From contig JAQOTE010000015.1 in NCBI GenBank assembly GCA_029945375.1, forward strand, positions 1-64,000: a stretch of 64,000 nucleotides of DNA. Reading direction: 5' to 3'. The notes beneath the pieces are model-generated. The model was not told where the DNA came from. It saw nothing but the letters and a program-made list of their open reading frames with translations, and made no database searches. The first letter of the stretch is position 1, and every line of letters starts with the position of its first letter. Shown here one piece after another: positions 1 to 64,000 of this stretch. This stretch comes from Agaricus subrufescens. Lineage: Eukaryota > Basidiomycota > Agaricomycetes > Agaricales > Agaricaceae. The position numbers were made by a program, and so were the translations under genes.

Positions 1-1330
<1,330 letters not shown>

Positions 1331-3444
1331 GGCTAGCCGATTCGGCTCCTCCTGGCTCCGTGCTCCGACTCGGCCCGACAGCGCCCATCCTCCTCGCCTG
1401 CTCTTCCATATCGTTTTGCATTTTGGTCCTTCGTTCGCTTGTGCTCGAGTCCCTGCCTCCCACACCCACCCTCCAGCTTACTTCCCCGCCACAACGTGAC
1501 CGCCAGATCTGCCGAGATCCCATCTTCTCCGAGATCTCGCCCGACCCTGATGCCAGATGCGGGGTAGGTCTGATAAAGCCGGGCCAAGACCATCTCGACG
1601 GTAGGGGGTGGCAGCGGGGTTATCCGCCCAGACTCCTACCGCTCATCCCCGTGGGACATTGCCATATACGGGTTAGTCGTTCGCTTTGCTTTTGAAGGTT
1701 TATTCTTCTCTTTTCCTGTCCTTGTCCTTCGACAGTTTCTGTTTTAATATAACTCTTGCCTCAAGCCTATGACAGGCATCCTCGCTCTTTGATCTCGGAA
1801 ATACTTAAAGGTCAACACTAACCCCTTGCTCTCCTCCTCTTTTCAGCTTAGCACTCTTCCCACTCTGCTGTAGATCTACCATCGGCGCACATGAAAAACA
1901 GCGGGAGTTAATCTTCGCCGTTCAATCACATTGACCGCGCTGTTACGGTAATAGTGAATGTGTAACATGTGCATACTCTGAATCATGTGAAGTGCCCGAC
2001 AGTCCAGAAGCTTTTAATAGCCTCAGTGTCCAGCATGACTGCGCACACACTGTGTCCTGGAAGTGCTGTTTACGACCTTCCTGAGTGCACGGTCCTTCAT
2101 AGCTTTATGGGAATCAATCCGTATCTTTGGGAATTTGGTGAGCTAGCACAAACTTTCTCCCAGGTTCCTCTATCCTCTACATGATCACACGTTAGTTAAT
2201 CTATGATTGGGGTTGATTCGAATCCAAATTCGAGTGTCCTTCTTCGTCATACTGATTAGCAGCCCCCGATTAATTCTGCCGAGCTACGATTTTAGGGAAG
2301 GAATCAACAGAACAAATGACACGAGACCATGATAGTCCAAATACCCAAACCGATTTGTCCCTTAGATATGGGTAAGGCAACGGCTATAACGGATATAATG
2401 GGCTTGGGAGTTGATATGATACCACAAAACCGAATCTAGATCGTTCCCCAAATTTTCGATGCAAATCAATTCCAGCATCGGGCAGGTCCTCTCATCTACG
2501 GGGAGCGCACAAACTGGCAAGGGACACAGAAAAGAAAAAAAAAAAAAATTCAAAAACGAGCGCCTGTCACCATGGCTGTCCGCGCCATGTCCTGTTCCCG
2601 GTGTTCGTGCCCGGTTACCCGTACTCCCCGTCAACTGCCAAACGTCCATGGGGTGATCCCTACAACTGTACCCATCAATCCAAAAACAAAAAAAGCACTC
2701 AACTCGTACATGCGCACTGAACATGCCGAAACATGAGACATCCTCGCATCAAACATTCGGAATATCGTTTCGGCGTTATACATACAAGGTAGTAAAACCC
2801 ATTGCCAGTGTTAACGTGTCCGATCCATGCAACATTCATAAAGTGCTAAGAACAGGAACCCAGGATGATTCTCGGAATGAACTATTGACAGCACGACATG
2901 CTCTACGAGCTTAATTCTCTCAAAGCAGGGGGTGTTCATCCCACGACATCCCACGTTTCTTAAATGCTTACATTTTTTCTCATCTATACAAACCCCATTT
3001 TCGCTTCCTCAATGATACCAAGTCAAGTCCGATATTTATCCGGGATTGAGTGTCCGCCCACCATTATTCAGGAACGTGGGCGCATACCAAGACGATTGTC
3101 GCGGCACCTGACCTGAGCTAGTCTCCATAAGTGAATTCCTCGAGCTGAATGGGCTCTGTACAAGCACAATTTCAGGCTTTCTTTCAGTAAGTAAATAGAG
3201 AACACCAGGTCCATTTTTATAAACTACTTGTCCGCTCTGGCTATAAACACCCTCAACTTCGTCCAGGAACAGTTGTCAGACTAAGTCTAGATTATCTTCC
3301 TTCCTTCCTTTCTCACTGCGGATGATTCTGGCATCAGAATGCATCTAGCAAAAATTATGCTACGTGGCTTTCCAATAGCGACACATGGAGAAAAAAATTT
3401 TCGATACGCGCTACCCCACTAAGAATGGCGGCATTCCACTTTCA

Positions 3445-3545
3445 ACCCAAAAAAAAAACAAAAAGAAACAAAAAGAAAACAAAAAACAAAAGAAAAAAGG
3501 AAAGGTGAAAAAGAACAACACGAAAAAAATAGTTTTTTTTTTCCT
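3445..3545. repeat. A-rich low-complexity tract
   Basis: A run of poly(A) blocks broken by single C or G (aaacaaaaag-like units) ends in a T run. It opens lysine-rich ORFs on one strand and phenylalanine-rich ORFs on the other; these are composition artefacts. Confidence 0.85.
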
Positions 3546-4702
3546 TTCGAAAGATTGCGCCTTGCCATCGAAATTGATCATCATATGTAAACTAGTTAGC
3601 AACACGTAAATAATACATGTGGGTTGTACGCGGCCTGGGAGGAAACACATGTGTTTTAGAAGTCAGCAGAAGCACGAATGTGAGGCTGCCACCACAAACA
3701 GCGTCTTCTTCCACAAGAAGCGAACGATCAAAAAGGCCAAGGATTCCTCTCCCTCCCCTCCCCAAATTCCTTCACAGGAAAAGAAGAGTCTTTCATTTTG
3801 GCACACAAAAGCTTTATTAAATAACGTTCTAGATCTACATAATTAGCATCTATCCTTATATTACCCCGAAGATTAACCTCCACACTCGGCACATACAGCT
3901 CATTTGTGACCCCACGTTTTCTTGAAAACTCAACAACCTCGACATATTTCAAATAACGTGGGAAGCAGAAAGTAAATGGATATCAATGAGGATCCAATAC
4001 ACACAAGAGATTCTTGATGGTAGAAGTCTCCGAAAATATTTCTATACATCACCGAATTCTTTTGGATTGTTTCTGAAAGGGGCAATATTTATGAGCTTCG
4101 AGAAAATACAGCCGATATGAAAAAAATAAAGAATTTTGTAAGAGTCCAAACTCTGCGGGAAAACTGAAATGGGAGACGGGGAAACAGAAGCCTATGGGAG
4201 CGGCATGAAAGAAAAAAATTTACACGGCTCGGAAGATGCTTTCTTTGAACGTTTCAGGGTGTAACGGATGTAGTAAGGATGCAGAAGGTTGAGCCCAAAT
4301 GAGCTGATTCGAATCGTAGGATATGTTATCAGCAATCATGAGTGTACCTTTCGGCGGAGAATTGTGTCTTTCGTGATTTGTTCAGTAGCACAAGGCAGTG
4401 GTTCTTGTGAGATAGTCGTTAACCTAGAACGGAAGTGGAAGATTGTTGACCGTGAAGTATAACGCGCTGGAGAATGTTCGCATGATGGTCTTCTTATCCG
4501 AAACTCGGCAAGAAAGATTGCTCTGTGCTTATCGCAAGAAAATTTCCTTGCGATAACACATCCGATAAAGGTGTTGATAGGTGAATGAATATGCCTGGAG
4601 AGGATAATCAAACGTTTGTTTACTGATACAGACAAATGCATTATTAAGGTGACAGATAATGATAACACGGAGAATACCAAGTGTATACCGGCTGCTTCTA
4701 AG

Positions 4703-6539
4703 TTATCGTCGCCGACTCCTCGTCGACTGGAATTTTGATGTTTCGCGTCTCAACCGTCTTGGAGAAAATTAAAATTAGTCTAGTAAAGAAGCTGCGAGCC
4801 ATATGAGAACATACCTGCTCGCTCTTTCCCTTTCAACCTCTCTCCTTTCCACTTCCTCCGCTGTGAGCTCCTCAAATTTGGTCCTAAATTCGTCCGCATC
4901 TTGCCAATCTCGCCATACACTCCTCAGCGTCTTGGGCCCTCGGCCATCCTTCGGCGCGCGTCCCCATCCAAGGCCCAGTCCTGTTTTGTCTTTCACTAGC
5001 CCGAACCCACTTCTATCTCTTGCACCTGCATCATCTCCAATGTCACGTTCACCTCCAATAACTCCCCACTCAATAGCGTCTTTTTTGTGCTTCACAAGCT
5101 CTTCGTGAACTGCATGAGCAACGAGAGGTATGGCTTCGCCCGACAGCCCAAGCTCCCAACATAACCTCTGCGCAAAGGTCTCAGGAGTGAGTGCCGAAAG
5201 GAGATCCCATTCGATGTGATCCATGAGATGGTGATTTGCTATTTGAACGTCAATCTAGCTCAAAAATTAGCCAAAATGTTCTTTTGTCCGCATACAAGAT
5301 CCACTCACACTCAAAATGACACGACACTCCGGTACTTCATCAAAATTTTGTGCATTCTCATCTAGGTCAGGCGCGCCGTCTTGCCCAAGTTCCATACTCG
5401 CTACACCTTCGTGTTCTTCTATTTGAGCACGTATCTGCGCCGCAACGGTATCCGCGAAAGTGAGAGGTAAGTCGAGATCGTAACAGAAAATTCTAGCGAA
5501 AATTTCGGGTTTGATAAGTTCTTCATTCACATTCCAAACGAAGCAATCCCGTATTCGATGAGTATCCGTCTCAAACTCGACACGAATTGGGATGAGGGAT
5601 GTCCGTTTTGAACCCTGCCTAATTAATGCATCTGGCGTGCTAAACACGAGGATTCAGGATAGTAAACGCGTAGAAAGGTGAAGAGCACCTACGGGTACTC
5701 ATGGGCTGTCGGTTGCATCGGACGTGGTTTGATAAATCTTTCGGGTGGAACTTGGCCAAGGTAACTCTGATCTAACTCATTCCTCTCCATTTGAGGCGTG
5801 CTAATGCGATTCGGTGTCGCCGAGGATCCAGTTGCAGGATTAAACACGGTTACTCCAGAAACCATCCTACCGCCTCTTGTCTGCCGTATCGCTGTTCGCG
5901 TACCACCACTCGCCACAAAATCAGAGTCATCGGAGTCAATGGCACCAGCGTCGACAAATTCATCACCAGAGCCAGGATCAGCATAGTTCACGACTCCTCC
6001 TCGTCTGTTGGTAGTGCGAGAGTGAGCTGCGGCTGTAGCTGCAGGAGTGGGTTGCATAAGGAGAGTTGCACCTGTGCGCAAGCGGGATGCATAAGTAGAC
6101 TGAAGCGCTTGAGGGACACTTGACAAAGGGGGTCGAGGAGGGTTTGGATGGGTAGTAGGGATAGACACAGGCAAGGCTGTTTGGTAGACGGGAGGGGTGT
6201 AGGGGGTTGTAGGTGCATAAGCGTTTGCTGTCCGAGTCTGCCGAGCACGGGTATTCCTGACAGCCGAAGCAGGCGTTTTGGGTGGTGGCGTGGATGCAGC
6301 TGACCATGTATGGACATTCCTCATGTACGCTAGCAAGACGGAAATTATTGAGTGTGCTCAAGGTCAATCAGCGGGTTAATACCTTTCGGATCAGCTGGCC
6401 TCGGTGCTGGTGACGCATACGTGGCTTGTGCAGCCGTCGTTATATGGTTTATTGCCTGTCGGAGCTGCGTGTCTGTCATGTTGCCATAGGCGCCCGGAGC
6501 GGCGGGGAACGACGAGGGACCATTGTGAGCATCGGACAT
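4703..6539 (-). CDS. SFH1: SNF5/SFH1-type subunit of SWI/SNF or RSC chromatin remodeller
   Basis: Core scaffold subunit of ATP-dependent chromatin remodelling complexes. Exons 6539-6383, 6329-5693, 5639-5309, 5254-4815 and 4757-4703; introns 53-57 bp; 539 aa. The N-terminal half is low-complexity (Pro/Thr/Ser-rich) and carries the TYASRLRTGATLL motif seen in fungal Sfh1/Snf5. The C-terminal half holds the two SNF5 repeats. Repeat 1 starts LIPIRVEFETDTHRIRD and contains IFCYDLDLP. Repeat 2 spans an exon junction (VILS|IDVQIANHHLMDHIEWDLL) and contains LCWELGLSGEAI. The tail is rich in Arg/Glu and ends RSRRR. All intron phases close. Orthology to Sfh1 rather than Snf5 is inferred from length (Snf5 is usually longer) and the N-terminal motif, so the symbol is less certain than the family. 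Confidence 0.92.
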
Positions 6540-7727
6540 GGTCGTCAAAGGCCCAGTCGCGTTCTCCCCATGTCACGTATATGTCACATGTCACATCCTT
6601 TACCAACCAATTCGTCGTCTACACCCTGAATCTGGGCAACAAAGCAACGTGTGGGACTGGCGAGTAAAGTTGCGTTAGTGGTCCTATCACGGAGTAAAGA
6701 CTCTTGACCGCGGCAATCTCTTCTGGCGTTAATCCGCGACTAGATCTGGTCTGGCGTCTTCCCAGCTTTGTACTGCCCAGAACAACACCATCATCCTAGG
6801 GTCTTTCGTGCTTCGTTTACTTGGGGACCGAGGATCTCGACGGATTGGTCCGGCTAGATCCACCCCATTGTATCAACCTGTGTGCTGGTGACAGATTGAT
6901 CTTCAACATGCAGGCAACGTGGAAAGTCCGCCGGCCGTCACTCCTCCACCCATCTCATCTTGATATAAATGATATATATGAACACTAGCTCAGGTGGAGC
7001 TCTCACAACACCCGACTTATTCCTGAACGCCCCCGCTCGGCGCTGACATTGAGACTTGAAACCTGATTAACCTAGTCGACACGAGGTGATTCAACAAGTT
7101 TCAGCATCCAACCCCAAATCACCTCCAAGATTGTATCCACATTCGAGGGTGGCCGATCTCACCGTTGCTGTGGGCTATCAAAATATCACAGAGTTGGCCA
7201 CACTTATAATAAGAGGAAACAAATGCCCTTCCTGAGCGACAGGCGCAGGCACCTTGATCTGTCAAGTTTTGTATAGCAAAATGATAATAATAAAATAATT
7301 TGTTTTGTCAAAGGCCCCAAACTTGGTGGTCATCAAAAATAGTTGGGAAAGTATGATCGTGACTTGCTTATAAACGGCATATTCAAAACTAAAAAAATCA
7401 AAAAGGTACAAGGAATGTAGATAAGAAGGGGCTTAATTGTGAAGCGATTGCACATACCCATCGCTCTCCCTCATGCCTTCGTATCAGTTTCAAATCCCCG
7501 TGAGGAACCATGGCTACGCCGCGGAATCCCAGAGTTAGGGGCTTAAAATGGGCCGAGGCACTTGAATCTGACTTGAATTCACTTCATAAATTATCTGAAC
7601 AAGTTTATGTACTAAGAGACATCAATCCGGAAGTCCAGTATAGTTGTCCATACGAAGTAACAATCGGAATCCTTCGAAAGCAAGTACGAAAATCCATGAA
7701 GTACATGTTTTATACGGCTAGCACCAA
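6540..7727. other. Gene-free stretch
   Basis: This is the upstream region of SFH1. A 73-codon plus-strand ORF at 7510-7731 overlaps the 3' end of the next gene by 4 bp. It has no recognisable domain and I do not call it. Nothing else is supported. Confidence 0.4.
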
Positions 7728-8660
7728 TTAAAAGAAGCTTAATAAGGTGGAGATCACGGTCATGCCAATCATGCTGGATCCAGAAGAAAGGAATGTAGAG
7801 GCCCCGTTGTTGGGTTTATCCGGAGAGGGACTGCTGTCAGCGGCGCTGCTGGCAACAGACGACGGAATGTTTCCATCTATACAGATTGATATTATAAGTG
7901 ATAGCCCATATAACTATGTTTGAAACCCACCGGTGAATGAAGCGCCACATTGTGCCTGAAGGGCTGGAGCAGCATCCGAGATCAAGTCGGGAATGTCCTG
8001 GTTAATGGTAGTGTACGCTGCCTTGACACAATCAGAGCAGGTAGCGTTCTTAGGTATCTGTGTAAAGTCCAAGCCGAAGACCGATGCCATGAAGTTGCCG
8101 AGAGTGAGATTGTGTCCAGCGGCGGTTTGAATGCTTTGAAGAATCTCGGTGTCACACATTGTGTCGCCACTACAATTTTTATTAGTTGAGTCAGGGTTAG
8201 TGACTCATGAAATCCACGCACTGCTTCAAACACAAAACCTTCCTGACGGTAGGGTAGAACTGCTGCACCATAGGCGTGATAGATGAAGCCAGGGTATCCG
8301 GGTCTACGCCCTTTGTTTCGCCGCTAATCTCGGCTTGGCAGCCATTGACAACGGACTTGACAACGTTTGCAAGGGTGGCATTGCTACAGGGAGCAGCAGC
8401 ACAAACATCCTTTGACCAAGCATCGATAACAGGCACAACAGATGCGTTTTGAGAGGTAACGATAGGCAGGAGGTCGGAGGGCTTCAAGCAGGCGTTGGCA
8501 TCGGGATCGGCGACAATGCCCGAGAGTGCGCTTGTGCACTCTGAGGATAGGCCAGCTATCCTTTAGCAAGATGTTAGCCTCCAGAAGCTCATCATAAACA
8601 GTCTACTCACTGAGCGCTGGCGAGACCGGCAAGAGCAACAATTACGGTGGTACGCAGCAT
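7728..8660 (-). CDS. Secreted Cys-rich GPI-anchored protein of unknown function
   Basis: Exons 8660-8611, 8560-8222, 8169-7931 and 7876-7728; introns 50-54 bp; 258 aa. The start gives a signal peptide (MLRTTVIVALAGLASA). The mature part contains spaced cysteines (CTSAL, CLKPSDL, VCAAAPCSN, NGCQAE, VLCLKQ, MCDTE, ATCSDCVKAAY, QCGASF) and several N-x-S/T sites. It ends in a Ser/Pro-rich stretch and a short hydrophobic tail (MIGMTVISTLLSFF), the layout of a GPI-anchor signal. I infer a cell-wall or plasma-membrane surface protein. It resembles uncharacterised agaricomycete GPI proteins with a C-x2-C core; I do not recognise a named family. All splice phases close, so the model is good even though the function is unknown. 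Confidence 0.85.
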
Positions 8661-10431
8661 TTGGGACGTGGGTGGAGGAAAGGTGGTATGAGTAAGTAAG
8701 AATCCTATCATTCTTCCGCTGCAGGGCCTTATTATATTCTGCATTTCACGTGCACGAAAATAGAATGCAGCGGCTTGGCGAAAATCAAAGTGTCGTTAAT
8801 GTTCTATACATTCCCGTTGATGTCGCCATGTAGCCTATTCCGGTACTCGCAGTGGGACGCACTAGAACGACGTGATCCCGTCCTTCTGGTCTTTGGATCC
8901 TGCCTTCCTCTGCAAGTGACGCGAGAGAGAAAGAGATAGCATATTTTTCGGGCTATGGATTCCGCGAATACTGCGGATTCACACACGACCACGACTCGGC
9001 TAAATATAGCATGACAACAAATGCAAATGTTGCCTTGCGGACGCCGTGATAATGATCTTTGTGCTAGGCCAACGCGATTAGCCTTACGATATGGTGCTCC
9101 GTGTTAATGGACCAGGACCAGCTCAAAAAATGCACAGCCTCCAGCGGCGCAACTTTTATCGTGGGTCAGTAATTTTTTTTTACACCAGTCCTATATCCAG
9201 AAGCACCCATCGCGCATTTTCTATCAGAATGGCTGGTCTTTCTCTTGACAAGCTACTCATCTTCCTATGGCCTAAAAACCAAGCTAATGCTCGTATTTGA
9301 GCAAACACCTGTGGTTTACTCAACGCTGCCAATGTCTTTTGTTGTTCGCTTATTCGCAGGAACCTGAGTGCGGACTAGTCTCTAGGGACCTGCCCTCATC
9401 TTTCTTCCATCCGAGAGTCTGTTCAACAACATCACATTCGATTTCGAATCTACGAGGGATCCTGGCATCCGCTACTTATGGATTTGGAGTATGTGCCTTA
9501 CTCTCGAATGGTCCGACCTCTCCTGTATCCCGACGTCACGGGCGTAGCTGCCGGCCTGCTGTATGCAACAACATGTCTACCCCCCTGGCCCAGTCTCATA
9601 ATTCTGACACTGTTCTTGTCGCCATCCTGCTTTTGATCATTGGCATTCAACATACTTTTATCCATTAATTTAAATCCCAAAATTGGGATATTGGCACACC
9701 GGCAAAGAAAAAAAAAGAAATTTACAAAATCTTTCGTTACCATCATTGTACTGTGCATGATCCTTCGAACGCTGTGTATGCCCCACATGGCCAACGTTCT
9801 TGGGGCCGGCCACTGTACCTCCGTCAATTGGCTCTTTGGATGCATAACCTTAAAGGAGACTTGGCTGAAGGCTGTGTCAGCCTCCCAAGCCTGTCCTTCT
9901 CACCCTTCTTTTTGACTTCCCTTGGCGACGCCTAAGGGACAACAAGAAGGACGTAAGACATTATACAATCTTCTCAATGCTTCATCCACTCCTTTTTGCC
10001 CCTCGTCTTGCGATACTACCGGCTATATGCCGACTTACTATGTGGCTGGAACGAGTATATGCGCCGTCCATTCTCTGCTCCACATCGAGAGTATCACAAT
10101 GCATGAAGTTTCAGTTGGGGCCCGATGTCATGCTACTAAAATATCACTTTGACGTGCTGCAGACGCAAAACAGCAGCACAATTTGTTATTTCATCACTCT
10201 CCGGTTTTGCTGGTAAAAACAAAATTTAAGCTGTTGAATCGAACAGCCCAATCGGTGAGGTTCATTTGGCTCGCTCCATCAATTTTCAGTGTTCATCATG
10301 ACCAGGCCAGTATGAAATCAAATTCTAATACGACTTTTTACACCATCTTCTTTCATCTCCCTCCTTCTCACTGTCTCGTCGTTTTCGCCAACGGTCATTC
10401 AAGATCCACCGTATCCGATTATCTTTAGAGA
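8661..10431. other. 1.8-kb intergenic region before the laccase
   Basis: Only unsupported short ORFs. The last 100 bp before the laccase ATG is pyrimidine-rich, typical of fungal core promoters. No clear regulatory motif can be assigned by eye. Confidence 0.4.
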
Positions 10432-12632
10432 ATGTTACGGAATTCGCTTCTTACACCCCTCTTTATGTGGCTGACATCCACTTTGGCGGAGATAGTCGGC
10501 CCTGTAGGCACTATCACTATCGCAAACAAGAACATTGCACCGGACGGATTCGAGCGTCCGTATGTATACTTTCCCTCTCTTGTTTTCCAAAGTGCACTTA
10601 CTCGGATGATTCATAGAGCTTCCCTTATTAACGGCCTTCACCCAGGCCCTGTTATAACTGCACAAAAGGTAAACTTTCGTCGACGTCGCACTTAACAGAT
10701 GTGCTTAACACAGTATCAGGGTGACCGAGTGAAAATCAATGTTGTTAATGAGCTTTCGGATCCAAACCAGAGTTTGCGTACCAGCATCGTCAGCATTGTT
10801 CAGATTTCACGCCAAGTACACCGTTCACCCTTTGAAAATAGCATTGGCACGGCATGTTGCAGCAGGGGACCAGTTTTATGGACGGCACTACTGGTGTTAC
10901 TCAGTGTCCCATTACGCCAAATAATTCTTTTCAGTATAACTTTCAAGTCAGCCAACCCGGTACATTCTGGTATCATTCGCATCTTGGTACGTTCATGTTT
11001 GATTTACAACGTGACAAATGTTCAACGCCTTCTTAGGTGTACAATACTGTGACGGCGTCCGCGGGGCTTTTATTGTTTACGATCAATCTGATCCTTTGAA
11101 GCCGCTCTACGACGGTAAGTGGGCACTAACAGTAGATCCAATTCTACTAACAGATTATCTGCAGTGGATGATGGTAAGCTGACTTGTTTCTATGAGTTCC
11201 TCGCATGACACAAACAACGAAATCAGAATCCACTATCATCACACTATCTGAATGGCAATAATTCATGTTCTGATCAGCCGCATACACAGGCTGACTCTTC
11301 TGCCCAGGTATCATACTCTTGCCTCCAATATCACCGGCATCGAATTGGCGGATAGCACTCTGATCAATGGCCAAGGACGGTATCCCGGTGGCAATAACAC
11401 CGAACTTGCTATTGTCAATGTCAAGAAAGGTAGTCGCTACCGCTTCCGTCTTATTTCTATCTCCTGTGATCCCGATTTCACATTCTCCATTGATGGTCAC
11501 AATATGACTATCATTGAAGTCGAGGGTATTGCTGTCACTCCTGAAAACGTCAACAGTATCAGAATCTTTTCCGGTAAGCTTAAGCGTAATGCATGAGTCT
11601 GAGAGCTTACCCAGATCGAGTGACAGGCCAACGCTATTCAGTCGTGATGAATGCCAATCAACCCATAGACAGTTACTGGATTCGGGCCCTTCCTAACTCG
11701 GGCCGCGGAAACCTGGACTCTACCTTTGATAATGGTGTTAATTCTGCTATATTGAGGTACGAAGGGGCTCAAGAACAAGAACCGACATCCTTGCAACAAT
11801 CACAGATGATTCCGCTTGTGGAGGGTAATCTACACCCATCGAACAATATTGCTGTTCCAGGAAAGCCTGAAACTGACGGCGCTGATACAACCTTCAACTT
11901 TACTCTCGACTACGACTCGAATGCACAGCGCTTTAGCATAAACGGGGTTTCCTACAAATCTCCCACTGTCCCAGTTTTACTCCAGATCTTGAGCGGAGCG
12001 AGGAATGCACATGATCTCCTCCCTCAGGGATCGGTGTACACTGTAGAAAGAAACAAGACCGTACAAATCAACCTGCCGAGCGGTCTCGTCGGTGGACCCC
12101 ACCCGTTCCACCTTCATGGCGTAAGTGATTATGCACCTGTTGATTCTGGAATGAGCTTGATGAGTGGTATCTCGATATACGCAGCACAGCTTCCATGTCG
12201 TGCGGAGCGCTGATACTGGGGCCTTCAACTTCAACAACCCTGTTTTAAGGGATACAGTGAACGCCGGTGACACCCAAGGAGATTACATCGCTATCCGTTT
12301 CAGAACTGACAATCCTGGCCCGTGGGTCCTTCATTGGTGAGTTTAACTGCGTTCTAGGATGCATTACTATCTAACCTGCGAATATCCCTTAGCCATATCG
12401 ACTTTCACATGAGGGAGTAGGTCTCGAATGGCTAATGTTACTTCCGGCCGGTAAACTGACTGGGAACGGATGGTTATCCTTGAACTTAGCGGCCTTGCGG
12501 TGGTATTCGCTGAGGACCCCGAGGATATCGCTGTCGCGAATCCTCACCCTCCCCGTTCGTCGTCCTCCTCGGTCTTTCTTTTATTTGCTTATTCTGTCCC
12601 CAGAGGAATGGGACCAGCTCTGCCCTCATTAG
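10432..12632 (+). CDS. Laccase (multicopper oxidase, EC 1.10.3.2)
   Basis: Secreted copper oxidase of phenols/lignin-type substrates with O2 reduction. Exons 10432-10559, 10617-10668, 10720-10788, 10842-10986, 11037-11114, 11165-11173, 11227-11254, 11308-11573, 11627-12120, 12185-12336, 12393-12416, 12490-12554 and 12604-12632; 512 aa, normal for the family. Signal peptide at about residues 1-19. All four copper-binding segments are present: HWHG (aa 84), WYHSH (about aa 127), HPFHLHGHSF (about aa 417) and HCHIDFHMRDGL (aa 473). The axial position after the last segment is Leu. Exon 6 is only 9 nt. Intron 7 (11255-11307) has a GC donor. The donor gtcagc of intron 3 is weak but needed to restore TSIHWHG. 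No stops once spliced, so probably functional. Confidence 0.93.
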
Positions 12633-13317
12633 GATAACGAACCTGGTTCACTCAGGCACGCCGGTACGGACTTCGCTTAATAGACCTATCATGACACCTT
12701 ACAAACACAGAAGTGCTGATCGTAACTATTCTTTTTCACTCTTTATCTTTCTTTTGCACCCTTCGAACACCGTTCTTCGTTCACACTCTGCTTCGTTTTC
12801 TGTCTCATCGGTTACTTCTTTGTATGAAGTTTTTGCCAATCTTAAATCATATTCCCAGCTGGAAATTATTCTTAGAACCTTCGACTCGCTTCGATTCGTG
12901 CCGCCCCGATTTCGGGTTAGTTATATGCCGGCTAATATCGAATCGCCAAGAAATTCTTCACATCATCTAGAAAATGGATTCTTATGGGGTACATTCAATT
13001 TTTGGCCATTGTCCCAGAGCTTCTATGTCAGGCGTGAAAAAGCTTCCCAAAGATTCGGAGATTACCAATTATGGTCTTCCAGTAACATGGGTCAGTGCCG
13101 CGGCATATAAAAGTAAACCGTTGCCGTAATCATTGAATGTATCGTATTTTTGTCCCGCCGGTTGCATCATCTGTGCTGCCTTGCCGACTCACGATGGAAC
13201 GGTTGAGCCTCCCACGAGATTATTTTGGTTAGGAGTCGTATGCTTTGACCAGGATATTGGCAGACCGGTCCCAAGATTTCACGTTGAACGTTGAACTTTC
13301 AATACTTCATTTCGACC
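12633..13317. other. Gene-free stretch
   Basis: Laccase 3' flank and upstream region of the gelsolin-like gene. Short ORFs at 12691-13110 lack domains, and I see nothing else. Confidence 0.4.
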
Positions 13318-14692
13318 ATGGCTCACCTTACCAAACTCACACACTATGATATCGAAGACTCGAATATCGCTCTCCTAGGTTCTGATGTGAGTCTCAGAGA
13401 AACCTTTGCCCGAAATGAGTAGCCATAATTTTAACCGCTTCAACAGCTCGAGAAGCGCGTTCGCGAGAACGCCGGTGGTAAAGAAGCTGCATGGGAACAG
13501 GCGGGCTGTACGCCAGGTCTTCAGATCTGGCGTATCGAGCAATTCCGTGTCGTCGAATGGCCAAAAGATCGTTATGGAACATTCTACGGTGGAGATTCTT
13601 ACATCGTTCTCTATGTAGGTATCTACGCCATGCTTGGGAATGGATCTCGAATTTTTGACGATCCTTTGACCATAAAAGACATACAGGAAATCTCCAGATG
13701 AAACATCGTTTTCGTACGATCTCCATTTCTGGCTCGGACGTAAAACCACACAGGACGAAGCTGGTACCGCCGCTTACAAGACCGTAGAACTGGACGATCG
13801 TAAATTTCTTTCCCGTCGCTTCTTTCCACCCAATTAGCGACTCAAATAATTTCACATAGATCTCAAAGGCACACCGGTGCAGTATCGCGAAATACAGAAT
13901 AATGAATCTTCTCGCTTTCTTTCCCATTTTTCTCGATTCATCTGTCTAGATGGTGGCGTCTCCTCGGGCTTCCACCATGTCACTCAATCTCCTCTACCCG
14001 ATTTCCACAAGTTATACCGCATAAATCTTTCCAGAGTCCGCGGAACTGCTAAACCCAACCTGATCGTCCGAGAAATAACCGCGGAAGCCTCGAGTTTGAT
14101 ACAAGGCGATGTCTATGTCCTAGACAAAGGATCTGAAATATTCCAACTCAACACGAAAAATAGTGCAGGTCAAGAACGCTTCAAAGCTGCAGAATTTGTT
14201 AGGAACCTCGCAGATAACAGAATGCATAAATGCGAGGTCGTCGTCTATGGTAAGTCAGACAATAGACTTGCACACATTGATTGACACATCTCTGCTATAG
14301 ATGAAGGAGGACCTCAAGCTAGTCTATTCCTCCGTGAACTGGACGCAGAGTCCATTATTCCAGCTCAAAGTCAGGATAGTGGTCAAACAATCCTTGTCCG
14401 ATTGTCGGACACAACTGGCCCGAGTGTGGTAACATTCTCGCATGTGGCAGCCCTAGGTCAAAACGCGCTGTCGTCAGAGGATGCATTCTTGTTAGACAAC
14501 TCGCAAGACCCTATGCAACCGGCCATATACATTTGGATAGGAAAGCGAGCTTCTCTTAACGAGAGACGCCTATCAATACAATACGCACAAAATTACCTTC
14601 ACCAGAAAAGAGGGACAAGAGTAGCGGTGCCAATTATCAAATTGGAAGAAGGGCACGAAACAGAAGAGTTCGTACATGCTTTCGGTAGTTAA
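13318..14692 (+). CDS. Gelsolin/severin-like actin-binding protein
   Basis: Calcium-regulated actin filament severing/capping protein of the cytosol, by family. Exons 13318-13386, 13447-13614, 13679-13799, 13860-14249 and 14301-14692; 379 aa, the size of three-repeat severin/fragmin rather than six-repeat gelsolin. Repeat 1: [20 protein letters not shown] then [13 protein letters not shown] and [16 protein letters not shown]. It continues with PVQYREIQ and [15 protein letters not shown]. Repeat 2: [14 protein letters not shown], with [11 protein letters not shown]. Repeat 3: DAFLLDNSQ and [10 protein letters not shown]. It ends FGS. The 3' end lies 91 bp from the convergent EGT1 stop. All phases close. 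Confidence 0.93.
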
Positions 14693-14783
14693 ACATTGTC
14701 CTTGTCAACATTTACTACATATATAATTACACAGAGGCCAATCGTCCTGGGTCTTATTTCAATTCGATTCACGATTCTAATTT

Positions 14784-17700
14784 TCAATTGTCATAAACTA
14801 CCCTTCCACCAATAAAGGAGTAAGGGTAGTTTCGCTGGTACCAGTTTCTGAAAGAACGGCGCTCAGACACACGAGGGGTTGTAGCATAGGATGCCCCGAG
14901 CTATAAAAGGATACAATGAAGCTCTGGTAATGCTGTCTTGGTATATTGATGCTTACCACAATATTGTGTTTGCCATCCATAAAGTCGCTGGAGAATCTAT
15001 ATGCGGATAAGTTTCAAGAAACCCTCATAGAGATAGAGGACAGGTGATCATACCCAGGGTACAGTACGGAAGGAACATACCCTTCGACTTTATCGAGCAC
15101 AGTAGACGTCCATTCCCAGACACCGCCGTTATGGCCTTTCCCACCGTTCTCCGGACCACCCGTGGTCGCTCTACGAAGTGTCAATCGACACTAGACTTTC
15201 GTATAATCAGGATAACTCACGGTACCGGATGCCAATTCCTGAAAGCAACATTTGCTCCTCCTTCATAACCGGAGTTGAACTTGTCATAAAAGAGCCTAAG
15301 TTCCGGTTCAGTGGGCAACCGTCCACCTTTGACCATTGCATAGGTGGAGAGATTGTCATATGATGTCATGACAGGCCAATTTTTAGCTAATTCCATAGAG
15401 ATTGGTCCATACATCGTACGGACCTAAGGGCGATTCAGCATTGAAGAAGACTAAAGAGAAGTTAAGGACTTACGCGGACAAGCCCATCCTCCACTACCCA
15501 GCTGGCGGGAAGTTCAATCTTATCCTTGTCATGACCCAAGTAGAACTCGTAGAACTCTCCGTTCGTAATGGGTCTCCAAGAGATCTTGAACTCGTTTACT
15601 TCAGACTTTCTTTCCGGGTGTTCAAGATCCCATCCATACTCGTGACCATCAACTTCAGAAACCTTACTACTGTTCTTGTCGTCGACTTCAGGATCATCGT
15701 GCCCAAGCGATACCACTTCAGGACCAAGGTTAACGACGTCGGATTCCAGCTTGAATTCTGCGTTCCATACGGCAGCTAAGGACTCCCAATCTGGTTTGGC
15801 GAAGCCGGGAGGAGGAATAGTTCCTGTACCAGCTCTCTGCAAAAGCATGTAAAGTAGAGTTTCCGCGTGGTGTGCTTCGTGTTCAAGGGTCATGAAGAGA
15901 AGTCTTCCCAGTTGTCGTGATAGTTGACGTTTTCCGCTATCAATGTCATCATATATGCGCATGACTCGGGAGCGGACACTATCCTGGAACCGAAGGATCT
16001 CTGCTACTGTAGGCCATTTGTCGGTGTCCTTAGGAACTGCGGAGTGAGGCTAAACCAAGATCAATTGCTTGACCCAGGGGAGAATCGATGAAACCTACAT
16101 GGTGGCAGTTGTTGGGATCGTCCACGTCAGGGTCAATGCCACGCTATATTCAATGCTGAACTTTTCAATATCATATGATGATAAAACGTGTTCAAACCTC
16201 GAAAATGACCTAACGAATGATCAGGACCAGACTGAACAATATATCTTTATGACACGAACCTTGTATTCCTCCGGCTCCGTGTGTGGTTCGTTCAGGGTTC
16301 GAGATAGCTGAATGTCCAGGAAGGCGGGTATATGGCCAATGTAAAAAAGACAAATATGGCGCAAGTGAATGGGCTTCTCGTGAAGCATGGATTCAGGAAT
16401 CATACGTAGCGAAACAAAGTCCCAGAGAGCCCAAGAGTTCTCCCATTCTTCGCGAGCGGGTACACCAAAAGGTGACGTAGAGTATACTTTCCTTGTCACC
16501 AATTCACCACTTCTGTTGCAGACAAAGGGAGAGGTTACAAGCGGGAACATGAAAGGAGGCCTCTCCAAGAGCCAAAGAGAATATCGAGAGCTACTGTCCA
16601 TCCATCGTTGGATGGGACGTAAGCCTGCTTCCGTGAAGAGTGTGGTGGCATCCTCGTAGGAGAACTAGACATAATATGAAGGGACTGCCAGTTCACAGAA
16701 TCGAACTCACGGACTTTAAACGATTCTTCTATTTTGAGAAGCTCGTCCGCTTTGAAGACATAGACGTTCCCATCAGGGGAGTTGACGGAATGATCGATCT
16801 TAGCTTTCAAAAAGGCCTCGTGACGACCTGTTGACAAGATCAGGACAGAGATACACTACTTGATATTCGCGTCTCACGCTCTTCCTAACACAAATGACTA
16901 AGAGGCTAATCATAAATACGACTCTATGAACTCACCGGGTTGTACTTATTGACGTAATCCCAATTTTTCTCGTCGAATAACTGCTCATTCCCAAGTACGC
17001 GACCAGCGGTTCTCAAACCATTCATGATAAACTCCCTAGTATGGCCTTGCGCATCATTGTATGCTTTCTCGACCAGAGAGGTGCCGTTGTCATGGTCGAG
17101 CCCGATAAGGAGAGTATCACCATAGCCGGGTCGTAAAGGAAGACCACGAAGAAATTTGGCCGCGTCGGCCCTCGGGAAGTTGCCAAGCGATGAACCGAGG
17201 AAAAGAATATGGAAAGGGGGTACTGGATCTCCCGGAGAAGAAGGGAGAGTACTGAAAGTAGACGAAGAATGAGAGTCCCTAGAATCGCTCGAATCCACCG
17301 ACGCCGAAGACGTCGCCATCGCCGCGTGGGCGAACTTCTCGGTGAAGTCGGGGAGACGGCTAATGGTATGGGTATGGTGTAATCCTCCTTCGCTAAGGAA
17401 CTTGAGCCCGTCGTCGTAGGTACCACAAATACCTTTTGTTCCTACTTTATCTTGCAACATTTTTCCAAGCGACGATTGATCGATTTCACCGAGAGTACGT
17501 TCAAGTTCACTTTTCTCAAGATCGAGAGCGTAGTAGTTGATGGGAAAAACAGATTGGTCATTATTAATCAGCCGGGCAAGTGCGGCGAGTAATAGAGATG
17601 TTTTTCTCAAGGCGCTATCCGGAGAAATGAATGAGTCAGGGGACCAAGGATACAATCTAAAGAAGGAAAATGGTGGAACACACACCCGGCGCCAAGCTCA

Positions 17701-17987
17701 AGGACCACTTCGTCCATCACAGTGCCAGAAATAGAGCCGTGCATCATTCTAACGATATCATCGGCATGGTGCTTCAGGATCTCTTCCTCTGCGCGGAACA
17801 GGTAGTATTCCGCCGCCTGAGTGGTAAGCTTGTCATAAAGCTTGAGCCCATGCTCGTCATACAAGAGGATGGTCGGGATGTTCTTTTTGCCAACGGGATG
17901 AGAAAGACCCTCGTGAACAAGCTGGTCTATCTTGGTGAAGGGTGAAGACGTAGAGTGAGAGTGAAGCTGGATTATTTCCGCTGGCAT
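14784..17987 (-). CDS. EGT1: Ergothioneine synthase Egt1 (EgtD methyltransferase + EgtB sulfoxide synthase fusion)
   Basis: Makes hercynine by SAM-dependent trimethylation of histidine, then couples it with cysteine using Fe(II)/O2 (family knowledge). Exons 17987-17686, 17614-16932, 16827-16715, 16664-16260, 16143-16099, 16049-15474, 15423-15221, 15170-15054, 14996-14957 and 14900-14784; about 866 aa. The N-terminal EgtD domain has TILLYDEHGLKLYDKL, ELGAGALRKT, ILFLGSSLGNFPRADA and RHEAFLKAK. The DinB-like domain has DLRHICLFYIGHIP and the iron-site motif HEAHHAE. The C-terminal FGE-type domain has GGRLPTEPE, NWHPVPATTGG, GGVWEWTST and an RNWYQRNYPYSFIGGR-type end. The exon 2/3 junction is uncertain. 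A perfect donor GTGAGT at 16935 fits only with acceptor 16856 and adds 8 residues net; the listed donor (gttcat) is weak but keeps the RHEA frame. Confidence 0.93.
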
Positions 17988-19269
17988 ATCCGATAAAATG
18001 CCCTGAGTTAGGTGGGAAGGGGGAAGGATAATGCAGCTCGCACCCTCAAAGCCTTTATGCTACCCATATATAAGGACCCAAGTCTACGGATGACGTCAGC
18101 TGTCGAAATAGGCCATTCAATCGCGAAAAGGAGGGGGCCAGGGGGACCACCGGCCCTTCTGATCCACGCACCACGCCCACAAATACGAAGCTTTGGACCA
18201 TGATCAGATTATGCCAGCTGACAGGCAGATTTTCAGGCCAAGATGCCGTCCGCATTCGACGCAGGGGAGAGCAAACTACCGTTGGATCCGGACATAGGAG
18301 TTCCGCAGCACCGCGGAATTTCATTTCATACTTAATGCGACCTCAAAGCCCATTACAGCATCGGCAGGTCATCCTTTATTGAAGACACTTATAATAATCC
18401 GGGTAGCTTCAAGAGGGGCTCGCTGGAGTTGATCAGAATAGATCGAAGTTAGTAGGTCCCCATCAGATTCTTACTTCTCCATTAAGCTGGGAAAAACAGA
18501 GGCAGCCGTTTCAGTGCCGCATTAGTTGGTTTCACGGGCAGAATCCTGTCCCTGCATGTATCCTGGACCGACCGATGAGAATTATTGGGGCCACCATCGC
18601 AATGTATGACTTCCTTTAGACGTAGGTTAACCCAGAGCGTGGGGCATTGGGCTGCAAATTGCACATTTTGTCTCGATACCACGTGGGCCTGTTCTCATGG
18701 GGTGGCGTCTCGCAGATCAGTCGCTCAACAAATCTGGAAATATTTCCAAATGGCGTCTAGAGTCTAAGATCAATGTAAACATGTACGGGCAGCTGGGGGG
18801 TGATAATCGTGAACCCCCATTATGAATGGAAAAGTTGCGTCTTACGACAATCATTCAATTAGGACGCTTGCATCTTAAAGAGTACAGCCTCATTCTGACC
18901 GGTTTCTCCCAGGCTAGATATACTTAGCCAAGGATCAATTATAGCTCCTCCAATTCGAGAGGTCGTCCCGAGCCTTGCCGAGTCTCTCCGAGTGTCAGTG
19001 ACCAATAACAAAAGGGCAGTTACTGTACGACTTAACTCGATGCCTAAGAATTGATGCCACGTTCACGATGATGCTCTTGCTGACAAAGTGTGTTCGCTTG
19101 GTAAAAGTGATACATGTAAGTGACGTCGTCATCCATAGAAAAACAATGATCTGAAGGGACCTTTACTTTGTATTGAAAATGTGCATGGAGCTGCCCAAAG
19201 TTTAGTCAAGTAATAGTCATTGATTATCATGAGATCATCCATCAGATTGTACGTTACTCCAAAACTTTT
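17988..19269. other. Gene-free stretch upstream of EGT1
   Basis: Only short unsupported ORFs. It separates EGT1 from a tRNA-Leu gene. Confidence 0.4.
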
Positions 19270-19384
19270 TGACGAGAGTGGGATTCGAACCCACGCCCCG
19301 AAAGACCAGATTCCAATTGGAATGGAGGGACATCAAATGCCCTAGTCCTTAGTCTGGCGCCTTAGACCACTCGGCCATCTCGCC
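19270..19384 (-). tRNA. tRNA-Leu(AAG) with intron
   Basis: The acceptor stem starts GGCGAGA and pairs with TCTCGTC (one G-U) before discriminator A. The D-arm/A-box is TGGCCGAGTGG, the anticodon stem CCAGA/TCTGG with loop CTAAGG, anticodon AAG, and the B-box GGTTCGAATCC. A long variable arm is present. An intron of about 35 nt follows the anticodon loop. Every base, intron included, matches the copy at 46841-46955. Confidence 0.93.
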
Positions 19385-19698
19385 TTACTTTGCGTTTCAA
19401 CTCGGCGCCACAGAGCAGCTCAAGTATTTCGATCTGCGGCCGAAATTTGCCACCTTTCGTCTCGTTTGGCAAGACAATGCACTCATTTACTAATGACCTT
19501 GATCTGTCAGCCTGGAGTATAACTTTGAGTCAGTTTGATTAAAAACTTAGCGGTCCAAAACAACGGACGTTGATTGTGAGAAGGGTTTTTATTAGGGCAT
19601 AAAATTATACACTCATCTGTTTTACCTTGACAGACTCGGAACATACAATAACCAACAGCTAGAATCTATAATGACAAAACCGCAGGAAGCGAACAATC

Positions 19699-20850
19699 TC
19701 ATGACTTTGACCGTCCATTATCCATCCGCTGACGAGTCTGCCCAATGGCGCGGGACAAGTCCACGTTAGCACTCGCTTTCAACCCGAACAACGTACTAAT
19801 TGAAGGAATAGTGTCTCTATTCAGTAACAAAAGTTCATCGTTGTTATCGCCCTCCTTGCTTTCAGAAGAATTATCAGGGGAATTTTCGGAGACCACATGG
19901 TCGGAGCCTTTGGTAATTATAGTATCCAGGCCTTCGCTTCCTTCTGGTTCGATGACGTCGTTTACTACAAGGTCATGCAAATATTGTGTTGCTCTATACG
20001 CTGAAAAATTTACAATTGTTCAGCTACGTCCGAACTGCAGAGTAGCATGTTCATTACCTTTATAATGAGACCATGATCGCCAAACGCAAAAGAAAAAAGG
20101 AAGGTTGGGTATAATAGCTAATGCAAATAAATCAATCCCAAAAGTCCGAATGACTAACAATGAAGAAACATACGAATTATCATGAACGGTGCAGTGAGAG
20201 GAGAAAGAAAGATCCATAAATAAAATCCTCTTCTATGTTGTGGCATACGGTCTTGAAGAAACGTTTTGAATTGTGATAAGGACTCTGAACTTGAACCTAA
20301 TGATGAAGGATATATTAGAGGGACCTTGACACGAGAGAGCGTTTTCAGTATCTACCCAACCTTGAAACAGCGAATTTTTACTTACCCGTGGCTTCTTCTC
20401 CCCTGTCTGCGTGTGTGCCAACGAAGGGCCAAGAGAAGGATCCACTCCCTTCAAAGCAAGCTCCTCAAACTCAATACGATCCGAAAGTTGCTCGCCAAGA
20501 TGATACACTTTCAACTATAACGTCGAAAAAAAACCTCAACCTCAAAACACAAAGAAGCATTGCATAGAACAAACCTTCCAGCTTCCTTCCTTTGCCTTTC
20601 CAAACTCCGCCCAAGCAGAGGTAGCCTTGTTCTGCAAGAACTTCACGATACCCTCCTCCGGCAGTCGCCACTTCCTTCCCGGTTTCGCTTCTCGTACAGG
20701 ACTTGGAGCCGGAGATGTTTGGAATTGATAGTAAGTCACAATGCGTTTCAAGTCCGTCTTACTATGACTAGGGTTCCTAGGGCGCGTGAGGGGGACCGAG
20801 ATGATGCGCATTTGGCGTAAAGGCGGCTTGTGAACCAGAGACATTGTCAT
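19699..20850 (-). CDS. Mitochondrial K+/H+ exchange-related inner-membrane protein (Mit_KHE1 family)
   Basis: Family members are mitochondrial inner-membrane proteins needed for K+/H+ exchange (yeast YDL183C-like; family knowledge). Exons 20850-20575, 20514-20386, 20324-20174, 20117-20058 and 20000-19699; introns 56-61 bp; 305 aa. Visible family features: MRIISVPLTRP near the start, YYQFQTSP, GKAKEGSWKLKVYHLGEQL with DRIEFEELALKGVDPSL, VPLIYPSSL, and a hydrophobic double segment APFMIIPIIPNLPFFF followed by WRSWSHYKAYRA. The C-terminal third is acidic and Ser-rich. Two in-frame ATGs (M1, M3) start it; the first is used here. The family call rests on memory of the domain pattern and is likely rather than certain; the gene model is solid. 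Confidence 0.85.
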
Positions 20851-21144
20851 CGTCCTTGTAGGATGACCCGAGGATGAGAAGAGTGGAAAGGTCTAGAGAG
20901 GTCAAAATCGTAAGCGTCTTGCGAACAGTACGGCTAATCTCATAAAATGTTAGAAGGAAGTAAAAAGAGTGGAGGAGGAAAACAGGCTCCGGTCAATAGC
21001 TCGGCCAATCACAACGCGTCATTGATCGCCGGCCGTGCTTAATTCAATACGGAACATTAGCTTTAAAAACTACACTACCATTTACAAAATACAGTATTGT
21101 ATCGTAATCCCAAGAAAAAACCAATCTTAAGAGGCCGTCTATAA

Positions 21145-24100
21145 TCATCTGCCGAAACCAAGTGTGCCCTGATTGCGTTGAGGATCAGGCATCCTATGAA
21201 CGCGAACCGTGTTCCCGAACTCGATAGGAATCTCCAACGGAGTGATCAAAATATATTGCTTCTGGTTAGAAGCATTCGCCGTGTCGATCTAGTGACCATG
21301 TCAGCGAGCGTAGATTGCACGAGCAAGAGGTCAAATACCATCATTTTCATACTGATGCGACGATTTACAGCATCCATGAAGACATCAAATTCATCTAAAG
21401 ACACAAGTTCAGCAACGCATCACATGTCGGATAGGCTCGGTAGTACATACCCAAGCATCTAATGGGACACCCAATGGACTCCCATAATGCCAACAACAGA
21501 CAGATAGTTGAAAAAGATTTCTCTCCACCACTTAGCGACTTGGGGTCTTTCTCTTTATGTCCAGCTTGCGACGCTTGGTCATCAGTTTGCACCTTGAGAG
21601 CCAATTGAGGATTATCGCTATTATGATCAAACAACAATTTCCCAAAGTAGCCTCGTTGCGAGAGATGGTATTGGAATACGATCTTGGTGCGAAGAGCGAT
21701 ATGTTGTCGGAAGCATTCCCATCTCGAGTAACGTTTAATTAATGAATCGCGAAGTTTCTAGACATAACAATCAGAAAACGGTATTCTAGACTTGTACAGT
21801 GAGATTCGCATCTTACCTTGCTCAGTGCTTGCATGGCTTTTATGTCCGTTCGTGCATTGATAAGCTGCTGTCTCGTTCTTATGTACTGCTCCTCGACCTC
21901 TTCAAGCGACGCACGCTGCCTAATACACAGAATCAATCTCCGAAATTAATGCTGACCAAGGCGAAAAGCCTACGTTTTCTCTCGCCTTTTCAAGGCTTCC
22001 GTCACAGATTTGAGCAGCTTGTCAATCTCGGCCACCGGTCTTGGATTCTCGACCCGAGTGCAATATTCAGCTGCTTTGTCTGTCCAAGACTAGACGAAAT
22101 GGACAACATAAGAAAAGAATAACAAGGAAGAGTGATCTCAATAGTACGTACAGCAAATTCTCTTTGTAGCACCTCAGCCAATTGTTTCTCTTGTTCGACC
22201 TTCTCCTCTTCAACCTTAAGCCTTTTCTCGTAATGCTTCATTGCACCTTGCGCCTTGAGACGGACCTCAGCAATCTCCTCTAGCTGGTGCTTCATGAAGA
22301 TGTGATTCAATATTGCATAATCGACCTGAAGGCAACAACCTTTACCTGAATATGCCTTCTCTTCTCTTCAAATGCACCAATCCTCTTCTTAATCTCGCCG
22401 GACTCGGTCAACAACTTCTGTTGTTCCCCGTCAACCACCTTTAACTGTTGCACAAGTGGTTCAAATTGGGCCAGAATAGAGGCAACTTCCTCTTCCGCTT
22501 CCTATACGCAAGCTCTCAACGACCAGCTATGACATACTTCAAAAAACACATACCTTCTTAGCGTCGATCAGACTATTGACGTCCGCTGGCATTTCTTCGT
22601 TCAAGCCTCTCTCAAGTCTTTGATGTTCCCCTTGAGCCCTACGCACAGCTGCCGCCTCGCTGGCCTCGTTGCGCTACACAATTCTACTTAAGCTATACTG
22701 CGTATATCGTGTCACGATACTGAACTTACCGACAACTCCGTTATCTGACTCGAGTAAGCGTTGAACTGATCTCTAAGAGCAGATATCCGAGGACCTGATT
22801 CAGACACTTGCTGTCGTAACTTTTCGATTTCGTGTATCGCACGTCTAGCAATGTGTTACCAGTGAGCTACTTATACCACGAAAAATAGGAAAGAGAGCAC
22901 AAACTTTTTTTCGTTTCCGGTATCACGTCCGGTGAGCATTAGGCTATTTTGGTCATCATTATTGAGTTTGAGCGGGGTCGAGAAAACACCATCACTACAA
23001 AAGAAAAACAAGGCAAGTCAACCGCACAACCCAAAGACCAATAACCTAGTATACTTACGGGAAGACACGGACGGTGAACTTATCTTGAGTAAAGGCCATA
23101 CCGCCTCTTGGCAATCGCTCAAGTTGCTTTTGTCCTTCCAAACGGGTCACCGCAAGAACACGGCTTTCAATGTTCGCATTATTGATTAAGATACGCGTAA
23201 CCAATGGATCACTGATCTAGGGGCAGTACAGTTATTGTGCGGAACGGAACAATTGGAAGTGGTATATAAGTACCTCTAAAGCACGAAGGACCGTCAAATA
23301 GTCCGATGGAGGCTCTCCTTCAGAGTAGTCGAACAACTCCGTGGAAGAAATGATAATTTGCACTTGATGACTTGAGAGGTACGATAAATGAGTTCTGACG
23401 GCCAGACAAGATAGTCCATACACTCACTTTTGCGTCTGAGACAACAGCCGCTTCAAAGGGAGCCTATCTCTGGCATCCGTGATTGCAAACGCTGTCAATT
23501 GTTTTTTCAACTGATTCCTCAAGATAGCACCCCACGTCTGCGGGTCCTTTGCCTTAACAAATGACCCAAGGGGCCCGAGAGGTTTATTACCATACCACTT
23601 CATCTTATTGATCTGGTCAACAACCGCTTGGATATTATTGCCATATGGCAACAGATTGTCCTTTTCCGCTTTGTCACAATTGACGATCATCTGCTCGAAA
23701 TTAGCGATTTGTTTCATCATCTCTTTCCGTTTCCCATCAAGTTCCATTCCTTGCTCTTGAGTGCTTTGCTTGAGCGATTCTAATTCCTGTCGCTTGGCCT
23801 GGATCTGGGCGACGTTCTGTTCGTGTTTCTCAATCTGGTCCCGTATCCGTGACAATTGATCCTGGAGCATGGTTCGTTTCGCTTGAGCATTTTGCTCCAA
23901 TTTTTCGGTTTCTCGCTTGATTTGTTGATCAAGGTCGACGATCGTAACCCTTACAGACTCTATGTTGGTGTTCATGGTCTTCTTATCAGCCTGCGTTATG
24001 GGTTAGGGCCTGAATGATGATACAAGTACCACTTCACTCACGTTAAGACGAGTTACCGTAGTCTTGTTTTCCTTTATGGTTTTGCCAATCTCCGCCTTTC

Positions 24101-25743
24101 GTGCCTCTAAATCTTTGATATCTCCAAGGGCATCTAGAAGTTGCTCATGCTCGGTGAAATTTTCAGCGGCTTCGTCATAATTAGCCTAAAAAATATATTA
24201 GACAGTGTCATATACCGACTGAAGAGAAAATCGCCGGCTAAGAGCGACAGGCGATTTCGCCTCCGTATCAAAAACCCTCGTACCTTTGCTTGTTCAATTT
24301 CGGTCGTTAATTTCGGAAGCTTGCTCTCTAAGTTGGCGACCTGCGCCTCTTTTTGCAACAGTTCATCTTCCTTACTCTTGACATGAGCCCAGGCCATCTC
24401 CTTCTTGAGATCGTCTTGTTTAGCTTTCTGTCTCCGAGCATTGTCAGCTTCATCATATCTTCGCTTTGCCTCTTGTGCAGCTGCACGTAAGTCGGGTATC
24501 GCCTCTTTCTTTTGTTCAAGGACCTTATTCGTTGAACGAATGTTCTCGAGCGTAATGCTGTATTCATCTGAGAGCTGTTGAAGCTGGGTGCCTTTCATGA
24601 AAAGCTAGTAGCACAAGGTTAGACTATATGTCTTTCATAATCAATTCAAGCAACACGCTTACAGTATACCGGTCGGAGGGGTTCGAAGAGGCTAAAAATA
24701 TTCTAGAGGCATCTATTTTTTCATTAAAGGGGATTCAAGACGAGCAAAAACAGAAAGAGATACCTTGGGTCAAGACGGTCAGGGGGTTATCGATCTGAAT
24801 GTTCATATGATCGCATATCTTCGATATCTCGTCCCTTTTCGTACTTATGACCCTGCCATCCTTGGATTTGATCTTCCAGGATGAAGAACCTTCAGCCGTG
24901 AATTTGCGATTGATGATTATGGAGTCTCCATAGTCTTTATGGCGAAAAGCTTCGATCCCCCTATTCTTTAATTGAAGGTTTACTTCGGCAGCACTGGGAG
25001 CGAGAAGTCATCAATCTGGGATAGATGTTACAGGATGAAGGGTGACGTCTTACGGTTGACCCTCACGAATGAAAGACTTGAGACCAGTTCCACGGCCAGT
25101 AGAATTTGTCTTTCCTCCGAGAGCGATAGTAATGGCTGAAGCAATAGCGCTTTTCCCACCTGAGAAATGTCAGCCCAAGAATCAGAGTTTTAAGTGCTTC
25201 TGCATACTTCCGTTGTTTCCTGAGCGCAGACATGTTAGATGATAATCTAGGGAAAGATTATGTCACACACCAGTGATGAAATTAATTTGAGGACCAAAGG
25301 TAAAAGTCAAGCGTTGATGACACATAAACTGGTACAGTTCAACTTTTTCAATAACACCAAAATCAGCAGCGAGCTGCCAATGGGGGTAAGTTCAAGGTAG
25401 GGAAGGGCATAGGGGTGTAAGAACTTACTCCACGACTACTTTCTCGTGCCTTGACTGAAGCCAAAATGTGCTCGAAGTACTTTGCCTCGAGCTGCTTCTC
25501 TTTCTCTACCCGATCTTCTTGTGTGTCCCCTTCAATTTCGAGATCGATTTCGACGTCATCGTCCCCTTCGTCGTCGTCCGAGCCATCGTTAAGGGGTCTG
25601 GCAGTCCTGTTGTCTTTAGCGGACCTTTTTGCACCGTTTTCTTGAGCAGGACACTCGGTCCGTGGGCGCTTGCTCGAAGCTACGGGAGTATCGGGCGCAG
25701 AATCGTCGGCATCCTCTACGGTCGTGCGCTTTCTGCCAGGCAT
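21145..25743 (-). CDS. SMC6: SMC6 (Rad18-type), structural maintenance of chromosomes subunit
   Basis: ATPase of the SMC5/6 complex in DNA repair and replication fork stability. It has 21 exons, 1143 aa: 25743-25429, 25373-25271, 25219-25208 (12 nt), 25159-25054, 24993-24764, 24712-24670, 24605-24284, 24185-24042, 23990-23428, 23370-23274, 23216-23059, 22994-22905, 22844-22730, 22673-22554, 22501-22346, 22283-22152, 22089-21974, 21919-21817, 21757-21451, 21394-21339, 21288-21145. An acidic N-terminus with an NLS-like KRPR is followed by GVIEKVELYQFMCH and Walker A GNNGSGKS (aa 140-147) spread over three exons. Long coiled coils flank the hinge (GPLGSFVKAKDP...FAITDARDRLPL). The C-terminal signature is SLSGGEKSFSTICLLLALWE, with Walker B-like CLDEFDVFMDAVN. 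The exon 6/7 junction near 24605-24670 is uncertain: the strong donor after ACT is out of phase. Confidence 0.95.
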
Positions 25744-26073
25744 TGTCCAAGACGCGAAGTGTAATTGTTTCCCACACCCGCGACGCGTCGAGCCTAGTCT
25801 TGATATGGAAATATATGCCCACGGGAATTAACCGTTTCTGTTAATTCGGTACCTAGGCCATTCAGTACGCTAAATTGTCTTCTTTCTTCGCCTTTGTAGG
25901 TCAGCACTAGAATATATTCCTTGATTTTGAGGCTTTCTGGCCCGGAAAGCACCCCAAACACCATTTAACACACTACTTCGATCTGATGTGAGCGACACAG
26001 CCACAGCGATGGAGACACGTGTCCACGAGTACCTGTCACCTGGTGCACGCCTTTTGCACTTTCTCCATCCACT
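25744..26073. promoter_or_regulatory. Bidirectional promoter SMC6/MPDU1 with an MCB box
   Basis: These 330 bp separate the divergent start codons of SMC6 and MPDU1. ACGCGT, the MluI cell-cycle box bound by MBF in yeasts, lies at 25783-25788, 40 bp before the SMC6 ATG, with a near match gACGCGa at 25752. Cell-cycle control of SMC6 is inferred. Confidence 0.55.
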
Positions 26074-27128
26074 ATGACCTCAATAACCCGTAGTTTCCCC
26101 CCCTTTATTAAAGACTTAGGAGCCTCCATTGTCGGAAAGGTGAGTTGTGTTGGAATATCATTCGTCAACTCGCACCAATTTCGGTCGAACAGAGATGCTA
26201 TATCTCTCTTGTCGAAAATCTCAATGTAGGAGATTTGGACTGCATAAAATACGCGATTTCCAAGGGCCTCGGATTTGGTATCGTCGCTGGTGGTTCAATT
26301 ATGAAAGTCCCCCAGATGCTTCTAAGTAAGAAGTCGAACTATTCACCCACCACAACCAAAAGCTAACGGTGTTCTACAGTTCTTAACGCCGGTTCAGCAG
26401 AAGGCCTCTCATTGCCGGCCTACGTTCTAGAAACGCTCTCCTACGCTATCGCGTTAGCTTACTCTGTCAAGAATCAATTCCCGTTCTCGACTTACGGAGA
26501 GAATTTGTTCTTGACAATCCAAGATGTTCTCATTACACTCCTCATCATAGCCTTTGCGCCTTCAAAGAAATCCGCTTCATCCACCAAGCCAAGGGATTTA
26601 ACACTTGCCTTGCTTGCTACTGCAGGGACAGCGTATACCCTCAACTCTATCCCCATCTCCACCCTTGCCCTAGCGCAGATTGCTACCCTCCCACTATCCC
26701 TCTTCTCCAAACTCCCGCAAATTGCTCAAAATGCCAAGGCAAAGAGCACTGGCCAACTCAGTGCTGTTGCTGTGCTAGCACAAATCTTAGGCTGTGTAGC
26801 AAGGCTGTTTACCACTGCGACTGAAGTTAAAGATCCTGTGGTGTTCACCGGATTTGCTTTAGCTCTCCTCCTAAACTCGGTTTTGGGAGCACAAATGTGG
26901 ATGTATTGGAATGTCCCGCCTACTGCTTCCGTACCCACCAAGGATAAAAAGGATGAAGACGAGGGAGAAGAGATTGTGTCACCACAGCTGCGCGAAGAGG
27001 CAAAAGCGAGCGCGTATGAGGGGCTTGGACATGGTGTGCCCTCACCGCAGCACCGATTCGCTACCCCACCCAGAAGTTTCTCGCCTGCTGCTGGGCAGCG
27101 AAGGTGGGCAAGGAAAACGGTTGATTAG
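26074..27128 (+). CDS. MPDU1: MPDU1-like PQ-loop protein (mannose-P-dolichol utilization)
   Basis: ER membrane protein needed to use dolichol-linked mannose/glucose in glycan and GPI assembly (family knowledge). Exons 26074-26139, 26193-26325 and 26380-27128; introns 53 and 54 bp; 315 aa. PQ-loop 1 is GGSIMKVPQMLLILNAGSA followed by EGLSLPAYVLETLSY. PQ-loop 2 is FSKLPQIAQNAKAKSTGQLS. Multiple hydrophobic segments lie between. The C-terminal 60 residues after the last membrane segment (QMWMYWNVPP) are charged and cytosolic-looking (KDKKDEDEGEE). The start is the first ATG giving the family N-terminus. Head-to-head with SMC6. Confidence 0.93.
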
Positions 27129-27312
27129 CAATTTTCGTATGACACTATTTATATAATATACATGTTTTGGACGATATAGGCCTCGGGTGCGTGAACCGAT
27201 GAATTCCTCGATGAATTCCGGTGTCCGAATTCCTGGAAGACAGCCTCGGTTGCACGTGACTTGTATGTACTGAATTTGCGTCCCTTTCGACCGACGACCA
27301 GACCATCCGGCC

Positions 27313-28275
27313 ATGTCAATGTTCGCGTTGGCACGCAGCCTGCGACCACAAGTGCTCTCACCCGCCCTTCACTGTCGACGTTGGTTTGCAGAAATCGTTA
27401 CCGCGCCACTTCCGGCCGCTTCTGACGCAAGCAGTCAAAATTCCCTACCAGTACCATCGGGTACGGCAACCGCCAAGGCTGTGGACTGGCGAAAGGAGAA
27501 AGTGCCCGTGAGGGAAGGCCACGGCTTGTATGCGTTCTTCAGAAAGAAAGAAGTGAAACTCGGAGCAGATGAACTCGAAGGGGAAGATAAATATGAAGTA
27601 TTAGAAACTCCCCAGAATATGCAAACAATCACCGGCGAGTTTCCTTTATACTTTCCTGTTTGTTACGTGGAGACTCATAGAATATGGGGATATTGCAGGA
27701 CGCGGATGGAGGGCTGAGGAGTTACGACTAAAGAGTTTCAAAGATCTGCATACCCTATGGTACGTTCTTCTTCGGGAACGAAACCTCCTCGCAACGCAAA
27801 AAGAGGAGGTAAGGAGGATGGGAGTGGAAAACAAGGAATTCCAGGTGAACACGACCAGGGTGTATCATGTAGGTTTCTCGTTTCTATTTTTCTACTGTCT
27901 CTTACGCGCGGAATTTCGGGATTACAGGTTCGAAAGTCAATGGCACGCATCAAGCAAATCATCAACGAGCGTCGAATCGCGTATGAAAAAGCCAGCGAAA
28001 TCGTCAAGAAGCAACAAAACACGTATCATAACATGGCTGTTATGAAACATTTCGAAAAGAAGCGCGAAGCTGATATAATTCAGAATAGGATTGCCCGGAA
28101 AGAACTTCGTGCAAAAACTCGGGAAGCTAGACTGGCCAAGGAGGCTGCTCGAAAGGCTCGAGGGCCCGCTGAATCGGATAGTCGGCCGCGTCGTCAATTT
28201 TATGGAAGATGGAGAGGTGCCAATCGGACTGCTGTGGTTAGCGAGACCGACACTTCGAAACCTTCGACTGCATAG
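27313..28275 (+). CDS. MRPL47: Mitochondrial large ribosomal subunit protein uL29m (MRPL47/MRP-L4)
   Basis: Protein of the mitochondrial large ribosomal subunit near the tunnel exit. Exons 27313-27634, 27699-27868 and 27928-28275; 279 aa. The N-terminus looks like a mitochondrial targeting sequence ([13 protein letters not shown]...RRWFAE). The uL29 core spans the first junction: [21 protein letters not shown] then [14 protein letters not shown] and [15 protein letters not shown]. The C-terminus is strongly basic. Intron 1 (27635-27698, 64 bp) must use a GC donor (GCGAGT): the overlapping GT would break the conserved TGRGW frame. It ends 100 bp from the convergent SDHAF1 stop. Confidence 0.94.
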
Positions 28276-28374
28276 AATAGATAGAGTGGTGTAACTTATC
28301 GCAATTGACATTAATCATATTCCTACCATACTATACATGGAAGGTATAAGTGACGATGGTGCCGGCGTAAGCGA

Positions 28375-28732
28375 TTAAGTAGAGGTGCTGCTAGGTGGAG
28401 AGCCGCTTCGCCATTGTTCGTGCCAGTCTATCATATCCTTGGACACAAAACAGTCCTTGACGCCAGGGTTTTCATACATGTCTAGTTGTCGTCCTCCCAC
28501 ACGCAATAAATGTTCTATTGCTGTGACATTACGAGGCGAGACGGAAGCGGCGTTTTGGTGGAAAGTATATCTAACGTGGAGAAGGAACTTGTGTCGGGCG
28601 GCCTGAGGCTTTGTTTTCACCATTCGAAGTGCACTGACAATACAAGTCAGACTGCATGTCGTCCAGATGAAGGAGAACAACGCACCGCCTATAAAGAGCG
28701 AGGACATCTTTCTGGAGACCAGACTTGGTCAT
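28375..28732 (-). CDS. SDHAF1: SDHAF1/Sdh6-like LYR-motif succinate dehydrogenase assembly factor
   Basis: Small matrix protein that helps deliver Fe-S clusters to the SDH iron-sulfur subunit (family knowledge). Exons 28732-28686 and 28633-28375; intron 52 bp; 101 aa. The LYR motif is interrupted by the intron: SGLQKDVLALYRR|ALRMVKTKP. Conserved downstream blocks are VRYTFHQNAASVSPRN, AIEHLLRVGGRQL and YENPGVKDCF. Divergent from NDUFAF6 with only 124 bp between start codons. The short tail (SPPSSTST) is unremarkable. Confidence 0.93.
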
Positions 28733-28856
28733 GGCCGAAGAAAGATCTTCATTCCGTTCCGTCGTGCAGCCGTTCCGATTGGCTACCATTTGTTGACTCC
28801 ACAAGTGTTTGCCAAACAAAGAGCATCATCCCGGGTTTGCTTCTCGTCTGAGCTGC
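28733..28856. promoter_or_regulatory. Compact bidirectional promoter SDHAF1/NDUFAF6
   Basis: These 124 bp separate the start codons of two divergent respiratory-complex assembly factors, so the core promoter must be shared. It contains an inverted CCAAT (attgg at 28777-28781). No other motif is clear. Confidence 0.55.
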
Positions 28857-30004
28857 ATGCGACCGCCTTCGACTGCTGTTTTGCGCGGGTCGTTTCGTGC
28901 TCCAACAAGGCACAGGCTTCCAGGACGCCTCTATGCGACATCCTCCCCCGAAGGCGCGGTCGGTATCTCGGACCCTGTCGGTTACTGCACTCATCTCGTC
29001 CGCAAACACGACTATGAGTCCTATCTAATTTCTCAATTCTGGCCAAAAGATGTTCAAGCATCTTACCTCGCAATAAAAGCTTTCTATGTGGAACTGGCGA
29101 CGGTACAGGACCATGTAAGCAATAACACCATTGGAAAAATGCGCATGCAATTCTGGAGGGATGCGGTCAAAGGTATATTCAACGTGCGTTGTCTTTGCAA
29201 CCCGTATTTCGTTTCGCAGATACTTAGTTTGATACTCCTAGGGCAGTCCACCCCAGCACCCCGTTGCACTTGCATTACACCTCGCTACACAGCGGGCTAG
29301 CCTTCAAGCATATCATTTTAAACGGATAATTGACGCTCGCGTTCGTCTTTCCTTTCTTTACTCTACTTCGTTAAATAACTCTTCAATAGGACGCTGAACT
29401 CGAGACATCGTTTTACCCAACGATAGACTCTCTTACTCAACATGCGGAATCAACAAGCAGCACTTTACTCTATCTCCTCCTTTCTCTTCTTCCACCGCCT
29501 CTAGCTACCTCGCATGCTCTTTCGCACACTGCTTCTCATATTGGCACTGCTCAAACTATCACCACTCTCCTCCGCGCTTTATCATACCATGCTCGACATG
29601 GCAGGATCGTGATTCCAGCCGAAATTTCATCAAAACATGGTTTGAGGCAGGAAGAACTCGTACGAAAAGGCCCTGAGGCTCAAGGCCTAGAAGACGCCGT
29701 CTTTGAATTTGCTACACTTGCAAATGATCATATGATCACTGCTCGTTCAATGTTGAAAGAAGAAGGGTTTGAAGGCAAGGTTCCACAAGCTGGGATGCCT
29801 GTGTTTTTGGCAGGGGTAATGCTTGTTTTACTTGTCATCACAAAATTGTATGATACTTATGTCTGGTGATTAAAGGTCCCCGTCGCAAACTTGCTACAAC
29901 GATTGGAGAAAAATAGTTTTGACGCGTTTGATCCCCAACTTCAAAGGCGAGACTGGAAACTCCCGTGGCTTATTTACCGTGGTTATTATCGAAGGCAGTT
30001 TTAG
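28857..30004 (+). CDS. NDUFAF6: NDUFAF6-like complex I assembly factor (squalene/phytoene synthase fold)
   Basis: Mitochondrial protein with a phytoene-synthase-like fold needed for complex I biogenesis, not a terpenoid synthase (family knowledge). Exons 28857-29183, 29242-29340, 29390-29815 and 29876-30004; introns 49-60 bp; 326 aa. Targeting-like N-terminus (RRP-poor, RHRLPGRLYATS), then DPVGYCTHLVRKHDYESYL, IKAFYVELATVQDHVSN, GKMRMQFWRDAVKGIF, PVALALHLATQR, GTAQTITTLLRALSYH, GRIVIPAE, and the C-terminal PVANLLQRLEKNSFDAFDP and WLIYRGYYRRQF. The Asp-rich DxxxD metal-binding motifs of true synthases are not seen. The start is the first ATG past the divergent promoter in the coding frame. Confidence 0.93.
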
Positions 30005-30314
30005 AAGGTGTCGGTCTTGCTTCAGCACGTAGTGTATCTTCCTTACTTGTCTGGATCACGTCTGTTAACAAAGATACGCAGTACGAACCAGACGCTGCAC
30101 CATTACGAGAACAAAAAGACTATATATATATACATAGATTCTTGGAAACTCCCACTCACTTCTGATGCTTTAGTCTCCCTCATCACGCGGATGAGATTAA
30201 TAAGTCACACTTGCTTCGCACATCACAAGCATGCGACTTCCACACAACCCTCACAGTGTTCCTACATTCACAAACCCCAAAAGTAGGCGGAAGCCCGGTT
30301 CTAGAAGCACGACA

Positions 30315-31939
30315 ATGCCTTACCTACCATTCGAAATCTGGGAAAATATCCGCTCATACCTGACTCCCAATGTTGTGGTCAACATGATTGGAATGAATCG
30401 GTACTTTTTCGATGCAGCAATGAACGAGATATACTGTCAAGTCTGCATTTCTGACGCTGATGATGAAGGACAGATTAAGAGACTCCAACAACTTCAGTAC
30501 GTCTCCAAATGTTTCCAGATACAACCTACTCATAATAACGCCAACCTTGTAGAAACCCGTCTATCGCAGCACGCGTAAAACATATAAAAATATCCCCTTA
30601 TTTTCTGCCACTTTGCAGTAATGATGGAAGACCATTGCCGCAACGGACCCCTTCCGAATCTGGATGTGCCATCTTCCTAAAGAAGACCATGAGAGCTCTC
30701 TTCAATTGCAAGAACTTACGGACATTGACGATCTGTCTGCACTACTCCCGTGCTATCACGACCCCCTTTCACAACTTCATCAGCAACCTCGTTTCTAAAG
30801 CAGGGTCTCGGTTGCAAAAATTGTCGGTGAACGTGACTGTTATGCAGTTCCGTTTGTTGGATGCTTTCTTGGCTGCAAAATCGTGGTCACCAGGAATCAA
30901 GACTATGGATCTTACTATACTTCCTTCATATGGCGTCAATGAATCGAAGCAAGTGACGAACAATAAGCCACCCGTTGATGTTGTTGAAGGTTTCCAGAAA
31001 CACTTCTCGCGCCTCCTTTCATCGACTAGGCCGTGTCTTGAATCGTTACACATCAACAACTACGATGTTATCGACCTTCTGCCGGTTTTCTCCGACTTGA
31101 CAGGATTCTCCCTGAAAAAGTTTTCATATCAAGGTCATGGCCGAGCACATGATTTCTTCGACCTCCAGACTCTCAATGGGTTGCTACTAACTTCGTTGAG
31201 CCTCAAATATTTCTCTTTTACGGCTCTTTCCCGTCCCCTTTGGCCTACGACTCCACCGGTTGGTTATTACGAAGATGAAGAATGGCTTGCTACGTTTAAC
31301 AAAAACGCTTTCGAGTTTCGACTAGCAAATGCAAGTGACCTTTCCATCCATCTTCCTGAGGATTTATCGTCATCCTTTAACTATCTCGATACACTCTCTG
31401 CCGATTTCGCTATCTTCGGTCCTGGAGTAAAGCATCTTGCGATAAAAACGTTACAGAGGTTGACGTATATTCAATTCCGGCAAATATTTGACTGGGTTGC
31501 GAGGGTCTATAAGAAGCAGGATAGAAAGGATGAGCTGCAGGCGATTGAGTTCGATCGACTAGATATTTTCACTCCGGTACATCTCAACGAGATGATGAAG
31601 CAGATGCCCAGCTTGACAGACCTTACTATCGGATTTGAACACCTTAGCGTTGATCCTACGATTCGGAGGGTGAGTTTTAGCAATTTGACTCTTGTTTCAC
31701 ACTCCTTATGATTCTACCATTAGAGACGACATTCTCAGTCTAGGATGGATTTTGAGAATGAGGTCTTCACGGGTTTCCGGACTTTTGAGTATGCAACCTC
31801 GGGATTAAAATGTTTGCGCCTTGTTAGGAGTTCTAAATCGGGAAGGATGGGTGGACGGGATATTCAGCCACAACTCTTGGAGAACTTGGGGATTGCACTG
31901 CCAAGTGTGGAGGTAATTAAAGCATGCCGTATCGGGTGA
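30315..31939 (+). CDS. F-box protein
   Basis: Probable substrate-recognition subunit of an SCF ubiquitin ligase. Exons 30315-30496, 30553-31669 and 31724-31939; introns 56 and 54 bp; 504 aa. The N-terminal F-box (aa 1-45) has LPFEIWENIRSYL and VVVNMIGMNRYFFDAAM. The rest is divergent and Leu-rich, like the large agaricomycete F-box family, with no clear repeats. The spliced phase into exon 2 opens a continuous frame through ARVKHIKISPYF. The last exon's end is less certain, because a splice-like gtaatt sits just before the stop. Confidence 0.8.
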
Positions 31940-32710
31940 TCTGTCTGACACATGGGTGGCCTCCTCCGATGATTGTCGAGGGCGTCAGAGTCTACAACAA
32001 CAATAGGATTTCAAAATGTAATTATGGATGCTTCAACAAGACCGGTCGACGGTTTAACAATCAATCGGTCTTCCCCTTTTTCTGCTTTAACATCGCTTCG
32101 TCCTCCTTTTGCAACTCGGCATCGATCATTGCTCCACGGGACGGCTTATGGCCGTGGTCCATGGCTGGCTTCAACGGGTCCTTAACCGTTTGTTTACTCT
32201 CTTCTATATGAACTTCACGCTGCTCTTCAGCGCTGAGGTTACGTTCGTCTCTGTTGAGAATTTCAGAGATGAGAAAGAGAAACAGAGGAGGAAAAGCTAC
32301 AAGTGGTGAGTCGGTTCTGGACCGTGTTCTAGACGCTCTTGGCGTTCCATTTCTCCTTTCTTTGGCTTTGTGGTTTTGGGAGGTCTAATGACAAGAAAGT
32401 GAGGGCGAAGGAGAGGTTATAATGTTCTAAGAAGTACCTCTGATCTTGGGCCTCGTAGATGCGTGGTTCACCGACATTAGAATACATGCTTAAGTTGATG
32501 GCAGTGTGGAGGAAGAAATTGGCAGAAGATGCGTTTATTTAACTAACATGCTGATCAATACTGAACACATTATGACATCATGTATGAGTTCAGAGGTCCT
32601 TTGTGGAATGATCGCCCGATGTTATATTATGTGCCTGTTTCTCACAACTTTTTAGTCAGGCAGCTACAGCGGATTCTGATAAAAACATATGAACTAAGCG
32701 CTGGTCCAGA
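31940..32710. other. Gene-free stretch
   Basis: 3' flank of the F-box gene up to tRNA-Gln. Overlapping short ORFs at 31924-32309 have no domains and could be an extra 3' exon, but I cannot support one. Confidence 0.35.
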
Positions 32711-32793
32711 GGCGTTACCAGGGTTCGAACCTGGGTTTCGGGAAATCTATAGTCAATCAAAATCCCGAGTGATAACCACTACACTATAACGCC
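32711..32793 (-). tRNA. tRNA-Gln(TTG) with short intron
   Basis: Acceptor stem GGCGTTA with TAACGCC; D-arm/A-box TAGTGTAGTGGTTATCAC; anticodon stem CGGGA/TCCCG, loop TTTTGA with anticodon TTG; T-arm CCAGGTTCGAACCCTGG. The intron after the anticodon is about 12 nt and 3 nt longer than in the copy at 35327-35406; the mature parts are identical. Confidence 0.92.
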
Positions 32794-32883
32794 ATGTTAT
32801 TTTGGCCAGAAAATTCTGTAAACTGGTCCCCTTTCCTTCTCACTTCCGCGAACCGAAAGACTTAATTCTCTTATTTTTCTCGG

Positions 32884-33587
32884 ATGTCCTCCCAACATTT
32901 CACTCACCCGTATCACCATCCTGAATATGCGCCTCCCGTCCTTCGCGTACCCTCACCCGCTAGCTCTGTAGGAACGACTTATGGGCCTGATCAAACCTCA
33001 TTTTCGGATACCGAACACCAAATTTCTCAAACTGCATTTGAACGGAAATGGTTAGCAAAGCTGGATTTGGACGAGCCGACTATAGACGAGGAGGAAGCAA
33101 ATGAAAGTCCATTGATTCCTCGTACAGATGACAAGGAAGAACAAGAAGGTGCGTTTTCCCTTCTTTCTAACGGTCCCGTGTAGAATTTCTTGCTGACTTT
33201 CTGCTCGATGTCATAGCTATGGTAGAGAAGATTCTGAAGAATCTGCGGGCTCAAATTCAGGAACTAGAGGAGGACGAAATATTCGAACAGACTTTACTTC
33301 GCGGCTCCCAAGTTGGACAAGAGACGCGTCCGTCGACAAACGACATTGATGTACTAATGAAGAGCATGATGGCTACTGGCATAACATCCACCGAAGGCTC
33401 TGGAGCTCGGATTGTCGGCCGTGCGGCTCGTGAACCACTGACTGATGGTCCCTGGATTGGTGCCAGCCGACGAGGCATGCATGAAGGCCATGTGGCATCT
33501 GGAATGGATCATATTTTGGCGAACGCGGCGCCATCGTCGGCTGCAGGAAAGCGTAGCCGGACCAGTAAATCTCGCAGAATTAAATGA
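32884..33587 (+). CDS. Conserved-looking protein of unknown function, coiled-coil-like
   Basis: Exons 32884-33148 and 33217-33587; intron 68 bp; 211 aa. The N-terminus is rich in Pro/His/Ser. Then comes an acidic segment (DLDEPTIDEEEANE), a helical charged stretch (MVEKILKNLRAQIQELEEDE) that could be a short coiled coil, and a basic C-terminus (GKRSRTSKSRRIK) that looks like a nuclear localisation signal. I do not recognise the family. The splice phase closes and the frame stays open, so the gene is likely real. It is convergent with the BTB gene, 70 bp between stops. Confidence 0.75.
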
Positions 33588-33656
33588 ACACCATTTGCAG
33601 GTGAGCATTTGTTTCATACTAATACTCGGTATTAATAGGTGTATATCTCCAGTATT

Positions 33657-34973
33657 TTATGCATCATCATCTGAGAAATAATCGGGGAGTGCGTCTTCGA
33701 CCCGTTTTATCATCTCATTGATGCTAGTCCTCGCTACTTGTCTGCAGTCGTGATGCATATACGTCGCACTGCCCCACTTCTCATAAGCCTTCGATATCTG
33801 CTTCAATCTCCCGAGTACATCGGCGAGGCCGAGGCTAAGTAATGTGTCACTTCTCGTCTTCTCCTTCCAGAACTCAACCCAACTTTGTGTGCAACCGTGT
33901 TGGTGCCAGGTTGCACCGCAGGCTACGGAATGCTCGAAGTGGGGAGGTGTTTTACGAAGCTCTTCCCATGTTTCCGTGAGGCGATAGTATCCAGCAAGGA
34001 GGCGGAGTTGTTGTTGCGATGTGAGAGATATACTATCTGATTCATTTTCGGATGCGGGTGGTGTGGAAACACTCATACTGGAAGCCAGGGAGGGCTGGCT
34101 GGCCGCGATCTTGTGGATAAGGTCCATGCATGGGCGTCGAATGATAACGGCATTTTGCATGACTTGGAGGTATGCCACGCCTCGTAGTGATCTGAGCCCG
34201 AGCTCATCTGCGAGTGTCATGGCCATGTGGGCATATTTCATGGAGTCAATCATCAGGATTTTCAAAGATTGGATCAGGGTGTTTAGCAGGCTTTCGTGGT
34301 GACAGAGCTGGGCGAGGCGGATGAGGGTCGTGAGCTGTTGGATATTTTCGGCCTCGGGTTTGTGGGAAGGAATGATATGGGGTGATGGGAGGATCGGGAA
34401 GGGTTTTCTATTGATGTATTCTTGAATAGCGTCGAGGGCCCAGTTTTCTGTGGTTCTGAATCCATATTTATGTGATATTCGAGCAATAGCCATAAGCTGG
34501 TCGAGGTTGGCTGAGGCTGAATTCACTTGACTCAGCTCCGAGGGCCTGTGCACAAGTGGTCAGGGCAGAGCTCCAAAACTCCACAAGGACGTACAGCGCA
34601 TAGAGTGACCATAGAAAATGTCTGAAGTCCGCAACGGTGTCTCCCAACAGTACGATGGGGTTATTGTCCGAGGTGCCTTCGAGCGGATACTCTCCACCTG
34701 GCAATGAGAACATGGTTCCAAAGGTGGACGAATCCACGCTCAATCTCGACCTGTGGACCTGTTCAACGAGTAGGCAGCCAGAAGGACAAAGGCCGATGAA
34801 CCCACATTGAAGAGAACGTTCTCCACCAGGAGGGTGCAGCTCCCATCGTCGAAATAGTAGGTGTCGTCGTGAGTGTACCTTTGACCTAACATATGGCTTT
34901 TTTCTGGGGGGCTGATGCTTTTAAAGCTGTCGCTTCTGCTACGTTTGCGGGACAAATAGAGGAAATGTGCCAT
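33657..34973 (-). CDS. BTB/POZ-domain protein
   Basis: Exons 34973-34806, 34758-34595 and 34545-33657; introns 47 and 49 bp; 406 aa. The BTB core crosses intron 1: CTLLVENVLFN|VHRSRLSVDSSTFGTMFSL, then VLLGDTVADFRHFLWSLYAL. A helical BACK-like region follows (LDQLMAIARISHKYGF, IRLAQLCHHESLL), then a C-terminal Cys/Trp-containing segment (CGATWHQHGCTQSW) common in agaricomycete BTB proteins. Probably a CUL3 adaptor or transcription-associated protein; the partner is unknown. The start is the first ATG in frame with a basic N-terminus (SRKRSRSDS). Confidence 0.88.
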
Positions 34974-35027
34974 CGTGGGCTAGGCACTTAGTGGCGCAGC
35001 TTCTTATCTCATCACTCCCACAAAAAC

Positions 35028-35230
35028 ACCCGATCCCATTCGCCGACTGTAAGCTGAAGGATGTTTACTCGATGCCCGCTATCACCTCGGGAACACGAAT
35101 CAAGGACACAGAGGTAATCCACGGATATTGGGAGAATGTTCTTGAACATGGGTTTCTCCCGGTCGACGCCTCTAACACCTTTCTGAGTGTTTCGAGAATG
35201 TTCGAAGTTGCTCGTATACACAGGAAGGTA
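35028..35230 (+). pseudogene. Decayed aldo-keto reductase exon 1 fragment
   Basis: It aligns by eye with exon 1 of the intact AKR at 41079: ADCKLKDVYSMPAI against [14 protein letters not shown], and ENVLEHGF against ENALEHGF. The start codon ATG has become ATC and the catalytic HIDTA region reads LPVDAS. Some similarity extends upstream of the start (tcatcactcccac). No later AKR exons follow before tRNA-Gln. Confidence 0.8.
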
Positions 35231-35326
35231 TAATAAAATCGGGACGACGTTACTGAATTAAAACCTGATGGAGTACACACCTTTTTCTGCTATACGTCTG
35301 GGTTAAAAAGGAGAAAAGGGTTATTA

Positions 35327-35406
35327 GGCGTTACCAGGGTTCGAACCTGGGTTTCGGGAAACTTTGCAATCAAAATCCCGAGTGATAACCACTACACTAT
35401 AACGCC
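35327..35406 (-). tRNA. tRNA-Gln(TTG) with short intron
   Basis: Same mature sequence as the tRNA at 32711-32793: acceptor GGCGTTA/TAACGCC, anticodon TTG, B-box GGTTCGAACCC. The intron is about 9 nt and differs in sequence from the other copy. Confidence 0.92.
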
Positions 35407-35630
35407 ATTTGGCTCTGAGTTTGAGCATGGTGTACGCAACCAGACTCTCAAGAAGGCAAGTCCGGACATAGTCACATCATGTTGAAAATGTCTCTGTACT
35501 CCTTAGCTGCAAGCCATGTAAGTGAATTTCACAACTGGTACCTTCTTCCAACCATAATAGTTTCAACTAGCACTACCAATCCCAAACACTGGTTCCTCGG
35601 CGGCTTCCGTCGGCATAATTTCACGTCCCA

Positions 35631-37100
35631 ATGACCCTCGATCTACCGGGACAAATCTCCAGGCTCCGAAAGAATGAATGGGTCAATCTACAGGGTCTGA
35701 TCGATTGTTCGACTACCCACATTTCCAGCCCTGTACCTCACCTGAGTTGCTCGTCCATTTCACTACTTGGCTGGGGCAGTTACAATACTGTCTACCGACT
35801 GGATTTCACCGATGGTACGCGAGTAGCTGCTAGCGTCTCGAATCACGACGAAGAAGACTTCAATCCGCAGGCAAAACAGTCCGAAATTGCAACGCTGAAA
35901 TTTGTGCGAGAATCAGGACTCTATCCAAATATACCTGTACCCAAGGTACATGGATGGGATGTTACGTTCAACAATCCTGCATGCGCACCATATGTTGTCA
36001 TGGATATTGTTCAAGGGAAAAGTTTACAGGGGCTGCATGGGGAGAATAGTATTCATGGCTTGGATACATTACCCGGTGCACAGCAGCTTTCTATCGTTCG
36101 GACGCTAGCCAAGCTGAAAGCATCTCTTTCCCGGCCTGTACCGTTCGAAAAGATTGGAAGCATTGCAGGTCCGGTTGGAGGAGAAAATCCTGTGGGACCA
36201 CTCATGACACTCACGCAGGGTAGTTTGGGAGGGCCTTTCAAATCCGCGGATGAATTATGGCGTTCTTGTCTAGAACAGGAGATGTTGCATGCCGTTCAAG
36301 AGTGGTGCGATCTCGAAAAGGATCAACTCTCGACGTCGCTGTCGGAGCCAAGCTGCACCCCCCAGACATTTTCAGAGCTATTCCAATTTCTGTCGTCACT
36401 CATTCCGCACTTCAAGATCCCACCAGCATACAATTCCATGGTCCTGCACCATCCCGACCTCGCATTGCGCAACATATTCTTTGATGAGGAATCATTAACA
36501 TCAGATCAACCTAGGATAACCGGTGTCATTGACTGGGGAGGTGCACAAATCCTCCCACTCATGCTTACTGCCCAGTACCCCGAGGATCTCATGACCTCAG
36601 CCGACGATCCGTTTACACGTCCCGATCATCCCGATGAGAATTGGCGTACCGTTCCTACTGATTGGACTTCTATCGGGGATGCTACCCGGTGGCCGCAAGC
36701 TTTCAGGGGCATAGATGAACCAGTCGATTATGCACCGCGCGTTAGGAGTATGGTCCGTCGGTTTTATCTACGTACGCACTTCAGCGCGTGCTACGCAGAA
36801 CAGCTACATCGGCTACACGGAGATACGGATATGTCGCGTGCTACACTTTTCGCCGACGCACCGTACTACTTGAAATTCCATGAAACAATATGCGGTGGAT
36901 GGACGAATTGGGTTGAACACGCGAGTTGGATACGCGAGACATATTGGAGACTCAGGGCAATTGCTGGTCAAAAAACGAACAGGGGTTCGTTGGTCACTGG
37001 GCCAAATGTTTATCGAGGCTCTATTGAGCCTGCGATACTCGACTTACGGATTTTTAATGATACGATCTGCTCTGTGGATGTGGATGGTGACTCGAACTGA
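35631..37100 (+). CDS. Aminoglycoside-phosphotransferase (APH)-family kinase-like protein, intronless
   Basis: Single exon, 489 aa. A kinase-like fold of the APH/choline kinase superfamily; substrate unknown. Motifs: a Gly-rich N-lobe loop LLGWGSYNTVYRLDF, then DGTRVAASVS where ATP-binding members usually have a basic residue. EIATLKFVRE, VPKVHGW and YVVMDIVQGKSL follow. The catalytic loop is VLHHPDLALRNIFFDEE (HxDLxxxN type) and the metal-binding segment ITGVIDWGGAQ. The C-terminus (from about 36791) is duplicated and decayed at 38306-38709. It is the only intact long gene here without introns, which could reflect retroposition or transfer. It lies between AKR fragments. Confidence 0.88.
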   Translation: MTLDLPGQISRLRKNEWVNLQGLIDCSTTHISSPVPHLSCSSISLLGWGSYNTVYRLDFTDGTRVAASVSNHDEEDFNPQAKQSEIATLKFVRESGLYPNIPVPKVHGWDVTFNNPACAPYVVMDIVQGKSLQGLHGENSIHGLDTLPGAQQLSIVRTLAKLKASLSRPVPFEKIGSIAGPVGGENPVGPLMTLTQGSLGGPFKSADELWRSCLEQEMLHAVQEWCDLEKDQLSTSLSEPSCTPQTFSELFQFLSSLIPHFKIPPAYNSMVLHHPDLALRNIFFDEESLTSDQPRITGVIDWGGAQILPLMLTAQYPEDLMTSADDPFTRPDHPDENWRTVPTDWTSIGDATRWPQAFRGIDEPVDYAPRVRSMVRRFYLRTHFSACYAEQLHRLHGDTDMSRATLFADAPYYLKFHETICGGWTNWVEHASWIRETYWRLRAIAGQKTNRGSLVTGPNVYRGSIEPAILDLRIFNDTICSVDVDGDSN

Positions 37101-37795
37101 CATCCACGTTCCATCGACTATCCAAACACAGACTCATACACGACAAGGCCCAAAAGTTAACAACTGCTTTCCTGTACTACTCGATCCTGTTTAGATGTGC
37201 TTTCAATCCCGCTGACTCCTGCACCTTATTCAAGCGCGCCAAGCATCGCTCCAATGATCTTATCCGCCGAATCCCAGGTGCCCGATGTATACGTCACATA
37301 AGCGTCTGTCTTTCCTTTCTTCGCCACAATTGTAATATATTGTGGTGGTTTTCCGGACGTTTCCTGGGATTTTGTTTGGAATGTGATGTTCGTTTGGGAT
37401 TGTGATTTCCCGTCACCATGCCACGGCCTGTACTGCCCCACTCCATACACCTGCTCAACCTTGGCAGTATCAATTTTATCGAGGTACTGTTTGACTTCTT
37501 TCAAGTCTTTCTTAGAGGCGTTGGGCTTAGTCGGATGGAGTGAGTGAACGTTTAGAATTCAACATGAATTGATTTACATTTTTGGTTGCAGACGGTGACA
37601 TGGTAAGAAAGAATCGAACAACCAGCTGCTCTCAGCGCTTTTTATGGGGCATATTTATAGGCCAGACGATGGCTCATGTGTATGATTCCTCAGCATGAGA
37701 TGTGAATTTGATACCCTATTCATCGCACTTGGTGCACGATGCCCCACCTTCTATGCGCCCCCAAATGCCGAGCTTCCGCTAATTAAAAACCCTGC
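36791..37795. repeat. Segmental duplication, copy A
   Basis: Contains the APH 3' end, small gene A and its upstream region. It is matched in the same order and orientation by 38306-39652; most stretches are near-identical by eye. Shared promoter landmarks include gccagacgatggctcatgtg and ccaccttctatgcgccccca. Confidence 0.85.
37226..37601 (-). CDS. Small protein of unknown function, paralog A
   Basis: Exons 37601-37578 and 37525-37226; intron 52 bp with donor gtaaat; 107 aa. Exon 1 encodes only MSPSATKN. Exon 2 holds the conserved body: KEVKQYLDKIDTAKVEQVYG, VGQYRPWHGDG, TNITFQTKSQ, YITIVAKKGKTDAYV and a helical end ADKIIGAMLGALE. No signal peptide or membrane segment; charged and soluble-looking. 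I do not recognise the family. Paralog B (38672-39456) shows strong conservation of the body, which supports a real protein. Confidence 0.8.
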
Positions 37796-37854
37796 GCTTA
37801 GTGTAGGTATCTTCCAACCGTCCCTTCCGTCTCTCACTTTGTGTCTTAGTCTAC

Positions 37855-38284
37855 AGAAATGAGGAAAGTGTTGGCGTTGCTATTCGAGAAAATGGATTCC
37901 TCGCTCTGACATCTTCGTCACTACCAAACGGTCAGGCGAATGTTCAAATGGCCATGAATCCTTGAAAATAAGTTTATCAAAGGTAACCTGAAACCTTGTA
38001 CTAGATGTCTATCTTTACATCGAAATACAGCTGGGCCTCAAACACGTTGATATCTTCCTCATACACATCCCTCGGTTAGTTGAAAACAATGTCGAGCATA
38101 TGTGGCGGCAATACGAAGAGGTTCAGCAAGTAGGTCTGACCAGGTATGGCTGCTGTGGCCCGCGAATACACTTTCAAAGTTTTCTGACGTCCTTCTGCAG
38201 AAGCATTGGTGTCAGCAATTTTGATGTGGAGGACTTGGAGCCATTGCTCAAGATTGCACGCTCCAAACCGGTCGTGAACTAGGT
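37855..38284 (+). pseudogene. Decayed aldo-keto reductase, exons 2-4
   Basis: Closely matches AKR exons 2-4 (41277-41707) including introns. Damage is visible: a 1-nt loss after attcgagaaa shifts the frame in exon 2; TKW has become a TKR-type codon (aaacgg); exon 4 ends VVN followed by TAG where the intact gene has CAG. Exon 1 is missing here (a decayed exon 1 sits at 35028), and exons 5-8 are replaced by the APH fragment a few bases later. Confidence 0.88.
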
Positions 38285-38305
38285 ATGGCGTGCGTATGCT
38301 TTCGC

Positions 38306-38709
38306 TCTACGCGGAACAGCTACATCGGCTACATGTGGATACGGATATATCGCGTGCTACACTTTTTGCCGACGCACCATACTACTTGAAATTCCATGAA
38401 ACAATATGCGGTGGATGGACGAATTGGGTTGAACACGCGAGTTGGATACGCGAGACATATTGGAGACTCAGGGCAATTGCTGGTCAAAAAACGAACAGGG
38501 TTTCGTTGGTCACTGGGCCAAATGTTTATCGAGGCTCTATCGAGCCTGCGATACTCGACTTGCGGATTTTTAATGATACGATCTGCCTGTGGATGTGGAT
38601 GGTGACTCGAACTGACATACACGCTCCATCGACTATCCAAACATGGTCCCATACACGACGGGGCCCAACAATCAACAGCTGTTGCCCTGTACTACTCGAT
38701 CCTCTTTGA
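38306..38709 (+). pseudogene. Decayed 3' fragment of the APH-like gene
   Basis: A near-identical copy of 36791-37190, lacking the N-terminal two thirds and the catalytic loop. It starts in the middle of the reading frame (YAEQLHRLH). A 1-nt deletion near the end (ctgcctgtgg for ctgctctgtgg) shifts the C-terminus. It is joined on its left to the AKR pseudogene. Confidence 0.88.
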
Positions 38710-39456
38710 ATGTACTTTCGATCTTGCCGACCCCAGCACGTTGTTCAAACACACCAAGCATCGCTTCAATGATCTCATCCGCCGAATTCCAGGCGTCCGA
38801 TGTGTGCGTCACATAGGCGTCCGTCTTTCCTTTCTTCGCCACAATTGTAATATATTGTGGTGGTTTTCCGGACGTCTTCTGGGATTTAGTTTGGAATGTG
38901 ATGTTCGTTCGGGATTGTGATTTCCCGTCACCATGCCACGGCCTGTACTGCCCTATTCCATACACTTGTTCGATTTTGGTAGTACGAATGTTATCGAGGT
39001 ACTGTTTGACTTCTTTCAAGTCTTTCCTAGAGGCTTTGGGCTTAGTCGGATAAAGTGAGTGACCGTTTGGAATTCAACATCAATAAACTCACATTTTTTG
39101 TTACAGACGCGGTGGTTGGGTTGGGCTTGGTCATGCAGAGTAAGTAAACGACACCAGTCTTGACAGCAGTGAACTCACATTTTCGGTTACAGATGCGGTA
39201 GGCGGGATGGACTTATTAGAATAGCGTAAGTCGCCGAGATCTGATAACATTATTGAACTGACGCTTTCAGTAACAGACACGGCAGTAGGGTCGGGCTTGT
39301 TCGGGCTGAGTAAGTGGTTAGGGTTAAATCCAACATCACTGAACTCACATTTTTGGATACAGATACAGTGGCTGGATGCGTCGCAATTTTGGGTACAGAC
39401 ACAGTGGCTGGATGCATCACAATTTTGGGTACAGATACGGTGGTTGGGTGCGACAT
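38672..39456 (-). CDS. Small protein of unknown function, paralog B, with tandem microexons
   Basis: Exons 39456-39349 (108 nt), 39295-39263 (33), 39211-39179 (33), 39125-39093 (33) and 39040-38672; 191 aa; every intron is phase 0 and 51-53 bp. Exon 1 encodes three 10-12-residue repeats (HPTTVSVPKIVM, HPATVSVPKIAT, HPATVSVSKN). Exons 2-4 each encode one 11-residue unit: PDPTAVSVTES, SIPPTASVTEN, PNPTTASVTKN. Exon 5 holds the body shared with paralog A (QYLDNIRTTKIEQVYG, YRPWHGDGKSQS, YITIVAKKGKTDAYV). The stop codon of paralog A (TAA, 37226-37228) is CAA here, so the protein runs 23 residues further. Function unknown. Some microexons could be skipped without breaking the frame. Confidence 0.75.
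39041..39456 (-). repeat. Tandem exon-plus-intron units
   Basis: Units of about 84-87 bp combine a 33-nt exon and an intron. Introns begin gtgagttca/gtcagttca and end in a (c/t)aag acceptor. Sequence similarity between the introns shows they arose by duplication. The 5' exon additionally holds three 36-bp repeats without introns. Confidence 0.8.
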
Positions 39457-39755
39457 GGTAAGAAAGAATCGAACAACCAGCTGCTGTCGGCGTTTCTTTA
39501 TGACGGCATATTTATAGGCCAGACGATGGCTCATGTGCATGATTCCTGGGCATGATTCCTGAGCATGAGATGTGAATTTGATACCCTATCGCACTTAGTG
39601 CACGGTACCCCACCTTCTATGCGCCCCCAAACACCGAGCTTCTGCTAATTAAAAGCTCAGCGAAGTTTAATTGATTGAAATCTCCGGCTTCTTTCCTCCC
39701 ACTTTCGTTCATACCTGTGCTTACAACAAGAATTGTACCCTCTGGTAAGATCAAA

Positions 39756-40557
39756 ATGGGAATTGATGAAGACACACATTATGAACGAGGGATATGCTAC
39801 TTGTGTCAACGCGAGATATTCGAAGTCCCGTGAGTGATTTTTCGTGTTCCATCCTACTCACCCTCTTACTTCGAGGTTAGAGATACCACAACAGCTTTAT
39901 AATGAGATCGTTCACTGATATCGGCTCTTTTTATGCTCGATTTTCTCCCTCTCGGAGGTGATCGTTTTCTGGATTAATATCATTCCAATCACATGGTACT
40001 CAACCTGAAATAGGCTGAGGATTTATCGAGGCACGAGGAGAGACGTAGTAGGAGTCGGGATCATCCTTGAATCTACGATCATCTTGTTAGGTCCCACTTA
40101 CGGCTTTGTGGTGGTGTCCAACACTCTATGAACTACTCATCAAAATATCCACAGGTAAAACCCCGGAGTACCTTAGGCTTCTGAATGCGGACTATGCTGC
40201 AGAGTTTCAAAAGAAAATGCAATTGCAGTAATCTATGCCAGCTTTACTTGAGCTGACATACGATTGTGTCTAGTCAATACTCACTCAGCTTGGCGAATGA
40301 TCACTGTTTTATGGAATCAGGTGTGGAGCAGGGTTCAGCCTGGTTTCAATCAATTTCAAGTGCATTGGTTCGGGAGCCCACATGGATTGAGGAAGTGCAG
40401 GTGAATGTATGGACATGCTCTGTCGTGAGTTTGGTTTGCACTAATGGAACAGGCGCATCTCTTGGAAATGGTACGTAATAAATTCTCTATGTGCTTGATG
40501 GGTGCCAATGTCGGTGTTTAGTTATCTGAGGTACAGCAGTATGATTCAACGAGTTAG
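39756..40557 (+). CDS. Possible small spliced gene, function unknown, one intron unresolved
   Basis: Exon 1, 39756-39829, encodes MGIDEDTHYERGICYLCQRE (a C-x2-C pair). A later chain of exons fits in phase: 40155-40227 (KTPEYLRLLNADYAAEFQKK), 40274-40400 (SLANDHCFMESGVEQG, LVREPTWIEEVQ), 40453-40470 (18 nt) and 40522-40557 ending EVQQYDSTS. Exon 1 ends in phase 2 but 40155 needs phase 1, so an exon is missing or a boundary is wrong. No family recognised. Confidence 0.4.
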
Positions 40558-41078
40558 ATCAATCCAGGCAGAAGCTTTTTGGTCGTACGTCCCATTGTTC
40601 TTCCGAGAAGTTCATGCAATGAACCGTAGATTCAAGGCTGTGAAGTCGCCCAGTATCAGTCTTTGTGGCTATGTTCCGATCTGTTCAAGAGTGTCTACAT
40701 GTGCATGATACAGGACGACTGTTGGTTCCAGCTGAAAAATAGAAAGGAAGATACAGAAGAAGTGGTGTGATGTAAATCCTCGGTCCATCACAACAACAGG
40801 ATATTCAAAAATCTGTTTCTCTTTGTGCTGCACGATTCTAAAGCCATTGTATGTAGCCTTTGCACTCGTCAAATATATCCTATATGAGGAGTAAAAGTGC
40901 TTGCCTTGGGGAATGTAACTCTCATCTGCATCTACATGGTTTGATTTATCCTCGCGGGGAGCGTTCCAAAGCTCTAGAGACTACCGGTTCCGTGTTCGCG
41001 GGAAAAACGCCACCTCGAGCTAATAATAGGTAATTAGTGCCTCGAATCCTTATATCATCACTCCCACCACCACACAGA

Positions 41079-42329
41079 ATGCCATTCACCGATTTCAAGC
41101 TTAAAGATGGCTATTCGATTCCCGCCATTGCCTTTGGCTCCGGAAGCGTCAATAAAGGGCATGACATCCACGAGTACGTGGAGAATGCCCTGGAACACGG
41201 CTTCTCTCACATTGACACCGCTCAGTGTAAATGTCTCCCGATTGTCCCGTCCGTCTCTCACTTTGTGTCTTAGTCTATAGGAATGAGGAGAGTGTTGGCG
41301 TAGCTATTCGAGAAAGTGGACTCCCTCGCTCTGACATCTTCGTCACTACCAAATGGTCAGGCGAATGTTCAAATGTCCGCAAATCCTTGGAAATAAGTTT
41401 ATCAAAGGTAACCTGAAACCTTGTACTAGGTGTCTATCTTCACATAGAAACACAGCTTGGCCTCAAATACGTTGATCTCTTCCTCATACATATGCCTCGG
41501 TTAGTTGAAAACAACGTTGAACATGTGTGGCGGCAATTCGAAGAGGTTCAGCAAGTAGGCCTGACCAGGTATGGCTGCTGCGGCCAGCAAACGCATTCTC
41601 AAAGTCCTCTGACGTCCTCCTGCAGAAGCATTGGTGTCAGCAATTTTGATGTGGAGGACTTGGAGCCATTGCTCAAGATTGCACGCTCCAAACCAGTCGT
41701 AAACCAGGTATGGCGGGCGTAGGCTTTTGCTCGTATCTCGCAGACTCTCTTGCTAGATTCAATTCCACCCTTACAATTGGAAGCAAAACGAGAGGCTTCT
41801 TGAATACCATGCCAAGCATGGTATCGTCACTGAAGGGTATAGTAGTTTGGTGTATGTTTTTCTAGTCCACTTTCCAGTTCCATGGACTAACTCACTTTCA
41901 GTCCTATCACCCGCTGCCCCGGCGGACCAGTTGACCCTGTGCTGGCGCGGATTGCCAAGCGTCTCAAAGCTACGCCTACACAAGTGATATTTTTGTGGGT
42001 GAAGGCAAAGAAGGTGGTAATTGTTACGTATGTTACTCTGCTGTTGTAAAGCTCCGATACCTGACTTAGAAGACGACAGGACAACCTCAAAGGTGGAACG
42101 ACTTGATGAGTACCTTGCGGTCGGCGATCTACGTAAGTGAAGTTTACCTTCGAATACGACAGAAGTTCTGATATAAAGATAAGCGAACCTTACACCAGAA
42201 GAAGTGGCAGCTATTGACGAGGCCGGTAGTGTGGAGCCATCCTTCGCAATCCAAGCCTTAAATGGCTGGTGGCGTGGTTTGCTCCTACTTTCTATTGTGT
42301 TGACGCTCTATTTCTTTGTTACTTGGTAG
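41079..42329 (+). CDS. Aldo-keto reductase with C-terminal membrane segment
   Basis: NAD(P)H-dependent carbonyl reductase family. Exons 41079-41226, 41274-41407, 41456-41568, 41626-41707, 41757-41851, 41902-42027, 42080-42132 and 42199-42329; introns 47-66 bp; 293 aa. The catalytic tetrad is intact: Asp46 and Tyr51 in HIDTAQFYRNEE, Lys76 in TTKW, His106 in LIHMP. Also visible are [31 protein letters not shown], and the cofactor part [12 protein letters not shown]. After EAG the protein ends with a hydrophobic stretch ([18 protein letters not shown]), so it may be tail-anchored in a membrane, which is unusual for AKRs. Two decayed relatives lie at 35028 and 37855. Substrate unknown. Confidence 0.9.
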
Positions 42330-43273
42330 CTGCAGTCGTCCGCGTTGTCGGGCGGACCTTTCAATGATCGGATACTGGACAGTCAGACCAAAGTAGCCGT
42401 TTGATCTTAATGGCCTTCCCTCGCAACGTGAACAAGTAAGATCTTGGTAATATCCAAGACGTTTCGACTTGATCTTCAAGGTCCTCGGAACTTTCAAAGA
42501 CAGCTTTCGAAAACTCTAAAACTCCAACGTTCAATGGCCAATCACTTGGCATTACCTCGTCGTAATTGCTAAGCCGGAACCTAAGCCGAGAGTGACACTG
42601 AGTTTGCCACAGTCAAATTGAAAACTCCCCTATCATCTCTGCATAATAATATGTTGACCCCGACCGAATGGTTCTTGCGCTAGGTCTCCAGCTGGCTAAG
42701 AAGCCCTCATGTATTATAGGCTTAGTGCTTCCTAAATTGGAACTTCTACACCATCATGTGTTGCCTGGAAGCACCACGGTGACGAGCCCGCGACCAACTC
42801 AGTATTCAAACTCGTCGTTCTATATGCGGAACCGGTAGGCCTACCGAGTGACTCGAATTCGGCTAGGACTAAGTTAGAACTTGACTCGAGTTCCTCGAAC
42901 GTTGCTCAACGACGCGTAAATATGCCCAAATAACGCGACGCGTGACGCCTAATTAGTGATCGTGATGGCTGAGATAAAAAAATTCAGGGAAAAAACTAGA
43001 AGCAAGTGAGCGCTTGCGGCGAGGAGTTCAACACAGAACTTGTGCAAATACTCCATGTTAACATAAATTGGATGAGTCTAGAGCAACATGTCCATGATCT
43101 TCGTGTCTAGATTCGGCTCTCTTGTCCAACATCATGTCCAAACAAATCTGCTTAGTCAGTGATTATCATAAAACCTCAGTGGCACCGCATCTTTCATCCT
43201 CAACTCCCACCTCCATCCCGTTTTCCTTTCCCCATACATCACTCACTATTGTCACCAACTATTTTTTGTGGAA
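42330..43273. other. Intergenic region upstream of RNR1
   Basis: No gene supported. Holds the RNR1 promoter with MCB boxes (42912-42943). The last 150 bp are pyrimidine-rich. Confidence 0.5.
42912..42943. promoter_or_regulatory. Paired MCB boxes (ACGCGT) upstream of RNR1
   Basis: ACGCGT at 42912-42917 and 42938-42943, with a near match aACGCGa between them, about 330-360 bp before the RNR1 start. In yeasts MBF binds this box and drives ribonucleotide reductase at G1/S. Two further perfect boxes lie in introns 2 and 3 (43368 and 43459). Confidence 0.6.
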
Positions 43274-46200
43274 ATGACATACGTCTTCAAGAGAGGTACG
43301 TTCCTTGCCGCCACACTGATCTATTGTAGTGACTGGGGCTAATATCACTTTTCAGATGGGTATGTCTACGCGTCATGACGCGATTTCAGGTGCCTAATTA
43401 TGTTCTCTGTTACCAGTCGCAAGGAGCGGGTGCAGTTTGATAAGGTGTGAAGGATTAAACGCGTCTAATTACGCGGTCTTGACACCATTTTTGCAGATCA
43501 CCTCACGGATTGAGAAGCTTTGTTATGGCCTCGATACCAATTATGTAGACCCTGTGGAGTACGTCTATGGAGTCTGATTATCCACTTTGCAGATGTTGAC
43601 TTGTTTTAGGGTTACTCAGAAAGTAGTTCAAGGTGTATACCAAGGTGTCACGACAGTAGAGCTTGATGTACGTCTCTATTTTTTTCGCAGTCATGTCATG
43701 CTTGACTTATACCATGAATAGAATCTCGCATCGGAGACGGCAGCCTATCTTACAACCAAACATCCCGATTACGCTGTGTTAGCTGCTCGCATCGCAATTT
43801 CCAATCTCCACAAAGAAACAAAGAAAACTTTTTCTCAAGTTGTCAGCGACCTGTATCATTACGGTAAGTGTACTTTTTTTGGGCCTTATTATTTACTCAT
43901 TCATTTGTCAGTCAATCCCAAAAATGGTAGACCTGCGGGTATGATCTCGAAGGAAACCTATGATGTGGTTATGAAGCATGCCGACACTCTCAATTCTACT
44001 ATCATCTATACGCGTGATTTCAATTATAACTAGTAAGTCGTGACTAATCTATTCTCAAATCGCTCCGTATTGACCTGTATACTAGCTTTGGTTTCAAGAC
44101 TCTTGAACGCTCCTACCTCCTCCGTATCAATAACCGTGTGGCCGAGCGTCCGCAACACATGATAATGCGTGTTGCTGTCGGCATTCACGGGGAAGACATT
44201 GACCGCGTTGTTGAGACATATAACCTCATGTCTGAACGCTATTTCACTCATGCTTCCCCAACGTTATTCAATGCGGGTACACCGCATCCTCAGCTCAGCT
44301 CTTGTTTCCTGGTTTGCATGAAAGACGACTCTATAGAGGGCATTTACGACACCCTCAAGAGTTGTGCAATGATCAGCAAGACTGCTGGTGGCATCGGTTT
44401 GAATATCCATTGTATCAGAGCTACGGGGTGGGTTGATCAGTGTAATCCTCTCTTGTTCTGTACTCATCGGGTTTAGATCTTACATTGCTGGCACTAATGG
44501 TTATTCCAATGGTATTGTCCCTATGCTGCGGGCCTATGATGCCACAGCTCGTTACGTCGATCAGGGTGGGAACAAGCGACCTGGTGCCTTCGCTATCTAT
44601 CTCGAGCCATGGCATGCCGACGTCTTTGAATTCCTGGATCTCCGTAAGAACCACGGTAAAGAAGAGGTTCGGGCTCGTGACCTTTTCTATGCTCTCTGGA
44701 TTCCAGACCTTTTGTAAGTGCTCAACATCTTTTTGCAAGGACTTATCTAAGTTTCTCGCCCTTCTCAGTATGAAGCGTGTAGAGGCTAATGGCGACTGGT
44801 CCCTCTTCTGTCCCAGTGAGGCGCCGGGGTTACACGAGGTCTGGGGTCCAGAGTTTGAGGCATTGTACGAGAAATATGAGAAGGAAGGCCGCCAAAGGAA
44901 GACTATTCCTGCTCAGAAGCTCTGGTATGCTATACTCGAGTCACAAATTGAAACGGGAGGGCCCTTCATGGTTTACAAGGATCATGCCAACTGTGAGTGT
45001 GATTGCTCGTTGCATGTTTGACTGGTTCTGATGTTGTACAGCTAAATCTAACCAGAAGAATCTCGGAACTATCAAATCTTCCAATCTCTGCACAGAAATT
45101 ATTGAATACTCTTCTCCCGACGAAACTGCCGTCTGTAACTTGGCGTCTCTTGCCCTTCCAACCTTCATCAATAACGGCAAGTACGACTTCCAAAAGTTGC
45201 ATGAAGTTGCGAAAGTCGTTGCCTTCAACTTGAACCGTATTATCGATGTTAACTATTACCCTATACCTGAGGCGCGGCGTTCAAACATGCGTCATCGCCC
45301 CATTGGTATTGGTGTGCAAGGCCTGGCTGATGCTTTCATGGCACTTCGTATGCCCTTTGATTCCCCCGAAGCCAAGCTCTTGAACATGCAGATATTCGAA
45401 ACCATCTACCATGGCGCTCTTGAGGCTAGCTCCGAGATGGCAGCCAGTCAAGGACGGTATGAAACTTATGAAGGAAGCCCCGCATCACAAGGCCAACTCC
45501 AGTATGACTTGTGGGGTGTTACGCCAACTGACCTCTGGGACTGGACGTCGCTGAAGCAGAAGATTGCTCGTACTGGTCTTAGAAACTCTCTCCTTGTCGC
45601 CCCTATGCCTACTGCCTCTACAAGTCAGATTCTTGGTAACAATGAATGTTTCGAGCCCTATACCAGGTATGCAACGTTTATATGTATATACTATCAAAAA
45701 CTGATTTGTCAAAGCAACATCTACACTCGTCGAGTACTTGCCGGTGAATTCCAGGTTGTATGTCCTTGGCTCCTCCGCGAGCTTGTTGGCCTTGACCTTT
45801 GGGACGACAACATGAAGAACATGATAATTGCACATAATGGTTCTATCCAAAACATTCCTAACATCCCTGCCGACGTCAAAGCCATTTATAAGACGGTCTG
45901 GGAAATCAGTCAGAAGAAGGTTCTTGACCTCGCTGCTGACCGTGGACCATTCATCTGCCAGAGCCAGAGTCTTAATGTCCATCTTCAAGCCCCTACACTT
46001 GGTCAACTCACTAGTATGCACTTCTACGGCTGGAAGAAGGGCTTGAAGACTGGGATGTACTACTTGCGTACTCGGCCCGCTGCCCAAGCCATCCAGTTCA
46101 CAGTCGATCAGAGTGTCCTCAACCAAGTCAAAAAGCAGAACGCGTCGAATAATGCTCGACTACCCGTCAACAAGAACAGCGGAATTCCCACACCATCTTC

Positions 46201-46459
46201 CTCCCCAATCCCTAACGATGCCTCGCCATCATCTGCCACATCCTCTACCATGCCAGCCTCGTCGTTGCAAACTTCGACCTCGGCCCCTCCTACTGAGACG
46301 CTTTCATCATTGTCTCTCGATGAAAAAACCAAAGAGGCCGCAGAACGGGATCCTGAATTCGCTGCTGCCCTGCAGAGACAGAAAGAACGTGAACTCGCAG
46401 ACGCCAAATTGCAGTGCTCACTCGAGAACAAGGAGGCTTGTCTGATGTGCTCGGGCTGA
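43274..46459 (+). CDS. RNR1: Ribonucleoside-diphosphate reductase large subunit
   Basis: Class Ia ribonucleotide reductase alpha subunit, making dNDPs in the cytosol with the small subunit. Exons 43274-43295, 43356-43359 (4 nt), 43417-43444, 43497-43558, 43610-43667, 43722-43863, 43912-44032, 44086-44427, 44477-44713, 44769-44992, 45042-45666 and 45715-46459; 869 aa. The ATP cone starts [19 protein letters not shown]. The active-site region has [18 protein letters not shown] (redox Cys), [23 protein letters not shown] with the radical-path Cys, and [18 protein letters not shown]. The C-terminal Tyr pair is [12 protein letters not shown] Ser/Pro-rich linker leads to the C-terminal CLMC pair (ACLMCSG) that re-reduces the active site. 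The 4-nt exon 2 (atgg) is required for the RDGRK reading. Confidence 0.96.
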
Positions 46460-46840
46460 GTGCCGTAGTGTTTGTTCTGCTTCTCTTGTATTCTAGTCTA
46501 CTGTGTTATGTCGTCGATGTCTTCTAATAATGTTTGTGTTCTGTTTTGATTCATATTCCACTTAGTTGTATCGTGTACCTCTATTTATTCTTGAAATGAA
46601 TTTTGCCATTACGAAACCAGTGCAGGATGCCAATGGTCGTGTCAAATAAATCGGCTCTTACATGCAATATTAGCATCTGCTTTGTGGATGACATTCTCCG
46701 TGTATCCGGAACGTACTGTGTCTTGCTATCACGTACCGAAACCATTACTTATTGGTAAGTAGAATGAACTAGGAATACACTTATATCTGGGTTATCAGAG
46801 CTTACGGGTTATGTGCTCCAGACCCCGTACTGCTTTCGTG
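46460..46840. other. RNR1 3' flank
   Basis: T-rich probable 3' UTR, then nothing recognisable up to the tRNA gene. Confidence 0.4.
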
Positions 46841-46955
46841 GGCGAGATGGCCGAGTGGTCTAAGGCGCCAGACTAAGGACTAGGGCATTTGATGTCCCTC
46901 CATTCCAATTGGAATCTGGTCTTTCGGGGCGTGGGTTCGAATCCCACTCTCGTCA
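46841..46955 (+). tRNA. tRNA-Leu(AAG) with intron
   Basis: Identical over 115 bases, including the intron of about 35 nt, to the gene at 19270-19384 on the other strand. The flanks share only short T-rich segments. Confidence 0.93.
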
Positions 46956-47109
46956 AAATCTTTTTGTTTTTCACCCCACTCGCTGGCTCTTCTCTTCACC
47001 CCATTTTTTTAATGATAAATCAATCGATCATGATCGGAACAGAAAAGGCAAAACACCTGAATATCCCATGTAGGCGTATTGAGTATGTTTACTAAAGGCG
47101 GATAGTATA

Positions 47110-47181
47110 ACGTCGATGGTGAAGTGGTTATCATGCTTGCCTTCCAAGCAAGCGGCACGGGTTCGATTCCCGTTCGACGTA
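47110..47181 (+). tRNA. tRNA-Gly(TCC)
   Basis: 72-nt intronless cloverleaf: acceptor ACGTCGA/TCGACGT, D-arm TGGTGAAGTGGTTATCAT, anticodon stem CTTGC/GCAAG with loop CTTCCAA (anticodon TCC), T-arm CACGGGTTCGATTCCCGT. Confidence 0.93.
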
Positions 47182-47351
47182 ACTTCGGTATTTTTAGCCC
47201 GCGTTCCGTTTCGGCAGCCAAATAGGAAACAACGGAGCGCGTGGCCAAGGACGTGTCATCCGTCGCTCAGCATCAGTCCACATCGCTGTCTTGCTTTTCT
47301 GGTTTCCAAAGCCTTGCATGGTCGCTTTCTTTTTAGCCAATCAAGAATACG

Positions 47352-48281
47352 ATGCCTGTTGGAATTGAAGCTTGGATCACTCAAATACCGCCGATTACAC
47401 GAGGATGGCTGGGTCTTTCGGTATTGATTAGTCTGGCCGTCGTACGCACCTCGAATCTGCTCCAAACGATCCATGTTACTCATGGCATGCAACTATAGCA
47501 ATGTCAACTCGTCACACCATTACAACTATACTTCAGTTGGAAAAGCGTCTTTGTCAATGTGCAGGTAGGTATATGCTGTATGTTCAACGTGTCTCTGGTT
47601 CTTACCGAATGTAGCCATGGCGTGCTATAACCACTTTTTTCTACTTTGGGTCTATATCGCTTGATTTTGTTTTCCATCTGTTCTTCTTGTGAGTAACCCT
47701 TTCGAACATACATATTTCTCTGTTCTGACTTGGTAAAGCATGCGGTATAGTAGGATGTTAGAAGAATCATCCTTCGCAAACAGAAAAGCAGATTATTTCT
47801 GGCTGCTTCTTCTGTCTTCCGTAATGCTTCTCGTGTGTCATCAGAACCCTCCTCGCTTTACAAACTTACCAACTCAACGAAACCCCCCCTCAGGCACTTT
47901 CACCACTTGTCAACCTTCCCTTCCTTTCCTCTTCCCTCGCTTTTGTACCAATTTACTTCTGGTCAAGACGTCATCCATCAACACCAATATCACTATTTGG
48001 TCTTTTCACCATAAGTGCTCCGTATCTACCAGTTGCGCTTGTTGCTTTCTCCTGGGTCTTAAATGGAACGTGGAGGGCTGCCATAGCTGATCTAGCTGGT
48101 TGTGCTGTTGGTCATATTGGCTGGTTCTTAAGAGATGTGTGGACGCGAGAGATGGTCGGGGGACCTACTGTTTTCAGTCAGGCTCCACAAGCGTTGTGAG
48201 TATATATGCCTCCATCTGACTCTTGATTTTCCTCATCAAAGCTCTGACTTCAGGAAACGACTTTTTGGTGATGATCACTAA
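47352..48281 (+). CDS. DER1: Derlin (Der1-like ERAD protein)
   Basis: ER membrane rhomboid pseudoprotease that retro-translocates misfolded proteins. Exons 47352-47441, 47499-47564, 47615-47688, 47739-47832, 47894-48195 and 48254-48281; introns 50-61 bp; 217 aa. Features: an N-terminal ITQIPPITRGWL, QLYFSWKSVFVNVQPWRAIT, FFYFGSISLDFVFHLFF, the conserved MRYSRMLEESSFANRKADY, ALSPLVNLPFLSSSLAFVPI, and the WxR-type AGCAVGHIGWFLRDVW near the end. No serine protease catalytic GxSG is seen, as expected for derlins. The short basic C-terminus ends KRLFGDDH. Whether it is Der1 or Dfm1 is not decided; it lacks a long SHP-box tail. Confidence 0.92.
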
Positions 48282-48768
48282 ACAATGTGCGAGGTTGATC
48301 TATTGCGAGAGTATACATATATTATTTAACTCATACATCTGGTGCACGCGGAGTATGTATGCGCTCGCTTCGTGCCCATTGGGTTTGCCGAAGTTTTAGA
48401 TGGTCTCGTCGATGATGATGATGATGATGGCCTTTGTAATCCTATTACAGTGATACGTATATTATTTCCTATTGGAGAGAAATAAATATTTCGTTGTGAA
48501 CATTACGCCCAACGCAGAAAGAAGAGTACAAAGTAGCTATTAACAAGCCACAGACAGCTACGTAGATACCAATAACCTAAGTAGAGAAAGGAAAGGATTT
48601 TGCAGAATGCAACAAAACAAACTCTATATGCAGTAAATGACAGTTATGTGACCTATAGGCGACCTATAAGCAATGCTCCTCTTCCGGAAAAAAAAAATGT
48701 TGATATACATGGTGTCGGAATGCAAGTAGGAGGGAGGGGAAATAGAAATATCCGCGAATCCATATGGG
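48282..48768. other. Intergenic, between convergent derlin and DUF4436-like genes
   Basis: No gene. Contains a (GAT)6 microsatellite and AT-rich 3' flanks. Confidence 0.5.
48411..48429. repeat. (GAT)n microsatellite
   Basis: Six uninterrupted gat units. Confidence 0.9.
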
Positions 48769-50615
48769 TTAATCCTGGTGTGGTCGGTTGTCGTATCGAG
48801 GAAGTTGCCCGGCTTCCATCAGTCTTATTCGAGTCATTGTATTAAACCTTCGGTGTATCATCGAAGGTCTAATAGTCCTTCCACTCGATGTTTGTGGTCG
48901 ATGAGTAAAATCCCCTTGGACGGGAGGAAAAACAAATTGTCCAGAAAGATGCCTTTCCATCCTTTCCCTTTCCCACTTTTGAATTTCATCCGGCGTTGAA
49001 TTCCGGGTTGGGGACGGCGGAGGGCGGGAATGGTGAATAGAAGAATGGGGGGATATTGATTCCGCGCTATTTTTCTTATCCCCGGTGAATCGCCGCAGTG
49101 AATTACGTGGGGGAATACTGCAAGATAGGGTGGGGCCAAACGAGGACTGAAGGGCTTGTTTTTGTTGGATTTCAGCTTGGAGTCCAATGATGTCGAACTC
49201 GCGGACCGCGAGAATTAGAAGTAGGACCACGATTGAGATACTGGAAATGATCATTTGAGGGAAGTATCCGACATCATCTGATTGTACGTTAGTTTTCGAA
49301 GTCGAGTCATGGCTTGGCTTCCTTACCGATTAGCACACCTATTTAAAAAAAATTCCGTCAGCGACAGACATCTCGAAGCAATAACAAAAAAAAAACTTAC
49401 CATCAAAACCCGGCGCATCAGGCATACTATTCCGTAACTGAGGAATTGCTATTAAAATAGCAGCAGAAGATAGCATATGCTTGAACAGAGGTGTCATGCC
49501 AGCAACCCGTCTTGCTAACAAAACGTGCCCGATAGTAACATGAGCAAGGATCCAATTGACTGTGAACAACATTAAGGTGAAGAAGCGCGCCGAGCCAGGT
49601 CTTGCAACGTGCATGTCTATATCCCGACTAGGGCGGATAGTTCCATCAGTGGCGTTAGAGAAGCTTTCAATGTCAGTAGTTCCGATGTTGAAACTTGACA
49701 TAACGTCTATGGTAGTGAGTTTCTGAATAGGAACGCTGTTGTTCGAGAAATCCACGGCCCTGAGGGTGCTGGTCAGAAAGTAGGTGTCGAAAGGATACAT
49801 TCGGGCATTATGCACGTCGAGTACGTGGTCGCTGTCAAATTGGACAAGATTTTGAATACTACAACGGGTTAGTCTTGGTAATCGGATGAGCCGAGATGGA
49901 AACGCACCTGCGCCGTTGACCAGTAGCTTTTTTGACAGGAATGGTCGATGGGTCGTATATCGCCGCAGGTTCGGCAGCACTAGTGATGACTTGAGCGGGA
50001 GGTCTAGAAGAGTCCACAATAAAACTCACTTATCAACGTATATTTTAAGAGACGTGGAAGGTAGTCCACAAACTTTACTTCCATGGCTACCTGTGGATTC
50101 AGGTAATACCACATTCTGACCGCAGGCCAGAATGGACCAGCGAATCGTTATTGACGGTTCATCTACGTCCACATCCACACTCTCTCCGAATAAAACAATC
50201 TGTAAGGTGGTAGACGTCGGTGAGTACACAGACAAGGATACCACAACAGAAGAAAAAAACATACACCAGGTGAGGTCTCCGCGACGTTATCGAGCGTCAT
50301 CTTGACATGAGGGTCCTCAATGTCAGCGCCGAGGAACGCCAGCGAGATAGAAATGATAAAGAATATGGATGCTATAACAGCGAATGTCACTATTGTAGAC
50401 CCGCTGAGAGGAACCACAAAGTTGGGTTGAAGTTTCCTCTCCACAGACTGGGTATTTGTGCCTCCCAGGTCGGCTTGTGGTGGGTCATCACACTTGAGCT
50501 CTACGGCGGCCACCTTGGGAGTCAGGTAAAAAGACCGTAGGCGTTGGGCGGGACGACGAGAACGATGCGAAACCGGTACACGAAAGGACGAGAGCATATT
50601 GAACTTGGGAGTCAT
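48769..50615 (-). CDS. DUF4436-like multi-pass membrane protein
   Basis: Exons 50615-50265, 50199-50030, 50003-49908, 49858-49401, 49338-49327 (12 nt) and 49277-48769; about 531 aa. One N-terminal membrane segment (IVTFAVIASIFFIISISLAF) is followed by a large non-cytosolic domain with ITIRWSILACGQNVVLP, ATGQRRRSIQNLVQF and ARMYPFDTYFLTSTLRAV. Then come three or four membrane segments (FTLMLFTVNWILAHVTIG, SSAAILIAIPQL, MIISSISIVVLLLILAV). The cytosolic tail is charged and Ser/Pro-rich. The YPFD pattern fits the uncharacterised DUF4436 family, recalled from memory. The exon 2/3 junction needs either a 26-nt intron (50029-50004) or an 89-nt one (50078-49990) that drops the IYVDK segment. Function unknown. 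Confidence 0.8.
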
Positions 50616-51290
50616 CGTCGTACCAGTATTCTTGGCCACGACTTGGCATAACAATGTTTTCAATACATAGAAAAAGGGTGGTCATATAAAGTTTTTCTGC
50701 CGAAAAGAAGCTAGCGGTTGGGGCTGAGCTAGCCCGAAAAACTGACGTACGGAAAGTGATCGGGGACGTTGACAGTTGATGAACTCCAATCATTTAACCT
50801 CGCGGCCTTCGTGGACAAGCAGACACTAATGCTGATAATTTGGCTCTTTCTGTGTATTCGATTTCAGTCTCGAAAGGCGGGCGCCTTAAAGACCGTCGGT
50901 ACGCCTGGTATTACTGTAGTTTTTAATAAGCGCTCGAGATAACGAAAAGCCTTATTATACCCACTGATTTGTCTTGTCCACCCTGCCGGGCCGATCCAAC
51001 CGCATTTGTCTGCATAACAGAACTTCAAAAACATGTTCATTAGTTTTCGCACTAAAGACATACTGTGTTGGTATCAGTTACTTTGTAACCTGTAACATCA
51101 AGCAAATTGATGGCCTGTCTTGTACAGAATGCTGTGCTGAGACGCTCGCGACTGCTGCTACTGACAAGTTGTCAAGCTTGGATAGATCGGTATCGCCATA
51201 AGAATTCATGTTTGTCGTAAGCAGGCGATCGAAGAAATTAAGGCTAAGAAATCAGATTCCTTCATCAACCATTATTCTCACTCCAGGGAA
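50616..51290. other. Intergenic stretch
   Basis: Upstream region of the DUF4436-like gene and 3' flank of the SET gene. No supported feature. Confidence 0.4.
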
Positions 51291-52775
51291 CTAGGCTTCT
51301 GCTGATAGGAGCTCCTCTAATCTCACGATCTCATCTAGAGGACCATACTCGTCTCCTTCTTGGCCGTATATCCGCAATATTCTCCCCGCATGTTCTAGGG
51401 TTCCCTTCACTCGATTTCTGGTTTCTACCTCTGCAAGTGAGGTTTCCGCCGTGATCAGGGCATTCCAGTGTGTCTTGGCCAGCTCCAAAAGATGCAGTCC
51501 TTTAATCGGTGTTCATTGTAGAAAACGTGATCTAACGCGGACAAAACTCACCTATTTGTGGATAGTTTGTTGGATATATCAGGAGATACAAAGCCAGCAG
51601 AGTACGGCCACTGACAGTGGCAGTATTATAGTCACTCTCGTGAGAGGCTTTGCTGAACTGCTCAGATAGTTGTTCCATATAAGATTCATCCAATACACCT
51701 TTTAACTCCGGCGGAAGATCGGAAAGGGATGGTGTAGGAAGATCCATACCAAGGACGTCAGACACTACAACGTATTCGCATAACTTGTCTCCAAGGGACA
51801 GCATCGTTTCTGATGAATCTAGCGGCTTTGGTATCTGTCCCATTTGACAAATATCCCTACAAGAATTGCACTGGCAAGTAAATCCATAGGTGAATTGGAA
51901 GATTTGGCGCCTGGATTGCGTCAGAGCGGGATCCAAGTATGGGATGCAGATCTTAGGAAATGGTTAATGATTGGCAAGGGCAAGACCTATCCTATCTGAC
52001 CTCTTCCCCGACCTCGATGTCACGAAGTGCAACTACCTCCATGAGAACGGGTCGAGCAGAGCCTAGCACATATCTTGGGGCAGCGTTTGGGAGGCATGAA
52101 TGGTTGAACAATCGGCTTGCCAACGGAAAGACACCGTGTCCGATAGAGTTCAAATGCGAGTGGATCGTAAAGTTATTGTTGCCAAAGCGAGAATAGATAT
52201 CTTGCACATGTTTGTCTTCAAGTGCCAGAGATCCAGGAATCAAATCTAGTATTCTCTGTGACGCATGTGGGCCCAGGAGGAGCGAGAGAAACACTGAAAA
52301 TGGGTCATTAGGGTCATCTGCCAGTGAACCTGATTTTATTTTCGGAATTCGTCCGAGAAAGTGCGACAGAAGGATGAAGTCCATTCGTTCATGTTGTGAG
52401 AATTGCTGGACATCAAGTCGGGAAACTGTCGAGTTGTGATCTTTGCATATGCGCTTATGTACCAGATCCCATTGCACCTTTTGACCTGAACACGCGGAGG
52501 TCAGCTTGTGCGGATTGAAATAGAGTTCGGGCCTAACATGTGGGATCGCAGTAAAAATACGAGGCACACCCACTACACTTCTTCAGCCTTTCTCCGTCAG
52601 GTGGCAAACGAAAACAGGTGTCACATCTCCGCCCCTTCTCCGCCTCAAGCAAAGCGGAGGCAAAAGCTGGTACAGATAACACGACCGATCCAGCAAGGAC
52701 TTTAGTAGCAGAGAGAGCCTGCGATCGTGCGGTTGGATGAGGAACGAGTTTGATATCTTTGGCCGTGACATCCAT
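51291..52775 (-). CDS. SMYD-type MYND/SET-domain protein methyltransferase
   Basis: Probable lysine methyltransferase. Exons 52775-52538, 52485-52001, 51951-51552 and 51499-51291; introns 49-52 bp; 443 aa. The split SET domain begins with VLAGSVVLSVPAFASALL. The inserted MYND zinc finger is CDTCFRLPP...LKKCSGCASYFYCDPTCQ and crosses intron 1, ending WDLVHKRICK. The SET core is LFNHSCLPNAAPRY (SAM-binding NHSC) and the post-SET region FQFTYGFTCQCNSC, with the catalytic Tyr and Cys cluster. The C-terminal half is helical, TPR-like. Donors gttagg and gtcaga are unusual but the phases close. Target unknown. Confidence 0.9.
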
Positions 52776-53806
52776 TGATTACACTGACTAGTGGAAGAAG
52801 GGATCAATCACTTGTTTATTCTGGCACACATCAAAACAATGCCATCCCTGCAGCATGCGCGGCCATGAAAAACACCCGGATTTTCGCGATAGTTAACTGG
52901 ATAAAATTTGAACCTCAACCTCTGGATATAGATCGACGCGAGTGCGTCTGAGTCAACTTATGGTTAAAACGCAAAGGCACAATGCCATTTTTTTTCTGGA
53001 TTCATTACGCGACGCTCAAGCGCAATCCGCGGTACTGAGAGTATACAAATGAATAGATCTAGTCGTAATACTCAAGTAAATCTATCCGGAAGCAAGGCCG
53101 AGATGTCCTGTGTCATCTAGCCTGTAGCGAGAGACGCAATGCTGTTGGCTCATAAATCTGAGAGTTCATGAAAACGAATGAAGGGGTTCTTTAGGTCCAG
53201 AATCTTCCTAGCGTCTTGCTGCACGTTAAGACGCATAATAGATCATACGGAGCTGTATTCCTCATGTACCCTGATCGGTATGATACAAATTTATTGCGTT
53301 GTTGAAGACATTTCACATAAGTTACTAGGCATGTGATCGAAAAATGCGTAAGACATCTTGAGTTGCGGTAGTATTAGTTGGGTCAATATTAACTTAACAC
53401 TTGGGGTATTTACCCAAGGGTAAAGAACTATCAGACGTGTACAAAATAAACGTGTCTCCATTTGATTTGATTTGAATCAAAATTTATAAAGCGGTGGCCG
53501 ATAGCGTACCGCCCGACTACATAAACATAGTCGATAACTTTCTTACAAAACACATGAGATAACAGGCTTATAAAAGCATTAACTACATCCTACCCCTAAC
53601 TACATTGCCAGACAAGAAGGGAAAACGAAGAGAAAAGAAAAATATTCAAATCATGTTGATCTAGGTAACTGCCCGCGCAGCCAGTCCCAATCGAACCTAC
53701 TTTTCCGAAATGGACGAGTTGGGTTGTCCAATGCGGGGTGATTGCGCTGTTCCCGCTGGGAAGCGGTACAATTCACGCAGCGGCGGAGGATCAGTGTGTC
53801 TCCAGG
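52776..53806. other. 1.0-kb gene-free stretch
   Basis: AT-rich, with short direct repeats (atttgatttgatttg near 53460). No supported gene. Confidence 0.4.
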
Positions 53807-56120
53807 TCACGAATCCCAAATTGCCCCGAAGGCGGGAATACCTCGGCTAGTCATGCCATACACTACCTTCTGCGTGAGTCTCTGATTCGATATTATAGCC
53901 ACAGCTTCTGCGTTGAATTCTTTCACCAAACGATATGTCAGTTTCACCATATCCGGTTTTCCGTGTTTACGCGTATCTGTGGAGTACCATATTATCTCGA
54001 TAGTTGATGATTAGGTTTCAAAGACTCCTTACCATATATCATGGCATCTGGCGACTTTTCAAGAATAGCGTCTACAAGGTTGTCACCAAAAGTCTCCCGA
54101 ACATTTGGCGATGTCCACAAGAGCTTGATTGGCACCTTTTGGTCGAATATGACTGACGTGCAAGGACCGATGCCCGAACCAGTGGTAACGACGACAAGAC
54201 GACGGAAAAGAGTTACAATGCGGAGCACTCCGAAAGTTGGTACACCTCGGACCCACAAATGTGTAGGAGGGTTGTCGATCTGTTTTGTTGTCCAATCGCC
54301 AGCTCGGCTTACAACCAAAGAGTGCCCTTTCTTTCCTGGTACTGGTACGTTTGCAAATCCGTGCCACTCGAATAAGGGGTTGTCAGAGATACGAGTAGAA
54401 GTGACAGTGGGGGGTGTAGCTATTGTGCATCTGCATGAAGGGCGTAAAGGTCTGGTTTTGAACTGAAGACTCACTGTGATCGAAATGGATTCGTACGGCA
54501 TGCTTCGAGAGCACTTCACTGCGAACGGGAACTTTACGAAGTCTGATCCAAGGCAGGATGATCGAGGCTAAATAGCATTCATTCATTAATGAGTATTTGG
54601 AGAACAGGAAGTATCAGTAATCTCACTTGTCATGGTACAAAGCAACCAGAAATGAGGGTCATGAATGAGAGAATATCCGAGAGCCTGGTCGCCTTTGCAA
54701 TCGTTGGTTAAGAGCACAAACTAAGAACGCCAGATGAGTGTGTGTCATTGTGCGATATGTAACAGGTTCTACTAACCTGGCACCAGACTAAGGCTGTCGC
54801 GGCCCATCCAAAGAAACGATGAGATGCCTCGAACTTATTGTGTTGCCGTGACCGGAAAGTTGGGTGGGCAAGAGACACAATACCTAACAGGAAGACCAAA
54901 ATGACATAGGTTATCGTAAGCGTTGGAATAGATATCTGTGCGCAGAGTATGTGTCTACGGTCCCTTATATGATTAACAAGAGACGGACCTTGTCATGTTC
55001 CAATACTTGCTTGGTAGCTTGGCCGGTGAATAGTATCAACCATATGACACCAGAAACGGCAAAGCCCGAATGGAGCCCTCCAATATGATACACCTTTGCG
55101 CATACACAACGAATGACCAAGGACCATCTAGAGTTAGATAAGTACTACAGAGCACAACGCAAAAGAGCTAAGGACTAACGATGGCGGGACGGAGCAACAG
55201 GTAATGAAGAAAGCATTGATCACATATTCTTGGCGCATCAGGATTGCGGAAAACAAGTTGACAATGACTATCCCTCCAATACGTTGTGCATCCAGATCCC
55301 TGGTACATATCCATATAAAAATGGACATATTGATGATGAAAACGATTCCAAACAGCCGACGATAAAAAGTGAATATGCGGTGGCGAAGATTGCGGACAAG
55401 TTTGCCCTGAGTCTTGTCGGGAATATCGTCGTCCTCGTAGCCGCTCCATGCCAGCTCTTCCTTCGATGTCAAAGGTAATCCAGCTTTGGTAAGTGTAGAT
55501 GCAGACGAGTGGTGGTCCCTGGGGACAACTGGAAGGACAGGAGAGGGTTCATGTAGGTTCGACTGCGAAGGCTCAGTGTTGCTGTGTAGTTCCTCCACAG
55601 TATCACCATCACTTTCATTGCACGGTGAGTCTATTGCTGATTGTCGCAATTTGTGAGTATCGATCTTTCCGTTCCTGTAGCCAGATGAGGAAGTGCTGTT
55701 GTACACCGATCATGCTCACTTACGCTATCTTTGGAAACTCATTCAGATGCACAATTTTCGTGGGAGTGGCATAGTATGGCTGGATTTTAGAAACCGCGGC
55801 CTGAATATCCTCTGTCGTGGCAATCACGGGAGTAACAAAGCCCCAAAGTTCATCCCCGATTAAAAGTGCAGTAGCGGAGAGAATCCCAGGGAATGTCTAG
55901 AGTAAGTGTCAATAGCTGAGTATTCCCACAAATGCACGGCTATACCTCCATGGCGCTGGCCACCCCATCGAGTTCAACACGAAATCCCTGCTCTCGAATG
56001 AGCAACAATTCTGCACATTGTTGTTGTACGTACCTTGATTTTTACTTGATTATCGAGGCGACCAAGTACTTTAAGCATTCCATCCTGATTCCAACGGTTG
56101 CCCATGTCATAACAAGTTAA
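53807..56120 (-). CDS. Adenylation-domain / TmpA-like membrane flavoreductase fusion, 5' end missing
   Basis: Recognisable exons: about 56120-56034, 55987-55946, 55896-55724, 55674-55180, 55127-54989, 54935-54777, 54720-54627, 54567-54475, 54419-54033 and 53976-53807. The first three and the start of the fourth encode the end of an AMP-binding (NRPS-type) domain: MLKVLGRLDNQVKIKGFRVE, YYATPTKIVHLNEFP and the A10 motif NGKID. After a polar linker come about six membrane segments (RLFGIVFIINMSIFIWICT, GFAVSGVIWLILFTG, ISIPTLTITYVILVFLLG with HRFFGWAATALVW) and a C-terminal NAD(P)H/flavin domain (LVVVTTGSGIGPCTSVIF). This resembles the Aspergillus TmpA membrane flavoproteins fused to an A-domain. 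The N-terminal A-domain half is not found in the window, so the gene is truncated or interrupted near 56120. Confidence 0.82.
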
Positions 56121-56514
56121 CAGAGAGAACAAAATCAAAGCTGAGATGCATTCAACATCAAGGAGCTATTAACCCTTGTTGACTTTGACTTACTACCCGT
56201 GCTGTTCGGCAAAAAGGGTCCAAATGGTCATGGTCCCTACTTTTCTCTGCAATGTTGACATAGCCTGGTGTGATATGAGTGGAGTATAGTACTCCCCATA
56301 TGGTGTTTCTTCTATTCTTATGTTTCCCTTTGTGTATTCTCCAACATCTTTGTTATGGTCCTTGTCAGATGATGTTTCTTCCATTCTATGTTTCTCCTTG
56401 CGTTATAGTAGCTCCAGCCTCATTCTAAGCTAGAGTGATACACCACTACAATACATATCAGAAAACCAAAATACTATATCCTTACGGCCGTAGGTTCACT
56501 GTCACTTACGTAAT
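56121..56514. other. Junction DNA between the truncated fusion gene and the Copia element
   Basis: No coding match to the missing adenylation domain. Contains two similar copies of tgtttcttcYattctNtgtttc about 65 bp apart (near 56300 and 56370), suggesting another repeat. Origin unknown. Confidence 0.4.
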
Positions 56515-56519
56515 CATAA

Positions 56520-57018
56520 TGTAAGAATAACTCAGTCACTTGTAAGACAAACGAGAACTAAAATGATATTAACCTGTAAGAATAACTAGAATAGCTTTAG
56601 TAAATGAGATGGTAAACAGATATAAGTGGCTTACCTCAGTCACTCGTAAGACAAACGAGAACTGAGGTGATTGTACAAAATCAAGCCATTTATATACGTA
56701 GTTATACTGAGCATGGACTTGTGCACAGACAGGAAAATGAGATACAGAGAATAGCATCAGCAAAAGGTCTGGCTACTTGAAGCTACTTGAAGCTACTTGA
56801 GGGCTACTTGAGAAATTTCAAGTAGCCCTCAAGTAGCTTCAAGTAGCTTCAAGTAGCCAAACCTTTTTCTGATGGCCTGAGTTGTGTGTTGTGTTTGTGC
56901 TTTAATGAATATAATCTATGAGTCATGGGTCCAAGCGACATTGTGCATGGACACTCCTCGAGTGGCACGCATGCCATGCATCCTCTGGCACTTGATGAGT
57001 GCTTGTGTCATTCCAACA
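56520..57018 (-). repeat. 3' LTR of the Copia element
   Basis: Matches 61389-61761 with scattered substitutions. It contains an extra 126 bp (56753-56878) absent from the other LTR. Substitutions between the LTRs show the insertion is not recent. Confidence 0.93.
56753..56878. mobile_element. Hairpin (MITE-like) insertion inside the 3' LTR
   Basis: A perfect 41-bp inverted repeat (56771-56811 and 56818-56858) surrounds a 6-bp spacer gaaatt. The arms consist of repeated gctacttgaa units. Outside the arms similarity continues imperfectly to catcag/ctgatg ends. The intact LTR shows the empty site (gagaat|gagttg). No clear target duplication. Confidence 0.85.
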
Positions 57019-57025
57019 CTCCCCC

Positions 57026-60000
57026 TCAAGCTGAAGCGAGTCCCAATAAACCAGCAAAATGTTTCACCTTCGGGGATGGAAGCGCCTTAGTGAATATGTC
57101 CACTATCATGTTATTGGTAGGGCAGTAGATGAGTTGGATTTGACCATCTTCTATGATCCATTGGATGAAGTGATAGTGTATGTTGATGTGTTTAGTGCGA
57201 GGGTGGTATTGGTGGTCTGATGTGAGTGCAATCACAGACTGATTGTCAGAGAATAAAGTGGTAGTGTTGAGTTTGGTGGCGGAAACCTGCGAGATAAATG
57301 AACAAAGCCACAAGGCTTCTTTAGATGCATGGACAGTGCCAACATACTTGGATTTGGTGGTGGACAGCATTACCAGCTCTTGCTTTTTGGTGCTCCAGGA
57401 AACAGCACCCCTGTTTATCATGAATGCATAGCTGGATGTGGATTGACGGTCCTCTGCCATGCTTCTGTCTGCATCAGTGAAGCCCTCGAGCTTATCGCCT
57501 AATCTGCCATAGGTGAGGCAATGGTCATGGCTGCCTTTAAGATATCAGAAGACACGTTTTACTGCTTCCCAATGTGCCTCCCCGGGTGCCTTGGTGAAGC
57601 ATGATAAGACCTGTACAGCATATGCGATATCCGGTCACGTTCCCAATGCAGCATACATCAATTTCCCCACCGCTTCTTGGTAAGGAACCTTGGCCATGCG
57701 GGCAATTTCAGTGGTAGACTTAGGTGAATGTTTGGATGTGAGTCGAATGGAGGGGTCCATGGGTATGCTGAGCAGCTTTGAATCTTTGAGCCCAAAAAGT
57801 TGAATAGAGGCATCAATGTAGGATTTATGTGAGAGTGAAAGTGTACCCTTAGCCCAATCTCGCTTTATTTCAATTCCCAGTAGCCAATGGATTTCACTGA
57901 GATCTGTTATCTCAACATGCTCCTCTTTTTACCCAGTCAATCAACTCCATTGTAGTCAAAACAATGGTACAGTTGTCAACGTGCACCAATATGATGATAA
58001 GGTCTGAGGCCTTGAATTTGTAGAATACTGCATTGTCGACATCGCATCACAAAAACCCTAAGTTGTCAATTAATATCTCACACAACTTTTGATACCATCG
58101 GCAGCCTGATTGCTTTAGGCCATACAGTGTCTTTACTAATCGACATACTCGATTTGGATGGGCAGGGTCGTGGAATCCAAGGGGTTGTTTCATGTAAATG
58201 ATTTTGTTCTTGGCAAGTTTTCCATTTAGGTAAGCCCCTTTTATGTCAATCTGATGGATTTCTAGATTTCTCATGGCTGCAATGGCAAGTACAGTCCAGA
58301 TTGAGGGAAGGTGTGCAACTGGCGCATATGTGTTGAAATAGTTGACACCGGGCACATGCAAAAAGCCTTGTGCCACTAGTTGAGCTTTGTAGTGGACAAC
58401 ATTTCTGGCCACATCCTTCTTTGCCTTGAACACCCATTTGCAGCCTATGACATTTACCCCTTTGGGTGCTTCTGTGAGTTCCCACATACCCGCTCCCTTC
58501 AAAGTTGATAATTCTTCTTCAATTGCCCCTTTCCACAACGACCAATTGGATCTCCTCATCACATCCTTCAAACTGGTAGATTCTAATGCCTCCATTTCTT
58601 CCACTTCTGATGTGAATGCCCAGACCTCTTCCTATTCAGTTTCTTTGGCAAGCATCATGGCTCTCCCTTCTAGGATATCCTTCATTTTCTGGCTTGGTGC
58701 TTGAATGCGTTGGGGGCAATCAGGGATGGCAATTGATGATAGGTGAAATTTGGGTTTCATGTCTTCAGGTTTCACATCCAGAGGACAGTCTGGTGTGGGA
58801 TTGGTTTTGGTGGGGGATGGTTCTGATTTTCTGGGGTTGACTTTTGGGTCTGAGGTAGGTTCCTTGTCACTGTCAGTCTTGTCAATTGGAAATGATGTGT
58901 CTTGCTCCCCCTCAAGACTGGAGTGACCATTTTTGATAAAACAAAAGTTCCGTTCTACCTTGACACTGCCAGAGTTGATGAACCAGATGCGTGAGCCATT
59001 ACTCTCAGCATCATATCCTAGCCATCGGCCCTTCTCCACTCGACCACCCAACTTGTCCCCTTTGGGATTGTGCACCCAAACTTCTGTTCCCCACTTGTGC
59101 AAGCTGTTTAAATTCGGTTTCCTTCCATACACAACCTCATATGGTGTCTTTCCCTCCACAGCCTTGGTCCCAGTTCAATTCATTAACCATACAACATGCG
59201 AGACAGCATCGGCCCACAAGTACTTGGGCAAATGTTTGGTGGCATGGAAGATAGCGCAGCTGCATTCAACAATAGTTCTGTTGCATCGCTCTGCCACACC
59301 ATTATGTTGAGGGGTGTTGTGTACAGTAAGTTTGGCTTCTGTTCCTTGAGTCTTCAGGTGCTGTTTGAATTCGGCAGATGTATATTCCCCTCCTTGATTG
59401 GAATGAAGTGTTTTGATACAGGCATGCAGCTGGGTCTCACACCAGCTTTCAAAGTTTCTGTACGCCTGGAACACATCCAGTTTCTTTTTGAGGAAGGAGA
59501 TGTGAGTCCACTGAGAGTGATCATTGGTGAACATGACATAGTAACACCGACCTTTTCTTGTAGCAACTTTTGCAGGTCCCCAGACATCAGAATGAATTTC
59601 CTGCCCAAACTCTTTGGCGTGTTCACTGTTTCATTCCTTGGCAATTGGAAGACGCGTGGCCTTCGCAAAGGCACACAATTCACAGAAGAGGTTGACATCT
59701 GTTTCCCTTCAAGTTTGAGGCCAGTCACCATACCATTGTTTATAAGTTTGTGAGTGGCTGCAGGCGCAATGTGTCCAAGACAACAGTGTAGCATATCCAG
59801 GGTGAGTACATCACCCACTGCATTCACTTCTCCCACATTTTCATGTATCAGTTTGTACAGGCCATTCTTGTTTCTTGGTATCTCTGCCACACGTGTTGCA
59901 TCTTTATCTCGGATGATGCATTTCCCATTTGAAAAGGTAGTGACAAATCCTGCCTCATCGAGTCATCCAACAGATACAAGTGTGTAGCCAACGTCGGGTA

Positions 60001-60793
60001 CATACAAGACTTCAGTCAGTCTCAGCTGTGATGTACTAATGCCATTTGGTAGGTCAAGAATGACCTCCCCTTTGCCTAGTGTGCAGAATGTTTCTTTGTT
60101 CACAGCTCGGAGTGGATGGGGTGAGATATTTTCAAAGGTGACAAAGGCATCTTGGTAGGGAGTAATGTGTCTGGAGGCTCCTGAGTCAAAAAGTTCGATA
60201 TGCACATTTGAGGTGGGTCCATCCTGAACATGTGTTATATGGTCTTCGGCTTCAACAATTGTTGCATAGGCCTCTACCGACTCCCCCTCAAACTCGTGAT
60301 CTTTGCTCAAGAACTCCTCTAGTTCAGCAACCTCCATATTTACTAATCCAGGGATTTCCTCTGCAGTGAAAGCAGCATTGTCATCATTGGTGGCATTTGC
60401 ACTTGCCTGTGTTTTATCATTTCTGGTAGACTTCTCATCCTCCTTCTTTTTAGGACAGTCCCTTTTTAGGTGGGGGCCTCCACACCTCCAACACGGTCCA
60501 ACATTCCCCTTTTTCTTCTTCCCCTTATCTTTGGGTTCAAAGGCCATAGCATCATCTCCCCCATCACCATCCTTCTTTTGTCCCTTCGAGCATGAAGGCT
60601 GTGTTTGATCCCATTCATCACTTATAATAACAATAAGCAGGTCTGGATCAATGGTGTCGTTACAAAGGGTTGCGGCTGTTAATTGTCTAGAGGCAAAACC
60701 GGTGATGGAATACAGTAAGGATTGTATGATTGTGCTGCAGTAGTCATTGTTGTTGATGGATACACCCATAGCATTGAGTTCAGCATGCTTCAA
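57026..60793 (-). pseudogene. Copia pol remnants
   Basis: Segments in different frames. 60793-59963: CCHC knuckle (CWRCGGPHLKRDC) and protease (FDSGASRHITP). 59890-59175: integrase zinc-binding (CLGHIAPAATHKLI) and core parts (HNTPQHNGVAERCNRTIVE). 59159-58632: integrase C-terminal region (TPYEVVYGRKPNL). 58604-58047: reverse transcriptase (QIDIKGAYLNGKL, CRLVKTLYGLKQS). 57460-57026: RNase H (STTKSKYVGTVHASKEALWL, HINIHYHFIQ). The RT active-site segment near 57985 reads VHVDN rather than the usual VDD pattern. Confidence 0.9.
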
Positions 60794-61327
60794 TCAAAGT
60801 TTGTTTAGGAATTTTCAGACATTTCCATCCTTGGGGCACTGAGAAGATAAGAAATCGTGCCACATATGGGTTTGTGAGAAAGCACCTTTGTAAGTGAATT
60901 CCGTTTTTATTGCATTCCACATGGCGGTGGCCGTTGGCTGAGAGGACACAACCAACAGGGTAGAATTCAGTAGCCTTTGAGATAACAGAGACATGCATAT
61001 GCTTTCATTTCAATCCCAATCGTGAATTTTGGTGACTGTTCCAAGGAGTACAGTAGGAGGGGTAGGTGATGTGGAGTCAACAGCGGTGGCAGTACCAGAG
61101 GCAGAACTGGAGTGAGGACATTGATGAGCAGTACTAGCAGATGATGAGGAAGATGAAGGAGAAGGCATTTCACAGACAGGACAGATACATGAGCCATCAA
61201 AGTGCCCCCATAGTCCCTTACCACAGACAGCCATCTCGAACTGCAATCTGAAAATTGCCCAGTTCTTCCTGGCTTGATCCAACATGGGGACGGATGAGGG
61301 TAATACATTGTTGACACCAGTCGACAT
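60780..61327 (-). pseudogene. Copia gag remnant
   Basis: The ATG at 61327 opens a 105-codon frame (NWAIFRLQFEMAVCGKGLWG) with a Ser/Pro-rich region and a C-x2-C (CICPVC). Further gag-like segments continue in other frames to 60780 (NPYVARFLIFSVPQGWKC). Frameshifted. Confidence 0.8.
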
Positions 61328-61376
61328 TATTTCGATATGCGAGATAATAAAACTGTTTTGACTTTAGCAATGGGTG

Positions 61377-61388
61377 GGGCCCATAACC
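61377..61388 (-). other. Primer-binding site, initiator-tRNA-Met half-tRNA type
   Basis: Directly inside the 5' LTR the element strand reads GGTTATGGGCCC. This is complementary to the anticodon arm of eukaryotic initiator tRNA-Met (GGGCCCATAACC, anticodon CAT), not to a tRNA 3' end. Copia of Drosophila is primed by a half-tRNA in this way. Confidence 0.75.
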
Positions 61389-61761
61389 TGTAAGAATAAC
61401 TCAGTCACTTGTAAGATGAACGAGAACTAAAATGATATTAACCTGTAAGAATAACTAGAATAGTTTTAGTAAATGAGATGGTAAACAGATATAAGTGGCT
61501 CACCTCAGTCACTTGTAAGATGAATGAGAACTGAGGTGATCATACAAAATCAAGCCATTTATATATGTAGTTATACTGAGCATGGACTTGTGCACAGACA
61601 GGAAAATGAGATACAGAGAATGAGTTGTGTGTTGCATTTGCGCTTTAATGAATATAATCTATGAGTCATGGGTCCAAGCGACATTGTGCATGGACACTCC
61701 TTGAGTGGCACACATGCCACGTGTCCTCCAGCACTCAATGAGTGCTTGTGTCATTCCAACA
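61389..61761 (-). repeat. 5' LTR of the Copia element
   Basis: 373 bp, TG...CA ends, flanked on the right by target duplication CATAA and on the left by the primer-binding site. Contains internal repeats of cctgtaagaataact and a ctcagtcacttgtaaga motif. Confidence 0.93.
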
Positions 61762-62248
61762 CATAATAGCTGTCAACTGGTTCCTAGCTGGTTCCTAGTT
61801 CATGGCTCATGGAAATTGTTGACACCATGTTCACTAAGCCAGCTCAGAAATATTGTTGACATCATGTTCATTAAGCCCAACCATCCCTCCTAGTGACACT
61901 GACCAGAGGATCAATAAAGTCTATTAGGCTTGAATGGAATTTGTTGCCTGTAACTCCCACTGTATGGTTCCACTGCACTGTCCATGGGGAGTTTGAGACT
62001 TCCCAGTTTCATGCCACTAGGCATAGCAAATGGCTGGGATAATGTTTAGTTCTCTCACTATCTTTCTAATTTGGTCTGAAACAACCCTGATGTCTCTTCA
62101 GTGTTTGCATCATGCCTGGGGCAGCATTCTCAGGTATATCCCTAGCTAGTGAGAATTTTATTGAGGATCTTGGTCCAGATCTGTGTCAGGAGAGGCTTGC
62201 TCCTCTATTATTGTTAGGATCCTGATCTGAACTTGAAGTGGACAACAT

Positions 62249-62434
62249 TGTTATGGCCCCAGCTGTTTTATGCATGAAAATGTATGTTTAAAGTGGTTAG
62301 GTGTATGTATTAGGCTCAAGAATGAGTAATTGGTCACCCTGTTGGTAATAAGATTGGTCAAGGACATGTGTGAGGACAGGGCAAACTAGGGATCAGTGGA
62401 GATTGAATCTGCAATTCCTAACAGGACAACTGTA
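62249..62434. repeat. Direct repeat, copy 1 (LTR-like)
   Basis: Begins tgttatggccccagc and ends aacaggacaactgta. Colinear over 186 bp with 62734-62919, with scattered substitutions and no visible gaps. Confidence 0.85.
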
Positions 62435-62733
62435 AAGGAGAAGAAGACAATAAACTCAGTGTCAACAAAGTCAAGGTTGACCACTCTGTATGTATTCACC
62501 TAAAGAGAAAGACAATAAACTATTTACAAATCAGGATAGGTATATAATATTGTATTGAAGAGAAAGCTCACCTCAGTGTCAATGGAGTCAAGGTTGACCA
62601 CTGAGGTGAAAACTTCTGGTGGCTGAAAGTATAAGTACTCAGCAAAAGACAGCATAGAGAAACTGTATAGATTGAAGGGAAGAACTGTACAGCTAACCTT
62701 AGGGGTAAAATGTAGATGTAGACAAATGGCCAT

Positions 62734-62919
62734 TGTTATGGCCCCAGCCATTTTACATGTGAAAATATACATTTAAGATGGTTAGGTGTACATATTAGGC
62801 TCAAGAATGAGTAATCAATCACCCCATTAGTAATAAGATTGGTTGAGGACATGTGTGGGAACAGGGTAAACTGGGCATCAGTCGAGATTGAATCCACAAT
62901 TCCTAACAGGAAAACTGTA
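62734..62919. repeat. Direct repeat, copy 2 (LTR-like)
   Basis: Same length (186 bp) and order as copy 1, starting 485 bp downstream of it. The TG start hints at LTR fragments, but the 3' end of an LTR is not defined. Confidence 0.85.
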
Positions 62920-64000
62920 CTGTTGGGAAATATAATTGTGTTCAAGGACTTTAAAATGGAAGTCTTGAGGCTGAGCCCAGAGAGACTTATTTGGGAATTA
63001 TCATCAAGACTGGCTATGGGATGGCTCAAGGACTTAGCAGACCATGGTTTCTTTAGTGAACCTTATGCTAGACAGGCTCTACAACTACTACCTGCTTAAT
63101 AGGGAAAGGCTCGGAAGTAGACAACCTGCACATGTTGAGACTGAATGAACTGAAGTGAGACTGTCAGAATTATTGGTTAAGACTCTGGATTGGGCAGCAA
63201 TGGTGATAATCTCAAAGCAACTAAAGGTGAGATAGAAACTTAGTCTAATCAAGGACATCTTATCAATGGGTTGATAAGTGGGGGATGAGTCTCAAGGGTT
63301 CCTAGACTAGGGTCTAGGGTTGAAACCTTGTTAGCCAATGAAGAGTGAGAGATTAGGCAAGTGCAATGTTCAGTCAAGGGGACTGAATAGTTGAGACTGT
63401 TGATTGGTGGGAAAAGATGAGTTGAGGAGACTATACCCATTCAGCACTGGATACAGACCTGGTTATCTGTTTCATATTTGTTTATTTTGTCTCAGTTTTT
63501 TATTGTATATTGTATATAGTCACCAGTCAAGGATGAGGTTTGGAATCAAATCTTTGCCCAAGTGCCGTAAGCGAATTCAAGTTTCGTTAAACTTGGCAAA
63601 GGTTTCTAAGCATTTAATTCTTTCTTGACTTGGAAAGTCTTGTGGTTCTCTGCTTGAGAGAGTATCTTCACTGGTCTAATAGGATCACAATAGCATTCAG
63701 TGCTAGCTCAACTTGTCTTGCAGTCTGTCTCAAAGTGCAAAGGCAGGTCAAGGCTCTCCAAGTTTGTTGAGGCATCACTAGGGCGGACTTGCTACCCCTC
63801 CTAGATAGTTGTCTAACCCATCCTATTGAGGACAGTCATTGCAAGCCTAGCCCTCATCGCTGGAAGACTAGACAAAGTGTAAATGTGGAAAATAAAATAT
63901 AAAATCAAATGTGAATGCAACCCTTTGAAATACACCAAGTCTTGAGTGTGGTTTTTGGGGAGAATAAATCAGAAAGAAAGTGAAAATAAGAGTCTCAATT

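Follow-up and report, generated by a model that had tools for sequence, protein, structure and literature searches.

Short exons that can be skipped without a frameshift are known from schistosomes. According to the available parts of the published accounts, schistosome micro-exon genes (MEGs) contain numerous short, symmetric exons that can be skipped in frame, most of them with a length divisible by three, and these microexons make up 75-80% of the coding sequence. Davis et al. (1988) reportedly described tandemly repeated exons encoding 81-base repeats in S. mansoni.

We identified a comparable array of three 33-nt exons in the window (the whole 64,000-nt stretch of Agaricus subrufescens DNA analysed here). 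In our best explanation, which we consider rather probable as a whole, they belong to a spliced gene (gene B) for a small conserved Agaricomycete protein. The initial annotation knew of no described gene with this layout. However, schistosome MEGs and the 81-base repeated exons are of the same kind as far as the available texts describe them. Thus, the kind of layout is already known, and gene B is a fungal example. A literature search by title and start of abstract (a weak one, as subscription papers were mostly missing) did not return a tandem microexon array from a fungus.

Gene B and its splice signals

Gene B is encoded on the minus strand (39456-38672) and has five exons (108 nt, three of 33 nt, and 369 nt) separated by four introns (Table 1). 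By conceptual translation, the joined frame encodes 191 aa and begins with MSHPTTVSVPK; a hydrophobic stretch is absent by eye. The three microexons are symmetric (phase 0), shorter than 36 bp, and account for 99 of the 576 nt of coding sequence, stop included. The coordinates, exon peptides, 33-nt lengths, phase 0, introns of 51-53 nt and AAG acceptors are all as described in the initial annotation.

Table 1. Features of gene B, paralog A and the duplicated segment (window coordinates)
Feature	Position	Strand	Description
Gene B exon 1	39349..39456	-	108 nt, 36 aa; contains three intronless 36-bp unit copies
Gene B intron 1	39296..39348	-	53 nt, phase 0, GTGAGT...AAG
Gene B microexon 1	39263..39295	-	33 nt, PDPTAVSVTES
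Gene B intron 2	39212..39262	-	51 nt, phase 0, GTCAGT...AAG; if retained, frame kept, +17 aa
Gene B microexon 2	39179..39211	-	33 nt, SIPPTASVTEN
Gene B intron 3	39126..39178	-	53 nt, phase 0, GTGAGT...AAG
Gene B microexon 3	39093..39125	-	33 nt, PNPTTASVTKN
Gene B intron 4	39041..39092	-	52 nt, phase 0; counterpart of paralog A intron, 43/52 identical
Gene B last exon	38672..39040	-	conserved body, 122 aa + stop
TATA-box-like element TATAAATA	39509..39516	-	present upstream of A too; recognised by eye
Paralog A exon 1	37578..37601	-	24 nt, MSPSATKN
Paralog A intron	37526..37577	-	52 nt, GTAAAT...AAG
Paralog A body	37226..37525	-	99 aa + stop; TAA at 37226-37228
APH (phosphotransferase) gene 3'-end copy	38307..38709	+	left by the segmental duplication behind A and B
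AKR-like (aldo/keto-reductase-like) gene fragment	37795..38307	+	other end of the same segmental duplication

The first Met of the gene B body is residue 94, and neither B nor its neighbouring paralog A has an ATG in the interval from the last upstream stop to the body. As the body is without a start Met of its own, an upstream exon must be spliced on, and we infer from the sequence that the gene B introns are removed. All four have a GTNAGT donor and an AAG acceptor, with a branch-like CTYAC motif at a constant distance; in these and in the paralog A intron, the A of CTYAC is 15 nt from the 3' splice site. The paralog A intron has a GTAAAT donor, with the remaining signals as in gene B. The introns had been described as mutually similar, with gtgagttca starts. 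The similarity holds (z 2.3 to 5.4 over shuffled sequence for the six pairs of B introns trimmed of their splice sites), but the donors are not uniform, reading in order GTGAGTTCA, GTCAGTTCA, GTGAGTTCA and GTGAGTTTA.

As judged from the four aligned B introns, the splice signals are conserved while the remaining intron sequence has drifted: 4 of 17 splice-signal columns vary, compared with 29 of 36 others (Fisher p 1.4e-4, with the signal columns picked after the alignment had been inspected). Under neutral drift at the observed divergence, the chance that the four 33-nt exons (microexons 1 to 3 plus the end of exon 1) all stay free of stops and that every one of the four GT and four AG survives is P 0.0009. 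Absence of stops taken alone is not unusual (0.46). The numbers of variable columns at the three codon positions among the units (6, 3 and 9 of 11 each) are a trend only.

AAG acceptors are usually rarer than CAG or TAG. Of the introns of the AKR-like gene nearby, five were delimited by hand; they are 49-57 nt in length and one has an AAG acceptor (two further introns in the 5' part were not cleanly placeable and were omitted from this count). Thus, neither the size nor the acceptor of the array introns is odd locally.

A second contig of the same assembly (C8) matches window positions 1-63993 at 99.4% identity in inverse orientation, and the two contigs are most likely, from this match, two haplotypes of one region. 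The 460 bp at 39041-39500 are 100% identical on C8, and there are no differences at all between 38566 and 40332. Comparison of the two alleles was uninformative as a test of selection, as many other stretches are likewise without differences. Elsewhere in the window, ORFs at 57026-60793 (minus strand) resemble a broken Ty1/copia-type retrotransposon (recognised by eye). Two 115-nt tRNA genes are present in opposite orientation (19270-19384, minus; 46841-46955, plus; 98% identical, 124 nt, via the C8 copy). A second similar tRNA pair is found at 32710-32793 and 35326-35406 (95%).

The conserved protein body

Gene B has the conserved body (WHGDGKSQS...FQTKS, about 100 aa) of a family for which we identified 39 homologs (P0001-P0039) in two overlapping search sets. 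The first search retained 10 of 108 candidates at E ≤ 1; a profile search retained 38 of 3397 at E ≤ 0.01, with a profile of the homologs from the first search minus P0008 (9 of 10). The named sources are all Agaricomycetes (Leucoagaricus gongylophorus, Agaricus bisporus, Clathrus columnatus, several Suillus, and Termitomyces), with lineages confirmed for L. gongylophorus (listed as Leucocoprinus) and C. columnatus. By sequence similarity, the body is a member of an uncharacterised Agaricomycete protein family. Both the repeated unit and the body had been suggested as targets for searches in other agaricomycetes. The body was recovered, but the unit array was not: with the read-through N-terminal ORF as query, none of nine candidates from other genomes had a match at E ≤ 1.

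Pfam gave no match to the B body and one match below the cut-off to the A body (Copine, E 0.044). A scan of 38 family sequences gave scattered weak matches, the best being DUF1779 (E 0.0052, 4 members). A PDB sequence search with the body returned no matches at E ≤ 10, and 54 pattern matches in viral contigs included no relatives. The structure model of the body is alpha-beta-beta-beta-alpha (mean pLDDT 79.4). A fold search with the model gave no significant matches. We considered, and do not claim, a dsRBD-like order of elements. The structure alignment comprises A, B and all homologs but three (36 of 39); P0008, P0011 and P0037, with long or broken models, were omitted.

The B body retains the residues that are invariant across 12 aligned sequences. 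Its final 23 aa extend beyond the position of the paralog A stop, and P0001, from a different source, has a C-terminal tail lengthened in much the same way. In P0011 (Suillus paluster), MSAHVD is preceded, by eye, by a second, partial copy of the body start; this duplication is separate from the array and close to the same 5' end. The distant homolog P0032 (Termitomyces) has a hydrophobic, signal-peptide-like start, also recognised by eye.

Paralog A and the origin of the repeated unit

Paralog A is 1.5 kb from gene B, and its frame ends earlier. Its short exon, which the initial annotation placed at the position of the internal microexons, exists; however, it is the first coding exon and carries the ATG. 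A segmental duplication at 36791-41732 gave A and B and left the APH 3'-end copy and the fragment of what we take, by eye, to be an aldo/keto-reductase-like gene. A fuller copy of the latter is found near 41079-42329, and the A copy lacks about 1.5 kb of the interval from promoter to AKR (39662-41219). Three A/B flanks differ by 6, 7 and 10%, and the stretch of A after its stop differs from the B tail by 23% (identity 0.773, 66 nt), above the other flanks. The dN/dS ratio of A versus B is about 0.46 (dN 0.084, dS 0.182), which, for this one pair of sequences, is weak constraint.

The exon plus intron units of the gene B array are spaced at 84-86 bp (repeat finder). This spacing and the likeness of the trimmed introns beyond shuffled sequence bear out the earlier proposal that whole exon plus intron units were duplicated. 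For trimmed intron 4 and the paralog A intron, z is 10.9 over shuffled sequence. The three intronless 36-bp copies reported in exon 1 were also recovered (TRF, 39345-39452, 3.0 copies, 84% matches). Copies in exon 1 are identical to one another at 25-27 of 30 positions and the microexons at 19-23 of 30. As the most alike, the exon-1 copies are probably, on sequence identity, the youngest of the units. That the GTG/GCG codon between them is left over from a lost intron is only a guess. We also considered CCCAAC as the exact point of recombination, but too few letters are common at the joint, and this reading was dropped.

Homologs of the body point to the source of the unit. A start of the form M[ST]xx[VI]N is present in 8 of the 39, in front of the body or, in P0004, of a stretch that resembles an intron. 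Five others carry the motif or a variant internally and 26 lack it, many of the latter with a predicted start inside the body; by the pattern used, none has two or more such units. P0004 has MSVTIN, an intron-like stretch that is, in our reading, read through in frame, and then the body. P0002 (Leucoagaricus gongylophorus) has an internal MSVTVN, and its PTTMSVTVN is identical at 7 of 9 positions to PTTASVTKN of the last B unit; a match of at least 7 of 9 is expected by chance at about 1e-5 (composition-matched random 35-mers). Gene B has the MSxxVN motif within its units, minus the Met. From the short first exons and the likeness to P0002, the repeated unit is most simply read as the ancestral first exon with some leader codons and intron 1, the ATG having been lost from each copy. 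The P0002 gene model start, MHMSRRLAYKYA, matches the translated TATA-box region upstream of gene B, MHMSHRLAYKYA. Thus, the promoter appears to be conserved, and the P0002 model probably, to go by this match, takes it for coding sequence.

The array probably arose as follows. In the ancestral gene, a very short first exon (about MSVTVN) would have been followed by a phase-0 intron of about 52 nt and then by the body exon. A segment of about 85 bp (leader end, first exon and intron 1) would then have been duplicated in tandem, a new upstream ATG would have taken over, and the internal ATGs would have been lost. Each spliced copy would contribute 11 codons, although units of 84-86 bp are mostly not divisible by three; with the intron removed from each copy, splicing would shield the reading frame from growth of the repeat. 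An intronless 36-bp version would have multiplied within exon 1. The single unit of paralog A may mean that others were lost there, or were never present.

The array likely predates the A/B duplication, with units lost from A; the introns favour this order and the exons leave it undecided. At non-signal intron positions the B units differ by 51% on average, and intron 4 differs from the A intron at 7 of 35; in 0.9% (0.009) of the bootstrap samples, intron 4 was no closer to A than to at least one B unit. Set beside the 6-10% divergence of the flanks, these values suggest the older age of the array. The argument is weakened by the exon distances (A and the last B unit differ at 7 of 24 positions, two B units at 8 of 33), by the identities of intron 4 in pairwise gapped alignment (78% to intron 1, 83% to the A intron) and by the post-stop divergence. 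Gene conversion could also mislead it.

Products of the locus and known systems

The product of gene B is most likely, as predicted from the sequence, a single protein made by constitutive splicing, with a presumably flexible six-repeat tail on the conserved body. Thr, Pro, Val and Ser make up 44 of the 69 residues of this tail. The initial annotation proposed that every microexon can be skipped without a frameshift, and we find that all 8 combinations keep the frame and the stop (158-191 aa). The frame is also kept if intron 2 is retained; retention of intron 1, 3 or 4 leads to an early stop. In-frame skipping follows from duplication of a phase-0 unit, and its use is not thereby shown.

Alternative inclusion of the microexons, to give proteins of 158, 169, 180 or 191 aa as in schistosome MEGs, is in our view rather unlikely. 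It is consistent with the in-frame skips and the tolerated retention of intron 2, with the 33-nt exon length (microexons are usually up to 36 bp in the available descriptions) and with closely similar splice signals that make donors and acceptors interchangeable. However, keeping of the frame is automatic once a phase-0 unit is duplicated, and constitutive splicing accounts for all observations. The skipped forms would differ in the low-complexity tail only, and 8 of the 39 homologs start with a short exon and are tail-less. It is less likely still that gene B is a decaying duplicate, no longer needed, with a 5' array and longer C-terminus that are neutral debris. Its frame does continue past the A stop, the A/B ratio indicates weak constraint and other gene fragments are found in the neighbourhood. 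Retention of open exons and splice signals above neutral expectation argues against decay, as do the invariant residues kept in the body and the similarly lengthened tail of P0001. Were the array a noncoding, unspliced minisatellite of 85 bp, with the body downstream having a different start that escaped detection, a tandem period mostly not a multiple of three would be accounted for. This we consider very improbable, given that in-frame Met codons are lacking both in the adjoining upstream stop-free stretch and in the body ahead of residue 94, the short first exon at the same place in homologs and the splice signals kept against a drifting background.

A further, quite tentative idea, to which we give about the same low weight as to alternative inclusion, is that the array is a coding minisatellite buffered by splicing. 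A non-triplet repeat would grow and shrink within a coding gene because each copy brings its own intron. Tail length would vary by DNA recombination (grown in B, perhaps shrunk in A, grown without introns in exon 1) and perhaps also by exon skipping, and tails of graded lengths could come from one locus.

The interest of the locus is that exon birth by tandem exon plus intron duplication may be read from sequence in one compact case. Relatives have one short first exon, gene B has an array, paralog A has one unit, and exon 1 holds an offshoot without introns. The array also illustrates how an intron could allow a coding repeat to expand even though its period breaks the frame.

Among fungal systems, the P450 genes of Phanerochaete chrysosporium, likewise an agaricomycete, have microexons of 2-10 aa and introns of 45-55 bp; tandem copies of one exon are not described in the available part of that account. 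The Trichoderma Xlr2 switch microexon is also fungal and is alternatively included, but it is one microexon of an ascomycete transcription factor, with no tandem copies described in the part of the source available. SP7-like effectors of arbuscular mycorrhizal fungi likewise have imperfect repeats adjoining a conserved intron. They have signal peptides and 6-11 repeats, and in the available text the intron lies before the first repeat without being described as part of each. Schistosome MEGs, as described in the accessible portions of the reports, share with gene B several short symmetric exons and the possibility of in-frame skipping. Their introns are about 100 to almost 5000 bp, compared with 51-53 nt in gene B, and their coding sequence is mostly microexons, whereas gene B has three (99 of 576 nt). 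MEG proteins are secreted or exposed, with isoforms seen in transcripts and proteomics; those of gene B are hypothetical. If isoforms exist, gene B would be a fungal counterpart of the schistosome micro-exon genes.
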